The notes beneath the pieces were generated by a model, which was not told the DNA's origin, searched no databases, and was given only the letters and a program-made list of their open reading frames with translations. This document shows positions 1-64,000 of a DNA stretch of 64,000 nucleotides, piece after piece. The stretch is from NCBI RefSeq assembly GCF_003443675.1, contig NZ_CP031963.1:2999501-3063500 (forward strand), read 5' to 3'. Both the position numbers and the translations under genes were made by a program. The stretch comes from Aquimarina sp. BL5. GTDB lineage: Bacteria; Bacteroidota; Bacteroidia; Flavobacteriales; Flavobacteriaceae. Position 1 is the stretch's first letter, and each line of letters starts with the position of its first letter.

Positions 1-916
1 ATAAAATAAGTGTTGTAACAACACCTGGATCACCTCCATCATGGTTTAAAACCATCTCATCGTTGGGCAACTCATTATAAACAACCCACCCTAAACCTTG
101 ATTACGTTTTTTATTTATTGCGGAATGTGGTTTTACCATTTCATCATAAATAGATTTTTTCAGTATTGTTTGATTCATGATGGCTTGACCAAACAATGCC
201 AGATCTTTTACTGTTAGAATCATATCATCTGCTGCATTAATTTTTTCAGTTTTATGGGGCATTTGATGAAGTATCCCTTTACTATTATACCATTTTGCAA
301 ATCTTGTGGTATCACTATCGTTAATCCAACCCATAGTAGCATCTTTCATCTTTAGAGGTTTAAAAACAAGAGAGTCAACAATTTTTTCTAAACCAATACC
401 AAATTTACTCTCTACAGCACGTCGTAGATATTCCATTCCTTCTCCAGAATATTGAAATTTTTCTCCAGGTTTAAAATTAAACTGCAACTTTCCATTTTTC
501 TCATCCCATCGCCAATTCTTAAATCCAGTGGTATGACTTAAGCAATGTCTAGTCGTTATCATTCTAGCAAGACTATCTTCTTTAACATCAGGATCTACAT
601 AGAACTTATAAAGTGGTTCGTCAAGATCCCAATTCCCTTGTTCTACTAATTTTAGAACCGTAGTGGCTACAACTGGTTTCGTAATACTGGCAATATTGAA
701 TAAAGTGTTTTGGGGTGCTTTGATCCCTTTTTGATGTTCTCCATATACTTTTACAAACTCTATTTCGCCCTTGTTTATAATACCAACACCAACCGATAGT
801 GCTTTATATTCTAACAAAAGATTGGGTATAAGTGAATCTAGTTTTACATTATATTTATCTTTACAAGAGGTCATAATAATACCGAGTAGTATGAAAAAGA
901 ATAATGTTACTCTCAT
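1..916 (-). CDS. Serine hydrolase lipoprotein (class C beta-lactamase/PBP-like fold), C-terminus cut by window edge
   Basis: The minus-strand frame is open from an ATG at 914-916 to the window edge, giving about 305 residues without the C-terminus. The N-terminus is a lipoprotein signal (hydrophobic run, then MTSC with Cys18). The nucleophile motif SITK (Ser77, Lys80) lies in FNIASITKP, as expected for the beta-lactamase family of serine hydrolases (Pfam Beta-lactamase). YSG follows as the Tyr motif, and NHDGGDPG near the edge resembles the family's HxG-type third motif. It is likely an outer-membrane or periplasmic esterase, peptidase or D-aminoacyl hydrolase; the substrate cannot be told. 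The start lies 1 nt after the stop of the upstream SnoaL-like gene, so the two are probably co-transcribed. Confidence 0.85.
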   Translation of the reverse strand, partial: MRVTLFFFILLGIIMTSCKDKYNVKLDSLIPNLLLEYKALSVGVGIINKGEIEFVKVYGEHQKGIKAPQNTLFNIASITKPVVATTVLKLVEQGNWDLDEPLYKFYVDPDVKEDSLARMITTRHCLSHTTGFKNWRWDEKNGKLQFNFKPGEKFQYSGEGMEYLRRAVESKFGIGLEKIVDSLVFKPLKMKDATMGWINDSDTTRFAKWYNSKGILHQMPHKTEKINAADDMILTVKDLALFGQAIMNQTILKKSIYDEMVKPHSAINKKRNQGLGWVVYNELPNDEMVLNHDGGDPGVVTTLIL

Positions 917-917
917 A

Positions 918-1316
918 TTATAGGTTCTTATGGTCATAACTAATAGCACGTTTTACAATCCAAATAGTATCTTTTCTTTCCCATATAGTAATGAATTTAG
1001 CCGTCTCTACTTTTTTATCGTCTACATAAAAGTTGTGCGTCCCTTTTTGAAGAGCTCCATAATCTCCTAAAGCGTGAATCGTATGGGAAACTAATCTTCT
1101 AGTAACAGAAAAAGGTTTTGAACATTTATCATTAAATGAGGCTAGTTCCTTTTCTAGAGAAGTGTTTAAACCTGACCGATCATCATAAAATTCTATATCC
1201 TCTGTCAAAATAGTTTTAAAAACTTCTTTATTGCATCCGTTAAACCCTACCTGAAAAAGTAAACTGTCCATTTTTCTTATTTTAAATTCTAAAGAAGAAA
1301 TGTCTTTTTGAGCCAT
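918..1316 (-). CDS. SnoaL/NTF2-like (DUF4440-type) protein with an out-of-frame signal peptide
   Basis: From the ATG at 1314-1316 (MAQKDISS) this encodes about 132 residues with a small NTF2-like pattern: a helical N-terminus (KMDSLLFQVGFNG), FYDDRSG, a central sheet and a WIVKRAISYDH end. Such proteins are often secreted and may be enzymes or ligand binders; the function is not predictable here. The frame stays open to a TTG at 1353-1355, but that extension looks unnatural. An ATG at 1393-1395 in another frame encodes a textbook signal peptide (MKKSKIKNSFLL, hydrophobic core, ending MLFSQ) that meets this frame at an A7 run (1319-1325). Losing one A would fuse them. The gene may therefore be frameshifted, phase-variable or carry a sequence error. 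It is tightly followed by the serine hydrolase. Confidence 0.7.
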   Translation of the reverse strand: MAQKDISSLEFKIRKMDSLLFQVGFNGCNKEVFKTILTEDIEFYDDRSGLNTSLEKELASFNDKCSKPFSVTRRLVSHTIHALGDYGALQKGTHNFYVDDKKVETAKFITIWERKDTIWIVKRAISYDHKNL

Positions 1317-1451
1317 TGTTTTTTTGCGAAAAGAGCATGCTAAAAAGCAGCACAAACATTAATAAAAAAGAGTTTTTGATTTTTGATTTCTTCATTGATT
1401 TTATTTTTTGATTAATGACTGATTATTCTTATCCACTCTAAAAATAAAGAC

Positions 1452-2576
1452 TTAAATACTGGACATCTTTTTGATATAATTGCTAGGTGTATCTTCTAAT
1501 ATTGTCTTAAAAGCTTTGTTAAAAGTTGATTTAGAATTAAATCCAGAATCAAACGACAATGCTAAAATAGTATGTTGCTCGTGTTCTCCTTTTTGGATCT
1601 TAGCGATGAACTCTTGTAACCTATATTTATTGATGTATTCGTAAAAGTTACACTTATGTATTTTATTTAGAAACCACGATAAATCGTTAGAAGATACTTT
1701 TAGTTCTGCAGCTAGTTTTCTGAGGGTAAGATTTGGATTCAGATAAACTTTATCAACAATTAACAAATGCTCTAATGAACTAGTAAGTGTTTCGATTTTA
1801 TCTTTCCCAAGCCTATCTCTGGTTAGATCTTTTTTGGGATAAAAAATAGGTACTCTAAAAATTTCTGGTTGTTTAAAACTATAAAAACCTACAACATACA
1901 TTATTACAGGAACACATGACCAAACAACGTTGTAATTAAAATATAGGTTATATACACCCATTCCAAAAGTTATGGTAAGATTTAAAAACCAGCAAAACGT
2001 TAGAACAGAAAAAACCGATACTAATGCTATGAGATAAAAATATATTTCTTGATGAAAAGATAGAACTCTTTCTTCTGCTAATCGAAATCTTCGTAACAGC
2101 ATGAAACATTTCAATATATAAATTGTAAATACAGTGATAATAGAAATTTCTACAATAAAATATGGGATTACGAAGAAACCATCGTAGTACATCTCTAACA
2201 TTTCATTTCTCGATAAACTGAACGTCCACAATACATATATAAAATGTAATCCCGATGGAATAAACTCTACCCACCTTAGAACAGGCTTCTCTTTAGAACT
2301 AACTACCATTCGTCTAACGTATAAATACAATAGTGGTCCAAATAAATATATAGAGCTATCCACAACCATTCCTAACCTAGCTAAAAACTCACTTTCCTTA
2401 AAAACAAAATAATACAGTCTTCCAATTAGTATAATAGAAGAAATCAATAGAATAATAGACAAAATGAAATTTGCAGAGCGATTCTTATTTGACAAAAATT
2501 GCAATGTAATAGCGAGAAAAATGCCTTGACTAATTCCTAAAAACAATATTAAATCTATAATTCCAAATGAATTCAT
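1452..2576 (-). CDS. AraC-family regulator with N-terminal membrane domain
   Basis: About 374 residues. The first ~230 contain roughly seven hydrophobic segments. A charged linker follows (RDRLGKDKIETLTSSLEHLL), then a C-terminal AraC-type double helix-turn-helix: LRKLAAELKVSSNDLSWFLN, FYEYINKYRLQEF, and the second helix SFDSGFNSKSTFNKAFK ending in TPSNYIK. This 7TM-AraC architecture is common in Flavobacteriia; I infer direct coupling of a membrane signal to DNA binding. The frame extends two codons further to a TTG at 2582, but the ATG at 2574-2576 is the better start. A second gene with the same layout lies at 40240-41343. The regulated genes are unknown; the neighbours are an aldo/keto reductase upstream and the SnoaL gene downstream. 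Confidence 0.85.
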   Translation of the reverse strand: MNSFGIIDLILFLGISQGIFLAITLQFLSNKNRSANFILSIILLISSIILIGRLYYFVFKESEFLARLGMVVDSSIYLFGPLLYLYVRRMVVSSKEKPVLRWVEFIPSGLHFIYVLWTFSLSRNEMLEMYYDGFFVIPYFIVEISIITVFTIYILKCFMLLRRFRLAEERVLSFHQEIYFYLIALVSVFSVLTFCWFLNLTITFGMGVYNLYFNYNVVWSCVPVIMYVVGFYSFKQPEIFRVPIFYPKKDLTRDRLGKDKIETLTSSLEHLLIVDKVYLNPNLTLRKLAAELKVSSNDLSWFLNKIHKCNFYEYINKYRLQEFIAKIQKGEHEQHTILALSFDSGFNSKSTFNKAFKTILEDTPSNYIKKMSSI

Positions 2577-2599
2577 ACACAAGGTTAAGAGTTACCTTT

Positions 2600-2607
2600 C
2601 AAATCTA
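2600..2607 (-). promoter_or_regulatory. Putative -7 element TAGATTTG
   Basis: Read on the minus strand the sequence is TAGATTTG, matching the Bacteroidota -7 consensus TAnnTTTG, about 24 nt before the AraC start codon. No convincing -33 TTG element is visible at the usual spacing. Confidence 0.35.
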
Positions 2608-2715
2608 AGAGAATTTAGAAATATAAGCGACCGATTGGGCACAATCATACCGCTTACTACCTCATCAAAAACACAATGGTATATATTATTTTAAAGATGT
2701 AACACTCTTTTTACA

Positions 2716-3612
2716 TCACAAATGATTCACATATTGATTAGGTTTCAGATTGTTATGAAGCAATATTAATTCTTCACTTGACAATCTTTTAGCATTTGAA
2801 GCTAACACACATTCCAGTAACTGTTCTTCAGTTCGAATACCAATCACTGAAGAAGTTATAGAAATGTTTTCTAATACAAATTGAATAGCCGTTTGGCACA
2901 TTGATCTATTATCTTTAGATATGTTTTTCACAAGGTCAATGGTCTTTTTTACTTCTGTAGCAGTATAATTTAAATAGTCTGTTGGCGATTTTCCAGCCAA
3001 TAACCCTTTGGCTATGGATCCTCTTGTCAGTACTCCAATATTATTTTCTTTTAATAAACGTAGACAGGATTCTTCTGGTCTTCTATCTAAGAGGCTGTAT
3101 TGCATCATTACACTAGAAATATTACTCCGCTTTACATATTCTCTAATCACATTTGGTCGTATAGAAGAGATCCCGTAGTATCTTATTTTTCCTTCTTTTT
3201 TTAATATTTCAAACGCATCTATAGTTTCGTCTATAGGGTCGTCAATAGTACCGCCATGTAGTTGATAAAGATCGATATAGTCAGTTTGTAATCTTCTTAA
3301 ACTTTCTTCAACCGACTTTATGATATATTCCTTACTAGGATTCCAGTCCCAACCCTTACCGTCTTTACGCGGTTGATTCCCAACCTTTGTTCCAATGAGT
3401 ACCTTATCTCTAAAATCTTTAACTGCATTGCCTAACATTAACTCGTTTTGACCATGTTGATATAAATCAGCAGTATCAAAATAATTAATTCCTTTATCAA
3501 AAGCCTGATGGATTAATTTTTCTGTAATATCCAAATCTTCTTGTAAAGACATACATCCAAAAGACACCTCACTAATCTTCAATTCGGAATTACCAAGTTT
3601 ATGATAGTTCAT
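2716..3612 (-). CDS. Aldo/keto reductase
   Basis: 298 residues with the aldo/keto reductase TIM-barrel signatures: N-terminal LGNSELKISEVSFGCMSL, FDTADLY (Asp46, Tyr51), GTK (Lys76) and QLHGG (His119), which form the catalytic tetrad. The C-terminal half has the conserved GISSIRPN and the NADPH-binding end SSVIGIRTEEQL. Family members reduce aldehydes or ketones with NADPH in the cytosol; this one resembles the general stress/sugar-reductase branch (YdbC/YqkF-like). The substrate is unknown. It is transcribed in the same direction as the neighbouring genes, with 28 nt to the YraN gene upstream. Confidence 0.9.
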   Translation of the reverse strand: MNYHKLGNSELKISEVSFGCMSLQEDLDITEKLIHQAFDKGINYFDTADLYQHGQNELMLGNAVKDFRDKVLIGTKVGNQPRKDGKGWDWNPSKEYIIKSVEESLRRLQTDYIDLYQLHGGTIDDPIDETIDAFEILKKEGKIRYYGISSIRPNVIREYVKRSNISSVMMQYSLLDRRPEESCLRLLKENNIGVLTRGSIAKGLLAGKSPTDYLNYTATEVKKTIDLVKNISKDNRSMCQTAIQFVLENISITSSVIGIRTEEQLLECVLASNAKRLSSEELILLHNNLKPNQYVNHL

Positions 3613-3640
3613 TTCTTTGATCTTATTAAATTAAATACTG

Positions 3641-4000
3641 TTAAAAATGATAAAAAGCATCCTCCAGATGTTCAATTCTAGTTCCTAGTTTATTCTTTAT
3701 AATTGCAACAATATCAAAACGGACTTCTACATCCAGATCATTCTGCACTACATAATGATCAATTGCTTTTACCAATAACTGTATTTGTTTTGGTTTTACA
3801 AAATCCTGAGGATCTCCAAATTCGGGAGTGCTTCTGGTTTTTACTTCTACAACTATAATAGTATCTCCTTTTTGGGCAATAATATCAATTTCAGCTTTCA
3901 GGTATCTATAATTCGTTTCCAGAATATTATATCCATGTTTCTGTAAAAACGCTACTGCTAATTTTTCACCTTCTTTGCCCAATGTATTGTGCTCTGCCAT
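3641..4000 (-). CDS. YraN family (UPF0102) putative endonuclease
   Basis: 119 residues, the usual size of the UPF0102/YraN family. The restriction-endonuclease-like core is visible: LGKEGEKLAVAFLQKHGY, then KAEIDIIAQ (Glu37, Asp39) and VVEVKTRS (Glu52, Lys54), i.e. the E-D-ExK pattern of PD-(D/E)XK folds. The family is widely conserved and suspected to act on DNA, but its biological role is not settled. The start lies 1 nt after the stop of the LD-carboxypeptidase gene, a pairing I take as one transcript. Confidence 0.9.
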   Translation of the reverse strand: MAEHNTLGKEGEKLAVAFLQKHGYNILETNYRYLKAEIDIIAQKGDTIIVVEVKTRSTPEFGDPQDFVKPKQIQLLVKAIDHYVVQNDLDVEVRFDIVAIIKNKLGTRIEHLEDAFYHF

Positions 4001-4001
4001 A

Positions 4002-4898
4002 CTAAATATATTTAAGCGTTACGGAATCCTGACTCATTTCTATAGAAACTTCAGATCCTAGAACTAATGCTCTATTATCTTCTATATGACCCATCGGGAA
4101 ATCAAAAACCACAGGAAAATCATACCCTTTTACAATATCTAATATAATTTCCTTAGCATTTTTTCCAAAAGAAATATTATTGTCGTGCATTTTGGTCATA
4201 CCTCCAACAATCAACCCCTTTAATTCATCAAAATATCCATTACGTTTCAGATTCTGTAACATTCTATCAATATGGTATAAATATTCATCTAGGTCTTCGA
4301 TACAAAGTATTTTACCTTTGGTATCTATAGAAGAGACCGAGCCACATAAAGCATATAAAATCGACAAATTTCCACCAATAAGTGTTCCCTTACAGTTTCC
4401 AGATCTATTATTTTTTGAAACTGGAATGACATAATCCTTGGGTTTTCCAAATAAAGCACTCTTTAACGATTTTCTTGAGTCTTCCGTAGCTTTATGAATA
4501 TCAACAGGCATTGCTGCGTGTATCGTAGCTATATTAAAATTATGAATATGAGTGTGTAATACCGTAATATCAGAATATCCAATAATCCACTTGGGATGTT
4601 TTATGAAGATAGAAAAATCCAACAAATCTATTATTCTTACTGTACCATAACCGCCTCGTGCACACCAAATAGCTTTGATTTCGGGATCATCTAGCATCTT
4701 CTGAAAATCCAGCCTTCGCTCTTCATCGGTTCCTGCAAATTGATTGTTTTCTAAGCCAATGGTGTCACCAATAACGGGTTCTAAATCCCATTTTTTTAAA
4801 ATCTCAATGGCTTCATCAATTTCTTTTTTTATAATTTTTCTTGCAGTAGAAACTATAGCTATTTTATCTCCTTTTCTTATAAAATCAGGCTTCAACAT
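4002..4898 (-). CDS. LD-carboxypeptidase (peptidase family S66)
   Basis: 298 residues, typical of S66 LD-carboxypeptidases, which trim the terminal D-Ala from muropeptide tetrapeptides during peptidoglycan recycling; MccF self-immunity peptidases share the fold. Visible signatures: the N-terminal GDKIAIVSTARK, the nucleophile in WIIGYSDITVLH (Ser109), IEDLDE (Glu201) and GHIEDN (His271), giving the Ser-Glu-His triad. There is no signal peptide, so a cytoplasmic recycling role is expected. It is first in a minus-strand run with yraN and divergent from the DUF1800 gene across about 100 bp, which must hold both promoters. Confidence 0.92.
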   Translation of the reverse strand: MLKPDFIRKGDKIAIVSTARKIIKKEIDEAIEILKKWDLEPVIGDTIGLENNQFAGTDEERRLDFQKMLDDPEIKAIWCARGGYGTVRIIDLLDFSIFIKHPKWIIGYSDITVLHTHIHNFNIATIHAAMPVDIHKATEDSRKSLKSALFGKPKDYVIPVSKNNRSGNCKGTLIGGNLSILYALCGSVSSIDTKGKILCIEDLDEYLYHIDRMLQNLKRNGYFDELKGLIVGGMTKMHDNNISFGKNAKEIILDIVKGYDFPVVFDFPMGHIEDNRALVLGSEVSIEMSQDSVTLKYI

Positions 4899-5000
4899 TT
4901 CTTAAAATTTCATTTTATGATACTAATTAACAAATGTTTTCGTTCTAAACTATTATATTACAGTGAAAATCGTCCCTTAACACTAATAAACCTATTGCCT

Positions 5001-6545
5001 ATGATCTCTGATACTTCTTGTAACTTAGCATCCTTGGACCCCTATGTTCCCACATCCGAGAACCCCTGGAATGTCAGTAAAATTAATCATTTATACCGTC
5101 GTGTTGCTTTTGGAGCTACGAAGACTCAAGTAACTGATGCTTTAAACCAAAACGATCCATCAGCATTAGTAGACTCTTTAATTGATGCCGCTATTGCGTT
5201 GGCTCCTAATGCTGCTCCGGAATGGGGTTTCTGGAACCGAGATCAATTCGAAGCTGCAGAAGAAGCTAATGAAGATAATGATATCAATTTTTACCAAGAT
5301 GAAGGTAAAAGACAAATGATATATGATTTCCTTCAAAACGGATTAAGAGACCGATTAACGCTTTTTTGGAGTAATCATTTTGTGACCGAAGATCAAGTAT
5401 ACAGAAGTCCTGCTTATCAATATCAATATTATAATCTTCTTCAGCTACACTCACTTGGTAATTTTAGACAATTTGTATATGATATAGGTATTTCTTCTTC
5501 TATGTTGGTTTATCTAAATGGTGACGAAAACACTAGAGATAGACCTAATGAAAATTATGCTCGAGAATTGTATGAGTTATTTACACTTGGAGTGGATAAT
5601 GGATACAATGAAAACGATATTATCGAAACCGCCAAAGCCATTACAGGTTGGGTAGAGACCAATGATATTCCGTGGGGACCTATAACCTTTAATCCAGCAC
5701 GGTTTAGTAATGATACTAAAGATATTTTTGGGCAAACTGCTAATTTTGGGTATTACGGTCTTGGCAGTCCAGATGATATAGTTGCTCACCTATTTACGCA
5801 AAGACAAACCCTAATTGCCAATTATATCTGTGGTAAATTATACACCTACTTTGTAAGCTCTACTTGTAATGAAGCAATTGTAGCGCAAATGGCACAGACA
5901 TTTATTGATAATAATTTCGAGATTGCACCTGTACTCCGTCAACTATTTAAAAGTGAACATTTTTTTAACATAGAAGCAATCGGTGCAATTATTAAAAGTC
6001 CTATTGATTTATTTGTTTCCTTTTTTAACGAATTACATTTCGAGTCGCCACCTACACTGGATTCGCTAAATTCCTTATTAGGTAGAACCACTACCATAGG
6101 ACAAGAGGTGCTTAATCCAATTGATGTAGAAGGTTGGCAAGGAAATGAAGACTGGATTAGTCCGGATTATTTAATTGGTAGATGGGAAGGTGTTCAAAAC
6201 ATTCTTAATACTTCTTACTCCCAAAATCAGGCACAATTTAGTCTATTCCTAGATCAATTACCTATCGGAACCTTAGCAGATGGTTTCGTAAATAATACTT
6301 TACAAGGCGAACAGGTAAACGTCGTGGTAAAAGCAATTCTAGATTATTTTCTACCTAGAGGATTAGAAGATCAAACGTTGTTTGATGAAGCCTTAGCTAT
6401 TTTTAAGGAATTTTATCCAGAGAATTATTACGAACCAGATGCAGTAGCTCCTTTTCTTTGGACCTTAGATTTACCGGGAGTTTCCGATCAATTTTATGCG
6501 CTACTTAGTCATATCGATGAATTGCCTGAATTCCAACTTAAATAA
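5001..6545 (+). CDS. DUF1800 domain protein, copy 1
   Basis: 514 residues from the ATG at 5001. The frame reaches an earlier ATG at 4917, but the paralogue at 8575 begins at the position matching 5001 (SCN-ASL). DUF1800 hallmarks are present: NHLYRR, FWSNHFVTED, SMLVYLNGDENT, RPNENYARELYELFTLGV and TAKAITGW. The biochemical role of DUF1800 is unknown; the genes nearly always precede a DUF1501 gene, as here (7 nt gap). No signal peptide or membrane segment is visible although the partner is exported, so it may be carried across by the partner or remain in the cytoplasm. The stop is followed directly by the DUF1501 start. Confidence 0.9.
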   Translation: MISDTSCNLASLDPYVPTSENPWNVSKINHLYRRVAFGATKTQVTDALNQNDPSALVDSLIDAAIALAPNAAPEWGFWNRDQFEAAEEANEDNDINFYQDEGKRQMIYDFLQNGLRDRLTLFWSNHFVTEDQVYRSPAYQYQYYNLLQLHSLGNFRQFVYDIGISSSMLVYLNGDENTRDRPNENYARELYELFTLGVDNGYNENDIIETAKAITGWVETNDIPWGPITFNPARFSNDTKDIFGQTANFGYYGLGSPDDIVAHLFTQRQTLIANYICGKLYTYFVSSTCNEAIVAQMAQTFIDNNFEIAPVLRQLFKSEHFFNIEAIGAIIKSPIDLFVSFFNELHFESPPTLDSLNSLLGRTTTIGQEVLNPIDVEGWQGNEDWISPDYLIGRWEGVQNILNTSYSQNQAQFSLFLDQLPIGTLADGFVNNTLQGEQVNVVVKAILDYFLPRGLEDQTLFDEALAIFKEFYPENYYEPDAVAPFLWTLDLPGVSDQFYALLSHIDELPEFQLK

Positions 6546-6552
6546 TAAACCT

Positions 6553-8187
6553 ATGTGTGATACGCATCAGCCCAACAATATAAAAGCAACAAAAACAACC
6601 TCCAAAGAAGGAGTTTGTAATCCAGACGAACATAAAAAATGGAATCGTAGATCTTTTTTACAAGCGTTAGGACTTGTAGGTGGTGGATCTATGATGTTAG
6701 CAAATACTAACCTTACTGTTTCTAGACCTTCACCATTATCCCAAGCCTTAAGTCAGGCTGAAACCGATAACATATTAATTATTTGCAGATTTGGAGGAGG
6801 AAATGATGGTTACAATACCATTATTCCTGTAAATCAATACGATATTTATGCAAATGCCAGACCCCTAATTAAAATTCCTCCTAGTGAATTCATAAACTTA
6901 GAAGAAAATGAATATGCCATGCCTAAACCCATGAATAAGTTAGAAAACTTATGGGGAGATGGACAGATGAAAGTGGCTCACGGAGTAGGTTATGAAGACC
7001 AAACATTATCTCATTTTAGAGGAACTGATATTTGGGCAAATACGAATCTGACTGAAGAAGAGCGATCTGGTTTTATGGGTAGATATTTTCAGAGATTATA
7101 TCCTAGTTACATAACCGATCCACCACCAAGTCCACCATCTATTCAGATTGGTAGTCTTGGAAATCTAATTTTTAGAGGCCCGGAAAATGATTTCTCATTT
7201 GCAATTTCGGACCCTGGGCGATTAGAGCAATATATCGAAAGTCAGGGATACAGCTTAGATCCTGCTCCTGATTGTACCTATGGTGATCGATTAAACTTTA
7301 TAAGAGAAAGCACCAATGTAACCTACACCTATGCTGAAGCAATTTTTGATGCCTTTAACCGATCCACTGATTTTGGAGGATATTTAGAAGATGATAGTTT
7401 CGCGAGACAAATGCGAATTGTTGCTCGTTTAATAAAAGGAAATCTTGGGACTAAAGTTTATATGGTTACGCTTGGGGGATTTGATACTCATAACAATCAA
7501 ATACAAAGACACCAACAGTTACTAAATTCTTTTTCTGAAGGGATTAGTAATTTTTATGCCGATCTACAAGCTTCTGGATGGGATGATAAAGTATTGACTA
7601 TGACAATCTCTGAGTTTGGAAGAAGGCTGGTAGAAAATGGTTCTTTAGGAACAGATCACGGTACGGTTGCTCCTATGATGTTTTTTGGAACAGGGCTTAA
7701 TGGTAACGGCTTCATTGGAGAACACCCTGAACTTCCGACAAACCCATCAGTAGGATATAATGCTGAACAAACAAATGACTTTAGACAAATCTATTCTACT
7801 GTAATGAAAGAATGGTTATGTATCCCTGCAGATACAGTAAACCAGGCATTACTTGGTGCAGAGTTTGAATCATTGGATCTAGGATTTACTTGTGGTGGCG
7901 TTAGTCCCAATATACCTGGAGATGGAGAAACACTCTCGCATATAGTAACCTATGATGGAGGTCAAACTTTTATTAATATTAATAATCCAGAAACGACTCA
8001 TGTAGACATTACATTGTTCAATATCATTGGGCAAAAAGTAGCCACATTAAGAAATGAAATGCTTCTGGAAGGAGATCACATTATAGATGTAAAAGAATCT
8101 GCCGGAACCAGATTAAGTACTGGTCAATATGTATATAGAATTGAAACTGGAACAGGTGAATTTAGTAGATCACTGATGATTTCCTAG
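6553..8187 (+). CDS. DUF1501 protein with Tat signal and T9SS sorting domain, copy 1
   Basis: 545 residues from the ATG at 6553 (MCDTH), chosen because the paralogue starts identically; upstream in-frame ATGs overlap the DUF1800 gene. Near residue 35 is a twin-arginine motif WNRRSFLQALG followed by a hydrophobic stretch. The DUF1501 core follows (alkaline-phosphatase-like superfamily): FGGGNDGYN, VGYEDQTLSHFRG, LGGFDTHNN, ISEFGRR, GTDHGTVAPMMFFG. The last ~75 residues form a type A T9SS sorting domain (FNIIGQKVATL, ending FSRSLMIS). I infer export through Tat, then outer-membrane transit by T9SS. The function is unknown, though the fold suggests a hydrolase. It is co-transcribed with DUF1800. 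Confidence 0.9.
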   Translation: MCDTHQPNNIKATKTTSKEGVCNPDEHKKWNRRSFLQALGLVGGGSMMLANTNLTVSRPSPLSQALSQAETDNILIICRFGGGNDGYNTIIPVNQYDIYANARPLIKIPPSEFINLEENEYAMPKPMNKLENLWGDGQMKVAHGVGYEDQTLSHFRGTDIWANTNLTEEERSGFMGRYFQRLYPSYITDPPPSPPSIQIGSLGNLIFRGPENDFSFAISDPGRLEQYIESQGYSLDPAPDCTYGDRLNFIRESTNVTYTYAEAIFDAFNRSTDFGGYLEDDSFARQMRIVARLIKGNLGTKVYMVTLGGFDTHNNQIQRHQQLLNSFSEGISNFYADLQASGWDDKVLTMTISEFGRRLVENGSLGTDHGTVAPMMFFGTGLNGNGFIGEHPELPTNPSVGYNAEQTNDFRQIYSTVMKEWLCIPADTVNQALLGAEFESLDLGFTCGGVSPNIPGDGETLSHIVTYDGGQTFININNPETTHVDITLFNIIGQKVATLRNEMLLEGDHIIDVKESAGTRLSTGQYVYRIETGTGEFSRSLMIS

Positions 8188-8210
8188 AAAGAAAAAATAC
8201 TTCTTTTTTT

Positions 8211-8246
8211 AAAAAGCTCTGGTTATCAATAACCGGAGCTTTTTGT
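8211..8246 (+). terminator. Rho-independent terminator after DUF1501 copy 1
   Basis: A long hairpin (AAAAAGCTC, GGTTAT, loop, ATAACC, GAGCTTTTT) with a single T/G mismatch in the stem, followed by T-rich sequence, 23 nt after the stop codon. Confidence 0.9.
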
Positions 8247-8574
8247 TTTAGCACAAATTCAAAGATTAAACAACAAGCCTCTCTTTTTAAGACAATTATA
8301 AGTTATTTTAATACTTTTTAACATTCGAAAAATTATTAAAATAACGAATACTCATTGACCAGCAGCGTATACTAAAAGTACACGTATATTCATTCCCTAA
8401 ATTCATAAGTTTAAGTCAATTTTGATAGTAAGTAGAAGGGTTCTCTTCTTACAATAAACAAAATCAAAATTTTTCATAATAATGGCTAAATGTTTCTTAA
8501 TAAGAAACTAATTATCAAATAATTACGTTCCAAAAATTAAACTAATACAATATTCTTAACTAACACAAATTCTT
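8247..8574. other. Intergenic gap between the two DUF1800/DUF1501 operons
   Basis: AT-rich spacer without a plausible ORF. It must hold the promoter of operon copy 2, but I could not place a confident TAnnTTTG element and saw no strong repeat. Confidence 0.5.
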
Positions 8575-10035
8575 ATGATGACAACAAATACTTCGTGTAA
8601 TGTTGCTTCATTAAATGTCTATTCTCCAACTAATACAAATCCCTGGAATAGACAAAAGATTAATCATTTGTATAGAAGACTTGGTTTTGGCGCTACTCCT
8701 GAAATGGTAGACAGCGCTCTTAATCAAAGCCCTTCGAATTTAATTGATAGTCTTATTGATGAAGCTTTGAATCTAAACCCAACTCCAGCACCTGAATGGG
8801 GGTATTGGATAAAAGATGACTTTGATGCCACACCAGAAAATCCTTTTTCATATAGAAGGGATTGGAAAAATCAAATGGTAGCAGATATGTTTCAAAATAA
8901 TCTCCGAGATCGTCTTACCTTATTTTGGAGTAATCATTTTGTAACAGAAGATAACACATATCAAAGTCCTGCTTATATGTTTCAATATTACAATCTACTA
9001 CAATTTCATTCGTTAGGTAATTTTAAGGACTTTACTTCAGATATAGGACTTTCTTCGGCCATGTTAATTTACTTAAATGGATATCAAAACACAAAAAATA
9101 GGCCTAACGAGAATTACGGAAGAGAACTTTATGAACTTTTTACTTTAGGAGTAGACAATGGATATACACAAAATGATATTGTAGAGACTGCAAGAGCATT
9201 AACCGGTTGGAATGAAAGAGAACAACGTTGGGGAGCCATCACTTTTGACAATAACAAATTTGATAATGAAAATAAAATAATTTTTGACCAAGAAGGTAAC
9301 TGGGATTATAATGATGTTATACGGATTTTGTTTGAGCAAAGACCCGCGCAAATTGCAAAATTTATTTGTGGTAAATTCTATCGCTATTTTGTTAGTCCTT
9401 CTGTGAATGAAGATATTGTTGATCAACTTGCACAGACTTTTCTGAACAACAACTTCGAAATTGCACCAGTATTAAGACAATTATTTAAAAGTGAACATTT
9501 TTTTGACGAAAAGAGTCAAGGTGTACTTATTAAAAGTCCCGTTGATATACAAATCAATTTCTTTAAAGATCTAAATTTCGAATTACCTGCGGATTTTGAA
9601 TTTAATAACAAAATAAGAGGTGGATGCACAGAATTAGGGCAAGATTTACTTAAACCGACGGATGTAGCAGGTTGGCAAGGAGATAAAGATTGGATTGATT
9701 CCAGTACGTTAACCACAAGATGGGATAGAATTGGTTGGTATTTATGGAGATCGTGGAGACATAATGAAGAACAGTTTAGAACACTTGCAATAAACATTAT
9801 GGGTAGTGATTCTAACGATGTGGAGCTTGTGTCCAAATCTATATTAGATAACTTCCTTTCTAAAGAGTTACTAAGTGACACAGAATATAGTCAGGGATTG
9901 GAAATTTTTAAAGATCAGGTTCCTGAAAACTATTTCGAAGATGGTACCTGGAATCTTAATTGGGATGCCGCTCCCAGACAAGTCTATAGACTATTAGAAT
10001 TTCTTATAACAATTCCCGAATTCCAACTTAAATAG
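8575..10035 (+). CDS. DUF1800 domain protein, copy 2
   Basis: 486 residues, a clear paralogue of the product of 5001-6545 along its whole length: SCNVASL, INHLYRRLGFGAT, FWSNHFVTED, SAMLIYLNGYQNT, RPNENYGRELYELFTLGV, TARALTGW and an identical end (PEFQLK). It is about 28 residues shorter, mostly through small deletions. Two ATGs stand in tandem at 8575 and 8578. As with copy 1, no export signal is seen. The gap to its DUF1501 partner is 7 nt, and the gene order repeats copy 1, showing that the whole operon was duplicated. Confidence 0.9.
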   Translation: MMTTNTSCNVASLNVYSPTNTNPWNRQKINHLYRRLGFGATPEMVDSALNQSPSNLIDSLIDEALNLNPTPAPEWGYWIKDDFDATPENPFSYRRDWKNQMVADMFQNNLRDRLTLFWSNHFVTEDNTYQSPAYMFQYYNLLQFHSLGNFKDFTSDIGLSSAMLIYLNGYQNTKNRPNENYGRELYELFTLGVDNGYTQNDIVETARALTGWNEREQRWGAITFDNNKFDNENKIIFDQEGNWDYNDVIRILFEQRPAQIAKFICGKFYRYFVSPSVNEDIVDQLAQTFLNNNFEIAPVLRQLFKSEHFFDEKSQGVLIKSPVDIQINFFKDLNFELPADFEFNNKIRGGCTELGQDLLKPTDVAGWQGDKDWIDSSTLTTRWDRIGWYLWRSWRHNEEQFRTLAINIMGSDSNDVELVSKSILDNFLSKELLSDTEYSQGLEIFKDQVPENYFEDGTWNLNWDAAPRQVYRLLEFLITIPEFQLK

Positions 10036-10042
10036 AAAAATC

Positions 10043-11656
10043 ATGTGTGATACTCATTATAAAAACTTCACTCCTAAGCCTGATAGTTGTAATAATCAGG
10101 AGCATAAAAAATGGAACAGACGCTCATTTCTACAAGCTTTAGGTATTGTAGGCGGAGGAACTGTAGCGTTTGCGAATACAGCGTTATCCGTATCAAAACC
10201 CTCACCTCTATCAGCTGCGCTAAACCAATCAGAAACGGATAGAGTACTTATTATTGTTAGACTTAAAGGAGGTAATGACGGATTAAATACCGTCATTCCA
10301 ATAAACCAATACGATGCGTATGCTAACGCGCGTCCTAATATAAGAATACGACAAAATCAGTTATTTAATCTTAATGACGATTATGGAATGCCTAATTACG
10401 CCAATAAATTCGAGCGATTATGGGGTGATGGTAAAATGAAAATAGTTCATGGTGTTGGATACGAAGAAAGTGCCTTATCGCATTTTACAGGTTCTGACAT
10501 TTGGGCAACTTCTGATGTAACCGATCAAGAAGAAACCGGCTGGATGGGACGATATTTTGAAAAACTCTATCCTGATTATTTACTAAGTCCTCCAGAACGT
10601 CCTGCAGCGATCCAAATTGGAAGCAGCGGTAATCTCATTTTTAATGGAGAGCAAAATAACTTTGCTTTTTCTGTGGCTGATCCTAAGAAACTCTTTGAAA
10701 TTGCTCAAAACGGATCTCTTTATGATTTAAGTAATCTTCCGGATTGTACACATGGAGAAAAAGTAGGATACCTAAAAGGTGTCGCTAATACTACATTTAC
10801 CTATGCAGGTGTCATTAATGATGCCTATGAAAGCACATCTGACTTTGGAAATTATCCCGATAATAGATTGTCACAACAATTAAGTGTGGTTTCTAGACTA
10901 ATAAAGGGTAATTTAGGAACTAAAGTGTATTTTGTGACTCTAGGTGGTTTTGATACTCATAATGATCAGTTAAATAGACAGGAACAGCTTCTTACTCAAC
11001 TATCAGAAACAATGTCTCATTTTTATGATGATCTTAAAGATGCAGGATGGGATGATAAAGTTGTTGCTATGACTATTTCAGAATTTGGAAGAAGGGTAAA
11101 AGAAAATGGATCTCGTGGAACGGATCACGGTACTGCTGCACCGATGATGCTTTTTGGAACTGGATTAGACGGCAATGGTCTTATCGGGGAGCATCCTGAT
11201 TTATCTAACTTGAATAGAAACGGAAACCTATACAACACTAACGATTTTAGACAAGTCTATGCTTCTATGATGAAAGAATGGTTATGTATAGATGGTAATG
11301 TTGTAGATCAAGTTCTTCTAGATCAAGAATATAATGCTCTCGACTTAGGCTTTAATTGCAGTAGTCTTGGCACCGATAACGAAATTCCTGATTTTCAAAC
11401 CTTCAGTCATACCGTCACTTATACCGGTAGTCAATCTTTTCTTCATATAAATAATGCCCAAGTAGGTCACGTTAATATTGACTTATATAGCATTACTGGG
11501 CAAAAAATAGCAACATTAAAAAATGAAATCCTCTTAGAAGGAGAACATGTCATTAATGTAAAAGAAGCAGCTAAGACTAGATTATCTGAAGGCTTTTATG
11601 CGTATAGAATAACAAAAGGTAAACAACAATATAGCAAACCGGTAATGATTTTATAA
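10043..11656 (+). CDS. DUF1501 protein with Tat signal and T9SS sorting domain, copy 2
   Basis: 537 residues, paralogous to the 6553-8187 product. The start MCDTH is shared. The twin-arginine motif WNRRSFLQALG is identical, followed by GIVGGGTVAFANTA. Core motifs LKGGNDGLN, VGYEESALSHFTG, LGGFDTHND, ISEFGRR and GTDHGTAAPMMLFG match. The C-terminal sorting domain ends in YSITGQKIATLKNEILLEGE and SKPVMIL. Expected fate: Tat export, then T9SS transit and cell-surface display or release. The activity is unknown. Nearby catalytic-looking residues are kept in both copies, so neither looks decayed. Confidence 0.9.
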   Translation: MCDTHYKNFTPKPDSCNNQEHKKWNRRSFLQALGIVGGGTVAFANTALSVSKPSPLSAALNQSETDRVLIIVRLKGGNDGLNTVIPINQYDAYANARPNIRIRQNQLFNLNDDYGMPNYANKFERLWGDGKMKIVHGVGYEESALSHFTGSDIWATSDVTDQEETGWMGRYFEKLYPDYLLSPPERPAAIQIGSSGNLIFNGEQNNFAFSVADPKKLFEIAQNGSLYDLSNLPDCTHGEKVGYLKGVANTTFTYAGVINDAYESTSDFGNYPDNRLSQQLSVVSRLIKGNLGTKVYFVTLGGFDTHNDQLNRQEQLLTQLSETMSHFYDDLKDAGWDDKVVAMTISEFGRRVKENGSRGTDHGTAAPMMLFGTGLDGNGLIGEHPDLSNLNRNGNLYNTNDFRQVYASMMKEWLCIDGNVVDQVLLDQEYNALDLGFNCSSLGTDNEIPDFQTFSHTVTYTGSQSFLHINNAQVGHVNIDLYSITGQKIATLKNEILLEGEHVINVKEAAKTRLSEGFYAYRITKGKQQYSKPVMIL

Positions 11657-11683
11657 CTGGATTCAACATCCTATTTTATGTTA

Positions 11684-11718
11684 GACAGTATCGGATTAAT
11701 TTCTGATACTGTTTTTTA
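11684..11718 (+). terminator. Rho-independent terminator after DUF1501 copy 2
   Basis: Stem ACAGTATC (11685-11692) pairs with GATACTGT (11705-11712), followed by a run of Ts, 28 nt after the stop codon. Confidence 0.85.
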
Positions 11719-11818
11719 TTTTTATGTGTAAAAGACCCTCTAATACCTTTAGCAATTGCACATTATTTAAGTTTTACATTAATTAAATAAAGCCTTCTTA
11801 TTTTATCTCAGTGTTTAG

Positions 11819-11826
11819 TACCTTTG
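11819..11826 (+). promoter_or_regulatory. Putative metG -7 element TACCTTTG
   Basis: A perfect TAnnTTTG match 21 nt upstream of the metG ATG, giving a short leader. The -33 region has only a weak TTG-like sequence. Confidence 0.5.
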
Positions 11827-11847
11827 TGCCTCATTTTTAAAAGCATT

Positions 11848-13914
11848 ATGAACGCACCTAAGAGATATACAATTACATCAGCCTTACCATATACAAACGG
11901 ACCTATTCATATTGGACATTTAGCAGGAGTTTACGTGCCCGCAGATATCTATTCCAGGTATCTTAGAATCACTGGGAATGATGTAGCATTTATTTGTGGT
12001 AGTGATGAGCATGGTGCGGCTATCCCAATGCGTGCAAAAAAAGAAGGAGTTTCTCCTCAGGTAATTATAGATAAGTATCACGCAATCATCAAAAAATCTT
12101 TTGAAGACTTCGGAATTACTTTCGATAATTACTCCAGAACCTCTGCCCCTATTCATCACGAAACAGCTTCAGAGTTTTTTAAAAAATTATATGAAGATGG
12201 AAAATTTATTGAAGAGACATCAGAACAATTATATGATGCAGAAGCAGATCAGTTTCTTGCAGATAGATTTGTAACTGGTACTTGTCCAAAGTGCGGAAAC
12301 GAAGAAGCGTATGGTGATCAGTGTGAAAATTGTGGTAGTTCATTAAACGCAACAGATTTAATAAACCCGAAATCGACTATCTCTGGAGCAAAACCAACAT
12401 TAAAACAAACGAAGCATTGGTTTTTACCATTAGATCAATATGAAGATTTTTTGAGAGAATGGGTATTAGTTGGGCATAAAAAAGATTGGAAAACAAATGT
12501 ATATGGCCAGATTAAATCATGGGTTGATGATGGATTAAGACCAAGAGCAGTTACTCGTGATTTAGATTGGGGAATTCCTGTTCCTGTAGAAGGTGCAGAA
12601 GGAAAAGTATTATATGTTTGGTTTGATGCACCGATTGGATATATTTCATCTACAAAAGAATGGGCAGCCAGAGAAGGAAAAGATTGGGAACCTTATTGGA
12701 AAGATAAAGATACAAAGCTTGTACATTTCATTGGAAAAGATAATATCGTATTTCACTGTATTATTTTTCCAAGCATGTTAAAAGCAGAAGGAAGTTATAT
12801 TTTACCAGAAAATGTGCCTGCTAATGAGTTCTTGAATTTGGAAGGAAATAAACTCTCTACTTCTAAAAACTGGGCTGTTTGGTTACACGAATATTTAGAA
12901 GATTTTCCTGATAAACAAGATGTATTAAGATATTCTTTAACAGCTAACGCTCCAGAAACTAAGGATAATGATTTCACTTGGAAGGATTTTCAGGATAGAA
13001 ATAATAACGAATTAGTAGGTAATTTTGGAAATTTTATCAATCGTATAGTTGTATTGACAAACAAATACTATAATGGTGTAGTTCCTGCTCCAAACGAATT
13101 TTCTGAAGTAGATCTACAAACGTTGACTGAATTAAAGGCATACCCAAGTGTTATTAGCAGTTCTATAGAGCGATATCGATTTAGAGAAGGATCTCAGGAG
13201 TTGCTAAATGTTTCTAGATTAGGTAACAAATACTTAGCGGACGAAGAGCCTTGGAAATTAATGAAAACCGATCCAGAACGTGTAAAAACTATTATGTATG
13301 TTGGTTTACAGGTTGCAGCTGCCTTAGCTACCTTATCAGAACCGTTTTTGCCTTTCACTTCTCAGAAATTAAAAAACATGCTAGCGGTTAACTCCAATGA
13401 ACTGGAGACGCTTTGGAACGAAATTGCAACTAAAGAAGTATTACTTCCTGCAGGTCATACTATAGAAAAAGCAGAACTATTATTTTCTAAAATTGAAGAT
13501 GCTGATATCCAAAAGCAATTAGACAAACTAGAGGCTACTAAAAAAACCAACGAAGCTGAAAATAAAATTATCGAACCACAAAAGTACACAGCAACTTTTG
13601 AGGATTTTACTAAAATGGACCTAAGAGTAGGAACTATTATAGAAGCAGAGAAAATGCCAAAAGCTAAAAAACTATTAGTGCTTAAAGTAGATACAGGAAT
13701 TAATGTTAGAACGATCGTTTCAGGTATTGCAGAACATTTTAAACCAGAAGATCTTATTGGTAAAAAGGTAACAGTACTCGTAAATCTAGCTCCTAGAAAA
13801 TTAAGAGGCGTAGAAAGTGAAGGTATGATCCTTATGACAGAAACTCCCAATGGAAAACTAGTATTTCTGAACCCAGATGAGGATGGAGTGAATCCTGGAG
13901 CTGTGATTAGTTAA
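11848..13914 (+). CDS. metG: Methionyl-tRNA synthetase
   Basis: 688 residues from the ATG at 11848; the longer frame from 11824 would place eight residues before the conserved start and overlap the promoter. Class I synthetase signatures: HIGH at residues 21-24, zinc knuckle CPKCGN with DQCENCG (Cys146, 149, 159, 162), and the KMSKS-type loop KLSTSK (335-340). The C-terminal ~110 residues form an EMAP-II/Trbp111-like tRNA-binding domain ([20 protein letters not shown]). It charges tRNA-Met with methionine in the cytosol. The length and the appended tRNA-binding domain fit dimeric bacterial MetRS. It is transcribed alone, convergent with the MFS gene. Confidence 0.98.
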
Positions 13915-13936
13915 AATATAGTACAACACTAGTTAC

Positions 13937-15193
13937 TTAAATTTTTTCTTCTATATCTTTTCTAAGGTCTAATTTTCTAAAGGCTGGTGAAATAATAGAC
14001 GTAAAAATAACAGTTAATAGTGTCATACTTCCACCAAATACAACAGCAGTTACAGTGCCCATGTATTTAGCAGTAATGCCACTTTCAAAGGCACCTAGCT
14101 CGTTTGAAGATCCTACAAACATGGAATTTACAGAAGATACTCTCCCTCTCATATGATCAGGGGTTTTAAGCTGTAGTATGGTTTGCCTTATTACCATTGA
14201 AATTCCATCTGTAATTCCACTAAAAAACAAAGCAATCACTGAAATCCAAAAAACAGAAGAAACACCAAAAACTATAATACTCACTCCAAATCCAAAAACA
14301 GCTACTAATAACTTGATACCCGCTTTTTTATTAATCGGAAAATAAGCTGTGGTAAACATAATTATAAATGCTCCTACAGCTGGAGCGGCTCTTAAAACAC
14401 CAAAACCTTGAGGCCCAACTTTGAGAATATCCTGAGCAAAAACAGGCAATAATGCAATAGCACCTCCAAAAAGGACAGCAATCATATCCAAAGTAAGAGC
14501 CCCCAAAACTGCTTTGGTCTTAAAAACGAATCTTAATCCTTCTTTCAAACTTTTAAATACAGGTTCCCCTATGTTGGGATTCATTATTGGTTTTTTAGGG
14601 ATCTTAAACAAACAAATGAAAGCTAGTGTAGCCCAACCAACAATAACTAACATCGACCAATGCACATCAATCAAACCAATAGTAAATCCAGCAAGTGCTG
14701 GGCCAGCTACAGCTCCAATTTGCCATGTGGAACTACTCCAAGTAGCAGCATTAGGGTATATCTTTTTGGGAACTAATAATGCCAGAAGAGAAAATATCGT
14801 GGGACCTAAAAAAGCTCTTACAATACCTCCTAAAAAGACAAGAAAGTAAATTCCATATAAGATAGTAGATTCAGGCAGCGAACTCCTAATACTAGGTAAT
14901 GTCAATAGAAACAAACCTAAACTAATTGCCAAAAACCCTAAAATACATATTAGTAGTAAACCTTTCTTCTCTTTTTGATCAACAATATGGCCAGCAAATA
15001 AAGCCAAAGACACGGCAGGAACTATCTCCATTAGTCCAATGATACCTAAAGAAAGAGGATCTTTTGTGAGACTATACACTTCCCATTCGATTACTATAAA
15101 CTGCATAGTCCAAGCCATCACCAACGATAACCGTATCAATAAAAAAATAGTAAACTCTTTATATCGTAATGCTGAGTATGGATCATTTTTCAT
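13937..15193 (-). CDS. MFS transporter (MFS_3/EntS-like exporter)
   Basis: 418 residues with about 12 hydrophobic segments. The N-terminal half has the loop-2 signature GHIVDQKEKKGLL (variant of GxxxDRxxRR) and FLGPTIFSLLALLVP; later GISMVIRQTILQLKTPDHMRGRVSSVNSMFVGSSNELGA-type sequence is typical of EntS/MFS_3 exporters. It probably exports a small molecule or drug by proton antiport at the inner membrane; the substrate is unknown. It is convergent with metG with only 22 nt between stop codons and no obvious terminator there. Confidence 0.9.
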   Translation of the reverse strand: MKNDPYSALRYKEFTIFLLIRLSLVMAWTMQFIVIEWEVYSLTKDPLSLGIIGLMEIVPAVSLALFAGHIVDQKEKKGLLLICILGFLAISLGLFLLTLPSIRSSLPESTILYGIYFLVFLGGIVRAFLGPTIFSLLALLVPKKIYPNAATWSSSTWQIGAVAGPALAGFTIGLIDVHWSMLVIVGWATLAFICLFKIPKKPIMNPNIGEPVFKSLKEGLRFVFKTKAVLGALTLDMIAVLFGGAIALLPVFAQDILKVGPQGFGVLRAAPAVGAFIIMFTTAYFPINKKAGIKLLVAVFGFGVSIIVFGVSSVFWISVIALFFSGITDGISMVIRQTILQLKTPDHMRGRVSSVNSMFVGSSNELGAFESGITAKYMGTVTAVVFGGSMTLLTVIFTSIISPAFRKLDLRKDIEEKI

Positions 15194-15216
15194 TAAAAAG
15201 GCGATTAGTTTTTTAA

Positions 15217-15224
15217 CAAAGATA
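15217..15224 (-). promoter_or_regulatory. Putative MFS gene -7 element TATCTTTG
   Basis: On the minus strand this reads TATCTTTG, a perfect TAnnTTTG match 24 nt before the ATG of the MFS gene. No well-spaced -33 element is visible. Confidence 0.45.
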
Positions 15225-15383
15225 GTATCTTCGTCTACAAAATATAGCCAATTGTTATCTTATCTGAAATGGCCAAAATACCATAGTATCCATTATACAA
15301 ACTTGTATTAATAGTATGGTTTTTGATGATTAAATATGTGATATCGCCTAAACTATTGACATATAAAGCAACTTATTAAAAAA

Positions 15384-16880
15384 ATGAAACGATATATAAT
15401 ACTCATTAACTTACTATCCATATGCTTTTTCTCCAAGGCACAAGAGAAAGTATTTGAATTAAAAGATAGTTTTGTAAAATTTCAGTCTAATAAGGAATCT
15501 TATGCATTACCAAATCAGCTTACTGGTGATTTAATGCTTCTATTAGAAGAAGGTAGACAGTTTCGCGCACATTTGCTAGATAACGGCTACACCAATACAT
15601 CTAAGATTTCTACCAAAACAATCCCTTCTAAATACAGATACATCCTAGGATATAATATTGAAGGAAATACATATTCCATTTTCTTCAGTGATAGTTGGAG
15701 TACTAAATTTGGAGTTCAAACTTTTGACTTTGACACAAAAACTGCTAAAAACACATTTTTAGACTTTAAAATTAAAGGAGAGAAATATGTAGAAAGTGTT
15801 GTTTACAACAACAAAATTCATGTAATCACCATTACAAAAAAATCATCGGATCTGAATATTTACACTTTTGACAAACAATTTATACCTACTAAAAATACAG
15901 TTTCTTTAAAAGAATTAGAATATCCTAACCCTAGAAGCAGAAATCACACCATAAATGCATACTATCTGTTACTTTCTGATACAGGAGGAATTTCTCGTTC
16001 TGTTATAGATATTGAAAAAATCGAAGGAAGCAACCCTAACGTTATTGAAACTACTTCAAAAGAAAACAAGTTATATCAGTTTAACAATCAATTGGTTTTT
16101 AGTTTTGACTATAATCATAAGAAAACTCAATTGTGCTTTATTGATTTAGAGACTTTTGAAACCGTTGTGAAATCTTATGATAAGCCATCTAATACTGAAG
16201 AGGGATATCGTAAAAGTAATTCTTATATATTCGATAATAAGCTTTTTCAGATCGCCAGTTCCAATCAAAAAATGAAATTTACTGTATTGGATCTTAAGAC
16301 TGAAAAAATGATTAAAGAATATAAAGTAACTAAAGAAGATACGATTCGATTTAAAAATTCGCCTATCATTCAGGAAGGAGGAGGTATACTTCCTGGTTTT
16401 TCAGAGAATAGAGTTAGAGAAATGGAAAAAACATCCAAATATCTTAGGAAAATCTCTTCCTCTGATTTAGGGATATCCGTGTACAAAGTAGATAATGCTT
16501 ATAATATCGTACTTGGGGGCACAAAAGAAATTACTACTAGCAATGGATATACTGGAATTAATGGATTTGGTGGTGGATTTGGTATGGGAGGTACTGTTGG
16601 TGGTTCTACTGTTGCGTGGATAGGCTTTAATCCAACCTTCTATAACTATAGTAGTTATACAACCACAAAGTCTACATATATCAACTGCCTGTTTGATAAT
16701 AACTTTGATCATATCCAAGGAGATATTAAGAAAAATGGCTATGATCGACTATTTGAATTTGAGGACAATTTAGATATCAAAACCAAAGCGGTTAATATCT
16801 TTTTACACAAGGACAGGTTACATTATGGTTTCTTCGATCCCAATAAAAGAACCTATGAATTATACAGCTTTAAAGAATAG
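15384..16880 (+). CDS. Secreted hypothetical protein
   Basis: 498 residues with a Sec signal peptide (MKRYIILINLLSICFFSKAQ, cut after KAQ). The body has repeated short beta-strand units (for example FDFDTKTAKNTFLDF, CFIDLETFETVV, FTVLDLKTEKMI) that suggest a beta-propeller-like fold; this is inference, not a family match. A glycine-rich patch (GFGGGFGMGGTVGG) lies near residue 395. No catalytic motif, T9SS tail or lipobox was seen. It stands alone, divergent from the MFS gene. I do not recognise a named family. Confidence 0.7.
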   Translation: MKRYIILINLLSICFFSKAQEKVFELKDSFVKFQSNKESYALPNQLTGDLMLLLEEGRQFRAHLLDNGYTNTSKISTKTIPSKYRYILGYNIEGNTYSIFFSDSWSTKFGVQTFDFDTKTAKNTFLDFKIKGEKYVESVVYNNKIHVITITKKSSDLNIYTFDKQFIPTKNTVSLKELEYPNPRSRNHTINAYYLLLSDTGGISRSVIDIEKIEGSNPNVIETTSKENKLYQFNNQLVFSFDYNHKKTQLCFIDLETFETVVKSYDKPSNTEEGYRKSNSYIFDNKLFQIASSNQKMKFTVLDLKTEKMIKEYKVTKEDTIRFKNSPIIQEGGGILPGFSENRVREMEKTSKYLRKISSSDLGISVYKVDNAYNIVLGGTKEITTSNGYTGINGFGGGFGMGGTVGGSTVAWIGFNPTFYNYSSYTTTKSTYINCLFDNNFDHIQGDIKKNGYDRLFEFEDNLDIKTKAVNIFLHKDRLHYGFFDPNKRTYELYSFKE

Positions 16881-17085
16881 TCCTCTACATTAAAAATAAT
16901 CTATTAGTACATAAAATAACTATAAAAAGATGGTCTGACTCTTATGTCCCATATAAACCATAAGATTTAAAAAACATATATCGTATATAATTAATCATAT
17001 GTATACGTTCGCTACCTTACCTTATTTATATTTTTACGAGAATTAAAACTCTCAAAAAAATCATAAATCAGATATCGGAAAACAA

Positions 17086-17640
17086 ATGAAAAAAAGTATT
17101 TTAATCATCTCGTTGTTATACATAAATGTCACAAGTGCACAGTTTGAAATCAATTTTGAATCCTTAATGGATCAAAATGTCGTTTCTAATACAGACAAAC
17201 TAATCTCTTATAGGGATTCAAACCCTAAAGTTAAAGGGATCAATACATCAGGAAATGTTGTAAAAGTAATAGAATTACCAGGAGCCGAATATTGGGGTTC
17301 TACAATAGTTGATAAGTTTCAAAGAAAGGTAAATTTTAAAAATGGAAGATATTTCAGTGTTGATTTTCTTTCCCCTAAATCAAAGGGAATGATCACTCTA
17401 AAATTTGGAAAAGATATCGAAAAAGATTTTATCTATTCAGGAAAAGCAAACACTTGGCGCAGAGCTGTTTTTAATTTTTCAAATATTTCAAAATCTACTA
17501 CTTCTCTAAAAATTGAAATATTCTTTGACTTGAAAGATTATAGCGATCCTTCTACATTTACTGATAAAAATATGTCCGAAGAAGTCTTTTGGTTTGACAA
17601 TATTCGACAAAGCAAGCGTAGAATACGTAAAAAGAGATAA
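17086..17640 (+). CDS. Secreted hypothetical protein, possible carbohydrate-binding-like beta-sandwich
   Basis: 184 residues with a signal peptide ending TSAQ. Mature protein: FEINFESLMDQ, GNVVKVIELPGAEYWGST, SPKSKGMITLKFG, TWRRAVFNFSNIS, EEVFWFDNIRQ, i.e. strand-rich with conserved-looking aromatics. This resembles the galactose-binding/CBM-like modules found on marine flavobacterial glycosidases, where one end carries FWFDNI(R/S). The tail is very basic (KRRIRKKR). No catalytic residues were found. I infer an extracellular binding protein; confidence in that role is low. Gaps of about 200 and 300 bp isolate it from its neighbours. Confidence 0.65.
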   Translation: MKKSILIISLLYINVTSAQFEINFESLMDQNVVSNTDKLISYRDSNPKVKGINTSGNVVKVIELPGAEYWGSTIVDKFQRKVNFKNGRYFSVDFLSPKSKGMITLKFGKDIEKDFIYSGKANTWRRAVFNFSNISKSTTSLKIEIFFDLKDYSDPSTFTDKNMSEEVFWFDNIRQSKRRIRKKR

Positions 17641-17878
17641 GCTCTAATTTTATATTTATTAGATCCAGCTTAATTATACACAACATTTTATATCTAATTT
17701 ATAATTAACGTTCATATTACTTGAGTATTTTCATATTCAAATCTACCCCCAACAACTTGATTTTTCAAATAACTATTGTGTTGTTTTGCCCCTAACATGG
17801 ATCTTAAAACATCTTAATAGTGTAGCTTGATATCATTCTTAAAAGATAAAATAAAAATTTAGTTCACAGGGAATAGAG

Positions 17879-17886
17879 TATATTTG
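17879..17886 (+). promoter_or_regulatory. Putative -7 element TATATTTG before the deacetylase-like gene
   Basis: Perfect TAnnTTTG match 62 nt before the ATG at 17949. The rest of the 308-bp gap 17641-17948 holds no ORF, repeat or terminator I could recognise. Confidence 0.35.
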
Positions 17887-17948
17887 ATTTAAAAAGACAG
17901 GTCATGTTAGTACTCATGAAATGGATGATCAATTAATATAAATTTTTC

Positions 17949-18851
17949 ATGCTCAAAATAGCATATCATCCTATATATAAACATCCTTTACCAGAAGGGC
18001 ATCGCTTTCCGATGATCAAATATGAATTATTACCTAAACAATTACTTTATGAAGGTACTTGTATAGAAGAGAATTTTTTTACACCCCAAATACCTGATTC
18101 TCGCCATATTTTGGCAATTCATACTCAAGAATATTATAATGAACTTACGAAACTCACCTTAGATCGCAAGGCTATTCGCAAAATAGGTTTTCCATTGTCA
18201 CAAGAATTGGTGGATCGAGAAGTAATCATTGCTGATGGCACCATTAAAGCTTCAGAATATGCGTTACAACATGGAATCTCTATGAATATCGCAGGTGGAA
18301 CGCATCACGCGTATACTGATCGTGGTGAGGCTTTTTGCTTATTAAATGATCAAGCGATTGGAGCAAAATATTTATTGCAAAAGCAATTGGCAAAAAAAGT
18401 ATTAATACTTGATCTGGATGTACATCAGGGTAACGGAACTGCAGAGATATTTGAGAATGACGATGATGTATTTACATTCTCGATGCATGGAGCAAGTAAT
18501 TACCCTTTTAAAAAAGAACAATCCGACTTAGATATTCCTCTTGATAATGGAACTGAAGATGTGGATTATTTAAAAACCCTAAAAGAAATCCTTCCCCAAC
18601 TTATAGAAAAACAAAAACCAGATTTCATTTATTATCTCTGTGGTGTAGATATTTTGGATTCGGATAAACTAGGTAAATTGAGTTGTACGATTAATGGCTG
18701 TAAAGAAAGAGATCGTTTTGTACTGCAAACTTGCAAGGATCTATCGATTCCAGTAATGTGTTCTATGGGTGGTGGATACTCCGCTGATATCAAAATCATA
18801 ATTGATGCACATGCAAATACCTTTAGATTAGCTCAAGAAATCTATTTCTAA
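17949..18851 (+). CDS. Histone deacetylase family protein (AcuC/arginase-like deacetylase fold)
   Basis: 300 residues matching the bacterial HDAC-like superfamily. GGTHHAYTDRGEAFCLLND supplies the two active-site histidines (119-120). DLDVHQGNGT provides zinc ligands Asp157 and His159, and CGVDILDSDKLG the third (Asp234). GGGYS near Tyr277 corresponds to the transition-state tyrosine. Known relatives deacetylate acetylpolyamines, acetoin-utilisation enzymes or other small amides; no histone role is implied. It is cytoplasmic, without a signal peptide. A single gene with its own candidate promoter, so the genomic context gives no substrate. Confidence 0.92.
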   Translation: MLKIAYHPIYKHPLPEGHRFPMIKYELLPKQLLYEGTCIEENFFTPQIPDSRHILAIHTQEYYNELTKLTLDRKAIRKIGFPLSQELVDREVIIADGTIKASEYALQHGISMNIAGGTHHAYTDRGEAFCLLNDQAIGAKYLLQKQLAKKVLILDLDVHQGNGTAEIFENDDDVFTFSMHGASNYPFKKEQSDLDIPLDNGTEDVDYLKTLKEILPQLIEKQKPDFIYYLCGVDILDSDKLGKLSCTINGCKERDRFVLQTCKDLSIPVMCSMGGGYSADIKIIIDAHANTFRLAQEIYF

Positions 18852-19119
18852 GATAATTGAAAATCAAAAAATGCTAAAACTGTAAGTATTATAATACAAC
18901 CTGTAGACATAATAAACCTACATATAAACAATTTCAACACTTCCCTTTAACAAATTCGCAAGTACCATAGCGTTTTAGTGCATAAAAAACTAAAAACCAA
19001 TACAGTTAAAAGTTTTTTGATAAAAATTCCATTTATACAAAATAGAATCAATAACGAAATACTAAAAGTTTTTACGCAATCGTTATAGATGTTTATTAAC
19101 CGTAACACAAATCATCAAA

Positions 19120-20619
19120 ATGAAAAGTTTTTACATTACCCTATTGTGTGCATTACTTATATGCATCAATGCTACCTCACAAACCGATAATTGCGAAGGC
19201 AATTGGTTATCTACTAGTGGCAATAAACTGCTTGACTCCGATGGAAATGAAGTAATTCTAGCTGGAGTTAACTGGTTTGGTTTCGAAACTCAAATAAGTA
19301 TCCCTCACGGATTATATGCTAGGGATATTGAAGGGATGTTGCAGCAGACAAAAGATTTAGGATTCAATTGTCTTAGAATTCCTTGGCATAATATGATGCT
19401 AAGAGACGGTGCTACTTTTCAAGAAGCAAATTACTGGGTAAAAGATCCTTATACATATGACGGAACACCAGAAAACGGCCCATATTCTAATTTAGGGCTT
19501 CAAGGGCTTACGAAACCTATTGAGGTTATGGATTATTTGATCCAATGGTGTCAGGATAATGATATGAAAGTTATATTAGACTGTCATTCCAGAAACCCTG
19601 ATGCATATTTAGTTGAAAAACTATGGTATACTGAAAACGTATCAGAAGAACAATGGATTGAGGACTGGGTATTTATGACGAATAGATATAAAGACTTTGA
19701 TGCCGTAATTGGTATGGATATCAATAACGAACCTAATGGAAAAATAGATAACCCTGAAGGAGCTCGTTGGGGAACCAATGACCAATATGATTGGAGATTG
19801 GCTGCAGAAAAATGTGGAAATGCCATTTTAGCAGCGAACCCAAATGTATTGATTATGGTAGAAGGTATTGAAGCTTACAATAAACCAGATGGTACCGAAA
19901 CTTCTTACTGGTGGGGAGGAAACCTACAAGGTGCTCGAGATTTTCCTGTAAGACTTAGTGATCCTACAAAATTAATGTATTCTCCGCACGAATATGGCCC
20001 AACAGTATTTGCTCAAGAATGGTTTACAGCGGCAGATTTTCCAGATAATATGCCAGGGATATGGGAAGAACAATTCAATTTCTTAAATACAGAGGGAACC
20101 TCGCCTCTACTTATTGGAGAATTAGGAATTAAAGGACAAGGAGGATTAGATGAAATCTGGTTCCAGAAATTTATAGACTTTATTAAAGAGAAAAAACTAC
20201 ATTTTACATTTTGGGCATTAAACCCTAATTCTGGAGATACAGGTGGTATATTTGATAATGATTGGAGTACGGTGGTTCAATGGAAAATGGATTATTTACA
20301 ACCAATTTTATCAAATCCAATCCCTAACTGCTCTGCAGGTAACGTATTAAGTATAAATGATCTATCAGATATTTCATTTAGCGTATATCCGAATCCTGCA
20401 ACCCAAATAATAAACTTTAGCTTTAAAGAAGGAACTATTGCATCAATAGGTATTTATGATCTTAACGGAAGAGAAATAAGCGTACTTGATGACAATGAAG
20501 TATTGTCTTCTAACAGCTATACATATGATGTTTCTAAACTAGCTTTAGGGATGTATTTGTCTAAGGTTACTCTTGCAAATTCGAAAGAAACTTTCACTAA
20601 AAAAATACTTATTCAATAA
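19120..20619 (+). CDS. Secreted GH5 family glycoside hydrolase (endoglucanase-like) with T9SS sorting domain
   Basis: 499 residues: signal peptide (ending NATSQ), a GH5 barrel (residues ~25-400) and a type A T9SS sorting domain (~415-499: FSVYPNPATQI, IYDLNGREISVL, GMYLSKVTL, KKILIQ). GH5 hallmarks are LAGVNWFGFET, LGFNCLRIPWHNMML, ILDCHS (His156), MDINNEPNG with acid/base Glu204, SPHEYGP (His290, Tyr292) and LLIGELGIKG with nucleophile Glu334. The family mostly cleaves beta-1,4-glucans or mannans; the HEYGP and NEPNG forms resemble cellulases. It probably acts on polysaccharide at the cell surface or outside. No SusCD pair lies nearby, so it is not in an obvious utilisation locus. A strong terminator follows. 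Confidence 0.93.
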   Translation: MKSFYITLLCALLICINATSQTDNCEGNWLSTSGNKLLDSDGNEVILAGVNWFGFETQISIPHGLYARDIEGMLQQTKDLGFNCLRIPWHNMMLRDGATFQEANYWVKDPYTYDGTPENGPYSNLGLQGLTKPIEVMDYLIQWCQDNDMKVILDCHSRNPDAYLVEKLWYTENVSEEQWIEDWVFMTNRYKDFDAVIGMDINNEPNGKIDNPEGARWGTNDQYDWRLAAEKCGNAILAANPNVLIMVEGIEAYNKPDGTETSYWWGGNLQGARDFPVRLSDPTKLMYSPHEYGPTVFAQEWFTAADFPDNMPGIWEEQFNFLNTEGTSPLLIGELGIKGQGGLDEIWFQKFIDFIKEKKLHFTFWALNPNSGDTGGIFDNDWSTVVQWKMDYLQPILSNPIPNCSAGNVLSINDLSDISFSVYPNPATQIINFSFKEGTIASIGIYDLNGREISVLDDNEVLSSNSYTYDVSKLALGMYLSKVTLANSKETFTKKILIQ

Positions 20620-20642
20620 CAGACTTTATTAAACTAATATGT

Positions 20643-20678
20643 AAAAGCAACTAGTTACCGAACTAGTTGCTTTTTTGT
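20643..20678 (+). terminator. Rho-independent terminator after GH5 gene
   Basis: A 14-bp perfect stem (AAAAGCAACTAGTT with AACTAGTTGCTTTT), 4-nt loop, then a T run, 24 nt after the stop codon. Confidence 0.92.
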
Positions 20679-20767
20679 TTATGATGCTTAGGAAATAAGC
20701 CTAGACAGAAGCCGTTTACAAACGATTAAGTCGGATTATTGTATCTTGCTGATTTAAATATAACACA

Positions 20768-21118
20768 ATGCAAAAAGACTGTCCGGAATGTGGTGAAAAA
20801 ATTATCGGTCGAGCCGATAAAAAATTCTGCAGTGATTACTGCAGAAATGCTTTTAACAATAAAATTAATAAGGATAGTAAAAATCTAGTAAGAAATATTA
20901 ATAATCGCCTCAGAAAAAACTATAGGATACTAGAAGAACTCAATCCCAACGAGAAAACAAAAACTACAAAATCAAAACTTATCGCCAAAGGCTTCGATTT
21001 TCAACATTTTACAAGTATTTACACAACTAAAGTCGGTACGATATATTATTTTGTATATGATCAAGGGTACCTTCCGCTAGAAAATGAATATTACGCTTTA
21101 GTTAAAAGAAATAGCTAG
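20768..21118 (+). CDS. Small zinc-ribbon protein
   Basis: 116 residues. The N-terminus CPECGEK with FCSDYCRNAFNN (Cys5, Cys8, Cys21, Cys25) is a four-cysteine zinc ribbon like those annotated DUF2116 or ribosome/DNA-associated zinc ribbons. A basic helical linker (NINNRLRKNYRILEEL) and a short C-terminal domain (KLIAKGFDFQHFTSIY, YYFVYDQGYLPLE) follow. This layout is common in Bacteroidota and has no known function. Its stop lies 1 nt before the GIDE-domain gene, so they form one operon. Confidence 0.82.
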   Translation: MQKDCPECGEKIIGRADKKFCSDYCRNAFNNKINKDSKNLVRNINNRLRKNYRILEELNPNEKTKTTKSKLIAKGFDFQHFTSIYTTKVGTIYYFVYDQGYLPLENEYYALVKRNS

Positions 21119-21119
21119 T

Positions 21120-21833
21120 ATGCATATACTTAACATTTTAAAACTTGATTTGGGAAACGGAGGTTTCTTTTTTATTTTCCTCTTTGGAGTTATTATATTT
21201 CTAATTTTTTCGCGAATTTACAGTAAGAAAAACAGAATACTCCGGAAATTAAAGGAGTATCCTTTCAAGAAAATTCAACTCTGCAAAGAAAATGAATATA
21301 TAAAAATCAAAGGGAAAGCTTTTCCTATTAATGAACCTTTTATATCTCCTATCGGAAAAAGGAAATGCTTGTATTATAAAATACAGGTAGAAGAAAAAAG
21401 AAGCAACGGAAAAAGCAGCTCCTGGAGAACCATTATTAAAGAAGAGAAATTTCAGGACTTTATCATTGAAAGTCAGGGTGATAAAGCTATAGTCTCTACA
21501 AAAATTCCGAAAAGCGCTAAAACTGTTTATCTTAATCAAGACGTAGAATATACATCAGGAACCTGGAATGACCCCCCAAATTTTTTGGATCAATATTTAA
21601 AATCTCACGGTAAAGATAGTACTGGATTATTTGGTTTTAATAAAAGCATACGTTATCGAGAAGGAGTCATAGAAATAGGAGAAAAAATCACAATATTGGG
21701 TACAGGAAACTGGAAAGAGTCCGATCAAAATCTTGATCGATACTCTTCTAAAAGTTTATATATATCTGGTGATAGTGAAAACAAACTAATCATAACAGAT
21801 GATCCTAAGGCACAAGAGTTAAAAAAGAAATAA
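21120..21833 (+). CDS. Membrane protein with GIDE (MULAN/E3-ligase-associated) domain
   Basis: 237 residues. One N-terminal membrane segment (FFFIFLFGVIIFLIFSRIY) is followed by a cytoplasmic domain with the pattern of the GIDE/BAM domain, which in eukaryotes precedes the RING of mitochondrial E3 ligase MUL1: IKIKGKAFP, PFISPIGKRKCLYYKIQVEE, WRTIIKEEKFQDFIIES, IREGVIEIGEKITILGTG-like sequence and a C-terminal SGDSENKLIITDDP. There is no RING here, so ligase activity is not expected. The bacterial role is unknown. It follows the zinc-ribbon gene by 1 nt; possibly the two products work together, though this is inference. Confidence 0.8.
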   Translation: MHILNILKLDLGNGGFFFIFLFGVIIFLIFSRIYSKKNRILRKLKEYPFKKIQLCKENEYIKIKGKAFPINEPFISPIGKRKCLYYKIQVEEKRSNGKSSSWRTIIKEEKFQDFIIESQGDKAIVSTKIPKSAKTVYLNQDVEYTSGTWNDPPNFLDQYLKSHGKDSTGLFGFNKSIRYREGVIEIGEKITILGTGNWKESDQNLDRYSSKSLYISGDSENKLIITDDPKAQELKKK

Positions 21834-21836
21834 AAC

Positions 21837-22307
21837 CTACTTGTCTCTCCAATTCTGGCTATTCATTTTTAGGGCTGCTTTCATTACGTCCTTTTGACTA
21901 ATCTGCCCTACTAGCTTGCCATCTTCTAAAATTGGAAATCGTCTTCTTTTAGTTTCTAAAAACTTATTTGCAGCATCAAAAATACTAATGTTTCCATCGA
22001 TGGTCTCCACATTTTTTACCATAAACCTTTCTACATTAGCATCATCAATAGGCATGTTATAATAACGACTTTCATTTAACTGTTTGATACAATCTCCTTC
22101 AGAAATAATACCTAGCAATTCATTTTGTTCATTGACAACCGGACCACCTGAAATTTTGTTTTTTACTAATGACTCCATTACTTCCAAAACGGACTGTTTT
22201 GGAGAAAAAGTAATCAAATTTCTGGTCATATAATCCGAGACTTTAATCGGTGTATTATCTTGTTTTTTTACCTTAGATCTAGCGCCCTGAAAACTTATAA
22301 TTCCCAT
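21837..22307 (-). CDS. CBS-domain pair protein
   Basis: 156 residues consisting almost entirely of two CBS domains: VSDYMTRNLITFSPKQSVLEVMESLVKNKISGGPVVNEQNELLGIISEGD and a second starting VERFMVKNVETIDGNISIFDAANKF and ending RRFPILEDGKLVGQISQKDVM-like sequence (quoted in parts: MTRNLITFSPKQSV, GGPVVNEQNELLGIISEGD, RRFPILEDGKLVGQIS). CBS pairs bind adenine nucleotides or S-adenosyl compounds and regulate other proteins. No partner domain or adjacent target is evident. It is convergent with the GIDE gene with a 3-nt gap, so transcripts must overlap or end inside the coding regions. Confidence 0.9.
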   Translation of the reverse strand: MGIISFQGARSKVKKQDNTPIKVSDYMTRNLITFSPKQSVLEVMESLVKNKISGGPVVNEQNELLGIISEGDCIKQLNESRYYNMPIDDANVERFMVKNVETIDGNISIFDAANKFLETKRRRFPILEDGKLVGQISQKDVMKAALKMNSQNWRDK

Positions 22308-22491
22308 AATAATAGTGATTTAGTGAATCTTAAATATAGTCATTTTACATTACTTATTCAATGGATTTTTAACATTTATAATAGTAAAATCTTATTTTAT
22401 TACCTTTATCACAACTAATAAAACAGATAAATATTAGTTATTACTAAAAAAACTAACACTCGTGACACTTATCTTAATAGATATTAAATAA

Positions 22492-22614
22492 ATGAGACAA
22501 ATAGCAATCAAATTGATAAAATTGAGTTTACTAACATTTCTTTTATACGTTTCCATTTTTGTAATAAATACTTACCTACATCTCTTCACGCAAACTAACA
22601 CAAACAACCAATAA
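22492..22614 (+). CDS. Small membrane protein (40 residues) upstream of the M28 peptidase
   Basis: ATG at 22492, TAA at 22612-22614, and the peptidase ATG 3 nt later at 22618. The peptide starts MRQIAIKLIKLSLL, continues as one hydrophobic helix (LLTFLLYVSIFVINTYL) and ends in a polar TQTNTNNQ tail. Such tight spacing suggests translational coupling. It could be a single-pass membrane partner of the M28 protein or a leader peptide. The basic N-terminus would put it N-in. The rest of the 22308-22491 gap shows no other feature. Confidence 0.55.
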   Translation: MRQIAIKLIKLSLLTFLLYVSIFVINTYLHLFTQTNTNNQ

Positions 22615-22617
22615 CTG

Positions 22618-25020
22618 ATGAAAAAAATTCTTTCAGTACTCACACTTATATTAATTGTTTTCTCTGTTTGGTATACTTTTTATAGTAGTATGCCTCAGCA
22701 AATTTCTGGTCTCGACACTCCTGAAGAAGAATTTTCTACTTTGCGAGCACTTGAACATGTTAAAAAAATATCTGAAAAACCCCATTACTTAGGTAGCCCA
22801 GGACATCATGAAGCTAAAGATTATATTATAGAAGAACTCAAAAAACTAGGCTTATCACCCGAAATTCAGGAAGGTTTTTCTATCGGTGATAAAGGTAGTA
22901 TGAGCAAACCTCAAAATATAATTGCTAAAATCAAAGGCACATCAGAAGAAGGCAAAGCATTACTCCTCCTCTCACATTATGATAGCAGTCAACATTCTTC
23001 CTATGGAGCAAGTGACGCAGGAAGTGGTGTTGCAACTATTTTAGAAGGTATTAGAGCGTATATAGCTCAAAACAAAACTCCTAAAAATGATATTATCATA
23101 TGCATTACAGACGGAGAAGAGTTAGGCCTAAATGGAGCTAATTTATTCGTATCAGAACATCCATGGACGAAAAATGTAGGCCTTGTACTAAATTTTGAAG
23201 CTAGAGGAAGTGGGGGAAATTCTTATATGTTGATGGAAACCAATGGTAAGAATGGTAAAATGATTGAAGAATTCATAAAAGCAGATCCACAATTTCCTGT
23301 AACAAATTCATTGGCATATAGCATTTATAAATTATTACCTAATGACACTGATTTAACCGTTTTTAGGAGACACGGAGATATAGAAGGATATAATTTTGCT
23401 TTTATTGATGATCATTTTGATTATCATACTGCCAATGACACATGGCAAAATCTAGATCTGAATACGTTACAACATCAAGGTAGTTACTTAATGCCTCTAT
23501 TAACTTATTTTTCTAATTCTGATATTACAAATCTGAAATCAGAAGAAGACTTCTTATATTTTAACGCTCCAATATTTAAGATTATTAAATATCCATTTAG
23601 CTGGATTTACCCTTTACTCGGGTTGGCTATTTTTCTATTTATTGGTTTCATAGTGTATGGAAAAGCTAGGTTTCGTATTAATGCAGGAGAAGTCGGAAGT
23701 GGGTTTTTAGCATTTATTATTTCTGTAGGTTTAGCAGGGGCTTTAGGTTTCGGACTTTGGAAATTGATATTGATCATTTATCCGGAATACAATGATATTT
23801 TGCACGGTTTCCCCTATAACGGATATTATTACATTGCAGCAGCTATATTACTGGCTGTTGCTGCTTTCTTTAAAGTATACAGTATTTTTGATAATGTAGA
23901 GGAACTACCCAGTATATTGGTAGCGCCTTTATTTTTCTGGATTGTAATTTGTGGAGGTGCTGCTATTTATTTAGAAGGTGCTAGTTATTTTGTTATTCCT
24001 GTAATTCTCTGTCTTTTATGCCAGTTTGTTTTGATTAATCAGAAAAGACCATTTCCGATACTGATGCTCATTTTATGCCTTCCAGCTATTTTTATGATTG
24101 TACCATTTATAGCCTCATTTCCAGTTGCTTTAGGATTAAGAATTGCTTTTGTCTCATCTGCACTAACCGTTTTACTATGTACATTACTCCTACCAGTAGT
24201 AGGTTTTTATGCTAAAAAAAGTATGCTAGGTACTGTCGTATTTGTATTAGCATTAGTATGCCTTGGAGCATCTCACTTTAAATCCGATTTTAACGAAGAA
24301 AGGCAAAAGCCAAACAGTTTAGTTTACATAATACACGAAGATCAAAATAAGGCTTATTGGGCATCTTATGACCATACATTAGATTCCTGGACAAAAAACC
24401 ATATAGATCGTCTTAAAAATCTAGATAAAGATTGGAATCAAAACACTATTGAAAGTAAATATAGTAACGCTTTCAACTATGTGAATAATGCTTCCTTAAA
24501 AGATTTTAAATCGGTAAAGGTCGAAACCTCTTTTGACAGCATACAAGGAGATAAAAGAATACTGGATATTTGCCTTCGCCCACAACGCAATATCAACAGG
24601 ATTGATTTGTTTATGCGTAAATCTTTTAATTTTGAAAGTTTATTGGCAAACGGAGTTGCTCCAAAAGATGTAACCAATAAAGACGGATCTGTTTATAATG
24701 CATTCACTAATCGCTGGAATAATCGTTTATTGACATATCACCTAAGAGATAATGAGCCCCTAGAGTTAAGAATGCAGTTTCATAAGGATTCTGTGCCAGA
24801 AATCGTTGTATATGAATCCTCATACGATCTGCTTGAAAATGAGGCTTTTTCTATTCCAAAACGTTCTGAAACGATGATTCCAAAACCCTTTATCCTGAAT
24901 GACGCCATTACTATTAAGAAAACTTTGAGATTCGAGTACACTGAAAAACCTCAGGATTCCACATCTTTGCAAAAAGATCAATCTACAAATTTATCAGAAG
25001 ATAATGAACAAACAAATTAG
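22618..25020 (+). CDS. M28 family metallopeptidase with multi-pass membrane domain
   Basis: 800 residues. An N-terminal membrane anchor (ILSVLTLILIVFSVWYTF) is followed by an M28 aminopeptidase domain with the two-zinc site: LLSHYDS (His120), YGASDAGSG (Asp133), DGEELG (Glu167/Glu168), FEARGSGG (Glu194) and DDHFDYHTANDT (His270). After residue ~310 come about eight membrane helices, then a C-terminal soluble beta-rich domain from ~575. The order matches the ER metallopeptidase 1/Fxna-like branch of M28. It likely cleaves short exported peptides on the periplasmic side of the inner membrane. The preceding 40-residue gene and the epimerase gene (17-nt overlap downstream) form an operon. Confidence 0.9.
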   Translation: MKKILSVLTLILIVFSVWYTFYSSMPQQISGLDTPEEEFSTLRALEHVKKISEKPHYLGSPGHHEAKDYIIEELKKLGLSPEIQEGFSIGDKGSMSKPQNIIAKIKGTSEEGKALLLLSHYDSSQHSSYGASDAGSGVATILEGIRAYIAQNKTPKNDIIICITDGEELGLNGANLFVSEHPWTKNVGLVLNFEARGSGGNSYMLMETNGKNGKMIEEFIKADPQFPVTNSLAYSIYKLLPNDTDLTVFRRHGDIEGYNFAFIDDHFDYHTANDTWQNLDLNTLQHQGSYLMPLLTYFSNSDITNLKSEEDFLYFNAPIFKIIKYPFSWIYPLLGLAIFLFIGFIVYGKARFRINAGEVGSGFLAFIISVGLAGALGFGLWKLILIIYPEYNDILHGFPYNGYYYIAAAILLAVAAFFKVYSIFDNVEELPSILVAPLFFWIVICGGAAIYLEGASYFVIPVILCLLCQFVLINQKRPFPILMLILCLPAIFMIVPFIASFPVALGLRIAFVSSALTVLLCTLLLPVVGFYAKKSMLGTVVFVLALVCLGASHFKSDFNEERQKPNSLVYIIHEDQNKAYWASYDHTLDSWTKNHIDRLKNLDKDWNQNTIESKYSNAFNYVNNASLKDFKSVKVETSFDSIQGDKRILDICLRPQRNINRIDLFMRKSFNFESLLANGVAPKDVTNKDGSVYNAFTNRWNNRLLTYHLRDNEPLELRMQFHKDSVPEIVVYESSYDLLENEAFSIPKRSETMIPKPFILNDAITIKKTLRFEYTEKPQDSTSLQKDQSTNLSEDNEQTN

Positions 25021-25828
25021 TATCCTAGGTACGGGATGGTTAGGACTACCATTAGCTAAAGCTTTACTAAAAGAAAAATATATCATTAAAGGTTCTACAA
25101 CCTCTGAGGATAAATTAACTAATCTAAAAGATGTAGGCATCCATCCATCTCTTATTAAAGTTAAAGAAAGTGGTCCCAAAGGTTCTATAGATTCATTTTT
25201 AGAAGGAAGTGAGATTCTTATAATTAATATTCCTCCGGGACTAAGAAGAAACCCAGAAAGCAATTTCGTAGATAAAATTCGAAATTTGATGCCATTCATA
25301 GCAAAATCAACCATCAAAAAGACACTTTTTATTAGTTCAACTTCTGTTTTTGCAGATCAGGAAGAATTTCCTTTGATTACATCAGAAACTATCCCCAATG
25401 CATCTTCAAACGCAGGAAAACAATTAATACAAACGGAACAGGTTCTGCGAGATAATCCAAATTTTGAAACTACTATACTACGTTTTGCTGGTTTGTTTGA
25501 TGCCCGAAGACATCCTGCAAGTATGCTTTCGAAAAGAAAAAATATCAAAAATCCACAGGCACCAGTAAATCTAATTCATAGAGAAGATTGTATAGGCATT
25601 ATTAAAAGAATAATAGAAGTAGATCACTGGAATGATACTTTTAACGCATCCTATCCAGAACATCCGCCAAAAGCTGAATACTATAGTACAATCTGCAAAC
25701 AAATGGGACTAAAAATCCCCGATTATGATTATGAAACTTCTTCTAAAGGAAAGGTGATTGATAGTAACAATTTACAAAATGAATTAGAATATAGTTTCAC
25801 TCATAGCTTAGGCATATCTACTAAATAA
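25004..25828 (+). CDS. NAD(P)-dependent epimerase/dehydratase-like protein (SDR extended, YeeZ-like)
   Basis: 274 residues with an N-terminal Rossmann nucleotide motif ISILGTGWLGLPLAKALL, KGSTTSEDKL after strand 2, and FISSTSVFAD at the usual serine position. No clear YxxxK follows, so classic epimerase catalysis is doubtful; the pattern resembles YeeZ-type SDR proteins. The start overlaps the M28 gene by 17 nt in another frame, so translation is probably coupled. Substrate unknown; cytoplasmic. Confidence 0.85.
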   Translation: MNKQISILGTGWLGLPLAKALLKEKYIIKGSTTSEDKLTNLKDVGIHPSLIKVKESGPKGSIDSFLEGSEILIINIPPGLRRNPESNFVDKIRNLMPFIAKSTIKKTLFISSTSVFADQEEFPLITSETIPNASSNAGKQLIQTEQVLRDNPNFETTILRFAGLFDARRHPASMLSKRKNIKNPQAPVNLIHREDCIGIIKRIIEVDHWNDTFNASYPEHPPKAEYYSTICKQMGLKIPDYDYETSSKGKVIDSNNLQNELEYSFTHSLGISTK

Positions 25829-26172
25829 AATTATATAGAAATTCATTACTTCTACCAACGTATCTATAACAAGTACAATAAATTTCTCAATTGAAACACT
25901 CATCTATCTAGGTCATTCTGCCTCCCTTTAAATTCTTAGGTTATTATCTTTTAAATTCTTTTCTCAAATATTGAATATTACAACCTAATAATAAGCTCCT
26001 GTAATAGCTTTTTAACTTCTCGTAGATATATTTTTAACAATTCTCTTCCATTAAAAAATCATTACTAATTCTAATTTATATCAAACAAATACTAATTCAT
26101 GATTAAGGCCTTATAGATAACGACTTAGATTTATCAAAGAACAATCGCCAATTTTTAACAAAGTAACAAATC
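25829..26172. other. Intergenic gap, no recognised feature
   Basis: 344 bp, AT-rich. I found no plausible ORF, hairpin with T tract or clear TAnnTTTG element, though the promoter of the following secreted protein must be here. Confidence 0.4.
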
Positions 26173-28365
26173 ATGAAATTAAACTATTCAAATGCTAAAG
26201 GATTCAAAAAACGGATATCCTTTGTCTCAATCATACTTCTATCTGTTTGCATAACATCTGTATACTCTCAAAATAAGGTTGGAGACCCTGGAGTCACCTT
26301 CGACCCAAGTAAATATGACAGTAGATATCCGCAAATGAAAAAATGGGAAACTGCTGGAGTAAGAGGAGGCATCCCTTTTATGAATGATCTAAGAATTGTA
26401 AAAACTCTTAATAACGGCGACAATAGTATTGCAATCAATAAAGCAATTAATGATGCTTCAAAAGAATCTGGTTTAGTAGCTGTTTTATTAAAAAATGGGA
26501 GCTATACTATCAACCAACAAATATCTATGAAATCCAATGTTTGTCTTATAGGTGAAACCAGAAATGGAGTAAAATGTGTTATTAAAATGAACAGAGGAAG
26601 CGCTTTCTATTTTAATCAAGTGCGTAAAAGTGGTATATACAATTTAACTATTCAAGGTAGTTGGGGAAAACCAAAATACCCATGGAATTATAGTTTAAAT
26701 GCCAATGACGAACTACCTAATAATGATAACATTTCTGTAAAGTTTAGAAAGTCTTCTGATTGTTGGTTAGATAAAGTAAATATTTATGATTCTGCAAAAG
26801 ATCCTGTTAGGGTTCCTTCTAATCATATTACGCTACGAGATCTTAAAGTGGATGGAGCTCATAAAAAAGCAGGAGGTGCGCAAGGCTATTTTTTTATTCA
26901 AGGTGCCTATAATTTAATTACAGGATGTGAAATAACACATTTAAGACATATTTCATTGCAAGGTGGTAATGTAGAATATAATGTGGTTTATGATAATGAT
27001 TTTAGACAAGAAGTAAGTTTTCATAGTGGAGATAATGGAAATAATTTGATTGAGAACAACAGAATTACCCTACCTAAAGATATGCCTAACTCTAAAGCAG
27101 ACACTCCCAATGCTCCTTACAATAATAATCAAGAACCTAACTACTATGCAATTATGGGACCTTGGTCTACACAGCATCAAAACTCTAATCATCCAAATTT
27201 TGTTTTCAAAAACCAATGTAAAGAAGAGAATCATAATGGTACAACACCTTGGTCAAATCCTTCAATATTGTACAAAGGCCCCAGAAAAGTAAAACCAGCC
27301 AATCCTGCTACTAATTTTCCTGCTTTACCTACGAGTCAAACACCAAGTGGGGGAACATTATACCCTGTTATGATTGAGGACTCCAACCCTCAGAATGAAA
27401 TCCCAATAGTAAGCTTTATTAACCCTAATCAAGATGCTCAATTTGATCCGGGAACAAGTCTAAAGCCGATAGTCAATGCTATCGATACAGATGGAACTAT
27501 ATCAAATGTAAAGTTATATTTAAACAACGAATTAATAAGAGAAGAAAAGTATGCTCCTTATGAATGGGGACATATAAGCGATAGAGATTCTCAGCTAAAA
27601 AACCTACAAGAAGGAACATACACTTTAAAAGCTATTGCTACGGATAATGAAGGAGGAGTTCAGGAAGCTATCATAAATATCAAAATTGGCTCTAACTCTA
27701 CCGCTCCAATCGGACAGCTTATATGGTTAAAATCTATAATAAACAATCGATATGTTGTGGCAGAACAAAAACTACCTAACGCCCCTTTAGAAGCTGACAG
27801 AAAAGCTTTAGGGTCTTGGGAAAAATTCACGGTTATTGATGCCGGAAACGATCTTATAGCATTACAATCATTGCCAAACAAAAAATACATTTCAGCAGAT
27901 AAAATCATTGCAAACACATACCCTTTAGTTGCGGATAAATCTATAATAAATTCCGCTGAAAAATTCGAATGGATTGATCTTGGAGACAACAGAGTAGCAC
28001 TAAAAGCAAATATTAATGGCAAATATGTGCAATCCAGACAAAATCAAAATGATTCTCCTCTTTACGCAAGAGGTAATGTGATTGCAGGATGGGAAACATT
28101 CACTTGGGGTATTACCTCCAAAAAAGAAAATGATCCTTCTACAAATGAATCAATACAGATATATCCGAATCCCGCAAAAGATTATATTAGTGTTGTAGGA
28201 CTTACTACAGGAGATTATATCTCTATTTATGATTTGAAAGGTAAACTGATACGAACAGTAATTGCTAAAGAAACAGATGAACAATTAGAAGTATCTGAAC
28301 TATCGAAAGGTATGTATATTGTTTCCATATTTGGAGGTGCTAAATTAAGATTCCTTAAAAAGTAA
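26173..28365 (+). CDS. Secreted multidomain protein: beta-helix, Ig-like, fascin-like, T9SS sorting domain
   Basis: 730 residues. After a signal peptide (ending SVYSQ) comes a right-handed parallel beta-helix with pectate-lyase-superfamily style: GVRGGIPF, AINKAINDASKESGLVAVLL, GSYTINQQISMKSNVCLIGE and IENNRITLP. Around residues 410-510 is a bacterial Ig-like domain (VNAIDTDGTISNVKLYLNNE). Residues ~515-655 form a fascin-like beta-trefoil (NNRYVVAEQ, NKKYISADK, NGKYVQSRQ), a module found on agarases and other marine glycosidases. The end is a T9SS domain (IQIYPNPAKDYISVVG). A surface polysaccharide lyase or hydrolase is likely; the substrate and catalytic residues are not assigned. Confidence 0.85.
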   Translation: MKLNYSNAKGFKKRISFVSIILLSVCITSVYSQNKVGDPGVTFDPSKYDSRYPQMKKWETAGVRGGIPFMNDLRIVKTLNNGDNSIAINKAINDASKESGLVAVLLKNGSYTINQQISMKSNVCLIGETRNGVKCVIKMNRGSAFYFNQVRKSGIYNLTIQGSWGKPKYPWNYSLNANDELPNNDNISVKFRKSSDCWLDKVNIYDSAKDPVRVPSNHITLRDLKVDGAHKKAGGAQGYFFIQGAYNLITGCEITHLRHISLQGGNVEYNVVYDNDFRQEVSFHSGDNGNNLIENNRITLPKDMPNSKADTPNAPYNNNQEPNYYAIMGPWSTQHQNSNHPNFVFKNQCKEENHNGTTPWSNPSILYKGPRKVKPANPATNFPALPTSQTPSGGTLYPVMIEDSNPQNEIPIVSFINPNQDAQFDPGTSLKPIVNAIDTDGTISNVKLYLNNELIREEKYAPYEWGHISDRDSQLKNLQEGTYTLKAIATDNEGGVQEAIINIKIGSNSTAPIGQLIWLKSIINNRYVVAEQKLPNAPLEADRKALGSWEKFTVIDAGNDLIALQSLPNKKYISADKIIANTYPLVADKSIINSAEKFEWIDLGDNRVALKANINGKYVQSRQNQNDSPLYARGNVIAGWETFTWGITSKKENDPSTNESIQIYPNPAKDYISVVGLTTGDYISIYDLKGKLIRTVIAKETDEQLEVSELSKGMYIVSIFGGAKLRFLKK

Positions 28366-28393
28366 ATTGACGTATTATCTTTGCTCAAAGTAA

Positions 28394-28427
28394 TAAAAAA
28401 ACCCGAAGCTATACTTCGGGTTTTTTT
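28394..28427. terminator. Bidirectional terminator between the beta-helix gene and sdhB
   Basis: Symmetric stem AAAAAAACCCGAAG with CTTCGGGTTTTTTT around a 5-nt loop. A-tract and T-tract flank it on both sides, so it can end both converging transcripts. Confidence 0.93.
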
Positions 28428-28444
28428 ATTCACATAGATAAGTT

Positions 28445-29191
28445 TTACCCTTTCAAACTAGCACTTAAATACTCACGATTCATACGTGCAATATTTTCTA
28501 AAGAAATTCCTTTTGGACACTCAATCTCACAAGCTCCTGTATTGGTACAATTACCAAATCCTTCTTCATCCATTTGATTTACCATAGCCATCACCCGATC
28601 CGTAGCTTCTACTTGTCCTTGTGGTAATAATGCATATTGAGATACCTTAGCAGAGGTAAACAACATTGCAGAAGCATTTTTACACGCTGCTACACAAGCA
28701 CCACAACCAATACAGGTTGCCGCAGCAAACGCATCATCTGCATTATCTTTATTAACTGGGATCGCATTGGCATCAATTGTATTACCAGAGGTATTTACAG
28801 AAATATACCCACCTGCGTGTTGAATTCTATCAAAAGCACTACGATCTACCATCAAATCCTTAACAACAGGAAATGCTTTTGCTCTAAATGGCTCTATAAA
28901 AATAGTATCTCCATCGTTAAACTTACGCATATGTAATTGACAAGTGGTTACTAACCTATCCGGTCCGTGAGGCTCTCCATTGATCTGTAAAGAACAAGAT
29001 CCACATATTCCTTCTCTACAATCATGATCAAAAACTACCGGTTCATCACCTTTGGTAATTAATTCTTCATTTAACACGTCTAACATTTCTAAAAAAGACA
29101 TGTCCCCCTCAATTCCAGATATTGGATATTCTACTATCTTTCCTTGTGACTTAGCATCACTCTGACGCCATATTTTTAATGTAAGATTCAT
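28445..29191 (-). CDS. sdhB: Succinate dehydrogenase iron-sulfur subunit
   Basis: 248 residues. The plant-type [2Fe-2S] ligands are in CREGICGSC plus Cys84 (Cys58, 63, 66, 84). The C-terminal ferredoxin-like part holds [11 protein letters not shown] (160, 163, 166, 170) and [11 protein letters not shown] (215, 221, 225) for the [4Fe-4S] and [3Fe-4S] clusters. It passes electrons from FAD in SdhA to the quinone site in the membrane subunit, in the TCA cycle and respiratory chain. Last gene of the sdhCAB operon (5 nt after sdhA), ending at a strong shared terminator. Confidence 0.97.
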
Positions 29192-29196
29192 AGCTT

Positions 29197-31212
29197 TTAT
29201 TTATAAGAACGTGTTTTTAATTCAATGTTTTCAAATACTAAATCTTCCTTATGAAGTACAGCATCTTTAGGCTCTCCTTTATATTCCCAAGCAGAAACAT
29301 ATTTAAAGTTTTTATCATCTCTTAGTGCTTCTCCTTTCTGTTCCCCATCTTGTTCAACAGATTCTTCTCTAAAGTGTCCTCCACAAGATTCGTTTCGATC
29401 CAAAGCATCTTTTGCAAATAGCTCTCCTAACTCAAGGAAATCTGCAACTCTTCCTGCCTTTTCCAATTCCTGATTCATGCCATTAGCATTTCCAGGAACT
29501 TTTACACTTTTCCAGAAATCTTTTCTTAAGGCAGAAATTTCATCAATTGCCTCTTTCAATTCCTTTTCATTACGAGACATTCCGCATTTGTTCCACATGA
29601 TCTTACCTAATCTTTTATGGTAATAATCAACAGAATGTTCTCCTGATCCACTCATTAATTTTTCAATCCTATCCTTTACGTGTTTTTCAGCTTCATCAAA
29701 CTCTGGTGTGTCTGTTGGTATTTTCCCAGTACGAATATCCTGAGACAAATAATCTCCGATTGTATACGGCAATACGAAGTATCCATCAGCTAAACCTTGC
29801 ATTAATGCAGAAGCTCCTAGTCTATTTGCTCCGTGATCAGAGAAATTAGCTTCTCCTGCAGCATAGCATCCTGGAACCGTAGTTTGTAAATTATAATCTA
29901 CCCAAAGACCACCCATTGTATAATGAACCGCAGGATAAATCATCATTGGTGTTTTGTATGGATTTTCATCTACAATCTTCTCATACATCTGGAATAAGTT
30001 ACCATATTTGTCCTCGATAACTTTTTCTCCAAATTCTAATATCTGTTCTGCTGTTGGGTTATGAATACCTGAAGTTAATGCTTTTTCTTTACCGTATCGC
30101 TGTATCGCCGCGGCAAAATCAAGATATACAGCCTCTCCTGTTTTATTTACTCCAAAACCTTCATCACAACGTTCTTTAGCAGCTCTTGATGCTACATCTC
30201 GAGGAACTAAATTACCAAATGCAGGATATCGTCGCTCTAAGTAATAATCTCTTTCCTCCTCGGATAATTGTGTTGGTTTTAATTTACCCGCACGTATCGC
30301 TTCTGCATCTTCTTTTCTTTTTGGAACCCAAATTCTACCATCATTTCGTAAGGATTCAGACATCAATGTCAATTTAGACTGATGATCTCCTGATACCGGA
30401 ATACACGTTGGGTGAATCTGAGTATAGCAAGGGTTTGCAAAGAAAGCTCCTCTTCTATGCGCTCTCCAAGCTGCCATTACATTACTCCCCATTGCATTCG
30501 TACTTAAGAAGAATACATTTCCATAACCTCCAGTAGCCAATACTACAGCATGCGCAGAATGACGTTCTATCTCACCAGTTACCAAATCACGTGCTATAAT
30601 TCCTCTAGCTTTTCCATCAACCTTCACTAGATCTAACATCTCATGACGATTAAAAGCTTGTATTTTCCCTCGGTTGATCTGACGATTCATGGCCGAATAT
30701 GCTCCAAGTAATAACTGCTGACCGGTTTGTCCTTTCGCATAAAAAGTACGAGAAACTAATACACCCCCAAACGATCTATTATCAAGTAATCCTCCATACT
30801 CGCGAGCAAAAGGTACTCCTTGAGCAACACACTGATCGATAATATTTCCTGAAACCTCTGCTAATCTATATACGTTTGCCTCTCTCGAACGATAATCACC
30901 TCCTTTTACAGTATCATAAAAAAGACGGTAGTTAGAATCTCCATCTCCCTGATAATTTTTTGCTGCATTAATTCCTCCTTGTGCTGCAATAGAGTGCGCA
31001 CGACGAGGAGAATCCTGATAACAGAATGTTTTTACATTATATCCTAGTTCTGCTAGCGTAGCAGCAGCACTTCCTCCTGCCAATCCAGTTCCCACAACGA
31101 TAACATCTATATTACGCTTGTTGGCCGGATTCACCAGGTTAATTGTGTTTTTATGTTTTGTCCACTTATCTGCCAGTGGACCTTCTGGTATTTTAGAGTC
31201 TAAAATTGACAT
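29197..31212 (-). CDS. sdhA: Succinate dehydrogenase flavoprotein subunit
   Basis: 671 residues. Dinucleotide-binding [20 protein letters not shown], the covalent-FAD histidine in [11 protein letters not shown] (His73), substrate-site HPTCIP and active-site region [18 protein letters not shown]. The size (over 600) and the three-gene set place it in the B-type SDH/fumarate reductase group of Bacteroidota and Epsilonproteobacteria. It oxidises succinate to fumarate on the cytoplasmic face of the inner membrane. It lies between sdhC (10 nt upstream) and sdhB. Confidence 0.97.
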
Positions 31213-31222
31213 AATAGTGGTT

Positions 31223-31888
31223 TTAATGATTATGATTAAAATGAAGTACTAAGGATATAATTATAAATCCTAAAGGAATTACAATAGCAAACACCTTAGC
31301 AAACTTAGTCGCTCCAACAGAAAATTTATTGTTGAAACCAACAGATTGAAACGATGATGCAAATCCATGCCACAGGTGCAATGCTAAGAAAACAAAAGAC
31401 AATACATATAATCCAGTACGTACCGGACTTACAAATTTCTCCGTCAATTCGTGATAGTAACGCGATGGGTCTTCTGGTGCGAACTCTATATATTTATGTA
31501 CTATTTCCGGAATCCAGAAATCATAAAAATGTAATCCTAAAAATGCTAAAATCACCAATCCAGAAAGAATCATGTTTCTGGACATCCAGGAAGCACCTGC
31601 CCCTCCGTTATATTTAGCATATTTAACTGCTCTTGCGTTTCTGTTTTTTATTTCCAAAACAAATCCCATAATAAAATGGAAAACTACTCCAAAAATCAGT
31701 ACTGGTTGCAATGCAAACTGAACTACCGGATTTGTACCCATAAAATGCGATAATTCGTTAAAAGTATCAGGGCTAAAAACAGAAGTAAAATTGATGGTAA
31801 AATGCTGTAATAAGAAAAATACTAAGAAAAGTCCCGAAAGTGCCATCGCAACCTTTCTAGCTATTGAAGATTTTATCAATCCACTCAT
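31223..31888 (-). CDS. sdhC: Succinate dehydrogenase cytochrome b subunit (B-type)
   Basis: 221 residues with five hydrophobic helices, as in single-polypeptide, di-heme B-type anchors; no SdhD gene follows. Candidate heme-ligand histidines lie in helices ([52 protein letters not shown]). It anchors SdhA/SdhB and transfers electrons to menaquinone. First gene of the operon, with a good promoter candidate 29 nt upstream. Confidence 0.95.
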
Positions 31889-31916
31889 TATAAAGAATGT
31901 TTAAAAATTTGATTAG

Positions 31917-31948
31917 CAAAAATAAGCTTCAAACTTGTTTTTAACAAG
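31917..31948 (-). promoter_or_regulatory. Putative sdhCAB promoter with overlapping inverted repeat
   Basis: On the minus strand, TATTTTTG (31924-31917) fits the -7 consensus and a TTG (31947-31945) lies about 20 nt upstream as -33. The -33 sits in a short inverted repeat CTTGTT...AACAAG (31934-31948), a possible operator. The 383-bp gap 31889-32271 otherwise shows only the divergent promoter of the TPR regulator. Confidence 0.5.
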
Positions 31949-32229
31949 ATTTTGAACCAGTAATACAGTATTTATAATGAATTAAAATAGATTATAAATT
32001 TTGTTTAGCTTTCATTACGAAATCGTTTGAAATATAGCGCTAACTTTGAACAAAAAGTAATTAGCTTCATAACTAAAATGTTAATTTTATGTCATAAATC
32101 ATAATGGGATTCAGGCTTGCAACTATTACGTTTACATCATCAAACTGATATTTCAAAACTAATATTGCAAAAAGATGTCATAAAGCTGTTAGTTATCGTC
32201 TCTTCAAAATATTAAAAAACGAAAAACAC

Positions 32230-32237
32230 TACTTTTG
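32230..32237 (+). promoter_or_regulatory. Putative -7 element TACTTTTG of the TPR-HTH gene
   Basis: Perfect TAnnTTTG match 34 nt before the GTG start at 32272; no obvious -33. Confidence 0.4.
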
Positions 32238-32271
32238 AAAAACAATCAAACTTTTAACACATTACTTTTAG

Positions 32272-33966
32272 GTGAAACAGTTCTTATTAAAATTTATTCT
32301 TTTAACACCTTTATTCCTTTTAGGAAATACACTAACAAATGCAAATCAATCTAACACACAAGATAGCTTAGCAACCAAATCTCCTCAAGAATTAATAGAG
32401 CATCTAATACAATCCTCTAATTCTAAACAAAGTAAACCTTATGAAGTTGCTCTTTCCAATCTTTTTAATGACAATTCGATTTTAGCAGAGCACTATTATA
32501 GTGTTTCTGATACTTTTTATGAAAAAGGAAAATACGATCGCAGTATATACTATTTAGACAAAGCAATCAAATCAGTTAAAGGTGTTAAAAATGATTCTCT
32601 TTTATGCAAATATTTTATCGCATCCGGCAATTCATATTTAAAGGATTGGAAAAACCAAGAATCTCTGGATTATTATAACAAAGCCTTAAATATTGCTCAA
32701 AGTAATGGGTATATTAGAAATGAATTTATTACTAATTCTAGCATATCCATTATTCTAAGAAGAATGGGGCAGCTTGATAAAGCCCTTAAAGTTTGTAAAA
32801 ACTCATTAAAACTTACAGAAAACTCAATTGATAAAAATACCGAAAATCACGTCAGGCTTATTAATATTATAAGTGAAATTTACTTAGATCAAAAAAAATA
32901 CGATTCAGCTAATCATTATGCAGACATCGGTTTAATTATGAGCAAATCATTAGATTTTTCTATTGGATCCATTGATTTATATACAAAAAAAGGGGTTGTG
33001 TATTCCCATAAAAATGACAATCAGAAAGCATTGCTATACTTTCATAAAGCTGAAGAGATCCTCATTGACAAGAAAATTACTCAAAAAAAATCGATTTTAA
33101 ACATTAATTACTTTCTAGCAAATCATTTTTATGAGGAAAAAAAATATAACAAGGCAATTTCTTATCTAAACAACACTATCCCCATCTTAGAGGAAAAAGA
33201 TGCTCGAAATAGTAGAGTACTTGATACATACATTTTATTAGCAAATTGTTATTCTAAAATCGGTAAAACCAATGAAGCTATGCATTGGCTCCAAAAGCTC
33301 ATAAAATTAAAAGATCAATTTGAAGATGCTAAACATAAAACGATTACTAAATTACATAAACAAGAGATTCATGAATTAGAAAATCGAATGGAAATAATTA
33401 CAAATGAAGAAATGAAAGAAGAACGTTATAAAGAATATACATTCTTCTTGCTATTATCCGTTTGTATTATCTTAATTTTTATTGTTTTTAAATATTTCAA
33501 AAAACAAAAAACAAACAATGCACGATTTAATGAATTATTAGGAAAGATAAACTCACTAGAACCCAAAGAAAAGAACCTCGTACAAGCAGTAATAATTAAT
33601 GATAAAAAAGTTAATGCTGTACTAGATGGATTGGAAAAACTGGAAAATCAGGAATATTTCTTAAATACTGATTGCGATCTTAGATCCCTGTCTAAAAAAG
33701 TAAAAACGAATACAACCTATTTGTCTAAAATTATTAAAACACATAAGGCAGCTAGTTTTAACGATTATATTAACGACCTAAGAATCGAATATGCGTTAAA
33801 ACGATTAAAAAATGATAAAAAATTTAGATCTTTTTCTGTTAAATCAATTGCCTTAGAAATTGGATATAAAACCGACAATTCTTTTACAAAGCACTTCAAA
33901 TCAAAGACTGGATTAAACCCATCTTACTATATCAAAAAAATAAATAATCAATATTACAACTCCTAA
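32272..33966 (+). CDS. TPR sensor with membrane segment and C-terminal AraC-type HTH
   Basis: 564 residues from a GTG; no in-frame ATG precedes the signal-like N-terminus (KQFLLKFILLTPLFLLGNTL). Residues ~30-370 contain tandem TPRs (YDRSIYYLDKAIK, NQESLDYYNKALNIAQ, NQKALLYFHKAEEIL, YNKAISYLNNTIPILEEK). A membrane helix follows (FFLLLSVCIILIFIVFKYF, ~390-408), then a cytoplasmic linker and an AraC-family DNA-binding domain (LRSLSKKVKTNTTYLSKII, FNDYINDLRIEYAL, SIALEIGYKTDNSFTKHFK). This one-piece periplasm-to-DNA regulator type is frequent in Flavobacteriia. It directly precedes two leader-peptide genes, which makes them candidate targets. Confidence 0.88.
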   Translation: MKQFLLKFILLTPLFLLGNTLTNANQSNTQDSLATKSPQELIEHLIQSSNSKQSKPYEVALSNLFNDNSILAEHYYSVSDTFYEKGKYDRSIYYLDKAIKSVKGVKNDSLLCKYFIASGNSYLKDWKNQESLDYYNKALNIAQSNGYIRNEFITNSSISIILRRMGQLDKALKVCKNSLKLTENSIDKNTENHVRLINIISEIYLDQKKYDSANHYADIGLIMSKSLDFSIGSIDLYTKKGVVYSHKNDNQKALLYFHKAEEILIDKKITQKKSILNINYFLANHFYEEKKYNKAISYLNNTIPILEEKDARNSRVLDTYILLANCYSKIGKTNEAMHWLQKLIKLKDQFEDAKHKTITKLHKQEIHELENRMEIITNEEMKEERYKEYTFFLLLSVCIILIFIVFKYFKKQKTNNARFNELLGKINSLEPKEKNLVQAVIINDKKVNAVLDGLEKLENQEYFLNTDCDLRSLSKKVKTNTTYLSKIIKTHKAASFNDYINDLRIEYALKRLKNDKKFRSFSVKSIALEIGYKTDNSFTKHFKSKTGLNPSYYIKKINNQYYNS

Positions 33967-34148
33967 AATCTCATAGCATTAAGCGAATTTTTCCAAAAGA
34001 TAAAAATATGGTTACTTAGTCCATATTTCTCACCTTAATTTCTTTAAAATACGGTTACCTATTTATGAATTTCCGGGTATAAAAAGTACCTTGAAATCAT
34101 ATTCGTTGGAGTGTGTATAAATAAAACTCATTTAAAAACATTAAGATT

Positions 34149-34307
34149 ATGAAAACAAAACAAAAAAACACTATTGCCTTAAAAAAGCTTACTATAGCTA
34201 AGATTAATCACGATACAATGATAAAAATAAAAGGTGGAGAATGTGATCCTACAAAGCCTGATACCGGAAGCCATTTGACTCACTGTAATTGCAATGATGT
34301 ATATTAA
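34149..34307 (+). CDS. Double-glycine leader peptide, candidate RiPP/lanthipeptide-type precursor
   Basis: 52 codons from ATG 34149 to TAA 34305-34307. The N-terminal 30 residues look like the Bacteroidota natural-product leader: Lys-rich start, IALKKLTIAKINHDTMIKIK and then GG at 29-30. The 22-residue core starts ECDPTKPDTG and ends THCNCNDVY, with three Cys (32, 46, 48) and several Thr/Ser, compatible with lanthionine-type or disulfide cross-links. Export and cleavage would need a C39-peptidase ABC transporter; none is in this window, nor is a LanB/LanC or radical-SAM enzyme. A strong terminator follows, so it is a separate unit from the second peptide. Confidence 0.72.
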   Translation: MKTKQKNTIALKKLTIAKINHDTMIKIKGGECDPTKPDTGSHLTHCNCNDVY

Positions 34308-34336
34308 AATCAAACCTCTTAATTAACTGTTATTTT

Positions 34337-34377
34337 ACATCCGTATTTTTCGCAAAATACGGATGTTTCATTTTTTT
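34337..34377 (+). terminator. Rho-independent terminator after first leader peptide
   Basis: A 13-bp perfect stem ACATCCGTATTTT / AAAATACGGATGT with a short loop, then TTCA and a run of seven Ts, 29 nt after the stop. Confidence 0.9.
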
Positions 34378-34502
34378 ACACCTTCATTTCGATATAACTT
34401 GAGTTGAAAATCAGTGTATGATGAGTACTTGATTTTAACAAGGGTAAACCGAAAACCTTTTTATAGAGTAGGTAGAACATCAATAGTTTAAAAAACAAAA
34501 TT

Positions 34503-34682
34503 ATGTTATCAAAAATTCTAAAATTAAAAGACGTTGCCAAATTGGACAAAACAGAACAGTTATCTATCAACGGAGGCTATTATTGCAGAACAAATCTACG
34601 TTGCGAAACATCACAAGATTGTTGGGAAGTAACAGGTGATTTTTCGGATAGATGTAACCAAGGTTATTGCCATATATTTTAG
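34503..34682 (+). CDS. Double-glycine leader, cysteine-rich secreted peptide precursor
   Basis: 59 residues from ATG 34503 to TAG 34680-34682. Leader MLSKILKLKDVAKLDKTEQ then LSINGG (GG at 24-25) matches the frequent flavobacterial pattern ending in an INGG cleavage site. The core of 34 residues is rich in aromatics and has five Cys (28, 34, 40, 51, 56) in the order CRTNLRC, QDCW, RCNQGYC, which looks like a small disulfide-bonded (knottin-like) peptide or bacteriocin. The function is unknown. Its own terminator follows 24 nt later. Start chosen because the leader motif begins there. Confidence 0.72.
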   Translation: MLSKILKLKDVAKLDKTEQLSINGGYYCRTNLRCETSQDCWEVTGDFSDRCNQGYCHIF

Positions 34683-34706
34683 ATATTAATTTAATTTGTC
34701 ATCAGT

Positions 34707-34733
34707 AAACCCTGATATTTTCAGGGTTTTTTT
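34707..34733 (+). terminator. Rho-independent terminator after second leader peptide
   Basis: Stem AAACCCTGA / TCAGGGTTT with a 5-nt loop and a following T run. Confidence 0.9.
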
Positions 34734-34761
34734 ATACCTTCTCTTTTTTTGATGTATAACT

Positions 34762-35907
34762 ATGAGGAATATCCACACAAAATTGCCCAACGTATCCACA
34801 ACAATTTTTACTGTAATGAGTAAAATGGCAAATGATTATAAAGCTATTAATCTCTCTCAAGGATTTCCAAATTTTAAAACTGACAAAAAATTAATTGATT
34901 TAGTAACCATTGGCATGCAGAAAGGACATAATCAATATGCGCCTATGCCTGGTTTATTATCTTTAAGAAAGGTGATTGTAGAAAAAACGAATGCTCTTTA
35001 CAACAGTGATTACCATCCCGAAACCGACATAACGATTACTTCTGGCGCTACACAGGCTATTTTTACGATTATTTCAGCATTTATTCATCCTGGAGATGAA
35101 GTGATCATTTTTAAACCCGCCTATGATTCTTATGAACCTTCTATAGAATTATTTGGAGGAACGATCATTCCAATTCAACTATCAGCACCTAGTTTTACTA
35201 TTGATTGGAAAGAAGTTGCGAGTAAAATTACTTCCAAAACAAAAATGATTATCATCAACACTCCTCATAACCCATCCGGAACTGTTTTATCAAAAAACGA
35301 TATGCTCCAGCTAGAAGCTTTATTAAAGAATACAGATATCATTTTATTAAGTGACGAAGTCTATGAACATATTATTTTTGATGGTCAGGAACATCAGAGT
35401 ATTGCTAGGTTTCCCGGATTGGCAGAAAGAGCTTTTATTACTGCTTCTTTTGGTAAAACGTTTCATACTACTGGCTGGAAAATGGGATATTGTATTGCAC
35501 CTAAAGATCTGATGACTGAATTTAGGAAAGTGCATCAGTTTAATGTATTCTGTAGTAATCATCCTGTGCAACATGCATTGGCAGCGTATCTAAAAACACC
35601 TGAACATTATTTATCCCTACCCAATTTTTATCAAGAAAAAAGAGATGTATTCTTATCATTAATCAAAGATTCCAAATTTTCATACATTCCTGCAGCGGGA
35701 ACTTATTTCCAATTATTAGATTATACAGCTATTACTGACGAAAGTGATGTGGCGTTCGCCGAAAGACTAACAAAAGAACACAAAATTGCTTCTATTCCAG
35801 TTTCGGTATTTAATCTTAATCAACAAGATGATAAAGTGCTACGATTTTGTTTTGCTAAAACAGAAGACACCTTGAAAAGAGCTGCGGAAATTTTATGTAA
35901 CATATAA
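34762..35907 (+). CDS. Methionine/aromatic aminotransferase (class I/II, YbdL-like)
   Basis: 381 residues. PLP-dependent fold-type I signatures: LSQGFPNF near the N-terminus, SGATQAI, NTPHNPSGTV (Asn170), LSDEVYEHI (Asp198, Tyr201) and ASFGKTFHTTGWKMGY with the PLP lysine Lys232. The SQGFPNF and FHTTGWK forms are those of YbdL-type methionine aminotransferases and kynurenine-oxoglutarate transaminases. It likely transaminates methionine and aromatic amino acids, for example at the end of methionine salvage. Cytoplasmic. It starts 29 nt after the terminator of the second peptide gene, so it is probably not part of a peptide biosynthesis operon. Confidence 0.92.
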   Translation: MRNIHTKLPNVSTTIFTVMSKMANDYKAINLSQGFPNFKTDKKLIDLVTIGMQKGHNQYAPMPGLLSLRKVIVEKTNALYNSDYHPETDITITSGATQAIFTIISAFIHPGDEVIIFKPAYDSYEPSIELFGGTIIPIQLSAPSFTIDWKEVASKITSKTKMIIINTPHNPSGTVLSKNDMLQLEALLKNTDIILLSDEVYEHIIFDGQEHQSIARFPGLAERAFITASFGKTFHTTGWKMGYCIAPKDLMTEFRKVHQFNVFCSNHPVQHALAAYLKTPEHYLSLPNFYQEKRDVFLSLIKDSKFSYIPAAGTYFQLLDYTAITDESDVAFAERLTKEHKIASIPVSVFNLNQQDDKVLRFCFAKTEDTLKRAAEILCNI

Positions 35908-35913
35908 ATAATC

Positions 35914-36663
35914 TTATCGATTTCCCTTCAGCGCATTATAGTTTATCAAAACAACCTCAACCTTTTCGTCATTAAGAATCTCCTTTGTGATAAAAAAATC
36001 TATATTAATAAAAGGAACCAGTATCCAAATATATTTTCTGCGATTCGGGAAATGTTCTTTTATGATATGATAATCGCGATGATTCGTAGAAATTCCAATA
36101 CTGGGTTGCTCGCTTAGAATCATTTCTATCTTTCGTATCACAACTTGTAACTTCTCTTCGTCTCTTTTTCTTAAATCATATGGCAAATAATAACTAGTTC
36201 TAAATCCTTCTTTGGTAAATATTGGTAATGCATCCGCATAACGTGTTTCGATTAAAATATTCTTCAAGGGATGATTTCTTTTCCTGAAAATCCGAAGTAA
36301 TTTATCTAATATATTGCCGGCTGTATCCTTATTCAAGTTTTTGATATCTAACCACAACAATGGATGTTGCGTTTTATCCAAAGTGTTAAGGTACTCTTCG
36401 AATTTTAGACCTACCGACTCCGAAGTTAAATGATTTACATCAAAAAAATCTCCTTCTACATCATATATCAAGTCTAATTCCACTCCATCAAAATATTGTA
36501 ATGCCGAATCAAGTTTTTCGGCACTATTGGCTCTATGAGCCCATATTTTATAATAATGGCCAAGAAATTCTAATTTATATGGACTTAGATGATACAAAAA
36601 CGAAAGTATCAATGAAACAACTGTAATCGCAACCTTAAATTTAGTCTTTTTACTCATAATCAT
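35914..36663 (-). CDS. Membrane-anchored GDPD-like (FAM151/menorin-like) TIM-barrel protein
   Basis: 249 residues. After a short basic start comes one membrane helix (KVAITVVSLILSFLYHL), then a PLC-like/GDPD-like barrel: IWAHRANSAEKLDSALQYF, GVELDLIYDVEG, DVNHL and LLWLDIKNL. This follows the order of glycerophosphodiester phosphodiesterases (HR, then E-D, then H), but the canonical HRG...EN spacing is altered. FAM151-like proteins share such features. I infer a phosphodiesterase fold facing the periplasm; activity is uncertain. It is convergent with the aminotransferase gene (6 nt) and has dinB upstream, transcribed in the same direction. Confidence 0.7.
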   Translation of the reverse strand: MIMSKKTKFKVAITVVSLILSFLYHLSPYKLEFLGHYYKIWAHRANSAEKLDSALQYFDGVELDLIYDVEGDFFDVNHLTSESVGLKFEEYLNTLDKTQHPLLWLDIKNLNKDTAGNILDKLLRIFRKRNHPLKNILIETRYADALPIFTKEGFRTSYYLPYDLRKRDEEKLQVVIRKIEMILSEQPSIGISTNHRDYHIIKEHFPNRRKYIWILVPFINIDFFITKEILNDEKVEVVLINYNALKGNR

Positions 36664-36717
36664 GATATGTGCAAATTACAGTTTAATTAGAAACTCTTAC
36701 TCATCTAATTATGGTTT

Positions 36718-37815
36718 TTAAAAATCAAATCTTAATTGAATGATCTCCACTTCTTCTTTCTCTATTTTCTTTTGATCTTTCTTCGTTGTATTTAAGTTAG
36801 AAAGTGAAATTCCTAACAATCGCACTGAGTTCTTCATTTCTGATTGATATAAAAGCTCCTTTGCTGTTTCCAAAAGTATATCAGCATCACTTACAAAGTA
36901 AGGTAATGTCTTACTTCTAGTTTGAAGAGTGAAATCACTATACTTAATCTTTAGCGTCAATGTTCTTCCTGCTACTTTGCTTCTTTTTAAACGCTTTTGT
37001 AATTCCTCTGCAATATTTTCTAGTCGCTCCAACATATATATTTCAGAAGAAATATTCTCGCTAAAAGTTCTTTCTGCAGCAAGAGATTTTCGTTCTCGAT
37101 TTGGTTTCACTTCGCTTAAATGAATACCTCTAACAATATTATAATAATGCCCTCCAGATTTGCCAAAATGTTGGATTAGGAACTCTTCCGATTTCGTTTT
37201 TAAGTCCTTTCCGGTATAAATACCTAATTGATACATTTTAGCTTGTGTCACTTTTCCTACCCCGTAGAATTTTTTAACATCCAGATCTTCTAAGAATTCG
37301 ATTACTTCTTCTGGATTTACAGTTTTCTGACCATTAGGCTTGTTATAATCGCTAGCAACTTTAGCAATAAATTTATTAATAGATATTCCCGCCGAAGCAG
37401 TCAACCCAACTTCATCAAAAATTCGTTGTCTGATTTCCTGAGCGATCAAAGATGCACTAGGGTTTCCTTTTTTATTTTCGGTTACATCCAGATATGCCTC
37501 ATCGAGTGATAAAGGTTCTACCAGATCTGTATAGTCAAAAAATATTTTACGGATTTGTTTGGAAATCTCTTGATAGCGATCAAATCTTGGTCTCACAAAG
37601 AGTAAATCAGGACATAACTTCCTAGCTGTAAACCCAGGCATTGCAGAACGAACACCAAATTTACGTGCTTCGTAGCTCGCAGCACTAACCACTCCACGCT
37701 TTCCTCCTCCACCTACCGCCAGAGGTTTTCCCTTAAGCTCTGGATTGTCCATTTGCTCCACAGACGCATAAAATGCGTCCATATCTACGTGTATGATTTT
37801 TCTCTGACTTTTCAT
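36718..37815 (-). CDS. dinB: DNA polymerase IV (Y-family)
   Basis: 365 residues. Catalytic acids lie in VDMDAFYASVEQ (Asp11) and SLDEAYLDVT (Asp105, Glu106). Fingers motif SYEARKFGVRSAMP, the helix-hairpin-helix VKKFYGVGKVTQAKMYQLGI and the little-finger domain follow. The last residues QLRFDF look like the beta-clamp binding peptide. It performs error-prone translesion synthesis opposite damaged bases. The promoter candidate is immediately upstream; I did not find a recognisable LexA box, so SOS control is not shown. Confidence 0.96.
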   Translation of the reverse strand: MKSQRKIIHVDMDAFYASVEQMDNPELKGKPLAVGGGGKRGVVSAASYEARKFGVRSAMPGFTARKLCPDLLFVRPRFDRYQEISKQIRKIFFDYTDLVEPLSLDEAYLDVTENKKGNPSASLIAQEIRQRIFDEVGLTASAGISINKFIAKVASDYNKPNGQKTVNPEEVIEFLEDLDVKKFYGVGKVTQAKMYQLGIYTGKDLKTKSEEFLIQHFGKSGGHYYNIVRGIHLSEVKPNRERKSLAAERTFSENISSEIYMLERLENIAEELQKRLKRSKVAGRTLTLKIKYSDFTLQTRSKTLPYFVSDADILLETAKELLYQSEMKNSVRLLGISLSNLNTTKKDQKKIEKEEVEIIQLRFDF

Positions 37816-37828
37816 TCTTTGTCTCTTA

Positions 37829-37857
37829 CAAAAATAGTGGATATAAACTATTCAAAG
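37829..37857 (-). promoter_or_regulatory. Putative dinB promoter
   Basis: On the minus strand CTTTG (37857-37853) and TATTTTTG (37836-37829) with a 16-nt spacer, close to the flavobacterial -33/-7 consensus. The ATG follows 13 nt later. Confidence 0.45.
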
Positions 37858-37915
37858 GAACTCATAATAGATCAACTTTAAATCGTTGTAACCAAACTCA
37901 TATAAGTAAATATTC

Positions 37916-37955
37916 AAGTATTAAATACTTCTAAAAAATGATATTCTTATATTTG
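37916..37955 (+). promoter_or_regulatory. Putative promoter of lipoprotein gene with palindrome
   Basis: TATATTTG at 37948-37955 matches the -7 consensus. A 15-nt palindrome AAGTATTAAATACTT (37916-37930) covers the -33 region and may be an operator. The start codon is 75 nt downstream. Confidence 0.35.
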
Positions 37956-38030
37956 TAAGGATTTTATCAGATAAAAATAATATCTTGCTTTATTGATCCC
38001 AATCAATTTGAACTTAATTATATTTAAAAA

Positions 38031-38543
38031 ATGAAAAATTACACCCTACTCCTACTTTTTGCTTTTATATGTTGTAAATCAGAAAGTAAACCTTCTAACA
38101 ACCTTAATGGATTAAGCGAAACTGACCCTGTAGAAACGGTCGATAGCGTAAATGAAGAAGAGAGCATAATAGTTCTTACCCAAAAAACATACGCAGCTAC
38201 ACAAAAAGATAAGAATGGTGATTTCACCCAGAAGTTATCTGTTTCCTGGTTATCAGAAGACACTATACAATACACACTTGTGTTTGAGAATCAATACTGT
38301 AAAAAAACTACGATAGGTGGAAAAGCTACGGCATTAAAACCCGGTAAAGAACCTTTTATGAATAGTTATAAGGGAGCTTCTTTCGAAGTCAAAAAATATC
38401 AAGAAAACAAACAAGGTTATAAAATTGTTTTACATATAGATTCGGCAAACAAAGATAAAGCTGCTGTTAATCTATCTCTTACTGAGGATGGTGAAAATGA
38501 AGGCTGCAAACCAAGCAGTATAGTAATGGTAGCTCAAAATTAG
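38031..38543 (+). CDS. Small lipoprotein, unknown function
   Basis: 170 residues. Lipoprotein signal MKNYTLLLLFAFICC with acylation at the first or second Cys, followed by a flexible acidic Ser/Asn-rich linker. The folded part (from ~50) is strand-rich: TQKLSVSWLSEDTIQYTLVF, CKKTTIGGKATAL, SFEVKKYQENKQGYKIVLHI. Two Cys (in QYCKK and GCKPSS) may form a disulfide. I do not recognise a family. Probably outer-membrane or periplasmic. Confidence 0.72.
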   Translation: MKNYTLLLLFAFICCKSESKPSNNLNGLSETDPVETVDSVNEEESIIVLTQKTYAATQKDKNGDFTQKLSVSWLSEDTIQYTLVFENQYCKKTTIGGKATALKPGKEPFMNSYKGASFEVKKYQENKQGYKIVLHIDSANKDKAAVNLSLTEDGENEGCKPSSIVMVAQN

Positions 38544-38635
38544 CATTAACATCATTTTTATTACTACAATAAAAAAATAAGTTACGAATTTCTTTTTAGG
38601 CTCTTAGTATGTACATTGTATAAAGGATATATGAG

Positions 38636-38664
38636 ATAGGTATTAACCATCCCATAATACCTAT
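38636..38664 (+). promoter_or_regulatory. 10-bp perfect inverted repeat before the reductase gene
   Basis: ATAGGTATTA and TAATACCTAT with a 9-nt loop, followed by a T-rich stretch and the ATG 24 nt later. It could be a weak terminator for the lipoprotein gene or an operator of the next gene. Confidence 0.4.
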
Positions 38665-38688
38665 GATTCTTCTTGTTTAATTTGTAAA

Positions 38689-39357
38689 ATGGCAAAAACA
38701 GCAATCATATTAGGAGCAACAGGATTAACAGGAAGAATTCTTTTAGACTCTTTACTAGATGATAATCGCTATTCTAAAATTAAGTTATTCTCTAGAAAAA
38801 CTATAGGGATCTCTCATCCCAAAATTGAAGAGCATCTGATTAACATGCTTCAATTAAAAACTGTAGCTTCGGATTTTATTGGAGATGAAGTATTTTGCTG
38901 TATTGGAACTACAAATGCTAAAACCCCAGATAAAGGATTGTATCGTACTATTGATTATGGTATTCCGGTAACAGCAGCCCAACTTTGTAAGCAAAATAAT
39001 ATTAAAACTTTTATTGTTATTTCTGCTTTAGGAGCGGACCCAAAAAGTCGAGTATTTTATAATCTTACTAAAGGAGAAATGGAAGAAACAGTTTTATCTC
39101 TAGAAATTCCTAAAACACATATTTTACAACCGTCATTAATTAGTGGTAAAAGAGATGAAAAAAGAACTGGAGAATATTTCTTTAAACAGTTAATGAAAGT
39201 AATAAATCCTCTATTGCTCGGATCTTTAAAAAAATATCGTTCGATTCATCCTGAAACAATCGTTTCGGCAATGATATGGTTAGCAAATAATGAATTCAAT
39301 AGTAAAAGAATCGTTTCTGATGAAATCAAAGTAATTCATACGAAAAAAAGTATCTAA
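38689..39357 (+). CDS. NAD(P)H-binding oxidoreductase (atypical SDR, HTATIP2-like)
   Basis: 222 residues. An N-terminal Rossmann motif TAIILGATGLTGRILLDSLL, IGDEVFCCIGTTNAKTPDKG after strand 4, and FIVISALGADPKSRVFYNLTKGEMEE with Ser and Tyr-Asn-Lys at the usual catalytic spacing. The last third (QPSLISGKRDEKRTGE) fits the family. Members are atypical short-chain dehydrogenases related to HTATIP2/TIP30 and often annotated as nucleoside-diphosphate-sugar epimerases. Substrate unknown. A single gene. Confidence 0.87.
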   Translation: MAKTAIILGATGLTGRILLDSLLDDNRYSKIKLFSRKTIGISHPKIEEHLINMLQLKTVASDFIGDEVFCCIGTTNAKTPDKGLYRTIDYGIPVTAAQLCKQNNIKTFIVISALGADPKSRVFYNLTKGEMEETVLSLEIPKTHILQPSLISGKRDEKRTGEYFFKQLMKVINPLLLGSLKKYRSIHPETIVSAMIWLANNEFNSKRIVSDEIKVIHTKKSI

Positions 39358-39423
39358 TTGGTTCATATACCGTATCCGTATCTTTCTGAGCTCCTATAAT
39401 TACTGAATATCCATAACAGCTTC

Positions 39424-39431
39424 TACATTTG
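39424..39431 (+). promoter_or_regulatory. Putative -7 element TACATTTG
   Basis: Perfect TAnnTTTG match 33 nt before the ATG at 39464. No clear -33. Confidence 0.4.
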
Positions 39432-39463
39432 TTTGAAAATTATGAATCATTAAAAAACAAACA

Positions 39464-40162
39464 ATGAAGTTATTAAAAAATCTCATTCTAGTCTTCTTAA
39501 CTTGTCTATTAACAACAAGTCTTGTTGCTCAATCTGATGTAAAATCCTTTGACTTTAAAAAAGGAGAAGTTCTAGATATTCTCTTACTAACCAATAAACC
39601 AGATATCGAAAAAGACTTTGAAAGATACAAAAAGACTGTCTTTCCAGTTGGATTAGAAAAAACATATAAACCATTACCTGGATTTAATATCAAAGAAACA
39701 ACTCAGGGAAACATTCAACCTACTACTTTTATTTTAGGCAAATGGAATGACTTAAAAAATCGTGAACAATTTATTTCAGAAATTGAAGATATAGTTCCGG
39801 ATTTCCATGTACAACGTAGAAAAATGTGGTCTATATTTAATTTAACCTACTATGAAATGCCAAGAGATGTTTCTTTCAAAATAGACAGGAGTAAATACAT
39901 TGTAGCTACATCTTACTGGAAAAAAGATACTGAATCGTTCAAAAAATTCACAGAACTTTGGTCTCAAAAATCAGCAGCAAAAGGAGGAAAAAAAATTCTT
40001 CAATTAACTAACGGAAAATCACCACTAGGGTATTATCACAACCCCGATTTACTAGTTATTACTCAATGGGAAAGCAAACAAGAATTTGATGCTTTTTACA
40101 AAGAAAATCTTAAAATGGATCACAAAGGCGTGTTACATGTAAATCAGTTTGTATTAAACTAG
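39464..40162 (+). CDS. Secreted protein with duplicated ferredoxin-like (dimeric alpha/beta barrel type) fold
   Basis: 232 residues with a Sec signal peptide ending SLVAQ. Two repeats resemble ABM/NIPSNAP-like halves: VLDILLLTNKPDIEKDFERY ... FILGKWNDLKNREQFISEI and YIVATSYWKKDTESFKKFTE ... LLVITQWESKQEFDAFYKEN. Each has the strand-helix-strand pattern with a W near the second strand. A small-molecule binding or monooxygenase-like role is possible but unproved. It lies upstream of a membrane AraC gene, from which a long hairpin separates it. Confidence 0.68.
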   Translation: MKLLKNLILVFLTCLLTTSLVAQSDVKSFDFKKGEVLDILLLTNKPDIEKDFERYKKTVFPVGLEKTYKPLPGFNIKETTQGNIQPTTFILGKWNDLKNREQFISEIEDIVPDFHVQRRKMWSIFNLTYYEMPRDVSFKIDRSKYIVATSYWKKDTESFKKFTELWSQKSAAKGGKKILQLTNGKSPLGYYHNPDLLVITQWESKQEFDAFYKENLKMDHKGVLHVNQFVLN

Positions 40163-40170
40163 TATATTAA

Positions 40171-40213
40171 ACCCGGTTTATGTTTTTAGAATTTCTAAAC
40201 ACATAAACCGGGT
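40171..40213 (+). repeat. Long hairpin without T tract
   Basis: A 13-bp perfect stem (ACCCGGTTTATGT / ACATAAACCGGGT) and an inner stem TTTAGA / TCTAAA. The 3' side is A-rich rather than T-rich, so it is not a canonical terminator. It lies 8 nt after one stop codon and 27 nt before the AraC start, and may be an mRNA-stabilising or regulatory structure. Confidence 0.75.
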
Positions 40214-40239
40214 AAACAAAAAACCAGATCATTACTAAT

Positions 40240-41343
40240 ATGCAATCATTCTTAAATCAATTAGTTTATTTCGGGTATTTCCAAAGTTTATTTTTACTGT
40301 TTATTTATGTTTTTTCTCCTAAAAAAAGAAAAAGTATCAATAGATATATTGCTTTTTTAGTACTTGTTTTAGCAATAGGATTAAGCGGTCGTATATTATA
40401 CATCTCTGGCTTCTTTGGGGATAATTACCGATGGGTTATTTTTTCTGAATTCGCAACACTCTTATTTGGTGCTACGATCTACCTATTTACTCGATCCAGT
40501 TTATTGAACAGGCAGTTCTCATATAAAGAATTACTACATTACGTGCCTGCTTTGGCATATAATACATTTGTAACTGCCGCTTTTATCCTCCCATCTGACG
40601 AAATATTACAAGAAAGACTCGAAAGCGGAGAACAATTTAGATTTACCTTATTTTTTATCGCCATTGGATTACTATTTAATATCACATATTGGGTCTTAAG
40701 TTTTAGGATCTTTTTAAAATTTAGAAAAGACATCCAGAACGAATTAAGTTATACTGTAAAATCTCAGTTTTTCATGAATTTTCTGATAGCAGTAGGGATC
40801 TGTATGCTTTGCTGGTTTAGTATGTTTATCTACTGGCTCTTGGGATACCAGTTCTTAGATAAATCTGCTTGGCAAATAATATGGATTAGCATAGCTCTTA
40901 TTATTCTGTTTATTACATTTTACAACATAAAAGAACCGCAATTATTCAGAGTTACTCAGCTAGTAAGTCCAAAAAAATATGCTCAGTCTAAATTATCAAA
41001 CCAACAATTAAATAGTTTAAAATCTCGATTAGAGCATTTAATGGAAGAAAGAAAACCTTATTTAAACAGAAAACTTCTAAAATCCGAACTGGCAGAAATG
41101 TTAGGCGTCAGTAATCCCGAAATAGCACGTTTACTGAATGAGCGGATAGGAATGAATTTCTTTGAATATGTAAACTATTACAGAATAAAAGAATTTATCG
41201 CCTTGGCCAAAACAGATAAAGCTAAAAACATGACCTTCTTTGGACTTGCCCAAGAAGCAGGTTTCAACTCTAAAACTACCTTCAACAAGTCGTTTAAAGA
41301 TTTAATGGGAACTACTCCAAAAGAGTACTTTTCTAATCTTTAA
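40240..41343 (+). CDS. AraC-family regulator with N-terminal membrane domain, second copy
   Basis: 367 residues with the same layout as the product of 1452-2576: about seven N-terminal hydrophobic segments (FGYFQSLFLLFIYVF to FITFYNIKEPQLFRV), a linker SKLSNQQLNSLKSRLEHLM and a C-terminal AraC domain (LLKSELAEMLGVSNPEIARLL, FFEYVNYYRIKEFIAL, GLAQEAGFNSKTTFNKSFK, GTTPKEYF). FNSKTTFNKSFK is nearly identical in both, so the recognition helices are similar. It probably senses a membrane or envelope signal. The gene for a DUF2911 protein starts 23 nt downstream and is a likely co-transcribed partner. Confidence 0.87.
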   Translation: MQSFLNQLVYFGYFQSLFLLFIYVFSPKKRKSINRYIAFLVLVLAIGLSGRILYISGFFGDNYRWVIFSEFATLLFGATIYLFTRSSLLNRQFSYKELLHYVPALAYNTFVTAAFILPSDEILQERLESGEQFRFTLFFIAIGLLFNITYWVLSFRIFLKFRKDIQNELSYTVKSQFFMNFLIAVGICMLCWFSMFIYWLLGYQFLDKSAWQIIWISIALIILFITFYNIKEPQLFRVTQLVSPKKYAQSKLSNQQLNSLKSRLEHLMEERKPYLNRKLLKSELAEMLGVSNPEIARLLNERIGMNFFEYVNYYRIKEFIALAKTDKAKNMTFFGLAQEAGFNSKTTFNKSFKDLMGTTPKEYFSNL

Positions 41344-41366
41344 CCACATCAAAATTTTAATAAATT

Positions 41367-42200
41367 ATGTTCAAAATATTTTTTATCAGTATTATTACCA
41401 TAGCTACAGTTAATTCGCAACTTACCGTTCCTGCACTAAGCCCATCTTCAAAAACAATACAAACTGTAGGATTAACCGAAATCGAAATTGAATATTCCAG
41501 ACCGAGTAAAAGAGGAAGAACAATTTTCGGAGAAAACGGTATCATTCCTTATAACGAGTTATGGAGAACTGGTGCTAACGCTACAACCAAGATTACTTTT
41601 ACTGATGATGTCACCATTATGGAAACACCTATAAAAAAAGGTTCTTATGCTATTCTTACTAAACCAGGAAAAAGCACTTGGGAAGTATATTTTTACACCT
41701 ATACATCTGGCAACTGGAATACCTATGTAGACCAAACACCTATTGCCAGTTTTACTGCCAAGTTTATCGAATTAAATGAAGTTTTAGAAACCTTTATGAT
41801 CTATATGGATCAAATCACTTTAGATAGTTCGCAGTTAGTTTTTGCTTGGGATCAGATCAAAATAGTTTTACCACTAAAATTTGACACACATAAAAAAACA
41901 ATGACCAGTATCGAAAAAACCATTTCTGGACCAACTGATTTTCAATATTTCCAGGTAGCATTGTATTTACACGAAACACAAACAGATTTAGACAAAGCAT
42001 TAGAATATATTAAAAAAGTCACCAAAAATAAAAATGCCTTATTTTTTCAGGTATATAGAGAGTCATTAATTCTAGCAGATCTAGACAGAAAAACTGAAGC
42101 AATAACAGCTGCCAAAAGATCTTTGGAATTATCTAAAAAAGTAAAAAACAAAGATTTTATCAGATTAAACGAGAAAAACATCAAAAAATGGTCTAGATAA
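41367..42200 (+). CDS. DUF2911 domain secreted protein
   Basis: 277 residues. A signal peptide (IFFISIITIATVNSQ) is followed by a DUF2911 domain (~20-170): IEIEYSRPSKRGRTIFGENGIIPYNELWRTGANATTKI-type signature, here visible as YSRPSKRGRTIF and LWRTGANATTKI, then KKGSYAILTKPGKSTWEVYF. The C-terminal ~90 residues are helical and TPR-like (LDKALEYIKKVTKNKNALFF, TEAITAAKRSLEL). DUF2911 is common in Bacteroidota; its role is unknown. It lies just after the AraC regulator. Confidence 0.85.
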   Translation: MFKIFFISIITIATVNSQLTVPALSPSSKTIQTVGLTEIEIEYSRPSKRGRTIFGENGIIPYNELWRTGANATTKITFTDDVTIMETPIKKGSYAILTKPGKSTWEVYFYTYTSGNWNTYVDQTPIASFTAKFIELNEVLETFMIYMDQITLDSSQLVFAWDQIKIVLPLKFDTHKKTMTSIEKTISGPTDFQYFQVALYLHETQTDLDKALEYIKKVTKNKNALFFQVYRESLILADLDRKTEAITAAKRSLELSKKVKNKDFIRLNEKNIKKWSR

Positions 42201-42209
42201 AATCATTTT

Positions 42210-42256
42210 GTAGATTCAAGATATTAGATTTGAAAAATACAATATCTTGAATCTAC
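42210..42256. repeat. 16-bp perfect inverted repeat between DUF2911 and CYTH genes
   Basis: GTAGATTCAAGATATT (42210-42225) and AATATCTTGAATCTAC (42241-42256) with a 15-nt loop, 10 nt after a stop codon. No T tract on either side. It could stabilise the mRNA 3' end or be a decayed mobile repeat. Confidence 0.85.
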
Positions 42257-42282
42257 ATTTAAAAAAACATCAAGTATCATAT

Positions 42283-42753
42283 ATGATCGAAATAGAACGT
42301 AAATTCCTAGTCGCATCAGAGCTCTATAAACAAGAAGCTAAAAAAAGCACTCTTATTATACAAGGATTTCTGAATACTGATCCTGAGAGAACGGTTAGAG
42401 TTCGAATTAAAGGAAAACTGGCTTTTATTACTGTAAAAGGTATTGGTAATACGTCCGGTACTACACGCTTTGAATGGGAAAAAGAAATTCCTGTTACTGA
42501 AGCGGAAGCACTTATAAATATTTGCGAAAAAGGAGTCATCAAAAAAACGAGATATGAGCTCCCGTCTGGGAATCATATTATCGAAGTAGATGAATTTTTT
42601 GAAGAAAATAAAGGATTAACTATTGCTGAAATCGAATTAAGCACTGAAAATGAAACTTTCATAAAACCAAATTGGTTAGGAAAAGAAGTTACTGGAGATG
42701 CTAGGTATTACAATTCTCAATTGAGCAAGAACCCTTTTAAAAACTGGAGCTAA
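42283..42753 (+). CDS. CYTH-domain protein (triphosphate tunnel metalloenzyme)
   Basis: 156 residues from the ATG at 42283; the frame reaches back to 42247, but the family signature starts right at MIEIERKFLV, the ExExK motif. Alternating charged strands follow (TVRVRIKGKLAFITVKG, TTRFEWEKEIP, YELPSGNHIIEVDEFFEE, LTIAEIELSTENETF), as in tunnel-fold CYTH proteins that hydrolyse inorganic triphosphate or related compounds. Cytoplasmic. The exact substrate is unknown. Confidence 0.9.
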   Translation: MIEIERKFLVASELYKQEAKKSTLIIQGFLNTDPERTVRVRIKGKLAFITVKGIGNTSGTTRFEWEKEIPVTEAEALINICEKGVIKKTRYELPSGNHIIEVDEFFEENKGLTIAEIELSTENETFIKPNWLGKEVTGDARYYNSQLSKNPFKNWS

Positions 42754-42808
42754 AATTCTAAATAAATAATTTTAGAACTTCACACAGATAAACTCACAAT
42801 TAAATGTT

Positions 42809-42842
42809 ATTTTTTGTTAGACCGCAAATCTTAACAAAAAAT
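42809..42842. repeat. AT-rich hairpin downstream of the CYTH gene
   Basis: ATTTTTTGTTAGA pairs with TCTTAACAAAAAAT (one bulge). It lies 56 nt after the stop, lacks a following T tract on the plus strand, and is a possible weak terminator. Confidence 0.5.
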
Positions 42843-43040
42843 CAATTCTTCAAAAATTTGTTTCATATTTTTTTTAAAAACGAAAATTCCCCAAAAAAAC
42901 TTCTTCAAAAACAAGAAATCAATAAAAAAAAGTCTTAGAAAATAACAGTACTTGAATTAACATATTCTTTGCATTTTTTACGTGTTAACCTAGGTGATAT
43001 TTCCCGTCTAAAACGTCTTATTAACCTAAAAATATATTTC

Positions 43041-43946
43041 ATGTTACACAAATCAATAATGCGCTACATTTTAGGGCTTATGCTATTTTGCCCAATTTTT
43101 ACTGCAATCGCTCAGTTTCCAATCAATGGATTTTATTCGGAAAAAAAAACATTGACTGTTGCTCCGACTTATTCCTACAAAAGTTTTGATCAGTTTTATC
43201 GAGGTTCTGAGTTATCAGAAGGAAACCCTGCCGGATTAGGAGATATTTCTTCTTATATCTTCTCATTATACGCCTCTTATACTGTTAATGATTGGTTATC
43301 CACAGTAGTAACATTACCTTATATTTCTACCAAAAGTCAAGATGGTGTTCTTGATCCTGTACAACAAACAGATCAGGTAGATGGTATTCAAGATTTAGGA
43401 ATTTTTGCAAAAGCAAAAATTTTCGAAAAGCCTTTAAATAGTAATTCTAAAGTTACGCTAGGTGGAGCTGCAGGGATTACATTTCCAGTAAGTGATTATG
43501 AAGGAGCAGGCGTACTTTCTTTAGGAAATGAAGCAACAACTATCAATGGTGCAATAATCCTAAACTATATCAGTCCGCTTAGCATTTTTACTGAAGTTCA
43601 AGTAGGATACAGTAATCGAGATAGTAAAGATTTTGATATCCCTAATGCTGTGTTATACGGATTTAAATTAGGGTATTATAATCCATTCTTCTACGTTCAC
43701 GCTAATTTAGAAATACAGGACTCTATGTCTGGATTAGATATTGGAACGCCAGAATTTGCCGAAGCAGGAGGTCCTAATATACTTCCAGAAACCGAAGTAG
43801 ATTTCACAAACCTTTCTTTTAATTTATATATTCCCATATATAAGAATAAACTGGGGGTTTCTACTGGTTATACAAGAACTTTAGATGGTCGTAATTTTAG
43901 CAAAGAATCTGCATTAAGTTTTGGCTTAGTGTATTCTTCATTATAA
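43041..43946 (+). CDS. Outer-membrane beta-barrel protein (transporter/MetA-pathway-of-phenol-degradation-like)
   Basis: About 301 residues from the ATG at 43041 (MLHKSIMRYILGLMLFCP, signal peptide ending AIAQ); the frame continues back to 42969 without signal character. The mature protein is built of amphipathic strands ending in aromatic residues (YASYTVNDWLSTVVTLPYI, LGIFAKAKIF, ILNYISPLSIFTEVQVGYS, NLSFNLYIPIYKNKLGVSTG) and ends in a strand closing FGLVYSSL, typical of outer-membrane barrels. The pattern resembles the transporter family annotated MetA-pathway of phenol degradation. No partner genes; followed by a terminator. Confidence 0.75.
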   Translation: MLHKSIMRYILGLMLFCPIFTAIAQFPINGFYSEKKTLTVAPTYSYKSFDQFYRGSELSEGNPAGLGDISSYIFSLYASYTVNDWLSTVVTLPYISTKSQDGVLDPVQQTDQVDGIQDLGIFAKAKIFEKPLNSNSKVTLGGAAGITFPVSDYEGAGVLSLGNEATTINGAIILNYISPLSIFTEVQVGYSNRDSKDFDIPNAVLYGFKLGYYNPFFYVHANLEIQDSMSGLDIGTPEFAEAGGPNILPETEVDFTNLSFNLYIPIYKNKLGVSTGYTRTLDGRNFSKESALSFGLVYSSL

Positions 43947-43966
43947 CTATTCTATTCTTAGATTAA

Positions 43967-44007
43967 AAAAGTGGCCATAGAATTGGAGTTACTCTATGGC
44001 TACTTTT
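43967..44007 (+). terminator. Rho-independent terminator after the beta-barrel gene
   Basis: A 15-bp stem AAAAGTGGCCATAGA / TCTATGGCTACTTTT with one mismatch, 20 nt after the stop; the stem itself ends in TTTT. Confidence 0.82.
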
Positions 44008-44013
44008 ATGATA

Positions 44014-44041
44014 TTATTCTTTGATTTCTATCTTTCTTCTT
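44014..44041 (+). repeat. 28-bp direct repeat, left copy
   Basis: Identical to 46577-46604. It includes the last codons and stop of pbpC read on the minus strand. The two copies flank the lyase gene in direct orientation. Confidence 0.9.
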
Positions 44042-44126
44042 TGGAAGCTCCAAATTCCAATCTTCTGGCTAGAACTAGTTCGATTAACTGCTGAGTCATA
44101 TTGTTGCGGAAACAAGAAACTCCTCT
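44014..44126 (-). pseudogene. Decayed fragment of pbpC
   Basis: Minus-strand reading gives RG(...)TQQ, QLIELVLARRLEFGASKEE, then after a frame change RRKIEIKE and a stop. The intact pbpC (46577-48940) has RGGSTITQQ, KLIELILSTRLEFGTSKEE and ends RRKIEIKE. By eye about 46 of 56 bases match between 44034-44089 and 48470-48525, and 28 of 28 at the 3' end. The fragment keeps pieces in the original order but lacks about 16 codons after TQQ and some 600 codons before the C-terminus, joined where both sides read AAGAAGAAA. It is a non-functional remnant of a pbpC copy. An origin from another GT51 gene is possible for the middle piece but not for the shared 3' end. Confidence 0.75.
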
Positions 44127-44235
44127 AATGCACAATATTTCGTAGCTTCGTTAATATGAATCTAATACCTAAACACATCCTTAGTGAGCTGTAAAAGGGT
44201 TACACACACTAATCCTGGTCAAAAACCCATTTCCA

Positions 44236-46500
44236 ATGACATCTAAATCAACATTACTTCTGTTTTTATTTTGTAGTACCTTTTATATGTATTCTCAACA
44301 AATCCCTATTAACAAAGTAATTACAAATGAATCGTTATATGACTACTTAAGAGAAGATGTCAAAAAAGAATTAGACCCTACCAAGAAAATATCGCAAAAA
44401 CGTCTTGCCGAGTATCTTCGCAATCAATTTTCTAAACGTTATTTCTATGATTGGAAAACATTTAATAATCGATTTGATGAGTATAATACTATATATCCGC
44501 AAAGAAAACAATACCACCAGATAAGAGCAAACGATCATATTTCTAAATTTTCTGATGCTACCCATTGGAAACTCCCTTTTAACTACCTTAACGGAAAACC
44601 TGTTAATGCCTATGCATTAAGACATTTAGCGCGGCAACACAAGATGGTTGATATTGGTTTTCAGTATCATTATTCAAACCAAGATACTACGTTACTTCGT
44701 TATTTTACGAACCAAATGCAATCGCTCAATCAGGCTCTTGAGCAAGAGAAATATGAAAAAATAGTTGATGGAAACGGTGTATATGAAGCCTTTCGTTCTG
44801 GATACAGAGTACTAAATTGGTTTCGCATTCATGCCATGTTTTTATCTCAAAAACATTATTCTGACGCTGATCAACTTAGAACCATAGCAACATTGTTACA
44901 ACATGGTGCTCATTTATTTGAAAAAAATGCTGCTTTTAAATCGGGTAATCACCAAACCAGAGGATTATCTGCATTGGCCATTATTTCTATTCTTCTTCGT
45001 GATTTTGTAGATACTGATAAATGGTATACTCATTCCATGACCTTATTAAAAGAGCACTTAGACAAAGAAATTAATGAAGATGGTTTTCAGTTTGAGCGTT
45101 CTGTACACTACCATATGAGCGATATTAATAATTATTATTACATATATCAGCTAGCAAAAATTAGTGATATCAAAATTGATCAACTCTGGACTAATCGTCT
45201 AAAATCACTTTTTATAACGCTTTCCAAAATTGCCTATCCCGATACCTCTGCACCTGTTTTGCAGGATGATACAGACATCCCTTGGGCAGAAAAAAATGAT
45301 ATCTCTGCTACATTAACTTTAGGATATTTACTTTTTGAAGATCCTCTTATAGGGTATTTTGCCAAAAACACTGTAGATGCTACCACGTATTGGTTCTTAA
45401 ACCAACAGCAACTAAACTTATTGAAAAATATACAAAAACAAGCTCCTAAATTCAGATCATCGACATTTCCTGAAACAGGATATTATATCATGAGAGAAGG
45501 TTGGGATCATCAAGATAATATGATGATAATTTCTTCTGGATTAGATGATAAAAAACCTGATCATCAGCATGGCGATATGTTGGGTATACAGGCAATGGCT
45601 AATGGTCACGTAATTTTACCCAATTATCAAGTACGTTATTCTCTTAAAGACCTCGAATTGTTTAAAAACTCTATGGTTAAAAATGTAGCATTGGTCGATG
45701 ATGAATTACAAGGCAAAGAATATACATCTAACAAAGGAGGTAGTGGTTTCGGAAAATTTAAACTATTACCAAAACCTAAAACAATCGCATGGAAAAGTAC
45801 AGATGATTTGGATGTATTTATGGGCAGTCATAATGGTTTTGAAAATATAGGTGTTCGATACAGCAGACAAATTGTATATATAAAAAATGATTTTTGGATT
45901 ATTAAAGACAATTTTAATTCGAAAAAAGCCCATTCTTACAAACAAGTCTGGCAAGGGCATTACTCTAAAGAAAATACTCCTGACCTATTACGATCTTCTT
46001 TTGATGATGGTAGTGGTTGTGATATTTTTCAGCTTCGGGAAGTAGATACTGTTATTTCTTCTGGAGCTCGTGGAAAACAATGGTCTGTGGTTTCGAAAAA
46101 CGACCATAACACTTTTAGTTTTATCACTCTAGTATATCCTTTTTCTCGATATTCTGATCGCATTGATGAAAGTTTAACTACTCCAAAAATTAAAGATTGG
46201 ATTTTAAATACATCTCCTTGGAACGCTAAAGGTCCTAATGTAATTTCTTTATCCAACAAGGATTCCTCCTTATTTTTTGATGCAGAACAACTTTCTCTAC
46301 AAAACATTGAAATTACATTTTCTGAAGTCATCGATGTTTTTGTCAAAAAAACCTCCAAAGAGTTAATTATACAATCTATTGATGATCAGGAAATACAAAT
46401 CAATATATCTGGAGTAAAAAAACAACTGTTAAATGGAGAAATTACAAAAGGAAAAGTCACACTAAAACCAGGAGATATACTTAAATGTTCTTTATTATAA
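44236..46500 (+). CDS. Secreted heparinase II/III-family polysaccharide lyase
   Basis: 754 residues. Signal peptide ending YMYSQ. N-terminal helical (alpha/alpha)-toroid with GNHQTRGLSAL (Asn238, His239) and FERSVHYHMSDINNYYY (Tyr292, His293), then the heparinase II/III C-terminal beta-domain with ETGYYIMREGW, KPDHQHGDMLGIQ (His443, His445). These positions match the catalytic Asn/His, Tyr and His regions of PL12, PL17 and PL21 lyases, which cut uronate polysaccharides by beta-elimination. The exact substrate (heparin-like, alginate or other) is not clear. Periplasmic. It stands between a pbpC remnant and the intact pbpC and is flanked by a 28-bp direct repeat, which suggests acquisition or rearrangement. 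Confidence 0.88.
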   Translation: MTSKSTLLLFLFCSTFYMYSQQIPINKVITNESLYDYLREDVKKELDPTKKISQKRLAEYLRNQFSKRYFYDWKTFNNRFDEYNTIYPQRKQYHQIRANDHISKFSDATHWKLPFNYLNGKPVNAYALRHLARQHKMVDIGFQYHYSNQDTTLLRYFTNQMQSLNQALEQEKYEKIVDGNGVYEAFRSGYRVLNWFRIHAMFLSQKHYSDADQLRTIATLLQHGAHLFEKNAAFKSGNHQTRGLSALAIISILLRDFVDTDKWYTHSMTLLKEHLDKEINEDGFQFERSVHYHMSDINNYYYIYQLAKISDIKIDQLWTNRLKSLFITLSKIAYPDTSAPVLQDDTDIPWAEKNDISATLTLGYLLFEDPLIGYFAKNTVDATTYWFLNQQQLNLLKNIQKQAPKFRSSTFPETGYYIMREGWDHQDNMMIISSGLDDKKPDHQHGDMLGIQAMANGHVILPNYQVRYSLKDLELFKNSMVKNVALVDDELQGKEYTSNKGGSGFGKFKLLPKPKTIAWKSTDDLDVFMGSHNGFENIGVRYSRQIVYIKNDFWIIKDNFNSKKAHSYKQVWQGHYSKENTPDLLRSSFDDGSGCDIFQLREVDTVISSGARGKQWSVVSKNDHNTFSFITLVYPFSRYSDRIDESLTTPKIKDWILNTSPWNAKGPNVISLSNKDSSLFFDAEQLSLQNIEITFSEVIDVFVKKTSKELIIQSIDDQEIQINISGVKKQLLNGEITKGKVTLKPGDILKCSLL

Positions 46501-46576
46501 TCTAGATCTTTTCATTAACACGTTTAAGAAATAAGCAGCATCTAATACTTCAAAAAAATCAATTGTTGATTTGCTT

Positions 46577-46604
46577 TTATTCTTTGATTTCTATCTTTCT
46601 TCTT
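46577..46604 (+). repeat. 28-bp direct repeat, right copy
   Basis: Same sequence and orientation as 44014-44041; here it is the 3' end of intact pbpC. Confidence 0.9.
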
Positions 46605-48940
46605 AGTTCATTTCCTTTTTCATCAAGGACGGTAATAAGATGTTCTCCAGGCATTGGTCTAACAGCCATTTCGTGAAACTGTCTGGTGACTCCTACAAAT
46701 TGATTATCTATATACCAAAACACTCTCACTTCTGGTTGTGTATGTGCTATTTTAAGAACTACTTCATTTGTTTTACCATCAAATCCTTTGGGTAAATAGA
46801 CGCTACTATTCCCTTTGGGGAAAATAAAATCCATACTTCCTAACAATTCCTTTGTACAATCTGATCGATAGGAAGGCAACGATCGATAATCAGCATTTTT
46901 ATTTTTAAAATAATATTCCTGTAAAGGAGGCAATACAAACCAAGGTTCATGAATCATAGTATCTACTGATTCGCAAGAAGAATTCACTCTATATTGTTTT
47001 GTGGGATCTAAATGCACTAATTGATGATATGGACAAGGTTTTGATTTAGTTCCAGCAGCAGCAATATACATTTCCTTACTCGGGCATTCTTTTCCTGCTA
47101 AAAATCCACTTTGTTTACAAACATTTACCTGCACCAAATCATCATATGGCGCAGGAAACCATTTAGAATTAGGCAATAAATTAATTACATCGAATAAAAC
47201 AGGTGCCGCCGAGTTTAATCCCGTGAGTTCTGGTCTACCTTCTCCATCTGCATTACCAATCCAAACACCTACTACATAATCTTTACTAGCACCAATCGCC
47301 CACGCATCTCGATTACCAAAACTAGTTCCTGTTTTCCATGCAATTTCCCTTGACGAATCGTAAAACTCCCATGCTTCATCACCTTCAGGACGATTCACTT
47401 TTTTCATAGCTTCAAAAGTCAACCAAATACTTCCCGCACCAAATTTTGGTTTTTGTATTACTTTTTTACCAAAATCAACCTTTTTATCAGCAAGAATTAC
47501 AGGTTCTGCAAATTCATTTGCAAAATATTCACTAGAGGTGTTTTCATAATGATTTAATGTACCTGCAAATCCGGCATAGGTCTTACATAAATCCCAAAGA
47601 TTTCCTTCAGCACCACCAACAATTAGTGATAATCCATAATGATCGGCACTGTACGAAAGGTCATTGATTCTAAAAGCGTGTAATTCATCTCGAAATCGCT
47701 GTAATCCATATTGTTGTAACAATCTAACTGCGGGTATATTTAATGAACGCGCCAAAGCTCTATTTGCTGGAACAGCCCCGCTAAAGGTTTCATCATAGTT
47801 CATCGGAGCATATCCGGCTATAACGGTAGGTACATCGGATACCAGTTGTTCTGGTAATAATTCTCCCTTATCCATCATAGCGGCATACAATAAAGGTTTC
47901 AATGTGCTTCCTGTACTTCTACCAGCTTGAATAATATCTACATCTTTTTGATGCGACTTATCTGTCGGTGTATTACCTACATAACTTAAAACTTCTCTAG
48001 TTTCTATATCTAATACCAAAACCGCCATATTATATACTTCATTTTGGCGTAAAATGTTATAGTGCCTTTTTACTTGTTGATTTACCTGCTGTTGTAATGA
48101 TACATCAATTGTAGTTTGTAATCGCTTTCCTTTATTTTTTCTAGCTAGTCGATTTAGTAAGTGAGGTGTAGTTTGCGGAAGACTATATGGTTTTTTTGGT
48201 AATGATTCACTTATAGATAAATCGTAGGTTATAGAGTCAATTGTTTTTTGTTCTAATAACGTTTTGAGTAATCGGTTTCTTTTTTCTAATAGCTTTAGTT
48301 GATTTTTTCCTGGATAAATTAGTGATGGAGCATTGGGTAAAACGGCTAGTGTTGCACTTTCTGACCATGATAATTGATGTGCTGGAAGGCCAAAGTATCT
48401 CCAAGAAGCCATGTCAACACCCACAACATTACCTCCAAAAGGCGCGTGAGAAGAATAAAGCTTTAAAATTTCCTCTTTAGAAGTTCCAAATTCCAGTCTT
48501 GTGGATAGAATTAATTCAATTAATTTTTCAAAATAAGTTCGATTTTGTCCTTTTCGTGCCAGCCGTATTACTTGCTGTGTTATGGTACTTCCTCCGCGCA
48601 CCACTTTGCCTGCCCTTATATTTTCGCTTACAGCCTCTATCATAGAAGCCGGATTGAATCCAACATGTCTATAAAATTGTTGATCCTCGAATGCGAGTAT
48701 ACAATGTTTAAACTTTTCCGGAACACTATCTGTTTCCGGAAACCTCCACTGCCCATCTAAAGCAATTTTAGCCCCTAATAATTCACCTGTTCTAGTTTCG
48801 ATTACGGTTGCCGTAGGGTCATCGAACAATGGTTTTGGTAAGGAGAAATAGTACCAAATCATTAATATTCCAATAATAACGAATCGCTTAGGGTGTTTCT
48901 TTATATAATTTTTAAGAGTATTCAACACTATTACTGTCAA
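46577..48940 (-). CDS. pbpC: Penicillin-binding protein 1C
   Basis: 787 residues at most. N-terminal membrane anchor, GT51 transglycosylase with AFEDQQFYRH (catalytic Glu85), RGGSTITQQ and SKEEILKLY, then a class A transpeptidase: STGSTLKP (Ser345-Lys348), RSLN (Ser399) and KTGTSF (536-539). The C-terminal ~100 residues are the PBP1C-specific beta domain ending KIEIKE. It polymerises and cross-links peptidoglycan at the inner membrane. The 5' end has no ATG; TTG 48938-48940, GTG 48926-48928 or TTG 48923-48925 are possible starts. PBP1C usually lies next to an alpha-2-macroglobulin gene; here that gene is on the same strand but 10 kb upstream. Confidence 0.93.
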   Translation of the reverse strand: MTVIVLNTLKNYIKKHPKRFVIIGILMIWYYFSLPKPLFDDPTATVIETRTGELLGAKIALDGQWRFPETDSVPEKFKHCILAFEDQQFYRHVGFNPASMIEAVSENIRAGKVVRGGSTITQQVIRLARKGQNRTYFEKLIELILSTRLEFGTSKEEILKLYSSHAPFGGNVVGVDMASWRYFGLPAHQLSWSESATLAVLPNAPSLIYPGKNQLKLLEKRNRLLKTLLEQKTIDSITYDLSISESLPKKPYSLPQTTPHLLNRLARKNKGKRLQTTIDVSLQQQVNQQVKRHYNILRQNEVYNMAVLVLDIETREVLSYVGNTPTDKSHQKDVDIIQAGRSTGSTLKPLLYAAMMDKGELLPEQLVSDVPTVIAGYAPMNYDETFSGAVPANRALARSLNIPAVRLLQQYGLQRFRDELHAFRINDLSYSADHYGLSLIVGGAEGNLWDLCKTYAGFAGTLNHYENTSSEYFANEFAEPVILADKKVDFGKKVIQKPKFGAGSIWLTFEAMKKVNRPEGDEAWEFYDSSREIAWKTGTSFGNRDAWAIGASKDYVVGVWIGNADGEGRPELTGLNSAAPVLFDVINLLPNSKWFPAPYDDLVQVNVCKQSGFLAGKECPSKEMYIAAAGTKSKPCPYHQLVHLDPTKQYRVNSSCESVDTMIHEPWFVLPPLQEYYFKNKNADYRSLPSYRSDCTKELLGSMDFIFPKGNSSVYLPKGFDGKTNEVVLKIAHTQPEVRVFWYIDNQFVGVTRQFHEMAVRPMPGEHLITVLDEKGNELRRKIEIKE

Positions 48941-49197
48941 TTAATATATTTAGACAATGGTACTAAAATTTATGTAAATAAAAGATTCTTTATAGTCTAT
49001 GAAAAAATTCCTTTCGTACATTTTTCTTTCTTAATTACATCAAAAGAATGCATAAATTCCCTAACTTAGACATTTTGCATTTATCAGGTATTATTCTTCA
49101 CACGAATCCTTTTGATAATAACAATTACTGCAAGTGCCACAAATAAGCATCTGTACATTTTAGGGCTGTTATTCATTTAATAAAATTGTTTTTTGTG

Positions 49198-51414
49198 TTG
49201 AAAAAATATTACTTTCTATTCATTGTTTTTATTTCCTATTCTTCTTTATCACAGGAAAATGTTTCTTTTAAAAAAAATGATAGCATTGATTACTTATTAA
49301 AAACTGCAGAAGAGTTAAGCTACAAAAATGATATGTATAAGGCTTTAGAATACGCATTTAAAGCTGTTAGCTATGCACACGAAGTACAAGATAATTATTA
49401 CATATCGAGTTCCTATATGATAATGGGAACAATTCAACACGAAATCATAGATTATAAAAATGCTAAAAAAAACCTACTAAAATCTTTAAAATATACAGAA
49501 AAAACAAAAGATAAAATACTCCTCCCCGCCATATTACATAGTCTTGCTAATATATATTATGATGACAATAAGGACTTCAAAAATGCTCTGGTTTATTACA
49601 AAAGAGCACTAGAACTGACTAATAAAGAACGTTATCCAGATAATTACCAGATTACTTTACATAATTTAATATGGACTTATATGGATCTAAATAAATTTGA
49701 CGAAGCAAGGCCTTATCTTAAAAAAGCAGATAGTATTGAAAAAACAATTCCTGATAGCTTACAAGTAGACAGAAGTTCCTTGTTCCTTCTTAAGGCAAGA
49801 GACTATTCTAACAATAAAGAAATCGGTAAAGCTGAACAAGCTTTTAGCGAATCTTTGAAACAATTAGAAAAAGAAAGCTACTGGGTTAAAGGTAAAAGTT
49901 ATTTTTATGACTACAGATCTCAAATGTATGAGAATATAGGAGACTATTTCAAAGCTGCACAGGATCTTAAAAAATTATTAAAAAATGAACATAAAGTTTT
50001 TGAAAACGCAAAAACCAAGAATGAGGAAATTGCAAAGTTCAGATTTAAGGTAGATGAATATGAAAGAAAGCTTGAGGCAGCCAAAAGGGAAAAAGCATTA
50101 TTACTTGACATTGATAAGAACAACAAAATTATTATTTTTATATCCTCTGCAGCTCTATTACTATTGATCGGAGTATTATTTTTCTATTTTAGAGCCTACC
50201 GATCTAAGAAAAAAATTAGTGAAATTCTTGAAGTAAAAAATACAGAGCTCCATGAAGCTAAAGCGCAAGCCGAACAGCTAAGTAAAATTAAATCACAATT
50301 TATATCCACTATCAGTCATGAACTAAGAACTCCATTGTACGGTGTAGTCGGTATTTCTTCTATTTTATTAGAAAACAGCACTAAATCAGAAAAAGATAAA
50401 AAATTAATAGACTCACTAAAATTTTCTGCGGATTACTTGCTCGATTTAGTTAATAAGGTTTTGAAAATAAGCAAACTAGACTCAGAGAAAAAAGAGCTTA
50501 CCAGGACTCCTACAGATCTATTTTCTTTATCTCAAAACATTCTACAATCTTTTGAGTACCAAGCTCAAAAAAAGGATAACGAATTAATTCTGGAGCACGA
50601 CCATAGTATCCCTAAACTAGTAAATATTGATGCATTACGAATATCTGAAGTTTTGATTAATTTAATCGGAAACGCTATTAAGTTTACGGATAAAGGAAAA
50701 ATCTGGCTCCGAATTAAACCTTTATCGATAGATACCAAAACTGTTAGAATTCGTTACGAGGTAGAGGATACCGGTATAGGAGTACCAGAAGATCAGAAAG
50801 AATACATATTCGAAGAATTTTCTCAAATCGGTAGTGTATATGACAATAAGCAAGGAACTGGTTTAGGATTATCTATAGTTAAAAATCTCGTACAGGTAAT
50901 GGGTAGTCAGATCCATTTCGAAAGCAAAAAAGGTGTAGGATCCAAGTTTTGTTTTGATCTAGACTTGGAGATCGCAGATTGTCTAAATGATATAGTTAAT
51001 GATTCAAAAAACCCTGAAAACACAGACAGTATCTACGCAAAAATCCTGGTTGCAGAAGATAACAAGGTGAATCAATTGGTTACTAAAAACCTATTAAAAA
51101 ACATTGGCTGTAATTGTACAATGGTAGAAAACGGATTAGAAGCTGTACAAATTTTGAAAAACGAGACTTTTGATTTAGTACTGATGGATATTAATATGCC
51201 TGTGCTTGATGGTATGCAGGCAACATTAAAAATTCGGGAATTTGATACAACTACACCTATTATTGCATTGACTGCTTCAGAATTAAGTGAAGTTGGTGAC
51301 GAATGCAAAAAAGCAGGTATGAATGACCTCATCAATAAACCACTAAATAAAAACGATCTTAGAGATGCTATCCATAAAAACTTAATCATTAATAGTACTG
51401 AAAACGAAATCTAA
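49198..51414 (+). CDS. TPR hybrid histidine kinase, copy 1
   Basis: About 738 residues. No ATG suits the start; TTG 49198 (KKYYFLFIVFISYSSLSQ, a signal peptide) aligns with the paralogue, while TTG 49186 and GTG 49195 are alternatives. In numbering from 49186: periplasmic TPRs (~35-290), coiled coil, membrane helix (~315-335), HisKA with FISTISHELRTPLYG (His378), HATPase with NLIGNAIKFTDKG (Asn497), EDTGIGVP and GTGLGLS, then a receiver domain with LVAEDN, LMDINMPVLDG (Asp668) and Lys718. It senses through TPR-bound partners and phosphorylates its own receiver; no separate output regulator lies nearby, so signal transfer by phosphorelay is expected. Confidence 0.92.
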   Translation: MKKYYFLFIVFISYSSLSQENVSFKKNDSIDYLLKTAEELSYKNDMYKALEYAFKAVSYAHEVQDNYYISSSYMIMGTIQHEIIDYKNAKKNLLKSLKYTEKTKDKILLPAILHSLANIYYDDNKDFKNALVYYKRALELTNKERYPDNYQITLHNLIWTYMDLNKFDEARPYLKKADSIEKTIPDSLQVDRSSLFLLKARDYSNNKEIGKAEQAFSESLKQLEKESYWVKGKSYFYDYRSQMYENIGDYFKAAQDLKKLLKNEHKVFENAKTKNEEIAKFRFKVDEYERKLEAAKREKALLLDIDKNNKIIIFISSAALLLLIGVLFFYFRAYRSKKKISEILEVKNTELHEAKAQAEQLSKIKSQFISTISHELRTPLYGVVGISSILLENSTKSEKDKKLIDSLKFSADYLLDLVNKVLKISKLDSEKKELTRTPTDLFSLSQNILQSFEYQAQKKDNELILEHDHSIPKLVNIDALRISEVLINLIGNAIKFTDKGKIWLRIKPLSIDTKTVRIRYEVEDTGIGVPEDQKEYIFEEFSQIGSVYDNKQGTGLGLSIVKNLVQVMGSQIHFESKKGVGSKFCFDLDLEIADCLNDIVNDSKNPENTDSIYAKILVAEDNKVNQLVTKNLLKNIGCNCTMVENGLEAVQILKNETFDLVLMDINMPVLDGMQATLKIREFDTTTPIIALTASELSEVGDECKKAGMNDLINKPLNKNDLRDAIHKNLIINSTENEI

Positions 51415-51666
51415 AAAAACAGTCTCACAGTATTTAACAACAACAAATGGTTAATAAAATGATGTGAGAAACATTTCCATTCTTGATACTTCTTTGTTTA
51501 AATATAATTTCATTATTTCATGTTGTTTTCCGTAAACTATAGTAAGTATTTATCATTTTCCTATACCTATTAAGTAAGTCAAGATTCATAAATCTACTCA
51601 TAGAAATAATCTTTTGAACCACTTTAAAAGTTTTGTAATGACCTTACATTTAATTCTCTAGTACTA
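51413..51666 (-). pseudogene. Degraded copy of the ABM monooxygenase gene (58119-58409)
   Basis: Reading the minus strand gives, in shifting frames, VLEN, KIISMSRFMNLDLLN, NNEIIFKQ, EVSRMEMFLTSFY and PFVVVKYCETVF. The intact gene has ILEQ, KIISSMKGFIKLDLLK, DHEIGFRQ, SEYQEWKRLLHHFY and PFPIVEHYKSVF in the same order. Stops, frameshifts and a deletion near the start destroy it. Its 3' end touches the stop codon of kinase copy 1. The remainder of the gap (51667-51884) has no recognisable feature. Confidence 0.75.
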
Positions 51667-51884
51667 GGTTTCGGAACATGTTTAATTCATTCAACTACAC
51701 TTGTCAAAAAAAGAGGAAATATCCCCTTTTTAACAACAAATAAGAATGTATAATCATTAGTTTTCCTTTAAATTATAACAGAAAAACCCTTTAATTTCAT
51801 TAAATTATATGACTCTTAAAAACAATTTAGCTGTAAAACTCTGTTCAAATCTAACTCGAAATATTGTGGCTTATATAATATAAA

Positions 51885-54164
51885 ATGGGATATGAAACTT
51901 TTTTGTTTACTATATCTATTTTTTTCAAAAATTGTTTTGCCTTGAAAAGAAATACTATTTACATATTTATTTTTATTCTTTCTCTAACTTCCTTTTCGCA
52001 AGAAAAACCGTCTTTTGAGAGAATTGACACCTTAGAAGTTCTTATCGGAACATCAGAGAAGTTAATGATAGAGAACAAGATGTACGAAGCTCTAGAATTA
52101 GCTTTCAAGGCCACTACTATTGCAAAAAAACTTAATCATCATCATTACTTATCTCATTCTTACTTTGTTATAGGTAATGTTCAATACGAAATTATTGACT
52201 ATGAAAATGCGAAAATAAATTTGCAAAAAGCACTGGAATACAGCGATAAATCTGAATCTAAAAGATTATTACCCTATATTTTACAAAGCCTAGCTAATCT
52301 ATATTATGAGGATAATGAAGACTATGAAAATGCCTTGATTTATTATAAAAAAGGAGTAGATATCGCAAGAGGTAAGGTACCCCCAAACAACTTTATCATT
52401 CCGCTTACCAATTTGATCTGGACCTATATGGATCTGAATCGCTTTGATGACGCTGCCCCTTATCTAAAGGAAGTGGATAGTATTGCTAGTACGATTCATC
52501 AAGATGCCATATTAGGTAAAAGCTCATTACATCTTGTTAGAGCACGTAATTATGCGTATTTAAGGAATTTCAAAAAAGCCGAAGAAAACTTTGAGAAAAT
52601 GTTTCAAACTCTGGAAAACGAAGAAGCATCCTGGCAAAAGGGGAAAAGTTATTTCTATCAATATAGAGCAGAGATGTATGAAAATTTTGGAGATTATCCC
52701 AAAGCAAATGCCGATTTAAAAAAGTTCTATGAAAGTGAACTCAAGGTTTTTAAAGAAGCAAGAATAAAAAATGAGGAAACGGCAAAAACCCAATTCAAAA
52801 TTGATCAGTATGAACAAGAACTAGAAACTGCCGGAAGAGAAAAACAGTTATTAAAAAACATTGCCAATAATAACAAGACTATTAATTATATTTCTTTCGT
52901 TGGCTTACTTTTATTGGCAGGAATTGTTTTCTTTTATTACAGAGGGTATGAATCTAAGAAAAAAATATCCGAGATTCTGGAAATCAAAAATGCTGAACTC
53001 CAAGAAGCTACGTTACAAGCTGAACAGTTAAGTAAGATTAAATCGCAATTTATATCCACTATTAGTCATGAACTAAGAACTCCTTTGTATGGTGTCGTTG
53101 GGATTTCTTCAATTCTATTAGAGAATAATCCAAAAACGGAAAAAGATAAAAAGTTACTTAATTCATTGAAATTTTCTGCAGATTACTTGCTCGATTTAGT
53201 AAATAAAGTACTAAAAGTAAGCAAGATAGACTCCGAAGAAAAAGAGCTTATCAAGACTCCCACAGATGTATTTTCATTATCTCAAAACATTCTACAATCT
53301 TTTGAGTACCAGGCTCAAAAAAAGGATAACGAATTAATTTTGGAGCATGACCATAGTATCCCTAAACTAGTTAACATTGATGCATTACGAATATCTGAAG
53401 TTTTGATTAATTTAATCGGAAATGCCATTAAGTTTACGGATAAAGGAAAAATCTGGCTTCGAATTAAACCTTTATCAATAGATGCCAAAACTATTAGACT
53501 TCGTTATGAGGTAGAAGATACTGGTATGGGAGTACCAGAAGACCAAAAAGAATACATATTCGAAGAGTTTTCTCAAATCGGGAGTGTATATGATAATAAA
53601 CAAGGAACTGGTCTAGGTTTATCTATTGTTAAAAATCTCGTTCAGGTAATGGGTAGTCAGATTCACTTCGAAAGCAAAAAAGATGTAGGCTCTATGTTTT
53701 ATTTTGATTTAGATGTGGAGATCGAAGATTGTTTAAATGATTTCGTAAGTGATTCGCAAAATCCAGAAAAAACAGAATGTATCTCCGCAAAAATTCTAGT
53801 TGCAGAAGATAATAAGGTAAATCAATTGGTTACTAAGAACCTACTAAAAAACATTGGTTGTGATTGTACGATGGTAGAAAATGGATTGGAAGCCGTGCAG
53901 ATTTTGAAAAGCCAGCGTTTTGATTTAGTGCTGATGGATATTAATATGCCTGTGCTTGATGGTATGCAAGCTACATTAAAAATTCGTAAATATGATACAA
54001 CGACTCCTATTATTGCTTTAACCGCTTCAGAATTAAGCGAAGTTGGTGACGAATGTAAAAAAGCTGGTATGAATGACCTCATCAATAAACCGCTAAACAA
54101 AAACCATCTTAGAGATGCTATCCATAGAAATTTGATAGCTAACAGTTTTGAGAAGAATACCTAA
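51885..54164 (+). CDS. TPR hybrid histidine kinase, copy 2
   Basis: 759 residues from the only suitable ATG (51885); a TTG at 51942 (KRNTIYIFIFILSLTSFSQ) aligns with copy 1 and gives a cleaner signal peptide. Same domain order: TPRs with YENALIYYKKGV and FDDAAPYLKEVD, coiled coil, membrane helix, HisKA (His395), HATPase with NLIGNAIKFTDKG, and receiver (Asp685). From the coiled coil to the end it is almost identical to copy 1, and the receiver differs at few positions, while the TPR part is clearly diverged. The two may respond to different partners but feed the same relay. No promoter element was identified. Confidence 0.92.
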   Translation: MGYETFLFTISIFFKNCFALKRNTIYIFIFILSLTSFSQEKPSFERIDTLEVLIGTSEKLMIENKMYEALELAFKATTIAKKLNHHHYLSHSYFVIGNVQYEIIDYENAKINLQKALEYSDKSESKRLLPYILQSLANLYYEDNEDYENALIYYKKGVDIARGKVPPNNFIIPLTNLIWTYMDLNRFDDAAPYLKEVDSIASTIHQDAILGKSSLHLVRARNYAYLRNFKKAEENFEKMFQTLENEEASWQKGKSYFYQYRAEMYENFGDYPKANADLKKFYESELKVFKEARIKNEETAKTQFKIDQYEQELETAGREKQLLKNIANNNKTINYISFVGLLLLAGIVFFYYRGYESKKKISEILEIKNAELQEATLQAEQLSKIKSQFISTISHELRTPLYGVVGISSILLENNPKTEKDKKLLNSLKFSADYLLDLVNKVLKVSKIDSEEKELIKTPTDVFSLSQNILQSFEYQAQKKDNELILEHDHSIPKLVNIDALRISEVLINLIGNAIKFTDKGKIWLRIKPLSIDAKTIRLRYEVEDTGMGVPEDQKEYIFEEFSQIGSVYDNKQGTGLGLSIVKNLVQVMGSQIHFESKKDVGSMFYFDLDVEIEDCLNDFVSDSQNPEKTECISAKILVAEDNKVNQLVTKNLLKNIGCDCTMVENGLEAVQILKSQRFDLVLMDINMPVLDGMQATLKIRKYDTTTPIIALTASELSEVGDECKKAGMNDLINKPLNKNHLRDAIHRNLIANSFEKNT

Positions 54165-54433
54165 ACATCCAAGTTTACCATATCAGACCTTATTCTTAAT
54201 ACATGAAATAAAACAAAATACCTTGTACGTATCAATCTTATTTTGTAATGTAGGGAATTTTATGTTACTTTCTGAATGTATACTAAAAATGAACCGTAAA
54301 ATTAAACGTTTATTATATGTTCGTAAGCGGTTACAATTGGATATATAAAAGAAATATGTGTGTTAGTACGTATGCGACCCCTGTTGTATAACATTACCAA
54401 AATATAATCAATAGTCCAAAATGGAGATTAGTT

Positions 54434-54769
54434 ATGAATGATAAAATATTCAAAATATCTATACTATTGTTAACTTTAATAATATGCAATTCATGCTCTC
54501 AAACTCCTAAAGAGAATTATGAGAAATTAAAAGCTATTAAAATACAAGGATTGATTATCGCAACCAAAACTGGAAAAGGCGGCTATTCTTTACTGGTGAC
54601 AGAGCGAAAAGATACATTCCAAATTTGGAATACTTTTGTGCAAAATGCACATATCTCATTTTTTGTTGGCGATTCTATTTTTAAGCACAAAGGAGAAATG
54701 ATTTATAAAGTTAAAAGAAATGACTCTTCACATACTTTTGATGCAAGTGGCGCAATATTTAACTACTGA
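54434..54769 (+). CDS. Small lipoprotein, unknown
   Basis: 111 residues. Signal KISILLLTLIICNSC with lipobox Cys, then a compact strand-rich domain (KIQGLIIATKTGKGGYSLLV, DTFQIWNTFVQN, FVGDSIFKHKGEMIYKV). Looks like a small OB- or SH3-like barrel, which is only a guess from the pattern. It is alone between kinase copy 2 and the DUF695 gene, in a region with cassette-like accessory genes. The 269-bp gap before it (54165-54433) contains nothing I could assign. Confidence 0.65.
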   Translation: MNDKIFKISILLLTLIICNSCSQTPKENYEKLKAIKIQGLIIATKTGKGGYSLLVTERKDTFQIWNTFVQNAHISFFVGDSIFKHKGEMIYKVKRNDSSHTFDASGAIFNY

Positions 54770-55006
54770 CTTGATAAACGAATACCTAAAAAAAGAACTT
54801 TATACAACACGACATATGTGATCATTAGCAACTAGATAATTCATCGAATGATTATTATATATTTAACAGGCCATAATGCTTGTAAAAAGATAAGGTTAAC
54901 AATCAGTGCTCAATTTTTGTCGAAAATAGGGTAACATTTTGCCTTGCTATGATACATATATTAACCGTTAGATGCAATGCGTAAAAAATCAGAATCAATA
55001 AGAAAT

Positions 55007-56101
55007 ATGAGTTTTTTAAAATCACTATTCAATACAAAAGAACAGCCAATAAACTCATACTCTGAGTTTTGGGATTGGTTTCTGGAAAATGAAAAAAAAT
55101 TCCATAACGTTCTCAAAAAACAAGGAAATATTAAACGTGATTTCTTTGACAAACTAGCACCAAAACTGAACGAGTTAAAAGACGGATTTTGGTATTTAGC
55201 AGGAATGTATGAAGAAAATATTTCAGAACTAGTTATCACACCTGATGGAGTAATCAAAAATATTGTTTTTGTAGAAGAGCTTGTTCAAACCGCTCCTAAA
55301 ATGACAAACTGGAAATTCACTGCTTTAAAACCAGCAATTGACATAAAAAATGTAAGTATAGAAATGGCAGGCTATACTTTTGATAGTGAAAATCTATCCT
55401 TTTATTCTATTGACCATAAAAACTATCCTGATGAAATTGAGATTGTAATTGTTCATGATGAGTACAATGAAAAGGACCAATCAACTATAATAAATGGTAC
55501 TTATATTTTTCTCGACAATTATCTTGGAGAATTAAACTCGGTGACTACTATTGACAATTTGAAAGTAATTCCAAAGGATCAAGCAGAGAAAGAACTTATC
55601 TCAATTTCAAAATTGAAAGATTTTCTAATTTGGAGAGAGAAGGAATTTATTGAGAAATATAAAGGACTAAGACATAATACAAATGATGATAACTTTTCAA
55701 GCCTAGAAGCTACATTAGAAAATGGACTTCCATTACTTGCAATAGTAAATTCAGATTTATTAAACTGGGATTGTAAAGCATCTCACCCTTGGGTTGCAGT
55801 AGTCGAAATTAAATATGATGGAAAAGGAAATAACGGAATGCCAAACGAAAAGGAATATCAATTACTCAATGAAATTGAAGACAAAGTAATATCTGATTTA
55901 AAAGATTCTGATGGATATTTAAATATAGGCAGGCAAACTGCCGATTCCTTAAGGGAGATTTACTTTACCTGTATTGATTTCAGAAAACCATCTAAAGTTC
56001 TCCACAATATCAAAAAAGAATACAAAAATATAATTGAAATAGACTTTGATATTTATAAAGATAAATATTGGCAATCATTTAATAGGTTTATAACTAATTA
56101 A
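55007..56101 (+). CDS. DUF695 domain protein
   Basis: About 364 residues from the ATG at 55007 (MSFLKSLFN); the frame extends to an ATG at 54977. N-terminal half: YSEFWDWFLENEKKFHNVL, LNELKDGFWYLAGMYEENI, LVITPDGVIKNI, a frequent composition of cytoplasmic bacterial DUF proteins. The C-terminal ~140 residues (PLLAIVNSDLLNWD, HPWVAVVEIKYDGKGNNGMP, LLNEIEDKVISDL, REIYFTCIDFRKP) match DUF695. Function unknown. No signal peptide. Its A/T-rich codon use and position between unrelated genes suggest accessory DNA. Confidence 0.75.
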   Translation: MSFLKSLFNTKEQPINSYSEFWDWFLENEKKFHNVLKKQGNIKRDFFDKLAPKLNELKDGFWYLAGMYEENISELVITPDGVIKNIVFVEELVQTAPKMTNWKFTALKPAIDIKNVSIEMAGYTFDSENLSFYSIDHKNYPDEIEIVIVHDEYNEKDQSTIINGTYIFLDNYLGELNSVTTIDNLKVIPKDQAEKELISISKLKDFLIWREKEFIEKYKGLRHNTNDDNFSSLEATLENGLPLLAIVNSDLLNWDCKASHPWVAVVEIKYDGKGNNGMPNEKEYQLLNEIEDKVISDLKDSDGYLNIGRQTADSLREIYFTCIDFRKPSKVLHNIKKEYKNIIEIDFDIYKDKYWQSFNRFITN

Positions 56102-56265
56102 AAAGGAAATAACAATTTGTATATTGCATATGCTACCTTGGTGGCCAGTAAACGCAACATACAAGAGACGTTATTATAAAGAAGGTTGAATAAATATTTA
56201 GGCGTAGTCCTATTTTAAAAAAAATCCAAAACACAAATCAAGTATATATCAAAACTAACAACAAA

Positions 56266-58014
56266 ATGAAAAAACCTGACATCACATCCACAAATGTATT
56301 CTTGCTTGTTATCTTTCCTATTACCCTATTTTTTTTCTCTTGTTCTAATCCTGATACTTCAGAATATATCCAATTTTCCTTTCCAACAGAACATTATCAT
56401 GAAGCATTGGATGGAAGGTTAATTGTTTTGATTTCAAAACAAATCGAAACAGAACCTAGATTTCAGCTCAGGGACGACTCCAAAACTTGTCAAGCCTTTG
56501 GGATGGATATTAACGACTGGAAACCTGAAGAGTCGCTGCAGTTTGACACAGAAGCATTTGGATATCCAATTCGTAGTTTTAAAGAACTACCATCAGGTGA
56601 ATTCTTTGTACAAGTCTTATTTCACAAATACGAAACCTTTAAAAGGGCTGATGGACATATAGTGAAATTACCTATGGACAGAGGTGAAGGACAACAGTGG
56701 AACAAAGCGCCAGGCAATCTATATTCTACTCCTCAAAAAGTCACAATCAAGAATGGGTTATTTCCTTCTATCGCTATAAAATTAGATCAGAAAATACCTC
56801 CAATCTCCGAACCTGAGGACACAAAGTATGTAAAGCATATAAAAATTAAAAGCAAGTTATTGAGCGATTTTTGGGGAAGAGATATGTATTTGGGAGCTCA
56901 TATACTGTTGCCCGAAGGATGGGAAACACACCCTAATGTTAAATATCCGCTTGCTATCATGCACGGGCATTTCCCGAAAGATTTTGGAGGGTTTCGAATG
57001 ACTCCACCCGATCCCAATTTAAAGTCGGAATACAGTGAGCGTTTTAATGTTGAAGGATATAATTTGATGGTCCAGCAAGAAGCGTATGATTTTTATAAAA
57101 CCTGGACAGGTCCTGATTTCCCTAGAGTCATTGCAATCAAAATCCAACACCCAACACCATACTATGATGATTCATATGCTGTAAATAGTGCCGCACAGGG
57201 ACCATATGGAGATGCGATTACCTATGAGCTAATTCCGCATATCGAGCAACAATTTAGAGGAATAGGAGAAGGTTGGTCACGATTTGTTTACGGAGGAAGT
57301 ACTGGTGGATGGGAGTCTCTTGCCGTACAGGTAAAATATCCCAAAGAGTATGGGATGTGTTTTGCCGCTTGTCCGGACCCAATTGATTTTAGAGCATATT
57401 GTTTGGTGAATATATACGAAGACAAAAATGCATACTACAAAGAAGGTACATTCAAAAAAACACTGGTTCCTGGTCATCGAGATTATTTAGGAAATGTAGA
57501 TGCTAGCTTAAAAGACATGAATTACCGAGAATTAATATTGGGTACAAAGGCTCGGTCAGGACAACAATGGGATATTTGGGAAGCAACGTATTCGCCATTA
57601 GATGAAGAAGGCTATCCTAAAAGAATCTGGGATCGCCTAACTGGAGAAATAGATAAAGAAGTAGCTTCATATTGGAAAGAAAACTACGACCTCTCTTATA
57701 TTTTGAAACGAGACTGGGCAAAAAACGGTAAGGATTGGGAAAATAAAATTCATTTGTATTGCGGTGATATGGACAATTATTATCTAAACAATGCAGTATA
57801 TCTAGCCGAAGAAGTCCTATCAGAAACCACTGCTCCCTATTATAATGGTGAAGTAGATTATGGCGACAGAGCAGAACACTGCTGGAATGGCGATCACGAT
57901 AATGGAAATCATATTAGTAGGCTGCGATATCACCGTATGTTTATCAAAAAATACGGTGATAAAGTTTATAAAGTTGCTCCTAAAGATGCCGACTTGAAAA
58001 GTTGGAGGTATTAA
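56266..58014 (+). CDS. Putative esterase-like lipoprotein hydrolase
   Basis: 582 residues. A lipoprotein signal ends at FFFSC. N-terminal ~190 residues form a beta-rich domain (FPTEHYHEALDGRLIVLIS), followed by an alpha/beta-hydrolase domain of esterase type: MYLGAHILLPEGWE, YPLAIMHGHFPKDFG, YELIPHIEQQFR and the nucleophile elbow FVYGGSTGGWESLAVQ (Ser in GGSTGG). A late HDHDNGNHISR segment offers His candidates. It resembles feruloyl/enterochelin-esterase-like hydrolases. Likely attached to the outer membrane and acting on an ester or oligosaccharide; substrate unknown. No neighbours with an evident related function. Confidence 0.75.
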   Translation: MKKPDITSTNVFLLVIFPITLFFFSCSNPDTSEYIQFSFPTEHYHEALDGRLIVLISKQIETEPRFQLRDDSKTCQAFGMDINDWKPEESLQFDTEAFGYPIRSFKELPSGEFFVQVLFHKYETFKRADGHIVKLPMDRGEGQQWNKAPGNLYSTPQKVTIKNGLFPSIAIKLDQKIPPISEPEDTKYVKHIKIKSKLLSDFWGRDMYLGAHILLPEGWETHPNVKYPLAIMHGHFPKDFGGFRMTPPDPNLKSEYSERFNVEGYNLMVQQEAYDFYKTWTGPDFPRVIAIKIQHPTPYYDDSYAVNSAAQGPYGDAITYELIPHIEQQFRGIGEGWSRFVYGGSTGGWESLAVQVKYPKEYGMCFAACPDPIDFRAYCLVNIYEDKNAYYKEGTFKKTLVPGHRDYLGNVDASLKDMNYRELILGTKARSGQQWDIWEATYSPLDEEGYPKRIWDRLTGEIDKEVASYWKENYDLSYILKRDWAKNGKDWENKIHLYCGDMDNYYLNNAVYLAEEVLSETTAPYYNGEVDYGDRAEHCWNGDHDNGNHISRLRYHRMFIKKYGDKVYKVAPKDADLKSWRY

Positions 58015-58060
58015 TTTTTTCTAGGTGGAAAAAGTCAATGACTAGGTATGATTTTCATCC

Positions 58061-58077
58061 GCTATGATACACATAGC
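58061..58077. repeat. Short palindrome between convergent genes
   Basis: GCTATG ATACA CATAGC, with no T tract. It lies in the ~100-bp gap between the esterase and ABM stop codons. The same GCTATGATACA string recurs near 54950. Confidence 0.5.
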
Positions 58078-58118
58078 AGTCATGAGTTTCTAAAACAAAT
58101 TCTTAAGTTCGGTTCTTA

Positions 58119-58409
58119 TCAAAAAACTGATTTATAATGTTCAACTATTGGAAATGGATCATAAAAATGATGCAATAATCGTTTCCATTCCTGATATTCT
58201 GATGATTGTCTAAACCCAATCTCGTGATCTTCTATCGTTTCCCATGATACCAATAACAAGTATTTATCTATCTCTTCTACACATTTTAACAAATCTAACT
58301 TGATAAACCCCTTCATAGAGGAAATAATTTTTCGAGCTTCGCCAAAGGTTTTTTCGAAGGTCTTAGATTCTCCTTGTTTTATATATAAAATTGCTTGTTC
58401 TAATATCAT
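58119..58409 (-). CDS. Antibiotic biosynthesis monooxygenase (ABM) domain protein
   Basis: 96 residues, the usual single-domain ABM size: ILEQAILYIKQGESKTFEKT, ARKIISSMKGFIKLDLLK, YLLLVSWETIEDHEIGFRQS and EWKRLLHHFYDPFPIVEHY. The dimeric alpha/beta-barrel family includes quinol monooxygenases, heme-degrading enzymes and binding proteins; the substrate is not predictable. Its stop and the GNAT gene are 16 nt apart, so they form an operon. A decayed copy lies after kinase copy 1 (51413-51666). Confidence 0.85.
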   Translation of the reverse strand: MILEQAILYIKQGESKTFEKTFGEARKIISSMKGFIKLDLLKCVEEIDKYLLLVSWETIEDHEIGFRQSSEYQEWKRLLHHFYDPFPIVEHYKSVF

Positions 58410-58425
58410 TTTATAAAATGTATCA

Positions 58426-58821
58426 TCATAAACTCATTGTTAATGCCTTAGTTTTAGTGAAGCCAAATTCATTATAAAAAACCTCCAATTCAGGTTTTGT
58501 ATTCAAAAATACTTGCTCGACATCCTGTAACTGATCCAATAATTCCTGAACAATACGTTTTCCCAAACCTCTTTTTCTGTAACTAGCTTCTATTACAATA
58601 TCGTCTAACAAAGCACGATAAACTCCATCCGAAAGTGCTCGCCCAAATCCGATAAGTTGTTCCGTATTCGTATCTCGAACTACTACAAATACTTCCGTTT
58701 TTTGTAATAGCTTTTCAACACCTTCTAATGATCGATTTTTTGCCCAACTAGTTTGCTCAAAAAGACCTTTAAGTTCTCCCACTTCCGGAAGGTTTTTGTT
58801 ATTAATAGTATACTGCATCAT
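58426..58821 (-). CDS. GNAT family N-acetyltransferase
   Basis: 131 residues. The acetyl-CoA motif appears as IEASYRKRGLGKRIVQELLD (RxxGxGK type), preceded by IGFGRALSDGVYRALLDDIVI and followed by VFLNTKPELEVFYNEFGF. This is a compact GNAT fold; the acceptor (amine, protein or antibiotic) is unknown. It is upstream of the ABM gene by 16 nt, and a GC-rich repeat lies between it and the alpha-2-macroglobulin gene. Confidence 0.88.
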   Translation of the reverse strand: MMQYTINNKNLPEVGELKGLFEQTSWAKNRSLEGVEKLLQKTEVFVVVRDTNTEQLIGFGRALSDGVYRALLDDIVIEASYRKRGLGKRIVQELLDQLQDVEQVFLNTKPELEVFYNEFGFTKTKALTMSL

Positions 58822-58869
58822 TTTTGAATAGAATATTATATATCCCCAATAAAGAATGGATTACAGCCT

Positions 58870-58926
58870 ACACTTCGACACCGTGTCCGCCTCAGGAGGA
58901 GGCTCAGTGTGAGACGCTGGAATAAC
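58870..58926. repeat. GC-rich palindromic REP-like element
   Basis: Contains CACTTCGACACCG, then a hairpin GCCTCAGGAGGAGGC and CTCAGTGTGAGACGCTGG. About 64 percent GC over 50 bp against strongly AT-rich flanks. The outer parts resemble dispersed intergenic repeats of Flavobacteriia (TTCGACnCCG...CTCAGTGTGA). Probably a multicopy repeat or transcript end of the GNAT upstream region. Confidence 0.6.
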
Positions 58927-58957
58927 AAAACTATCACGATTCTTTACCAACTATATA

Positions 58958-61900
58958 CTATTTCACTACTTCAATCCATTTACCTTTGGTACGAACCAAA
59001 TAATCATTGTCATACATAGCTTCGGATTGAATACCTGGTAAATAATACTTTCCTAAATACGAAGCATTAAGAAGTAGTGTTACTGTTTTACTTTCTTTTG
59101 GCTTTAGATCAAAATAGAAATTAACACGATCATCTCGAATATCTGTATAGGTGACTTTGTTAGTCCTAAAAGACCCGAAATCGGTGAAACGAGTATTAAC
59201 CACTTCCCATCCCGATGGAAAAATCTCTGTTAAGGCGATATCTTTTACGTTACTTCCAGAAGTATTGGTTATCGTTACTTCTGCCACAAAATCGGTTCCT
59301 TGAGATAACTTAGTAACATCAATGATTCTTCCATCTCGATTTTTATAGTCAACAATCGCTTTAAAATTACTTTGTATCACTTTCTCCTGACCAACAGGTA
59401 GGATTCCGCTAGTTGCCAGTTGCACAAAAATGGTGTTCTCCTTATTATTTTTAAGCAATAACTTATTATTTTTAGTAATAGATAATTCACCAGAAGACAG
59501 TAAAGTTTTATTGGTATTTGCACTATTGGATTTTCCATTAAGTGTGTAATTAACTTCTATTCCCTTCCCTCCTACATAGGTTGCATATTTAGCCATAGCC
59601 ATTAAAGCGTATGAACTCGTTTGGGTACTCATCCAACGTTTTGAAGATAATTCCTTAGCCAATGCTTCTGCCACTTTTTGTGCTTTTGCTTTTTGATCTA
59701 ATAACACCAATGTCTCCAACGCCATGGCTCGATTTCTGTTTGTAGATCCATAGGTATGGTAATAGTTTTTTCTTGGCTGAAAATCAATATTGGAACTATT
59801 CAATAATTTGTCGGCTGCACTCTTCTGTCCAATCAATCCATAGGCTGCAGCTAATCTTAATTTAGCATCGTTAGAAAGGTTAGATGTCTCTCTTAATCTA
59901 TTCATAGATGACAAGTCAGGGCTTCCTGCTAAAGCTAACGTATACAATCTATATGCTTGCGCAAGATCACTACCTCCGCTTCTCCATCGCTTTGCTTGTT
60001 GTTGTTGGTAATTAATCCAATTGCTTTTAAATCCAATTGGTAATACATATCCCTTTTTATTAGCTTCCAGTAAAAAGTGTCCCGCATAACTCGTTCCCCA
60101 ATCATTGGCGTTACTATATCCTGGCCAATATGACATTCCTCCATTGGGCTGGATAAAGCTTTTTAGCCTATAAATAGCAGCTTCCATATTACGCTGTATT
60201 TTATTTTTCTTCTCAGAAGGCAATGTAAATACATCCCCTAAATACAACTGCGGAAATGCTGCTGATGTAGTTTGCTCGACACACCCATGAGGATATCGAA
60301 TCAAATACTTTAGTCTACCTTCAAAATTCATAGGTGGTAACGAAGAAAGTTCGATCGTAGTACTATTACTTCCATCCACCCCGAAAGATGCAAAATCTAA
60401 CTCTTGCTCACTATTTGGTTCCAAAACTATCGAGGTGATCTCGGTAGTCATTGGGTTTGGATTGATAATATCAATAGGAATACTATAAGACGCTTTTTCT
60501 CCATTTCCGCTAGCAACCACTTCTATATCTGTAATCGAAGCTCCTTCTATCACTTCTATGTCAAAATAGACCATTTTCTCATCAGGTTGCGAAAAATTAA
60601 GACGCTGGCTGGTCTCTCCAACAACTGTAAATCCTTTATTAGGTTTTAGAGTCACATTGACATCCTTCACCTTGTTTTCCATGGCAAAAACGGTAACAGG
60701 AATTGTCACTTTTTCGCCTGGTGTAATTTTTCTAGGAATCGAGGTCAATACCATTAATGGTTTTCTTACAGGAGTGGTTTTTTCAACACTTCCGTAAGCT
60801 GCATTTGTAGCATCCGAAGCTACAATCATGGTTCTAACGGAACCAATATATTTTGGGATTTTGATTTTATGAGACTTCGTTTCTCCTTTTTTAAGTTCAA
60901 AGGGTCCCTTATATACAACCATTGGTTTAAATCGATTTGCTTTTTTAGACTTACTACCGCCAGCTTCTCCATCACCTCCGATGCTAAAGATTTGGTTAAT
61001 ACTTCCTCCGTATGCTCCAATTACATCATCATATACATCCCAGGTTTTTACTCCCAATGCTTCTCTGGCGTAGAAAGTATTCCAAGGATTAGGCGTTTTA
61101 AATCTTGTTAGGTCCAATAATCCTTCATCCACAATCGCTATAGAATAGGTCATCGCTTTTCCACTTGTTTCACTAATTTTTACATCAATTGTTTCTTCCG
61201 GACGTAAAACATCTGGCATTTTTACAACAGGTTTAACTCTTGTAGCAGGATTTTCTACAGAAATAGGTATCACACCATACAATCGTATGGGTAGATCATT
61301 AGCGGTAGAACTATGTGGTTGTAATAATGTAATATGTATATATACATTTGGTGTATACAGGTCTTCTATTGGTAATTCGAATTTGGTTTCTCCTTTTTGT
61401 GGAGTTACCCATAATGATGACAATACTTCAGTACCATTTTCTACGGTAACCAAAGCTCTTCCCCCTTCACTGGATGGAAATGTCACTATTGCCGTTTCTC
61501 CAACATTATACGTGCTTTTATCAGCAGAGAACATTAACATCGTTGCTGCAGATGGATCATTTTTATTAGCTCTACCAGCCCAACCTGGCCAATCTACGTA
61601 AATTGCTTTTCCCGTTGCATGGCCTCCATTCGGATCTATAACTCTTACCAGATATCTTCCCCATTCTGGATATTTAATTTCGAAATTAAAATTGGTTTTA
61701 CCACTACTATTAGTTGTTACTTTAGTTTTAAATACTTCATTACGATATGATCCTCGATTGTAAGAGGATAGATTATCTTCTGAAGTATCCCACCACCATC
61801 TCCAATTTACTTTATAAACATAAACTTCCAGGTCTTTCACTGATTTTGGATTTCCTTTTTTGTCCACAGAAACTACTTCAAAATTATGCTGCGTATCTGT

Positions 61901-64000
61901 AAGTAACATTCCTCTTGCTTTATCTCCTTTTGGAACATTTAATCCAATATAGGTTTCATAAGGTGAAAAGTCCTTCGAAATAACATCAGTACTAAAATCG
62001 CCTCCGGTTTCATACACTTTGGTTATAAATGATGCTCTAAGCATTCCAGCTGCTTTACTCTCTAATGTTGGTTTCATAGAAAAATTCACTTTTCCTTCCG
62101 AAGAAAGTTTACCTCTAAATACTTCTTGTTCATCTGTCCCAAATCTCCTTGATGGATCATCAAAGATATATCCAGGAAATGTCTTAAAACTGGTCCTCTT
62201 CGGGCTAAAACGCGCATTAATATCGGTCTGAAGACTCTTAGCTACAGCGCCATGCAGCCATAGTACTTCTAAATCACCTGTTATACTCTTATTTGCTCCT
62301 AGTACTTCATCATCAAAATTTGCTTTGATCTTAAGGCGATTGGGTTTAATCGTTTCAATTTTTAATGATTTAGCAAAGCTTGCTCCACCAACATTTACTT
62401 TGGCCTGCCAGTTTCCGGTAGGTGCTTCATCAGAAGTTTCTACTATAAATTTATAGAAATTACCAATTCCTTCTGTCTTGGTCTCCTGATGTATTACTTT
62501 TCCATAAGGATCTTTTAGTTCAAATTTAACTGGATGACCTTTTGGTAGTTTATTTGCATTATCATTAAGCATAAATGAAAGGAATAAAGTGTCTCCAGGG
62601 CGCCAAACGCCTCGTTCTCCATAGATATATCCTTTAATTCCCTTTTGCAATCGTACTCCAGAAACATCAAATTTACTAACCGACAATGCATTACCATCAT
62701 TCAGTTTAACATAAGTTTGTTGTTTGCCTGATGTAGCAATAGCAAAAAATGCAGGTTTATCAGCATCAAATCCTGACATACCTTGCGCATCTGTGGTAGC
62801 AATTCCAATTTCTTGTTGCTGATAGTTATAAAAGGCAACTTTTACATTAGGAATTGGATTTGTGGTAAGGATATCATTAACTGTAACTGTATATGAATTA
62901 TTTAATCCTTTTTTTATAATTACTCCCAGGTTGGAGGCCAATACATTTGCTGCAACCTTTTTATTTCTGTAAAACGAGTTGCTACAGGGATCGTCTCTTT
63001 CATTCCAATCATAATCATAATACTCATCATAGTAATATTGGGAACTATCCCAAAAGCTAGACTCCTCTTCTTCGTCATCATAATTCTCAGAAAGTTCATC
63101 AATAGAGGTTTCATCTGCAGCCGCTCCATCACATTTATACAGAGAATATACCTTCTTATATTTTAGTTCCACTCTATATATTGCTCCCGGATCGGGCGAA
63201 ATCAATTCTTTTAAATCAATAGCAAAAGCGTTCCATTTACTTAAATTTAACGAAGCATTCTCCTGAAGGTTAATTAGTTTTTTAGCAACTGGTCTCGCCA
63301 CGCTTCTTAAATTACTTGAGCCATCAAGATTATTATTCTGTAAAAATTGCAGCACATTATTCTCGAATACTTTAACCACCTGAACCTCTACTGCACGCAG
63401 GTTTATTGCTTCGAAATTAAACTTTAGATTCTCTGAAGTTGGCAGAATTACTCCGCTCTGCAATAATTTAACTTCTGGTTTAGGTTGCTGAAACGAAATG
63501 TTTTCGGAATAAGTATTCTTTAGCTTGTAGTTGTCGATACTTTTAATCCCTTCAAAAACAGTTACCTCTAATGTTCCTTTTAGTTCTTGTTTTGGATATA
63601 CTTTTAAATTCTGACCTTTTACTGTATATTTTAGATCTTTTGCTCCTGCGATTGTTACTAAACCATCGAAGTTTTGATTTTTTTTCAACGGATCTGAAAA
63701 ATTAATCTCTACATATTGCCCTTCAAAGTTAGAAACAGAAACACTAATTACAGAAAAATTATTCTTTCCTGGCACTTTTAGCACATCTTCTCCTTCTGTA
63801 TCTATATCAAATGATTTCCCTGACCATTTTATGGCTACTTCCGAGTCTTCTTCAAAACGCTGTATACTATCTATTCTAAAACTAAACTGACGGCTTTTAT
63901 CAAGTGATTCTCCAAAAGTAACTGGAACATTTTTACCTTTTTGTGTAGCCGTAATTAGCTGTTTTGCTGTATCAAAACTTAATTGATCGCTCGCAGAAAT
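58958..64000 (-). CDS. Alpha-2-macroglobulin family protein, N-terminus beyond the window
   Basis: The frame is open to the window edge, so at least 1680 residues; an internal GTG at 63782-63784 is not the start. Macroglobulin-like domains (RGVWRPGDTLFLSFML, VRKPLMVLTSIPRKITPGE), a bait/alpha-2-M region and the thioester loop HGCVEQTTS (near 60264-60287; Cys and Gln kept) followed by toroid repeats (MSYWPGYSNAND). An unusual acid- and tyrosine-rich stretch lies near 63000-63090. Bacterial members trap proteases in the periplasm and commonly work with PBP1C; here pbpC is on the same strand but separated by 10 kb. Confidence 0.95.
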   Translation of the reverse strand: MSASDQLSFDTAKQLITATQKGKNVPVTFGESLDKSRQFSFRIDSIQRFEEDSEVAIKWSGKSFDIDTEGEDVLKVPGKNNFSVISVSVSNFEGQYVEINFSDPLKKNQNFDGLVTIAGAKDLKYTVKGQNLKVYPKQELKGTLEVTVFEGIKSIDNYKLKNTYSENISFQQPKPEVKLLQSGVILPTSENLKFNFEAINLRAVEVQVVKVFENNVLQFLQNNNLDGSSNLRSVARPVAKKLINLQENASLNLSKWNAFAIDLKELISPDPGAIYRVELKYKKVYSLYKCDGAAADETSIDELSENYDDEEEESSFWDSSQYYYDEYYDYDWNERDDPCSNSFYRNKKVAANVLASNLGVIIKKGLNNSYTVTVNDILTTNPIPNVKVAFYNYQQQEIGIATTDAQGMSGFDADKPAFFAIATSGKQQTYVKLNDGNALSVSKFDVSGVRLQKGIKGYIYGERGVWRPGDTLFLSFMLNDNANKLPKGHPVKFELKDPYGKVIHQETKTEGIGNFYKFIVETSDEAPTGNWQAKVNVGGASFAKSLKIETIKPNRLKIKANFDDEVLGANKSITGDLEVLWLHGAVAKSLQTDINARFSPKRTSFKTFPGYIFDDPSRRFGTDEQEVFRGKLSSEGKVNFSMKPTLESKAAGMLRASFITKVYETGGDFSTDVISKDFSPYETYIGLNVPKGDKARGMLLTDTQHNFEVVSVDKKGNPKSVKDLEVYVYKVNWRWWWDTSEDNLSSYNRGSYRNEVFKTKVTTNSSGKTNFNFEIKYPEWGRYLVRVIDPNGGHATGKAIYVDWPGWAGRANKNDPSAATMLMFSADKSTYNVGETAIVTFPSSEGGRALVTVENGTEVLSSLWVTPQKGETKFELPIEDLYTPNVYIHITLLQPHSSTANDLPIRLYGVIPISVENPATRVKPVVKMPDVLRPEETIDVKISETSGKAMTYSIAIVDEGLLDLTRFKTPNPWNTFYAREALGVKTWDVYDDVIGAYGGSINQIFSIGGDGEAGGSKSKKANRFKPMVVYKGPFELKKGETKSHKIKIPKYIGSVRTMIVASDATNAAYGSVEKTTPVRKPLMVLTSIPRKITPGEKVTIPVTVFAMENKVKDVNVTLKPNKGFTVVGETSQRLNFSQPDEKMVYFDIEVIEGASITDIEVVASGNGEKASYSIPIDIINPNPMTTEITSIVLEPNSEQELDFASFGVDGSNSTTIELSSLPPMNFEGRLKYLIRYPHGCVEQTTSAAFPQLYLGDVFTLPSEKKNKIQRNMEAAIYRLKSFIQPNGGMSYWPGYSNANDWGTSYAGHFLLEANKKGYVLPIGFKSNWINYQQQQAKRWRSGGSDLAQAYRLYTLALAGSPDLSSMNRLRETSNLSNDAKLRLAAAYGLIGQKSAADKLLNSSNIDFQPRKNYYHTYGSTNRNRAMALETLVLLDQKAKAQKVAEALAKELSSKRWMSTQTSSYALMAMAKYATYVGGKGIEVNYTLNGKSNSANTNKTLLSSGELSITKNNKLLLKNNKENTIFVQLATSGILPVGQEKVIQSNFKAIVDYKNRDGRIIDVTKLSQGTDFVAEVTITNTSGSNVKDIALTEIFPSGWEVVNTRFTDFGSFRTNKVTYTDIRDDRVNFYFDLKPKESKTVTLLLNASYLGKYYLPGIQSEAMYDNDYLVRTKGKWIEVVK

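Follow-up and report, generated by a model that had tools for sequence, protein, structure and literature searches.

In Gram-positive auto-induction, as by nisin with NisRK, an induction peptide acts together with a histidine kinase and a response regulator, and the receptors of the RRNPP group (Rap, NprR, PlcR) are cytosolic and sense peptides that have been re-imported. Bacteroidetocins have a GG leader of 15-16 aa and four Cys, with a C39 ABC transporter and a thiol oxidoreductase encoded in the same gene cluster (PMC6671954). Separate TPR genes are mentioned for two Bacteroidales clusters and an HTH gene for another in one study (PMC10352776), and RiPP clusters of Aquimarina and Kordia are described in a second, the available part of which does not mention a regulator of the kind presented here (PMC10734526). 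In the literature searched, where subscription papers and preprints are scarcely covered, we found neither a membrane TPR-AraC design for a peptide receptor nor a peptide pheromone system of such a kind in Bacteroidota.

The window analysed here is a stretch of 64,000 nt (bases 2999501-3063500) of the single-contig genome of Aquimarina sp. BL5 (6,011,237 bases). It encodes a regulator, R, followed by two short peptides, A and B, and the locus has the following features, with positions counted from the first base of the window:

32272..33966, + strand: R, a TPR-TM-AraC regulator of 564 aa with a GTG start (PF13424, 4.4e-24; PF12833, 4.2e-13)
34032..34055, no strand assigned: operator-like palindrome before A, 10-4-10, 8/10 arm pairs complementary
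34087..34094, + strand: -7-like box TACCTTGA, exactly 31 nt past the palindrome
34149..34307, + strand: peptide A, 52 aa; leader 34149-34238 ending in IKIKGG, core 34239-34304 with three Cys, stop codon to 34307
34337..34366, + strand: terminator-like 13-pair hairpin with a T-rich tail, 3' of A
34439..34474, + strand: DUF805b RNA (RF02914) in the leader of B, 41.0 bits (gathering score 35.6), ending 28 nt before the ATG of B
34503..34682, + strand: peptide B, 59 aa; leader 34503-34577 (25 aa) ending in LSINGG, core 34578-34679 with five Cys, stop codon to 34682
34707..34729, + strand: terminator-like hairpin 3' of B

An earlier, sequence-only reading of this DNA had described two consecutive ORFs of 52 and 59 codons with double-glycine leaders and cores of three and five Cys, each with its own terminator, behind a membrane TPR-HTH regulator, and all of these elements were recovered at the positions listed. 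The DUF805b RNA ahead of B had escaped that reading. Three terminator-like sites were found in 31900-35000, the third on the other strand, as compared to a mean of 0.9 in shuffled sequence, and the inner part of the hairpin after A (34340-34363) resembles the palindrome before A, with 4 of 14 arm positions differing. In R, a TPR solenoid (residues about 30-330) precedes a hydrophobic helix (about 391-409) and an HTH_18 domain (473-555), which scored 49.8 bits against a cut-off of 33.6 and places R among the AraC family regulators. The helix, with a hydropathy of 2.74 in the 19-aa window at residue 391, is the one strongly hydrophobic helix of the protein and was present in all 104 relatives of R, an arrangement compatible with an inner membrane protein that would expose the TPR solenoid to the periplasm and the AraC-type domain to the cytoplasm. 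An AlphaFold2 model of R had a mean pLDDT of 89.6 and a pTM of 0.67, and fold searches with R returned general TPR neighbours. By eye, no histidine kinase or response regulator look-alike was seen among the ORFs of at least 150 aa that lie between R and B or directly flank them. The R gene of one sister module (L117:7541-10115), however, is directly preceded by a gene for a LytTR response regulator.

Like the Gram-positive systems for auto-induction of lanthipeptides and class II bacteriocins, the locus would combine a secreted signal of GG-leader or lanthipeptide type, a bacteriocin output and a matched pair of signal and receptor; unlike them, it unites sensor and DNA-binding domain in the single membrane protein R, shows by eye no histidine kinase gene between R, A and B, and belongs to a Gram-negative host. 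R shares with the RRNPP receptors a TPR superhelix as presumed peptide sensor and a peptide gene adjoining the receptor gene, but differs from them in its membrane helix and C-terminal AraC domain. By description, B can be likened to the bacteroidetocins in its GG leader and Cys-rich core and in the presence of a C39 ABC transporter and a thiol oxidoreductase in the genome at about 5.44 Mb, whereas its leader of 25 aa, its five Cys, its DUF805b RNA and the lack of an adjoining transporter or oxidoreductase gene set it apart. A is similar to Bacteroidota class I lanthipeptide precursors (NF038153) in the style of its leader, in the Ser/Thr and Cys of its core and in the LanB and LanC of its genome, but falls under the cut-off of that family, has no adjoining LanB or LanC gene and is tied to R. 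Finally, the leader RNA of B is by score a member of DUF805b (RF02914), and most members found here precede exported peptides. We propose, with somewhat better than even confidence, that the locus is a peptide-signalling switch in which R acts as a one-component transmembrane receptor and activator, A as a secreted signal and B as a bacteriocin effector.

A profile of R was searched in species genomes, and the best 80 of 95 confirmed stretches yielded 77 loci in Aquimarina, Dokdonia, Kordia, Lacinutrix and other Flavobacteriaceae, which may overlap or share one strain, so that counts over them are not independent; the scan for R loci itself relied on two motifs of the HTH part. A GG peptide was encoded within 450 bp downstream of 91 of 104 unique R, a count that describes this subfamily since the profile was built from R proteins beside A-type peptides, and of 13 of the 337 other unique ORFs that are 150 aa or longer (Fisher p 6e-65), several of these 13 being A-type peptides behind cut or broken copies of R. 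R had 36 matches in its own genome, and in the regions read nine R-like genes passed a filter on length and coverage for a full-length TPR-AraC protein, seven of them with GG peptides directly behind. Within the genus, R was found just upstream of A in 29 of 30 peptide A loci, the exception being L079, where the match to A contains stop codons. The named relatives of A, like the R loci, come mostly from Aquimarina. The A-type peptide is usually the first gene after R, whichever effector comes next, and the second gene varies by locus between the B family, an MLNNIL...KAG family and MKKSLKNLELKKQTIS... precursors, the latter often near LanB or LanC genes. By these sequence comparisons, A and B are not lone orphans but part of an R-A-B module that recurs, and the two peptides seem to play different parts.

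Other arrangements were also encountered. A TPR-AraC paralogue at L118:5402-7780 is followed by palindromes and a TACTTTG box and then by a 126-aa protein with a hydrophobic N-terminus, with no GG peptide, and is possibly the same switch with another output. At L120:11225-11905, three further consecutive GG-leader ORFs lie on the strand opposite to the regulator of that locus, and in Flavobacteriaceae bacterium R38 four consecutive TPR-AraC genes were found with no GG peptides detected (L270:2884-10406).

An alignment of 29 R-A gaps contained one conserved block. By a fixed criterion, and with the best palindrome taken per gap, 37 of the 44 R-A gaps from Aquimarina contain a 10-4-10 palindrome (mean 2.9 and maximum 9 in 200 mononucleotide shuffles). 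In 35 of these 37 it is followed at exactly 31 nt by the start of a TAnn[TC]T box, the distance to the ATG varying from 65 to 118 nt. We take the TACCTTGA box to be a -7-like element of the Bacteroidota promoter type. The arms of the palindrome vary by locus (ACCTTA, ACCGCA, ACCTCA, ACCCTA, TGGCTA), a change in one arm being matched in the other, and palindrome and box were found together in 25 of 32 gaps outside Aquimarina, a set in which, as in the covariation analysis below, up to three palindromes were tried per gap. Within 200 nt past the stop codon, a palindrome followed 78 of 91 R with a GG peptide, 3 of 13 R without and 99 of 347 other genes; with the box at 31 nt, these counts became 76/91, 2/13 and 3/347, hence the palindrome alone is common and its combination with the box is not. 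The link between regulator and peptides, which the sequence-only reading had put forward as a possibility, is strong. Upstream of B, the best match to the operator of the own locus exceeded the mean of the operators of other loci in 62 of 82 loci (p 2e-10), as compared to 37 of 81 upstream of R (p 0.28), indicating that R probably acts through the palindrome on A and B and not on itself. On this sequence evidence, we regard control of A and B by R as highly probable.

It could be argued that R and the peptides merely share variable islands, that the palindrome serves as an RNA or terminator element, and that neither peptide is regulated by R, in line with the adjacency of R and A, the terminator-like hairpin after A and the frequency of palindromes alone among other genes. 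We consider this quite improbable given the fixed spacing of the box and its near confinement, together with the palindrome, to R with peptides; moreover, a T-rich tail follows 26 of 82 palindromes, compared to a background rate of 0.195, and the arms track the HTH part of R and not its TPR part. A different objection is that R, as a repressor or immunity-type sensor, silences the peptide genes and releases them on a signal from the peptide or its precursor. Activation and repression cannot be told apart from sequence, but the palindrome lies upstream of the promoter box and not over it, and a regulator site in that position is more usual for activators, making this explanation, to our mind, still slightly less probable than mere linkage. 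Two copies of a direct repeat in the R-A gap (GGTTACYTA) were considered as well and were not conserved across the 29 aligned gaps. The strict pattern ACCNNANTTT-N4-AAANTNNGGT had one exact match in the genome, which is the studied locus, and two with one mismatch; a backward control also gave two, and the pattern is thus of no use as a genome-wide search tool.

Conservation of the peptides, the absence of which had been named beforehand as refuting the reading, was found for both: at E ≤ 0.01, relatives of A were present in 30 and relatives of B in 42 of 140 genomes searched, in each case within the same genus. dN was far below dS in ten of ten pairwise comparisons (six for A, four for B), with dS saturated between A and its counterpart at L204, and four of the five Cys of B are invariant among 26 relatives. 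Membership of the pair in the precursor families NF038153 and TIGR04149 did not hold up, as A scored 17.7 bits (cut-off 22) and 15.8 bits (cut-off 25), respectively, and B had no credible match to the family profiles, these two included; relatives of A do pass, two A-type paralogues with 26.8 and 22.0 bits for NF038153 and the relatives P0009 and P0012 with 27.0 and 26.3 bits for TIGR04149. Public names of the relatives P0008-P0014 conflict, ranging over hypothetical protein, TIGR04149 rSAM-modified RiPP, natural product precursor and class I lanthipeptide, and PF28317, a label on public entries of A relatives, had no match in the Pfam copy searched. Most first peptides follow the A-type leader pattern K..I.LKKLTIA[KR]IN...M..I.GG. 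Cys occurs in the core of each of the 90 unique first peptides, exactly once in 46 of them; 89 have Cys in the last nine residues and 84 have Ser/Thr among the first six.

The sequence-only reading had found no modifying enzyme in the window and had looked to LanB/LanC or radical-SAM enzymes and C39 transporters elsewhere in the genome. Indeed, no LanB or C39 protein is encoded within the window, all genome-wide matches lying outside. LanB, Lant_dehydr_C and LanC are present in a sister module at about 3.136-3.141 Mb, about 73 kb past the window end and about 102 kb from the locus, and a second LanB and Lant_dehydr_C pair is located at about 2.531-2.534 Mb. One strong C39 ABC transporter was identified at 5.437 Mb; next to it are HlyD and a protein of the C39-VKOR type that could form disulfides. 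This export locus (L129:4117-12640), which encodes HlyD, the transporter, the C39-VKOR protein and two DUF6734 proteins, also contains a DUF805b RNA and a 73-aa GG peptide. A radical-SAM partner was not recovered, the best TIGR04148 match in the genome reaching 72.4 bits against a cut-off of 300, and this route was rejected, A also lying under the TIGR04149 cut-off. Of the suggestion that A and B are orphan precursors served in trans, service from elsewhere in the genome stands in that modifying and export enzymes are encoded there; orphan status does not, as the peptides belong to one of several R-plus-peptide modules in this genome.

Among 37 genomes from the same genus, LanB was present in all 18 that have A-type peptides and in 11 of the 19 that lack them (p 0.003, kinship uncorrected), and B-like peptides occurred in 23 of the 29 that have LanB and in two of the other eight. 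By this distribution A may be modified in trans, and B may not need LanB. Co-occurrence with C39 is uninformative, because a strong C39 match is present in 20 of 21 genomes from the same genus. The association of A-type peptides with LanB, the core Cys and Ser/Thr of the first peptides and the resemblance of their leaders to class I lanthipeptide leaders, as in the two paralogues at or above the NF038153 cut-off, are also what would be expected if R acts on A and B by way of the palindromes without A being its ligand. Both peptides would then be antibacterial, and the TPR domain would sense another cue, for instance envelope damage, a partner protein or the product of a competitor, TPR domains being known to bind many partners. 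We find this explanation unlikely, though deserving of serious weight: A-type peptides are usually the first behind R regardless of the effector, and A, and not B, goes with R at the syntenic locus and with the TPR part in divergence, as follows.

From 95 loci, 82 had a palindrome and box and 72 remained after dropping those more than 92% identical. Across these 72, the operator arms had a partial rank correlation of 0.31 with the HTH part of R when the TPR part was controlled for, against -0.14 with the TPR part when the HTH part was controlled for, and the sign of this difference held in all 300 subsamples. A weaker tie in the other direction was seen for the core of A (TPR 0.21 vs HTH 0.09; 93.7% of subsamples agree), and in 44 Aquimarina pairs the values were 0.42 and 0.20, respectively, the leader of A also following the TPR part (0.47 given the core). 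Distance correlations among related sequences thus support, short of proof, contacts between the HTH domain of R and the operator and between the TPR domain and the core of A.

The studied locus is syntenic in nine genomes, where the flanking genes are, by their look, presumably an aminotransferase gene and sdh genes. Four groups of R can be told apart there (the window, L197 and L198; L199 and L200; L201, L202 and L203; L204), and A groups much as R does, with the A of L197 as a partial exception (0.23 to L199, 0.21 to the window). Given the flanks, the distance correlation between R and A was 0.80, and B was independent of both A (0.05) and R (0.10); the nine loci make up 36 dependent pairs, and for L201 and L203, which have two B, the one nearer to the B of the window was taken. 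Compared to the window, L202 has flanking proteins that are 94 to 99% identical for the three used (84 to 97% for other flanking proteins) and a B that is 98% identical, with R at 62% and A at 56%, and L198 has R at 80%, A at 88% and B at 47%. This largely joint change of R and A without B resembles an exchange of pherotypes, although linkage also moves neighbours together. Taken by itself, the claim that A is the ligand of R stands in our estimate just on the probable side of even.

In the signalling switch that we favour, R would activate both peptide genes by binding the palindrome that precedes the -7 box of A by 31 bp and a related site ahead of B. The GG-leader precursor of A might undergo ring closure by LanB/LanC enzymes from other parts of the genome, and the C39 ABC transporter would cut and export it. 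Recognition of the mature core by the TPR domain of the matching R would then close a positive feedback loop and keep the channel private. B would be the output, translated from a message that carries the DUF805b RNA in its leader and, at this locus, disulfide-rich and bacteroidetocin-like; at sister loci the presumed output is often a lanthipeptide-like precursor beside LanB/LanC genes. More broadly, these loci could represent a flavobacterial family of peptide quorum sensing, in which transmembrane TPR-AraC receptors each have their own GG-leader pheromone and palindromic operator, several channels operate per genome, cassettes are exchanged like pherotypes and the outputs are DUF805b-led bacteriocins, a generalisation to which we give slightly less than an even chance. 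If A is the ligand of R, the locus is a peptide pheromone system built on a receptor of unfamiliar design; it would tell when marine flavobacteria switch on their many peptide antibiotic genes and would make synthetic A peptides usable to wake silent clusters.

The DUF805b RNA, which is said to have been described by Weinberg and colleagues in 2017, was not confined to this locus. In the own genome, where 150 of 4050 candidates were scored, at least 17 elements were found at E < 1e-3, a lower bound for that reason, and 12 of the 17 were above the gathering score. Both helices, one of them a pseudoknot, were backed by compensated changes among the 17 elements (pseudoknot cells paired 98%), and in a test of the stem and loop pseudoknot 95% of cells were paired, with 32 compensated cells vs 9.3 in shuffles and none of 500 shuffles as high. 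Eleven of the 17 precede GG or AG peptides. Five of the remaining six (at L138, L139, L141, L143 and L151) are followed by proteins that by eye look lipoprotein-like or secreted, and the RNA may hence mark exported products generally. The window and the 77 R loci together contained 116 elements, and 101 of the best 107 precede a GG or AG peptide, in a set that omits the nine weakest, includes the window and overlapping loci and involves a model (R1) built partly from the leaders of these same peptides. The tie to exported peptides makes the function of this orphan regulatory RNA testable.

A second conserved leader element, an AGACAG..CTGTCT hairpin followed by TTTGCT or similar, was seen before MKKLMQLKGA-type GG peptides (L117:11564-11604 and L117:11880-11920), and similar elements occur in L192, L193, L231, L232, L235-L238 and L254. 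A search of Rfam with the element in L117 gave no credible match. Its helix 1 is invariant, and the cells of helix 2 were paired at 67.3%, or at 69.2% when slid by +2, figures that demonstrate no pseudoknot, though one may exist. Elsewhere in the genome, a DUF805b RNA and a 71-aa GG peptide (G000:C1:410677-411637) adjoin the radical-SAM-like TIGR04148 match mentioned above, which carries an internal stop.
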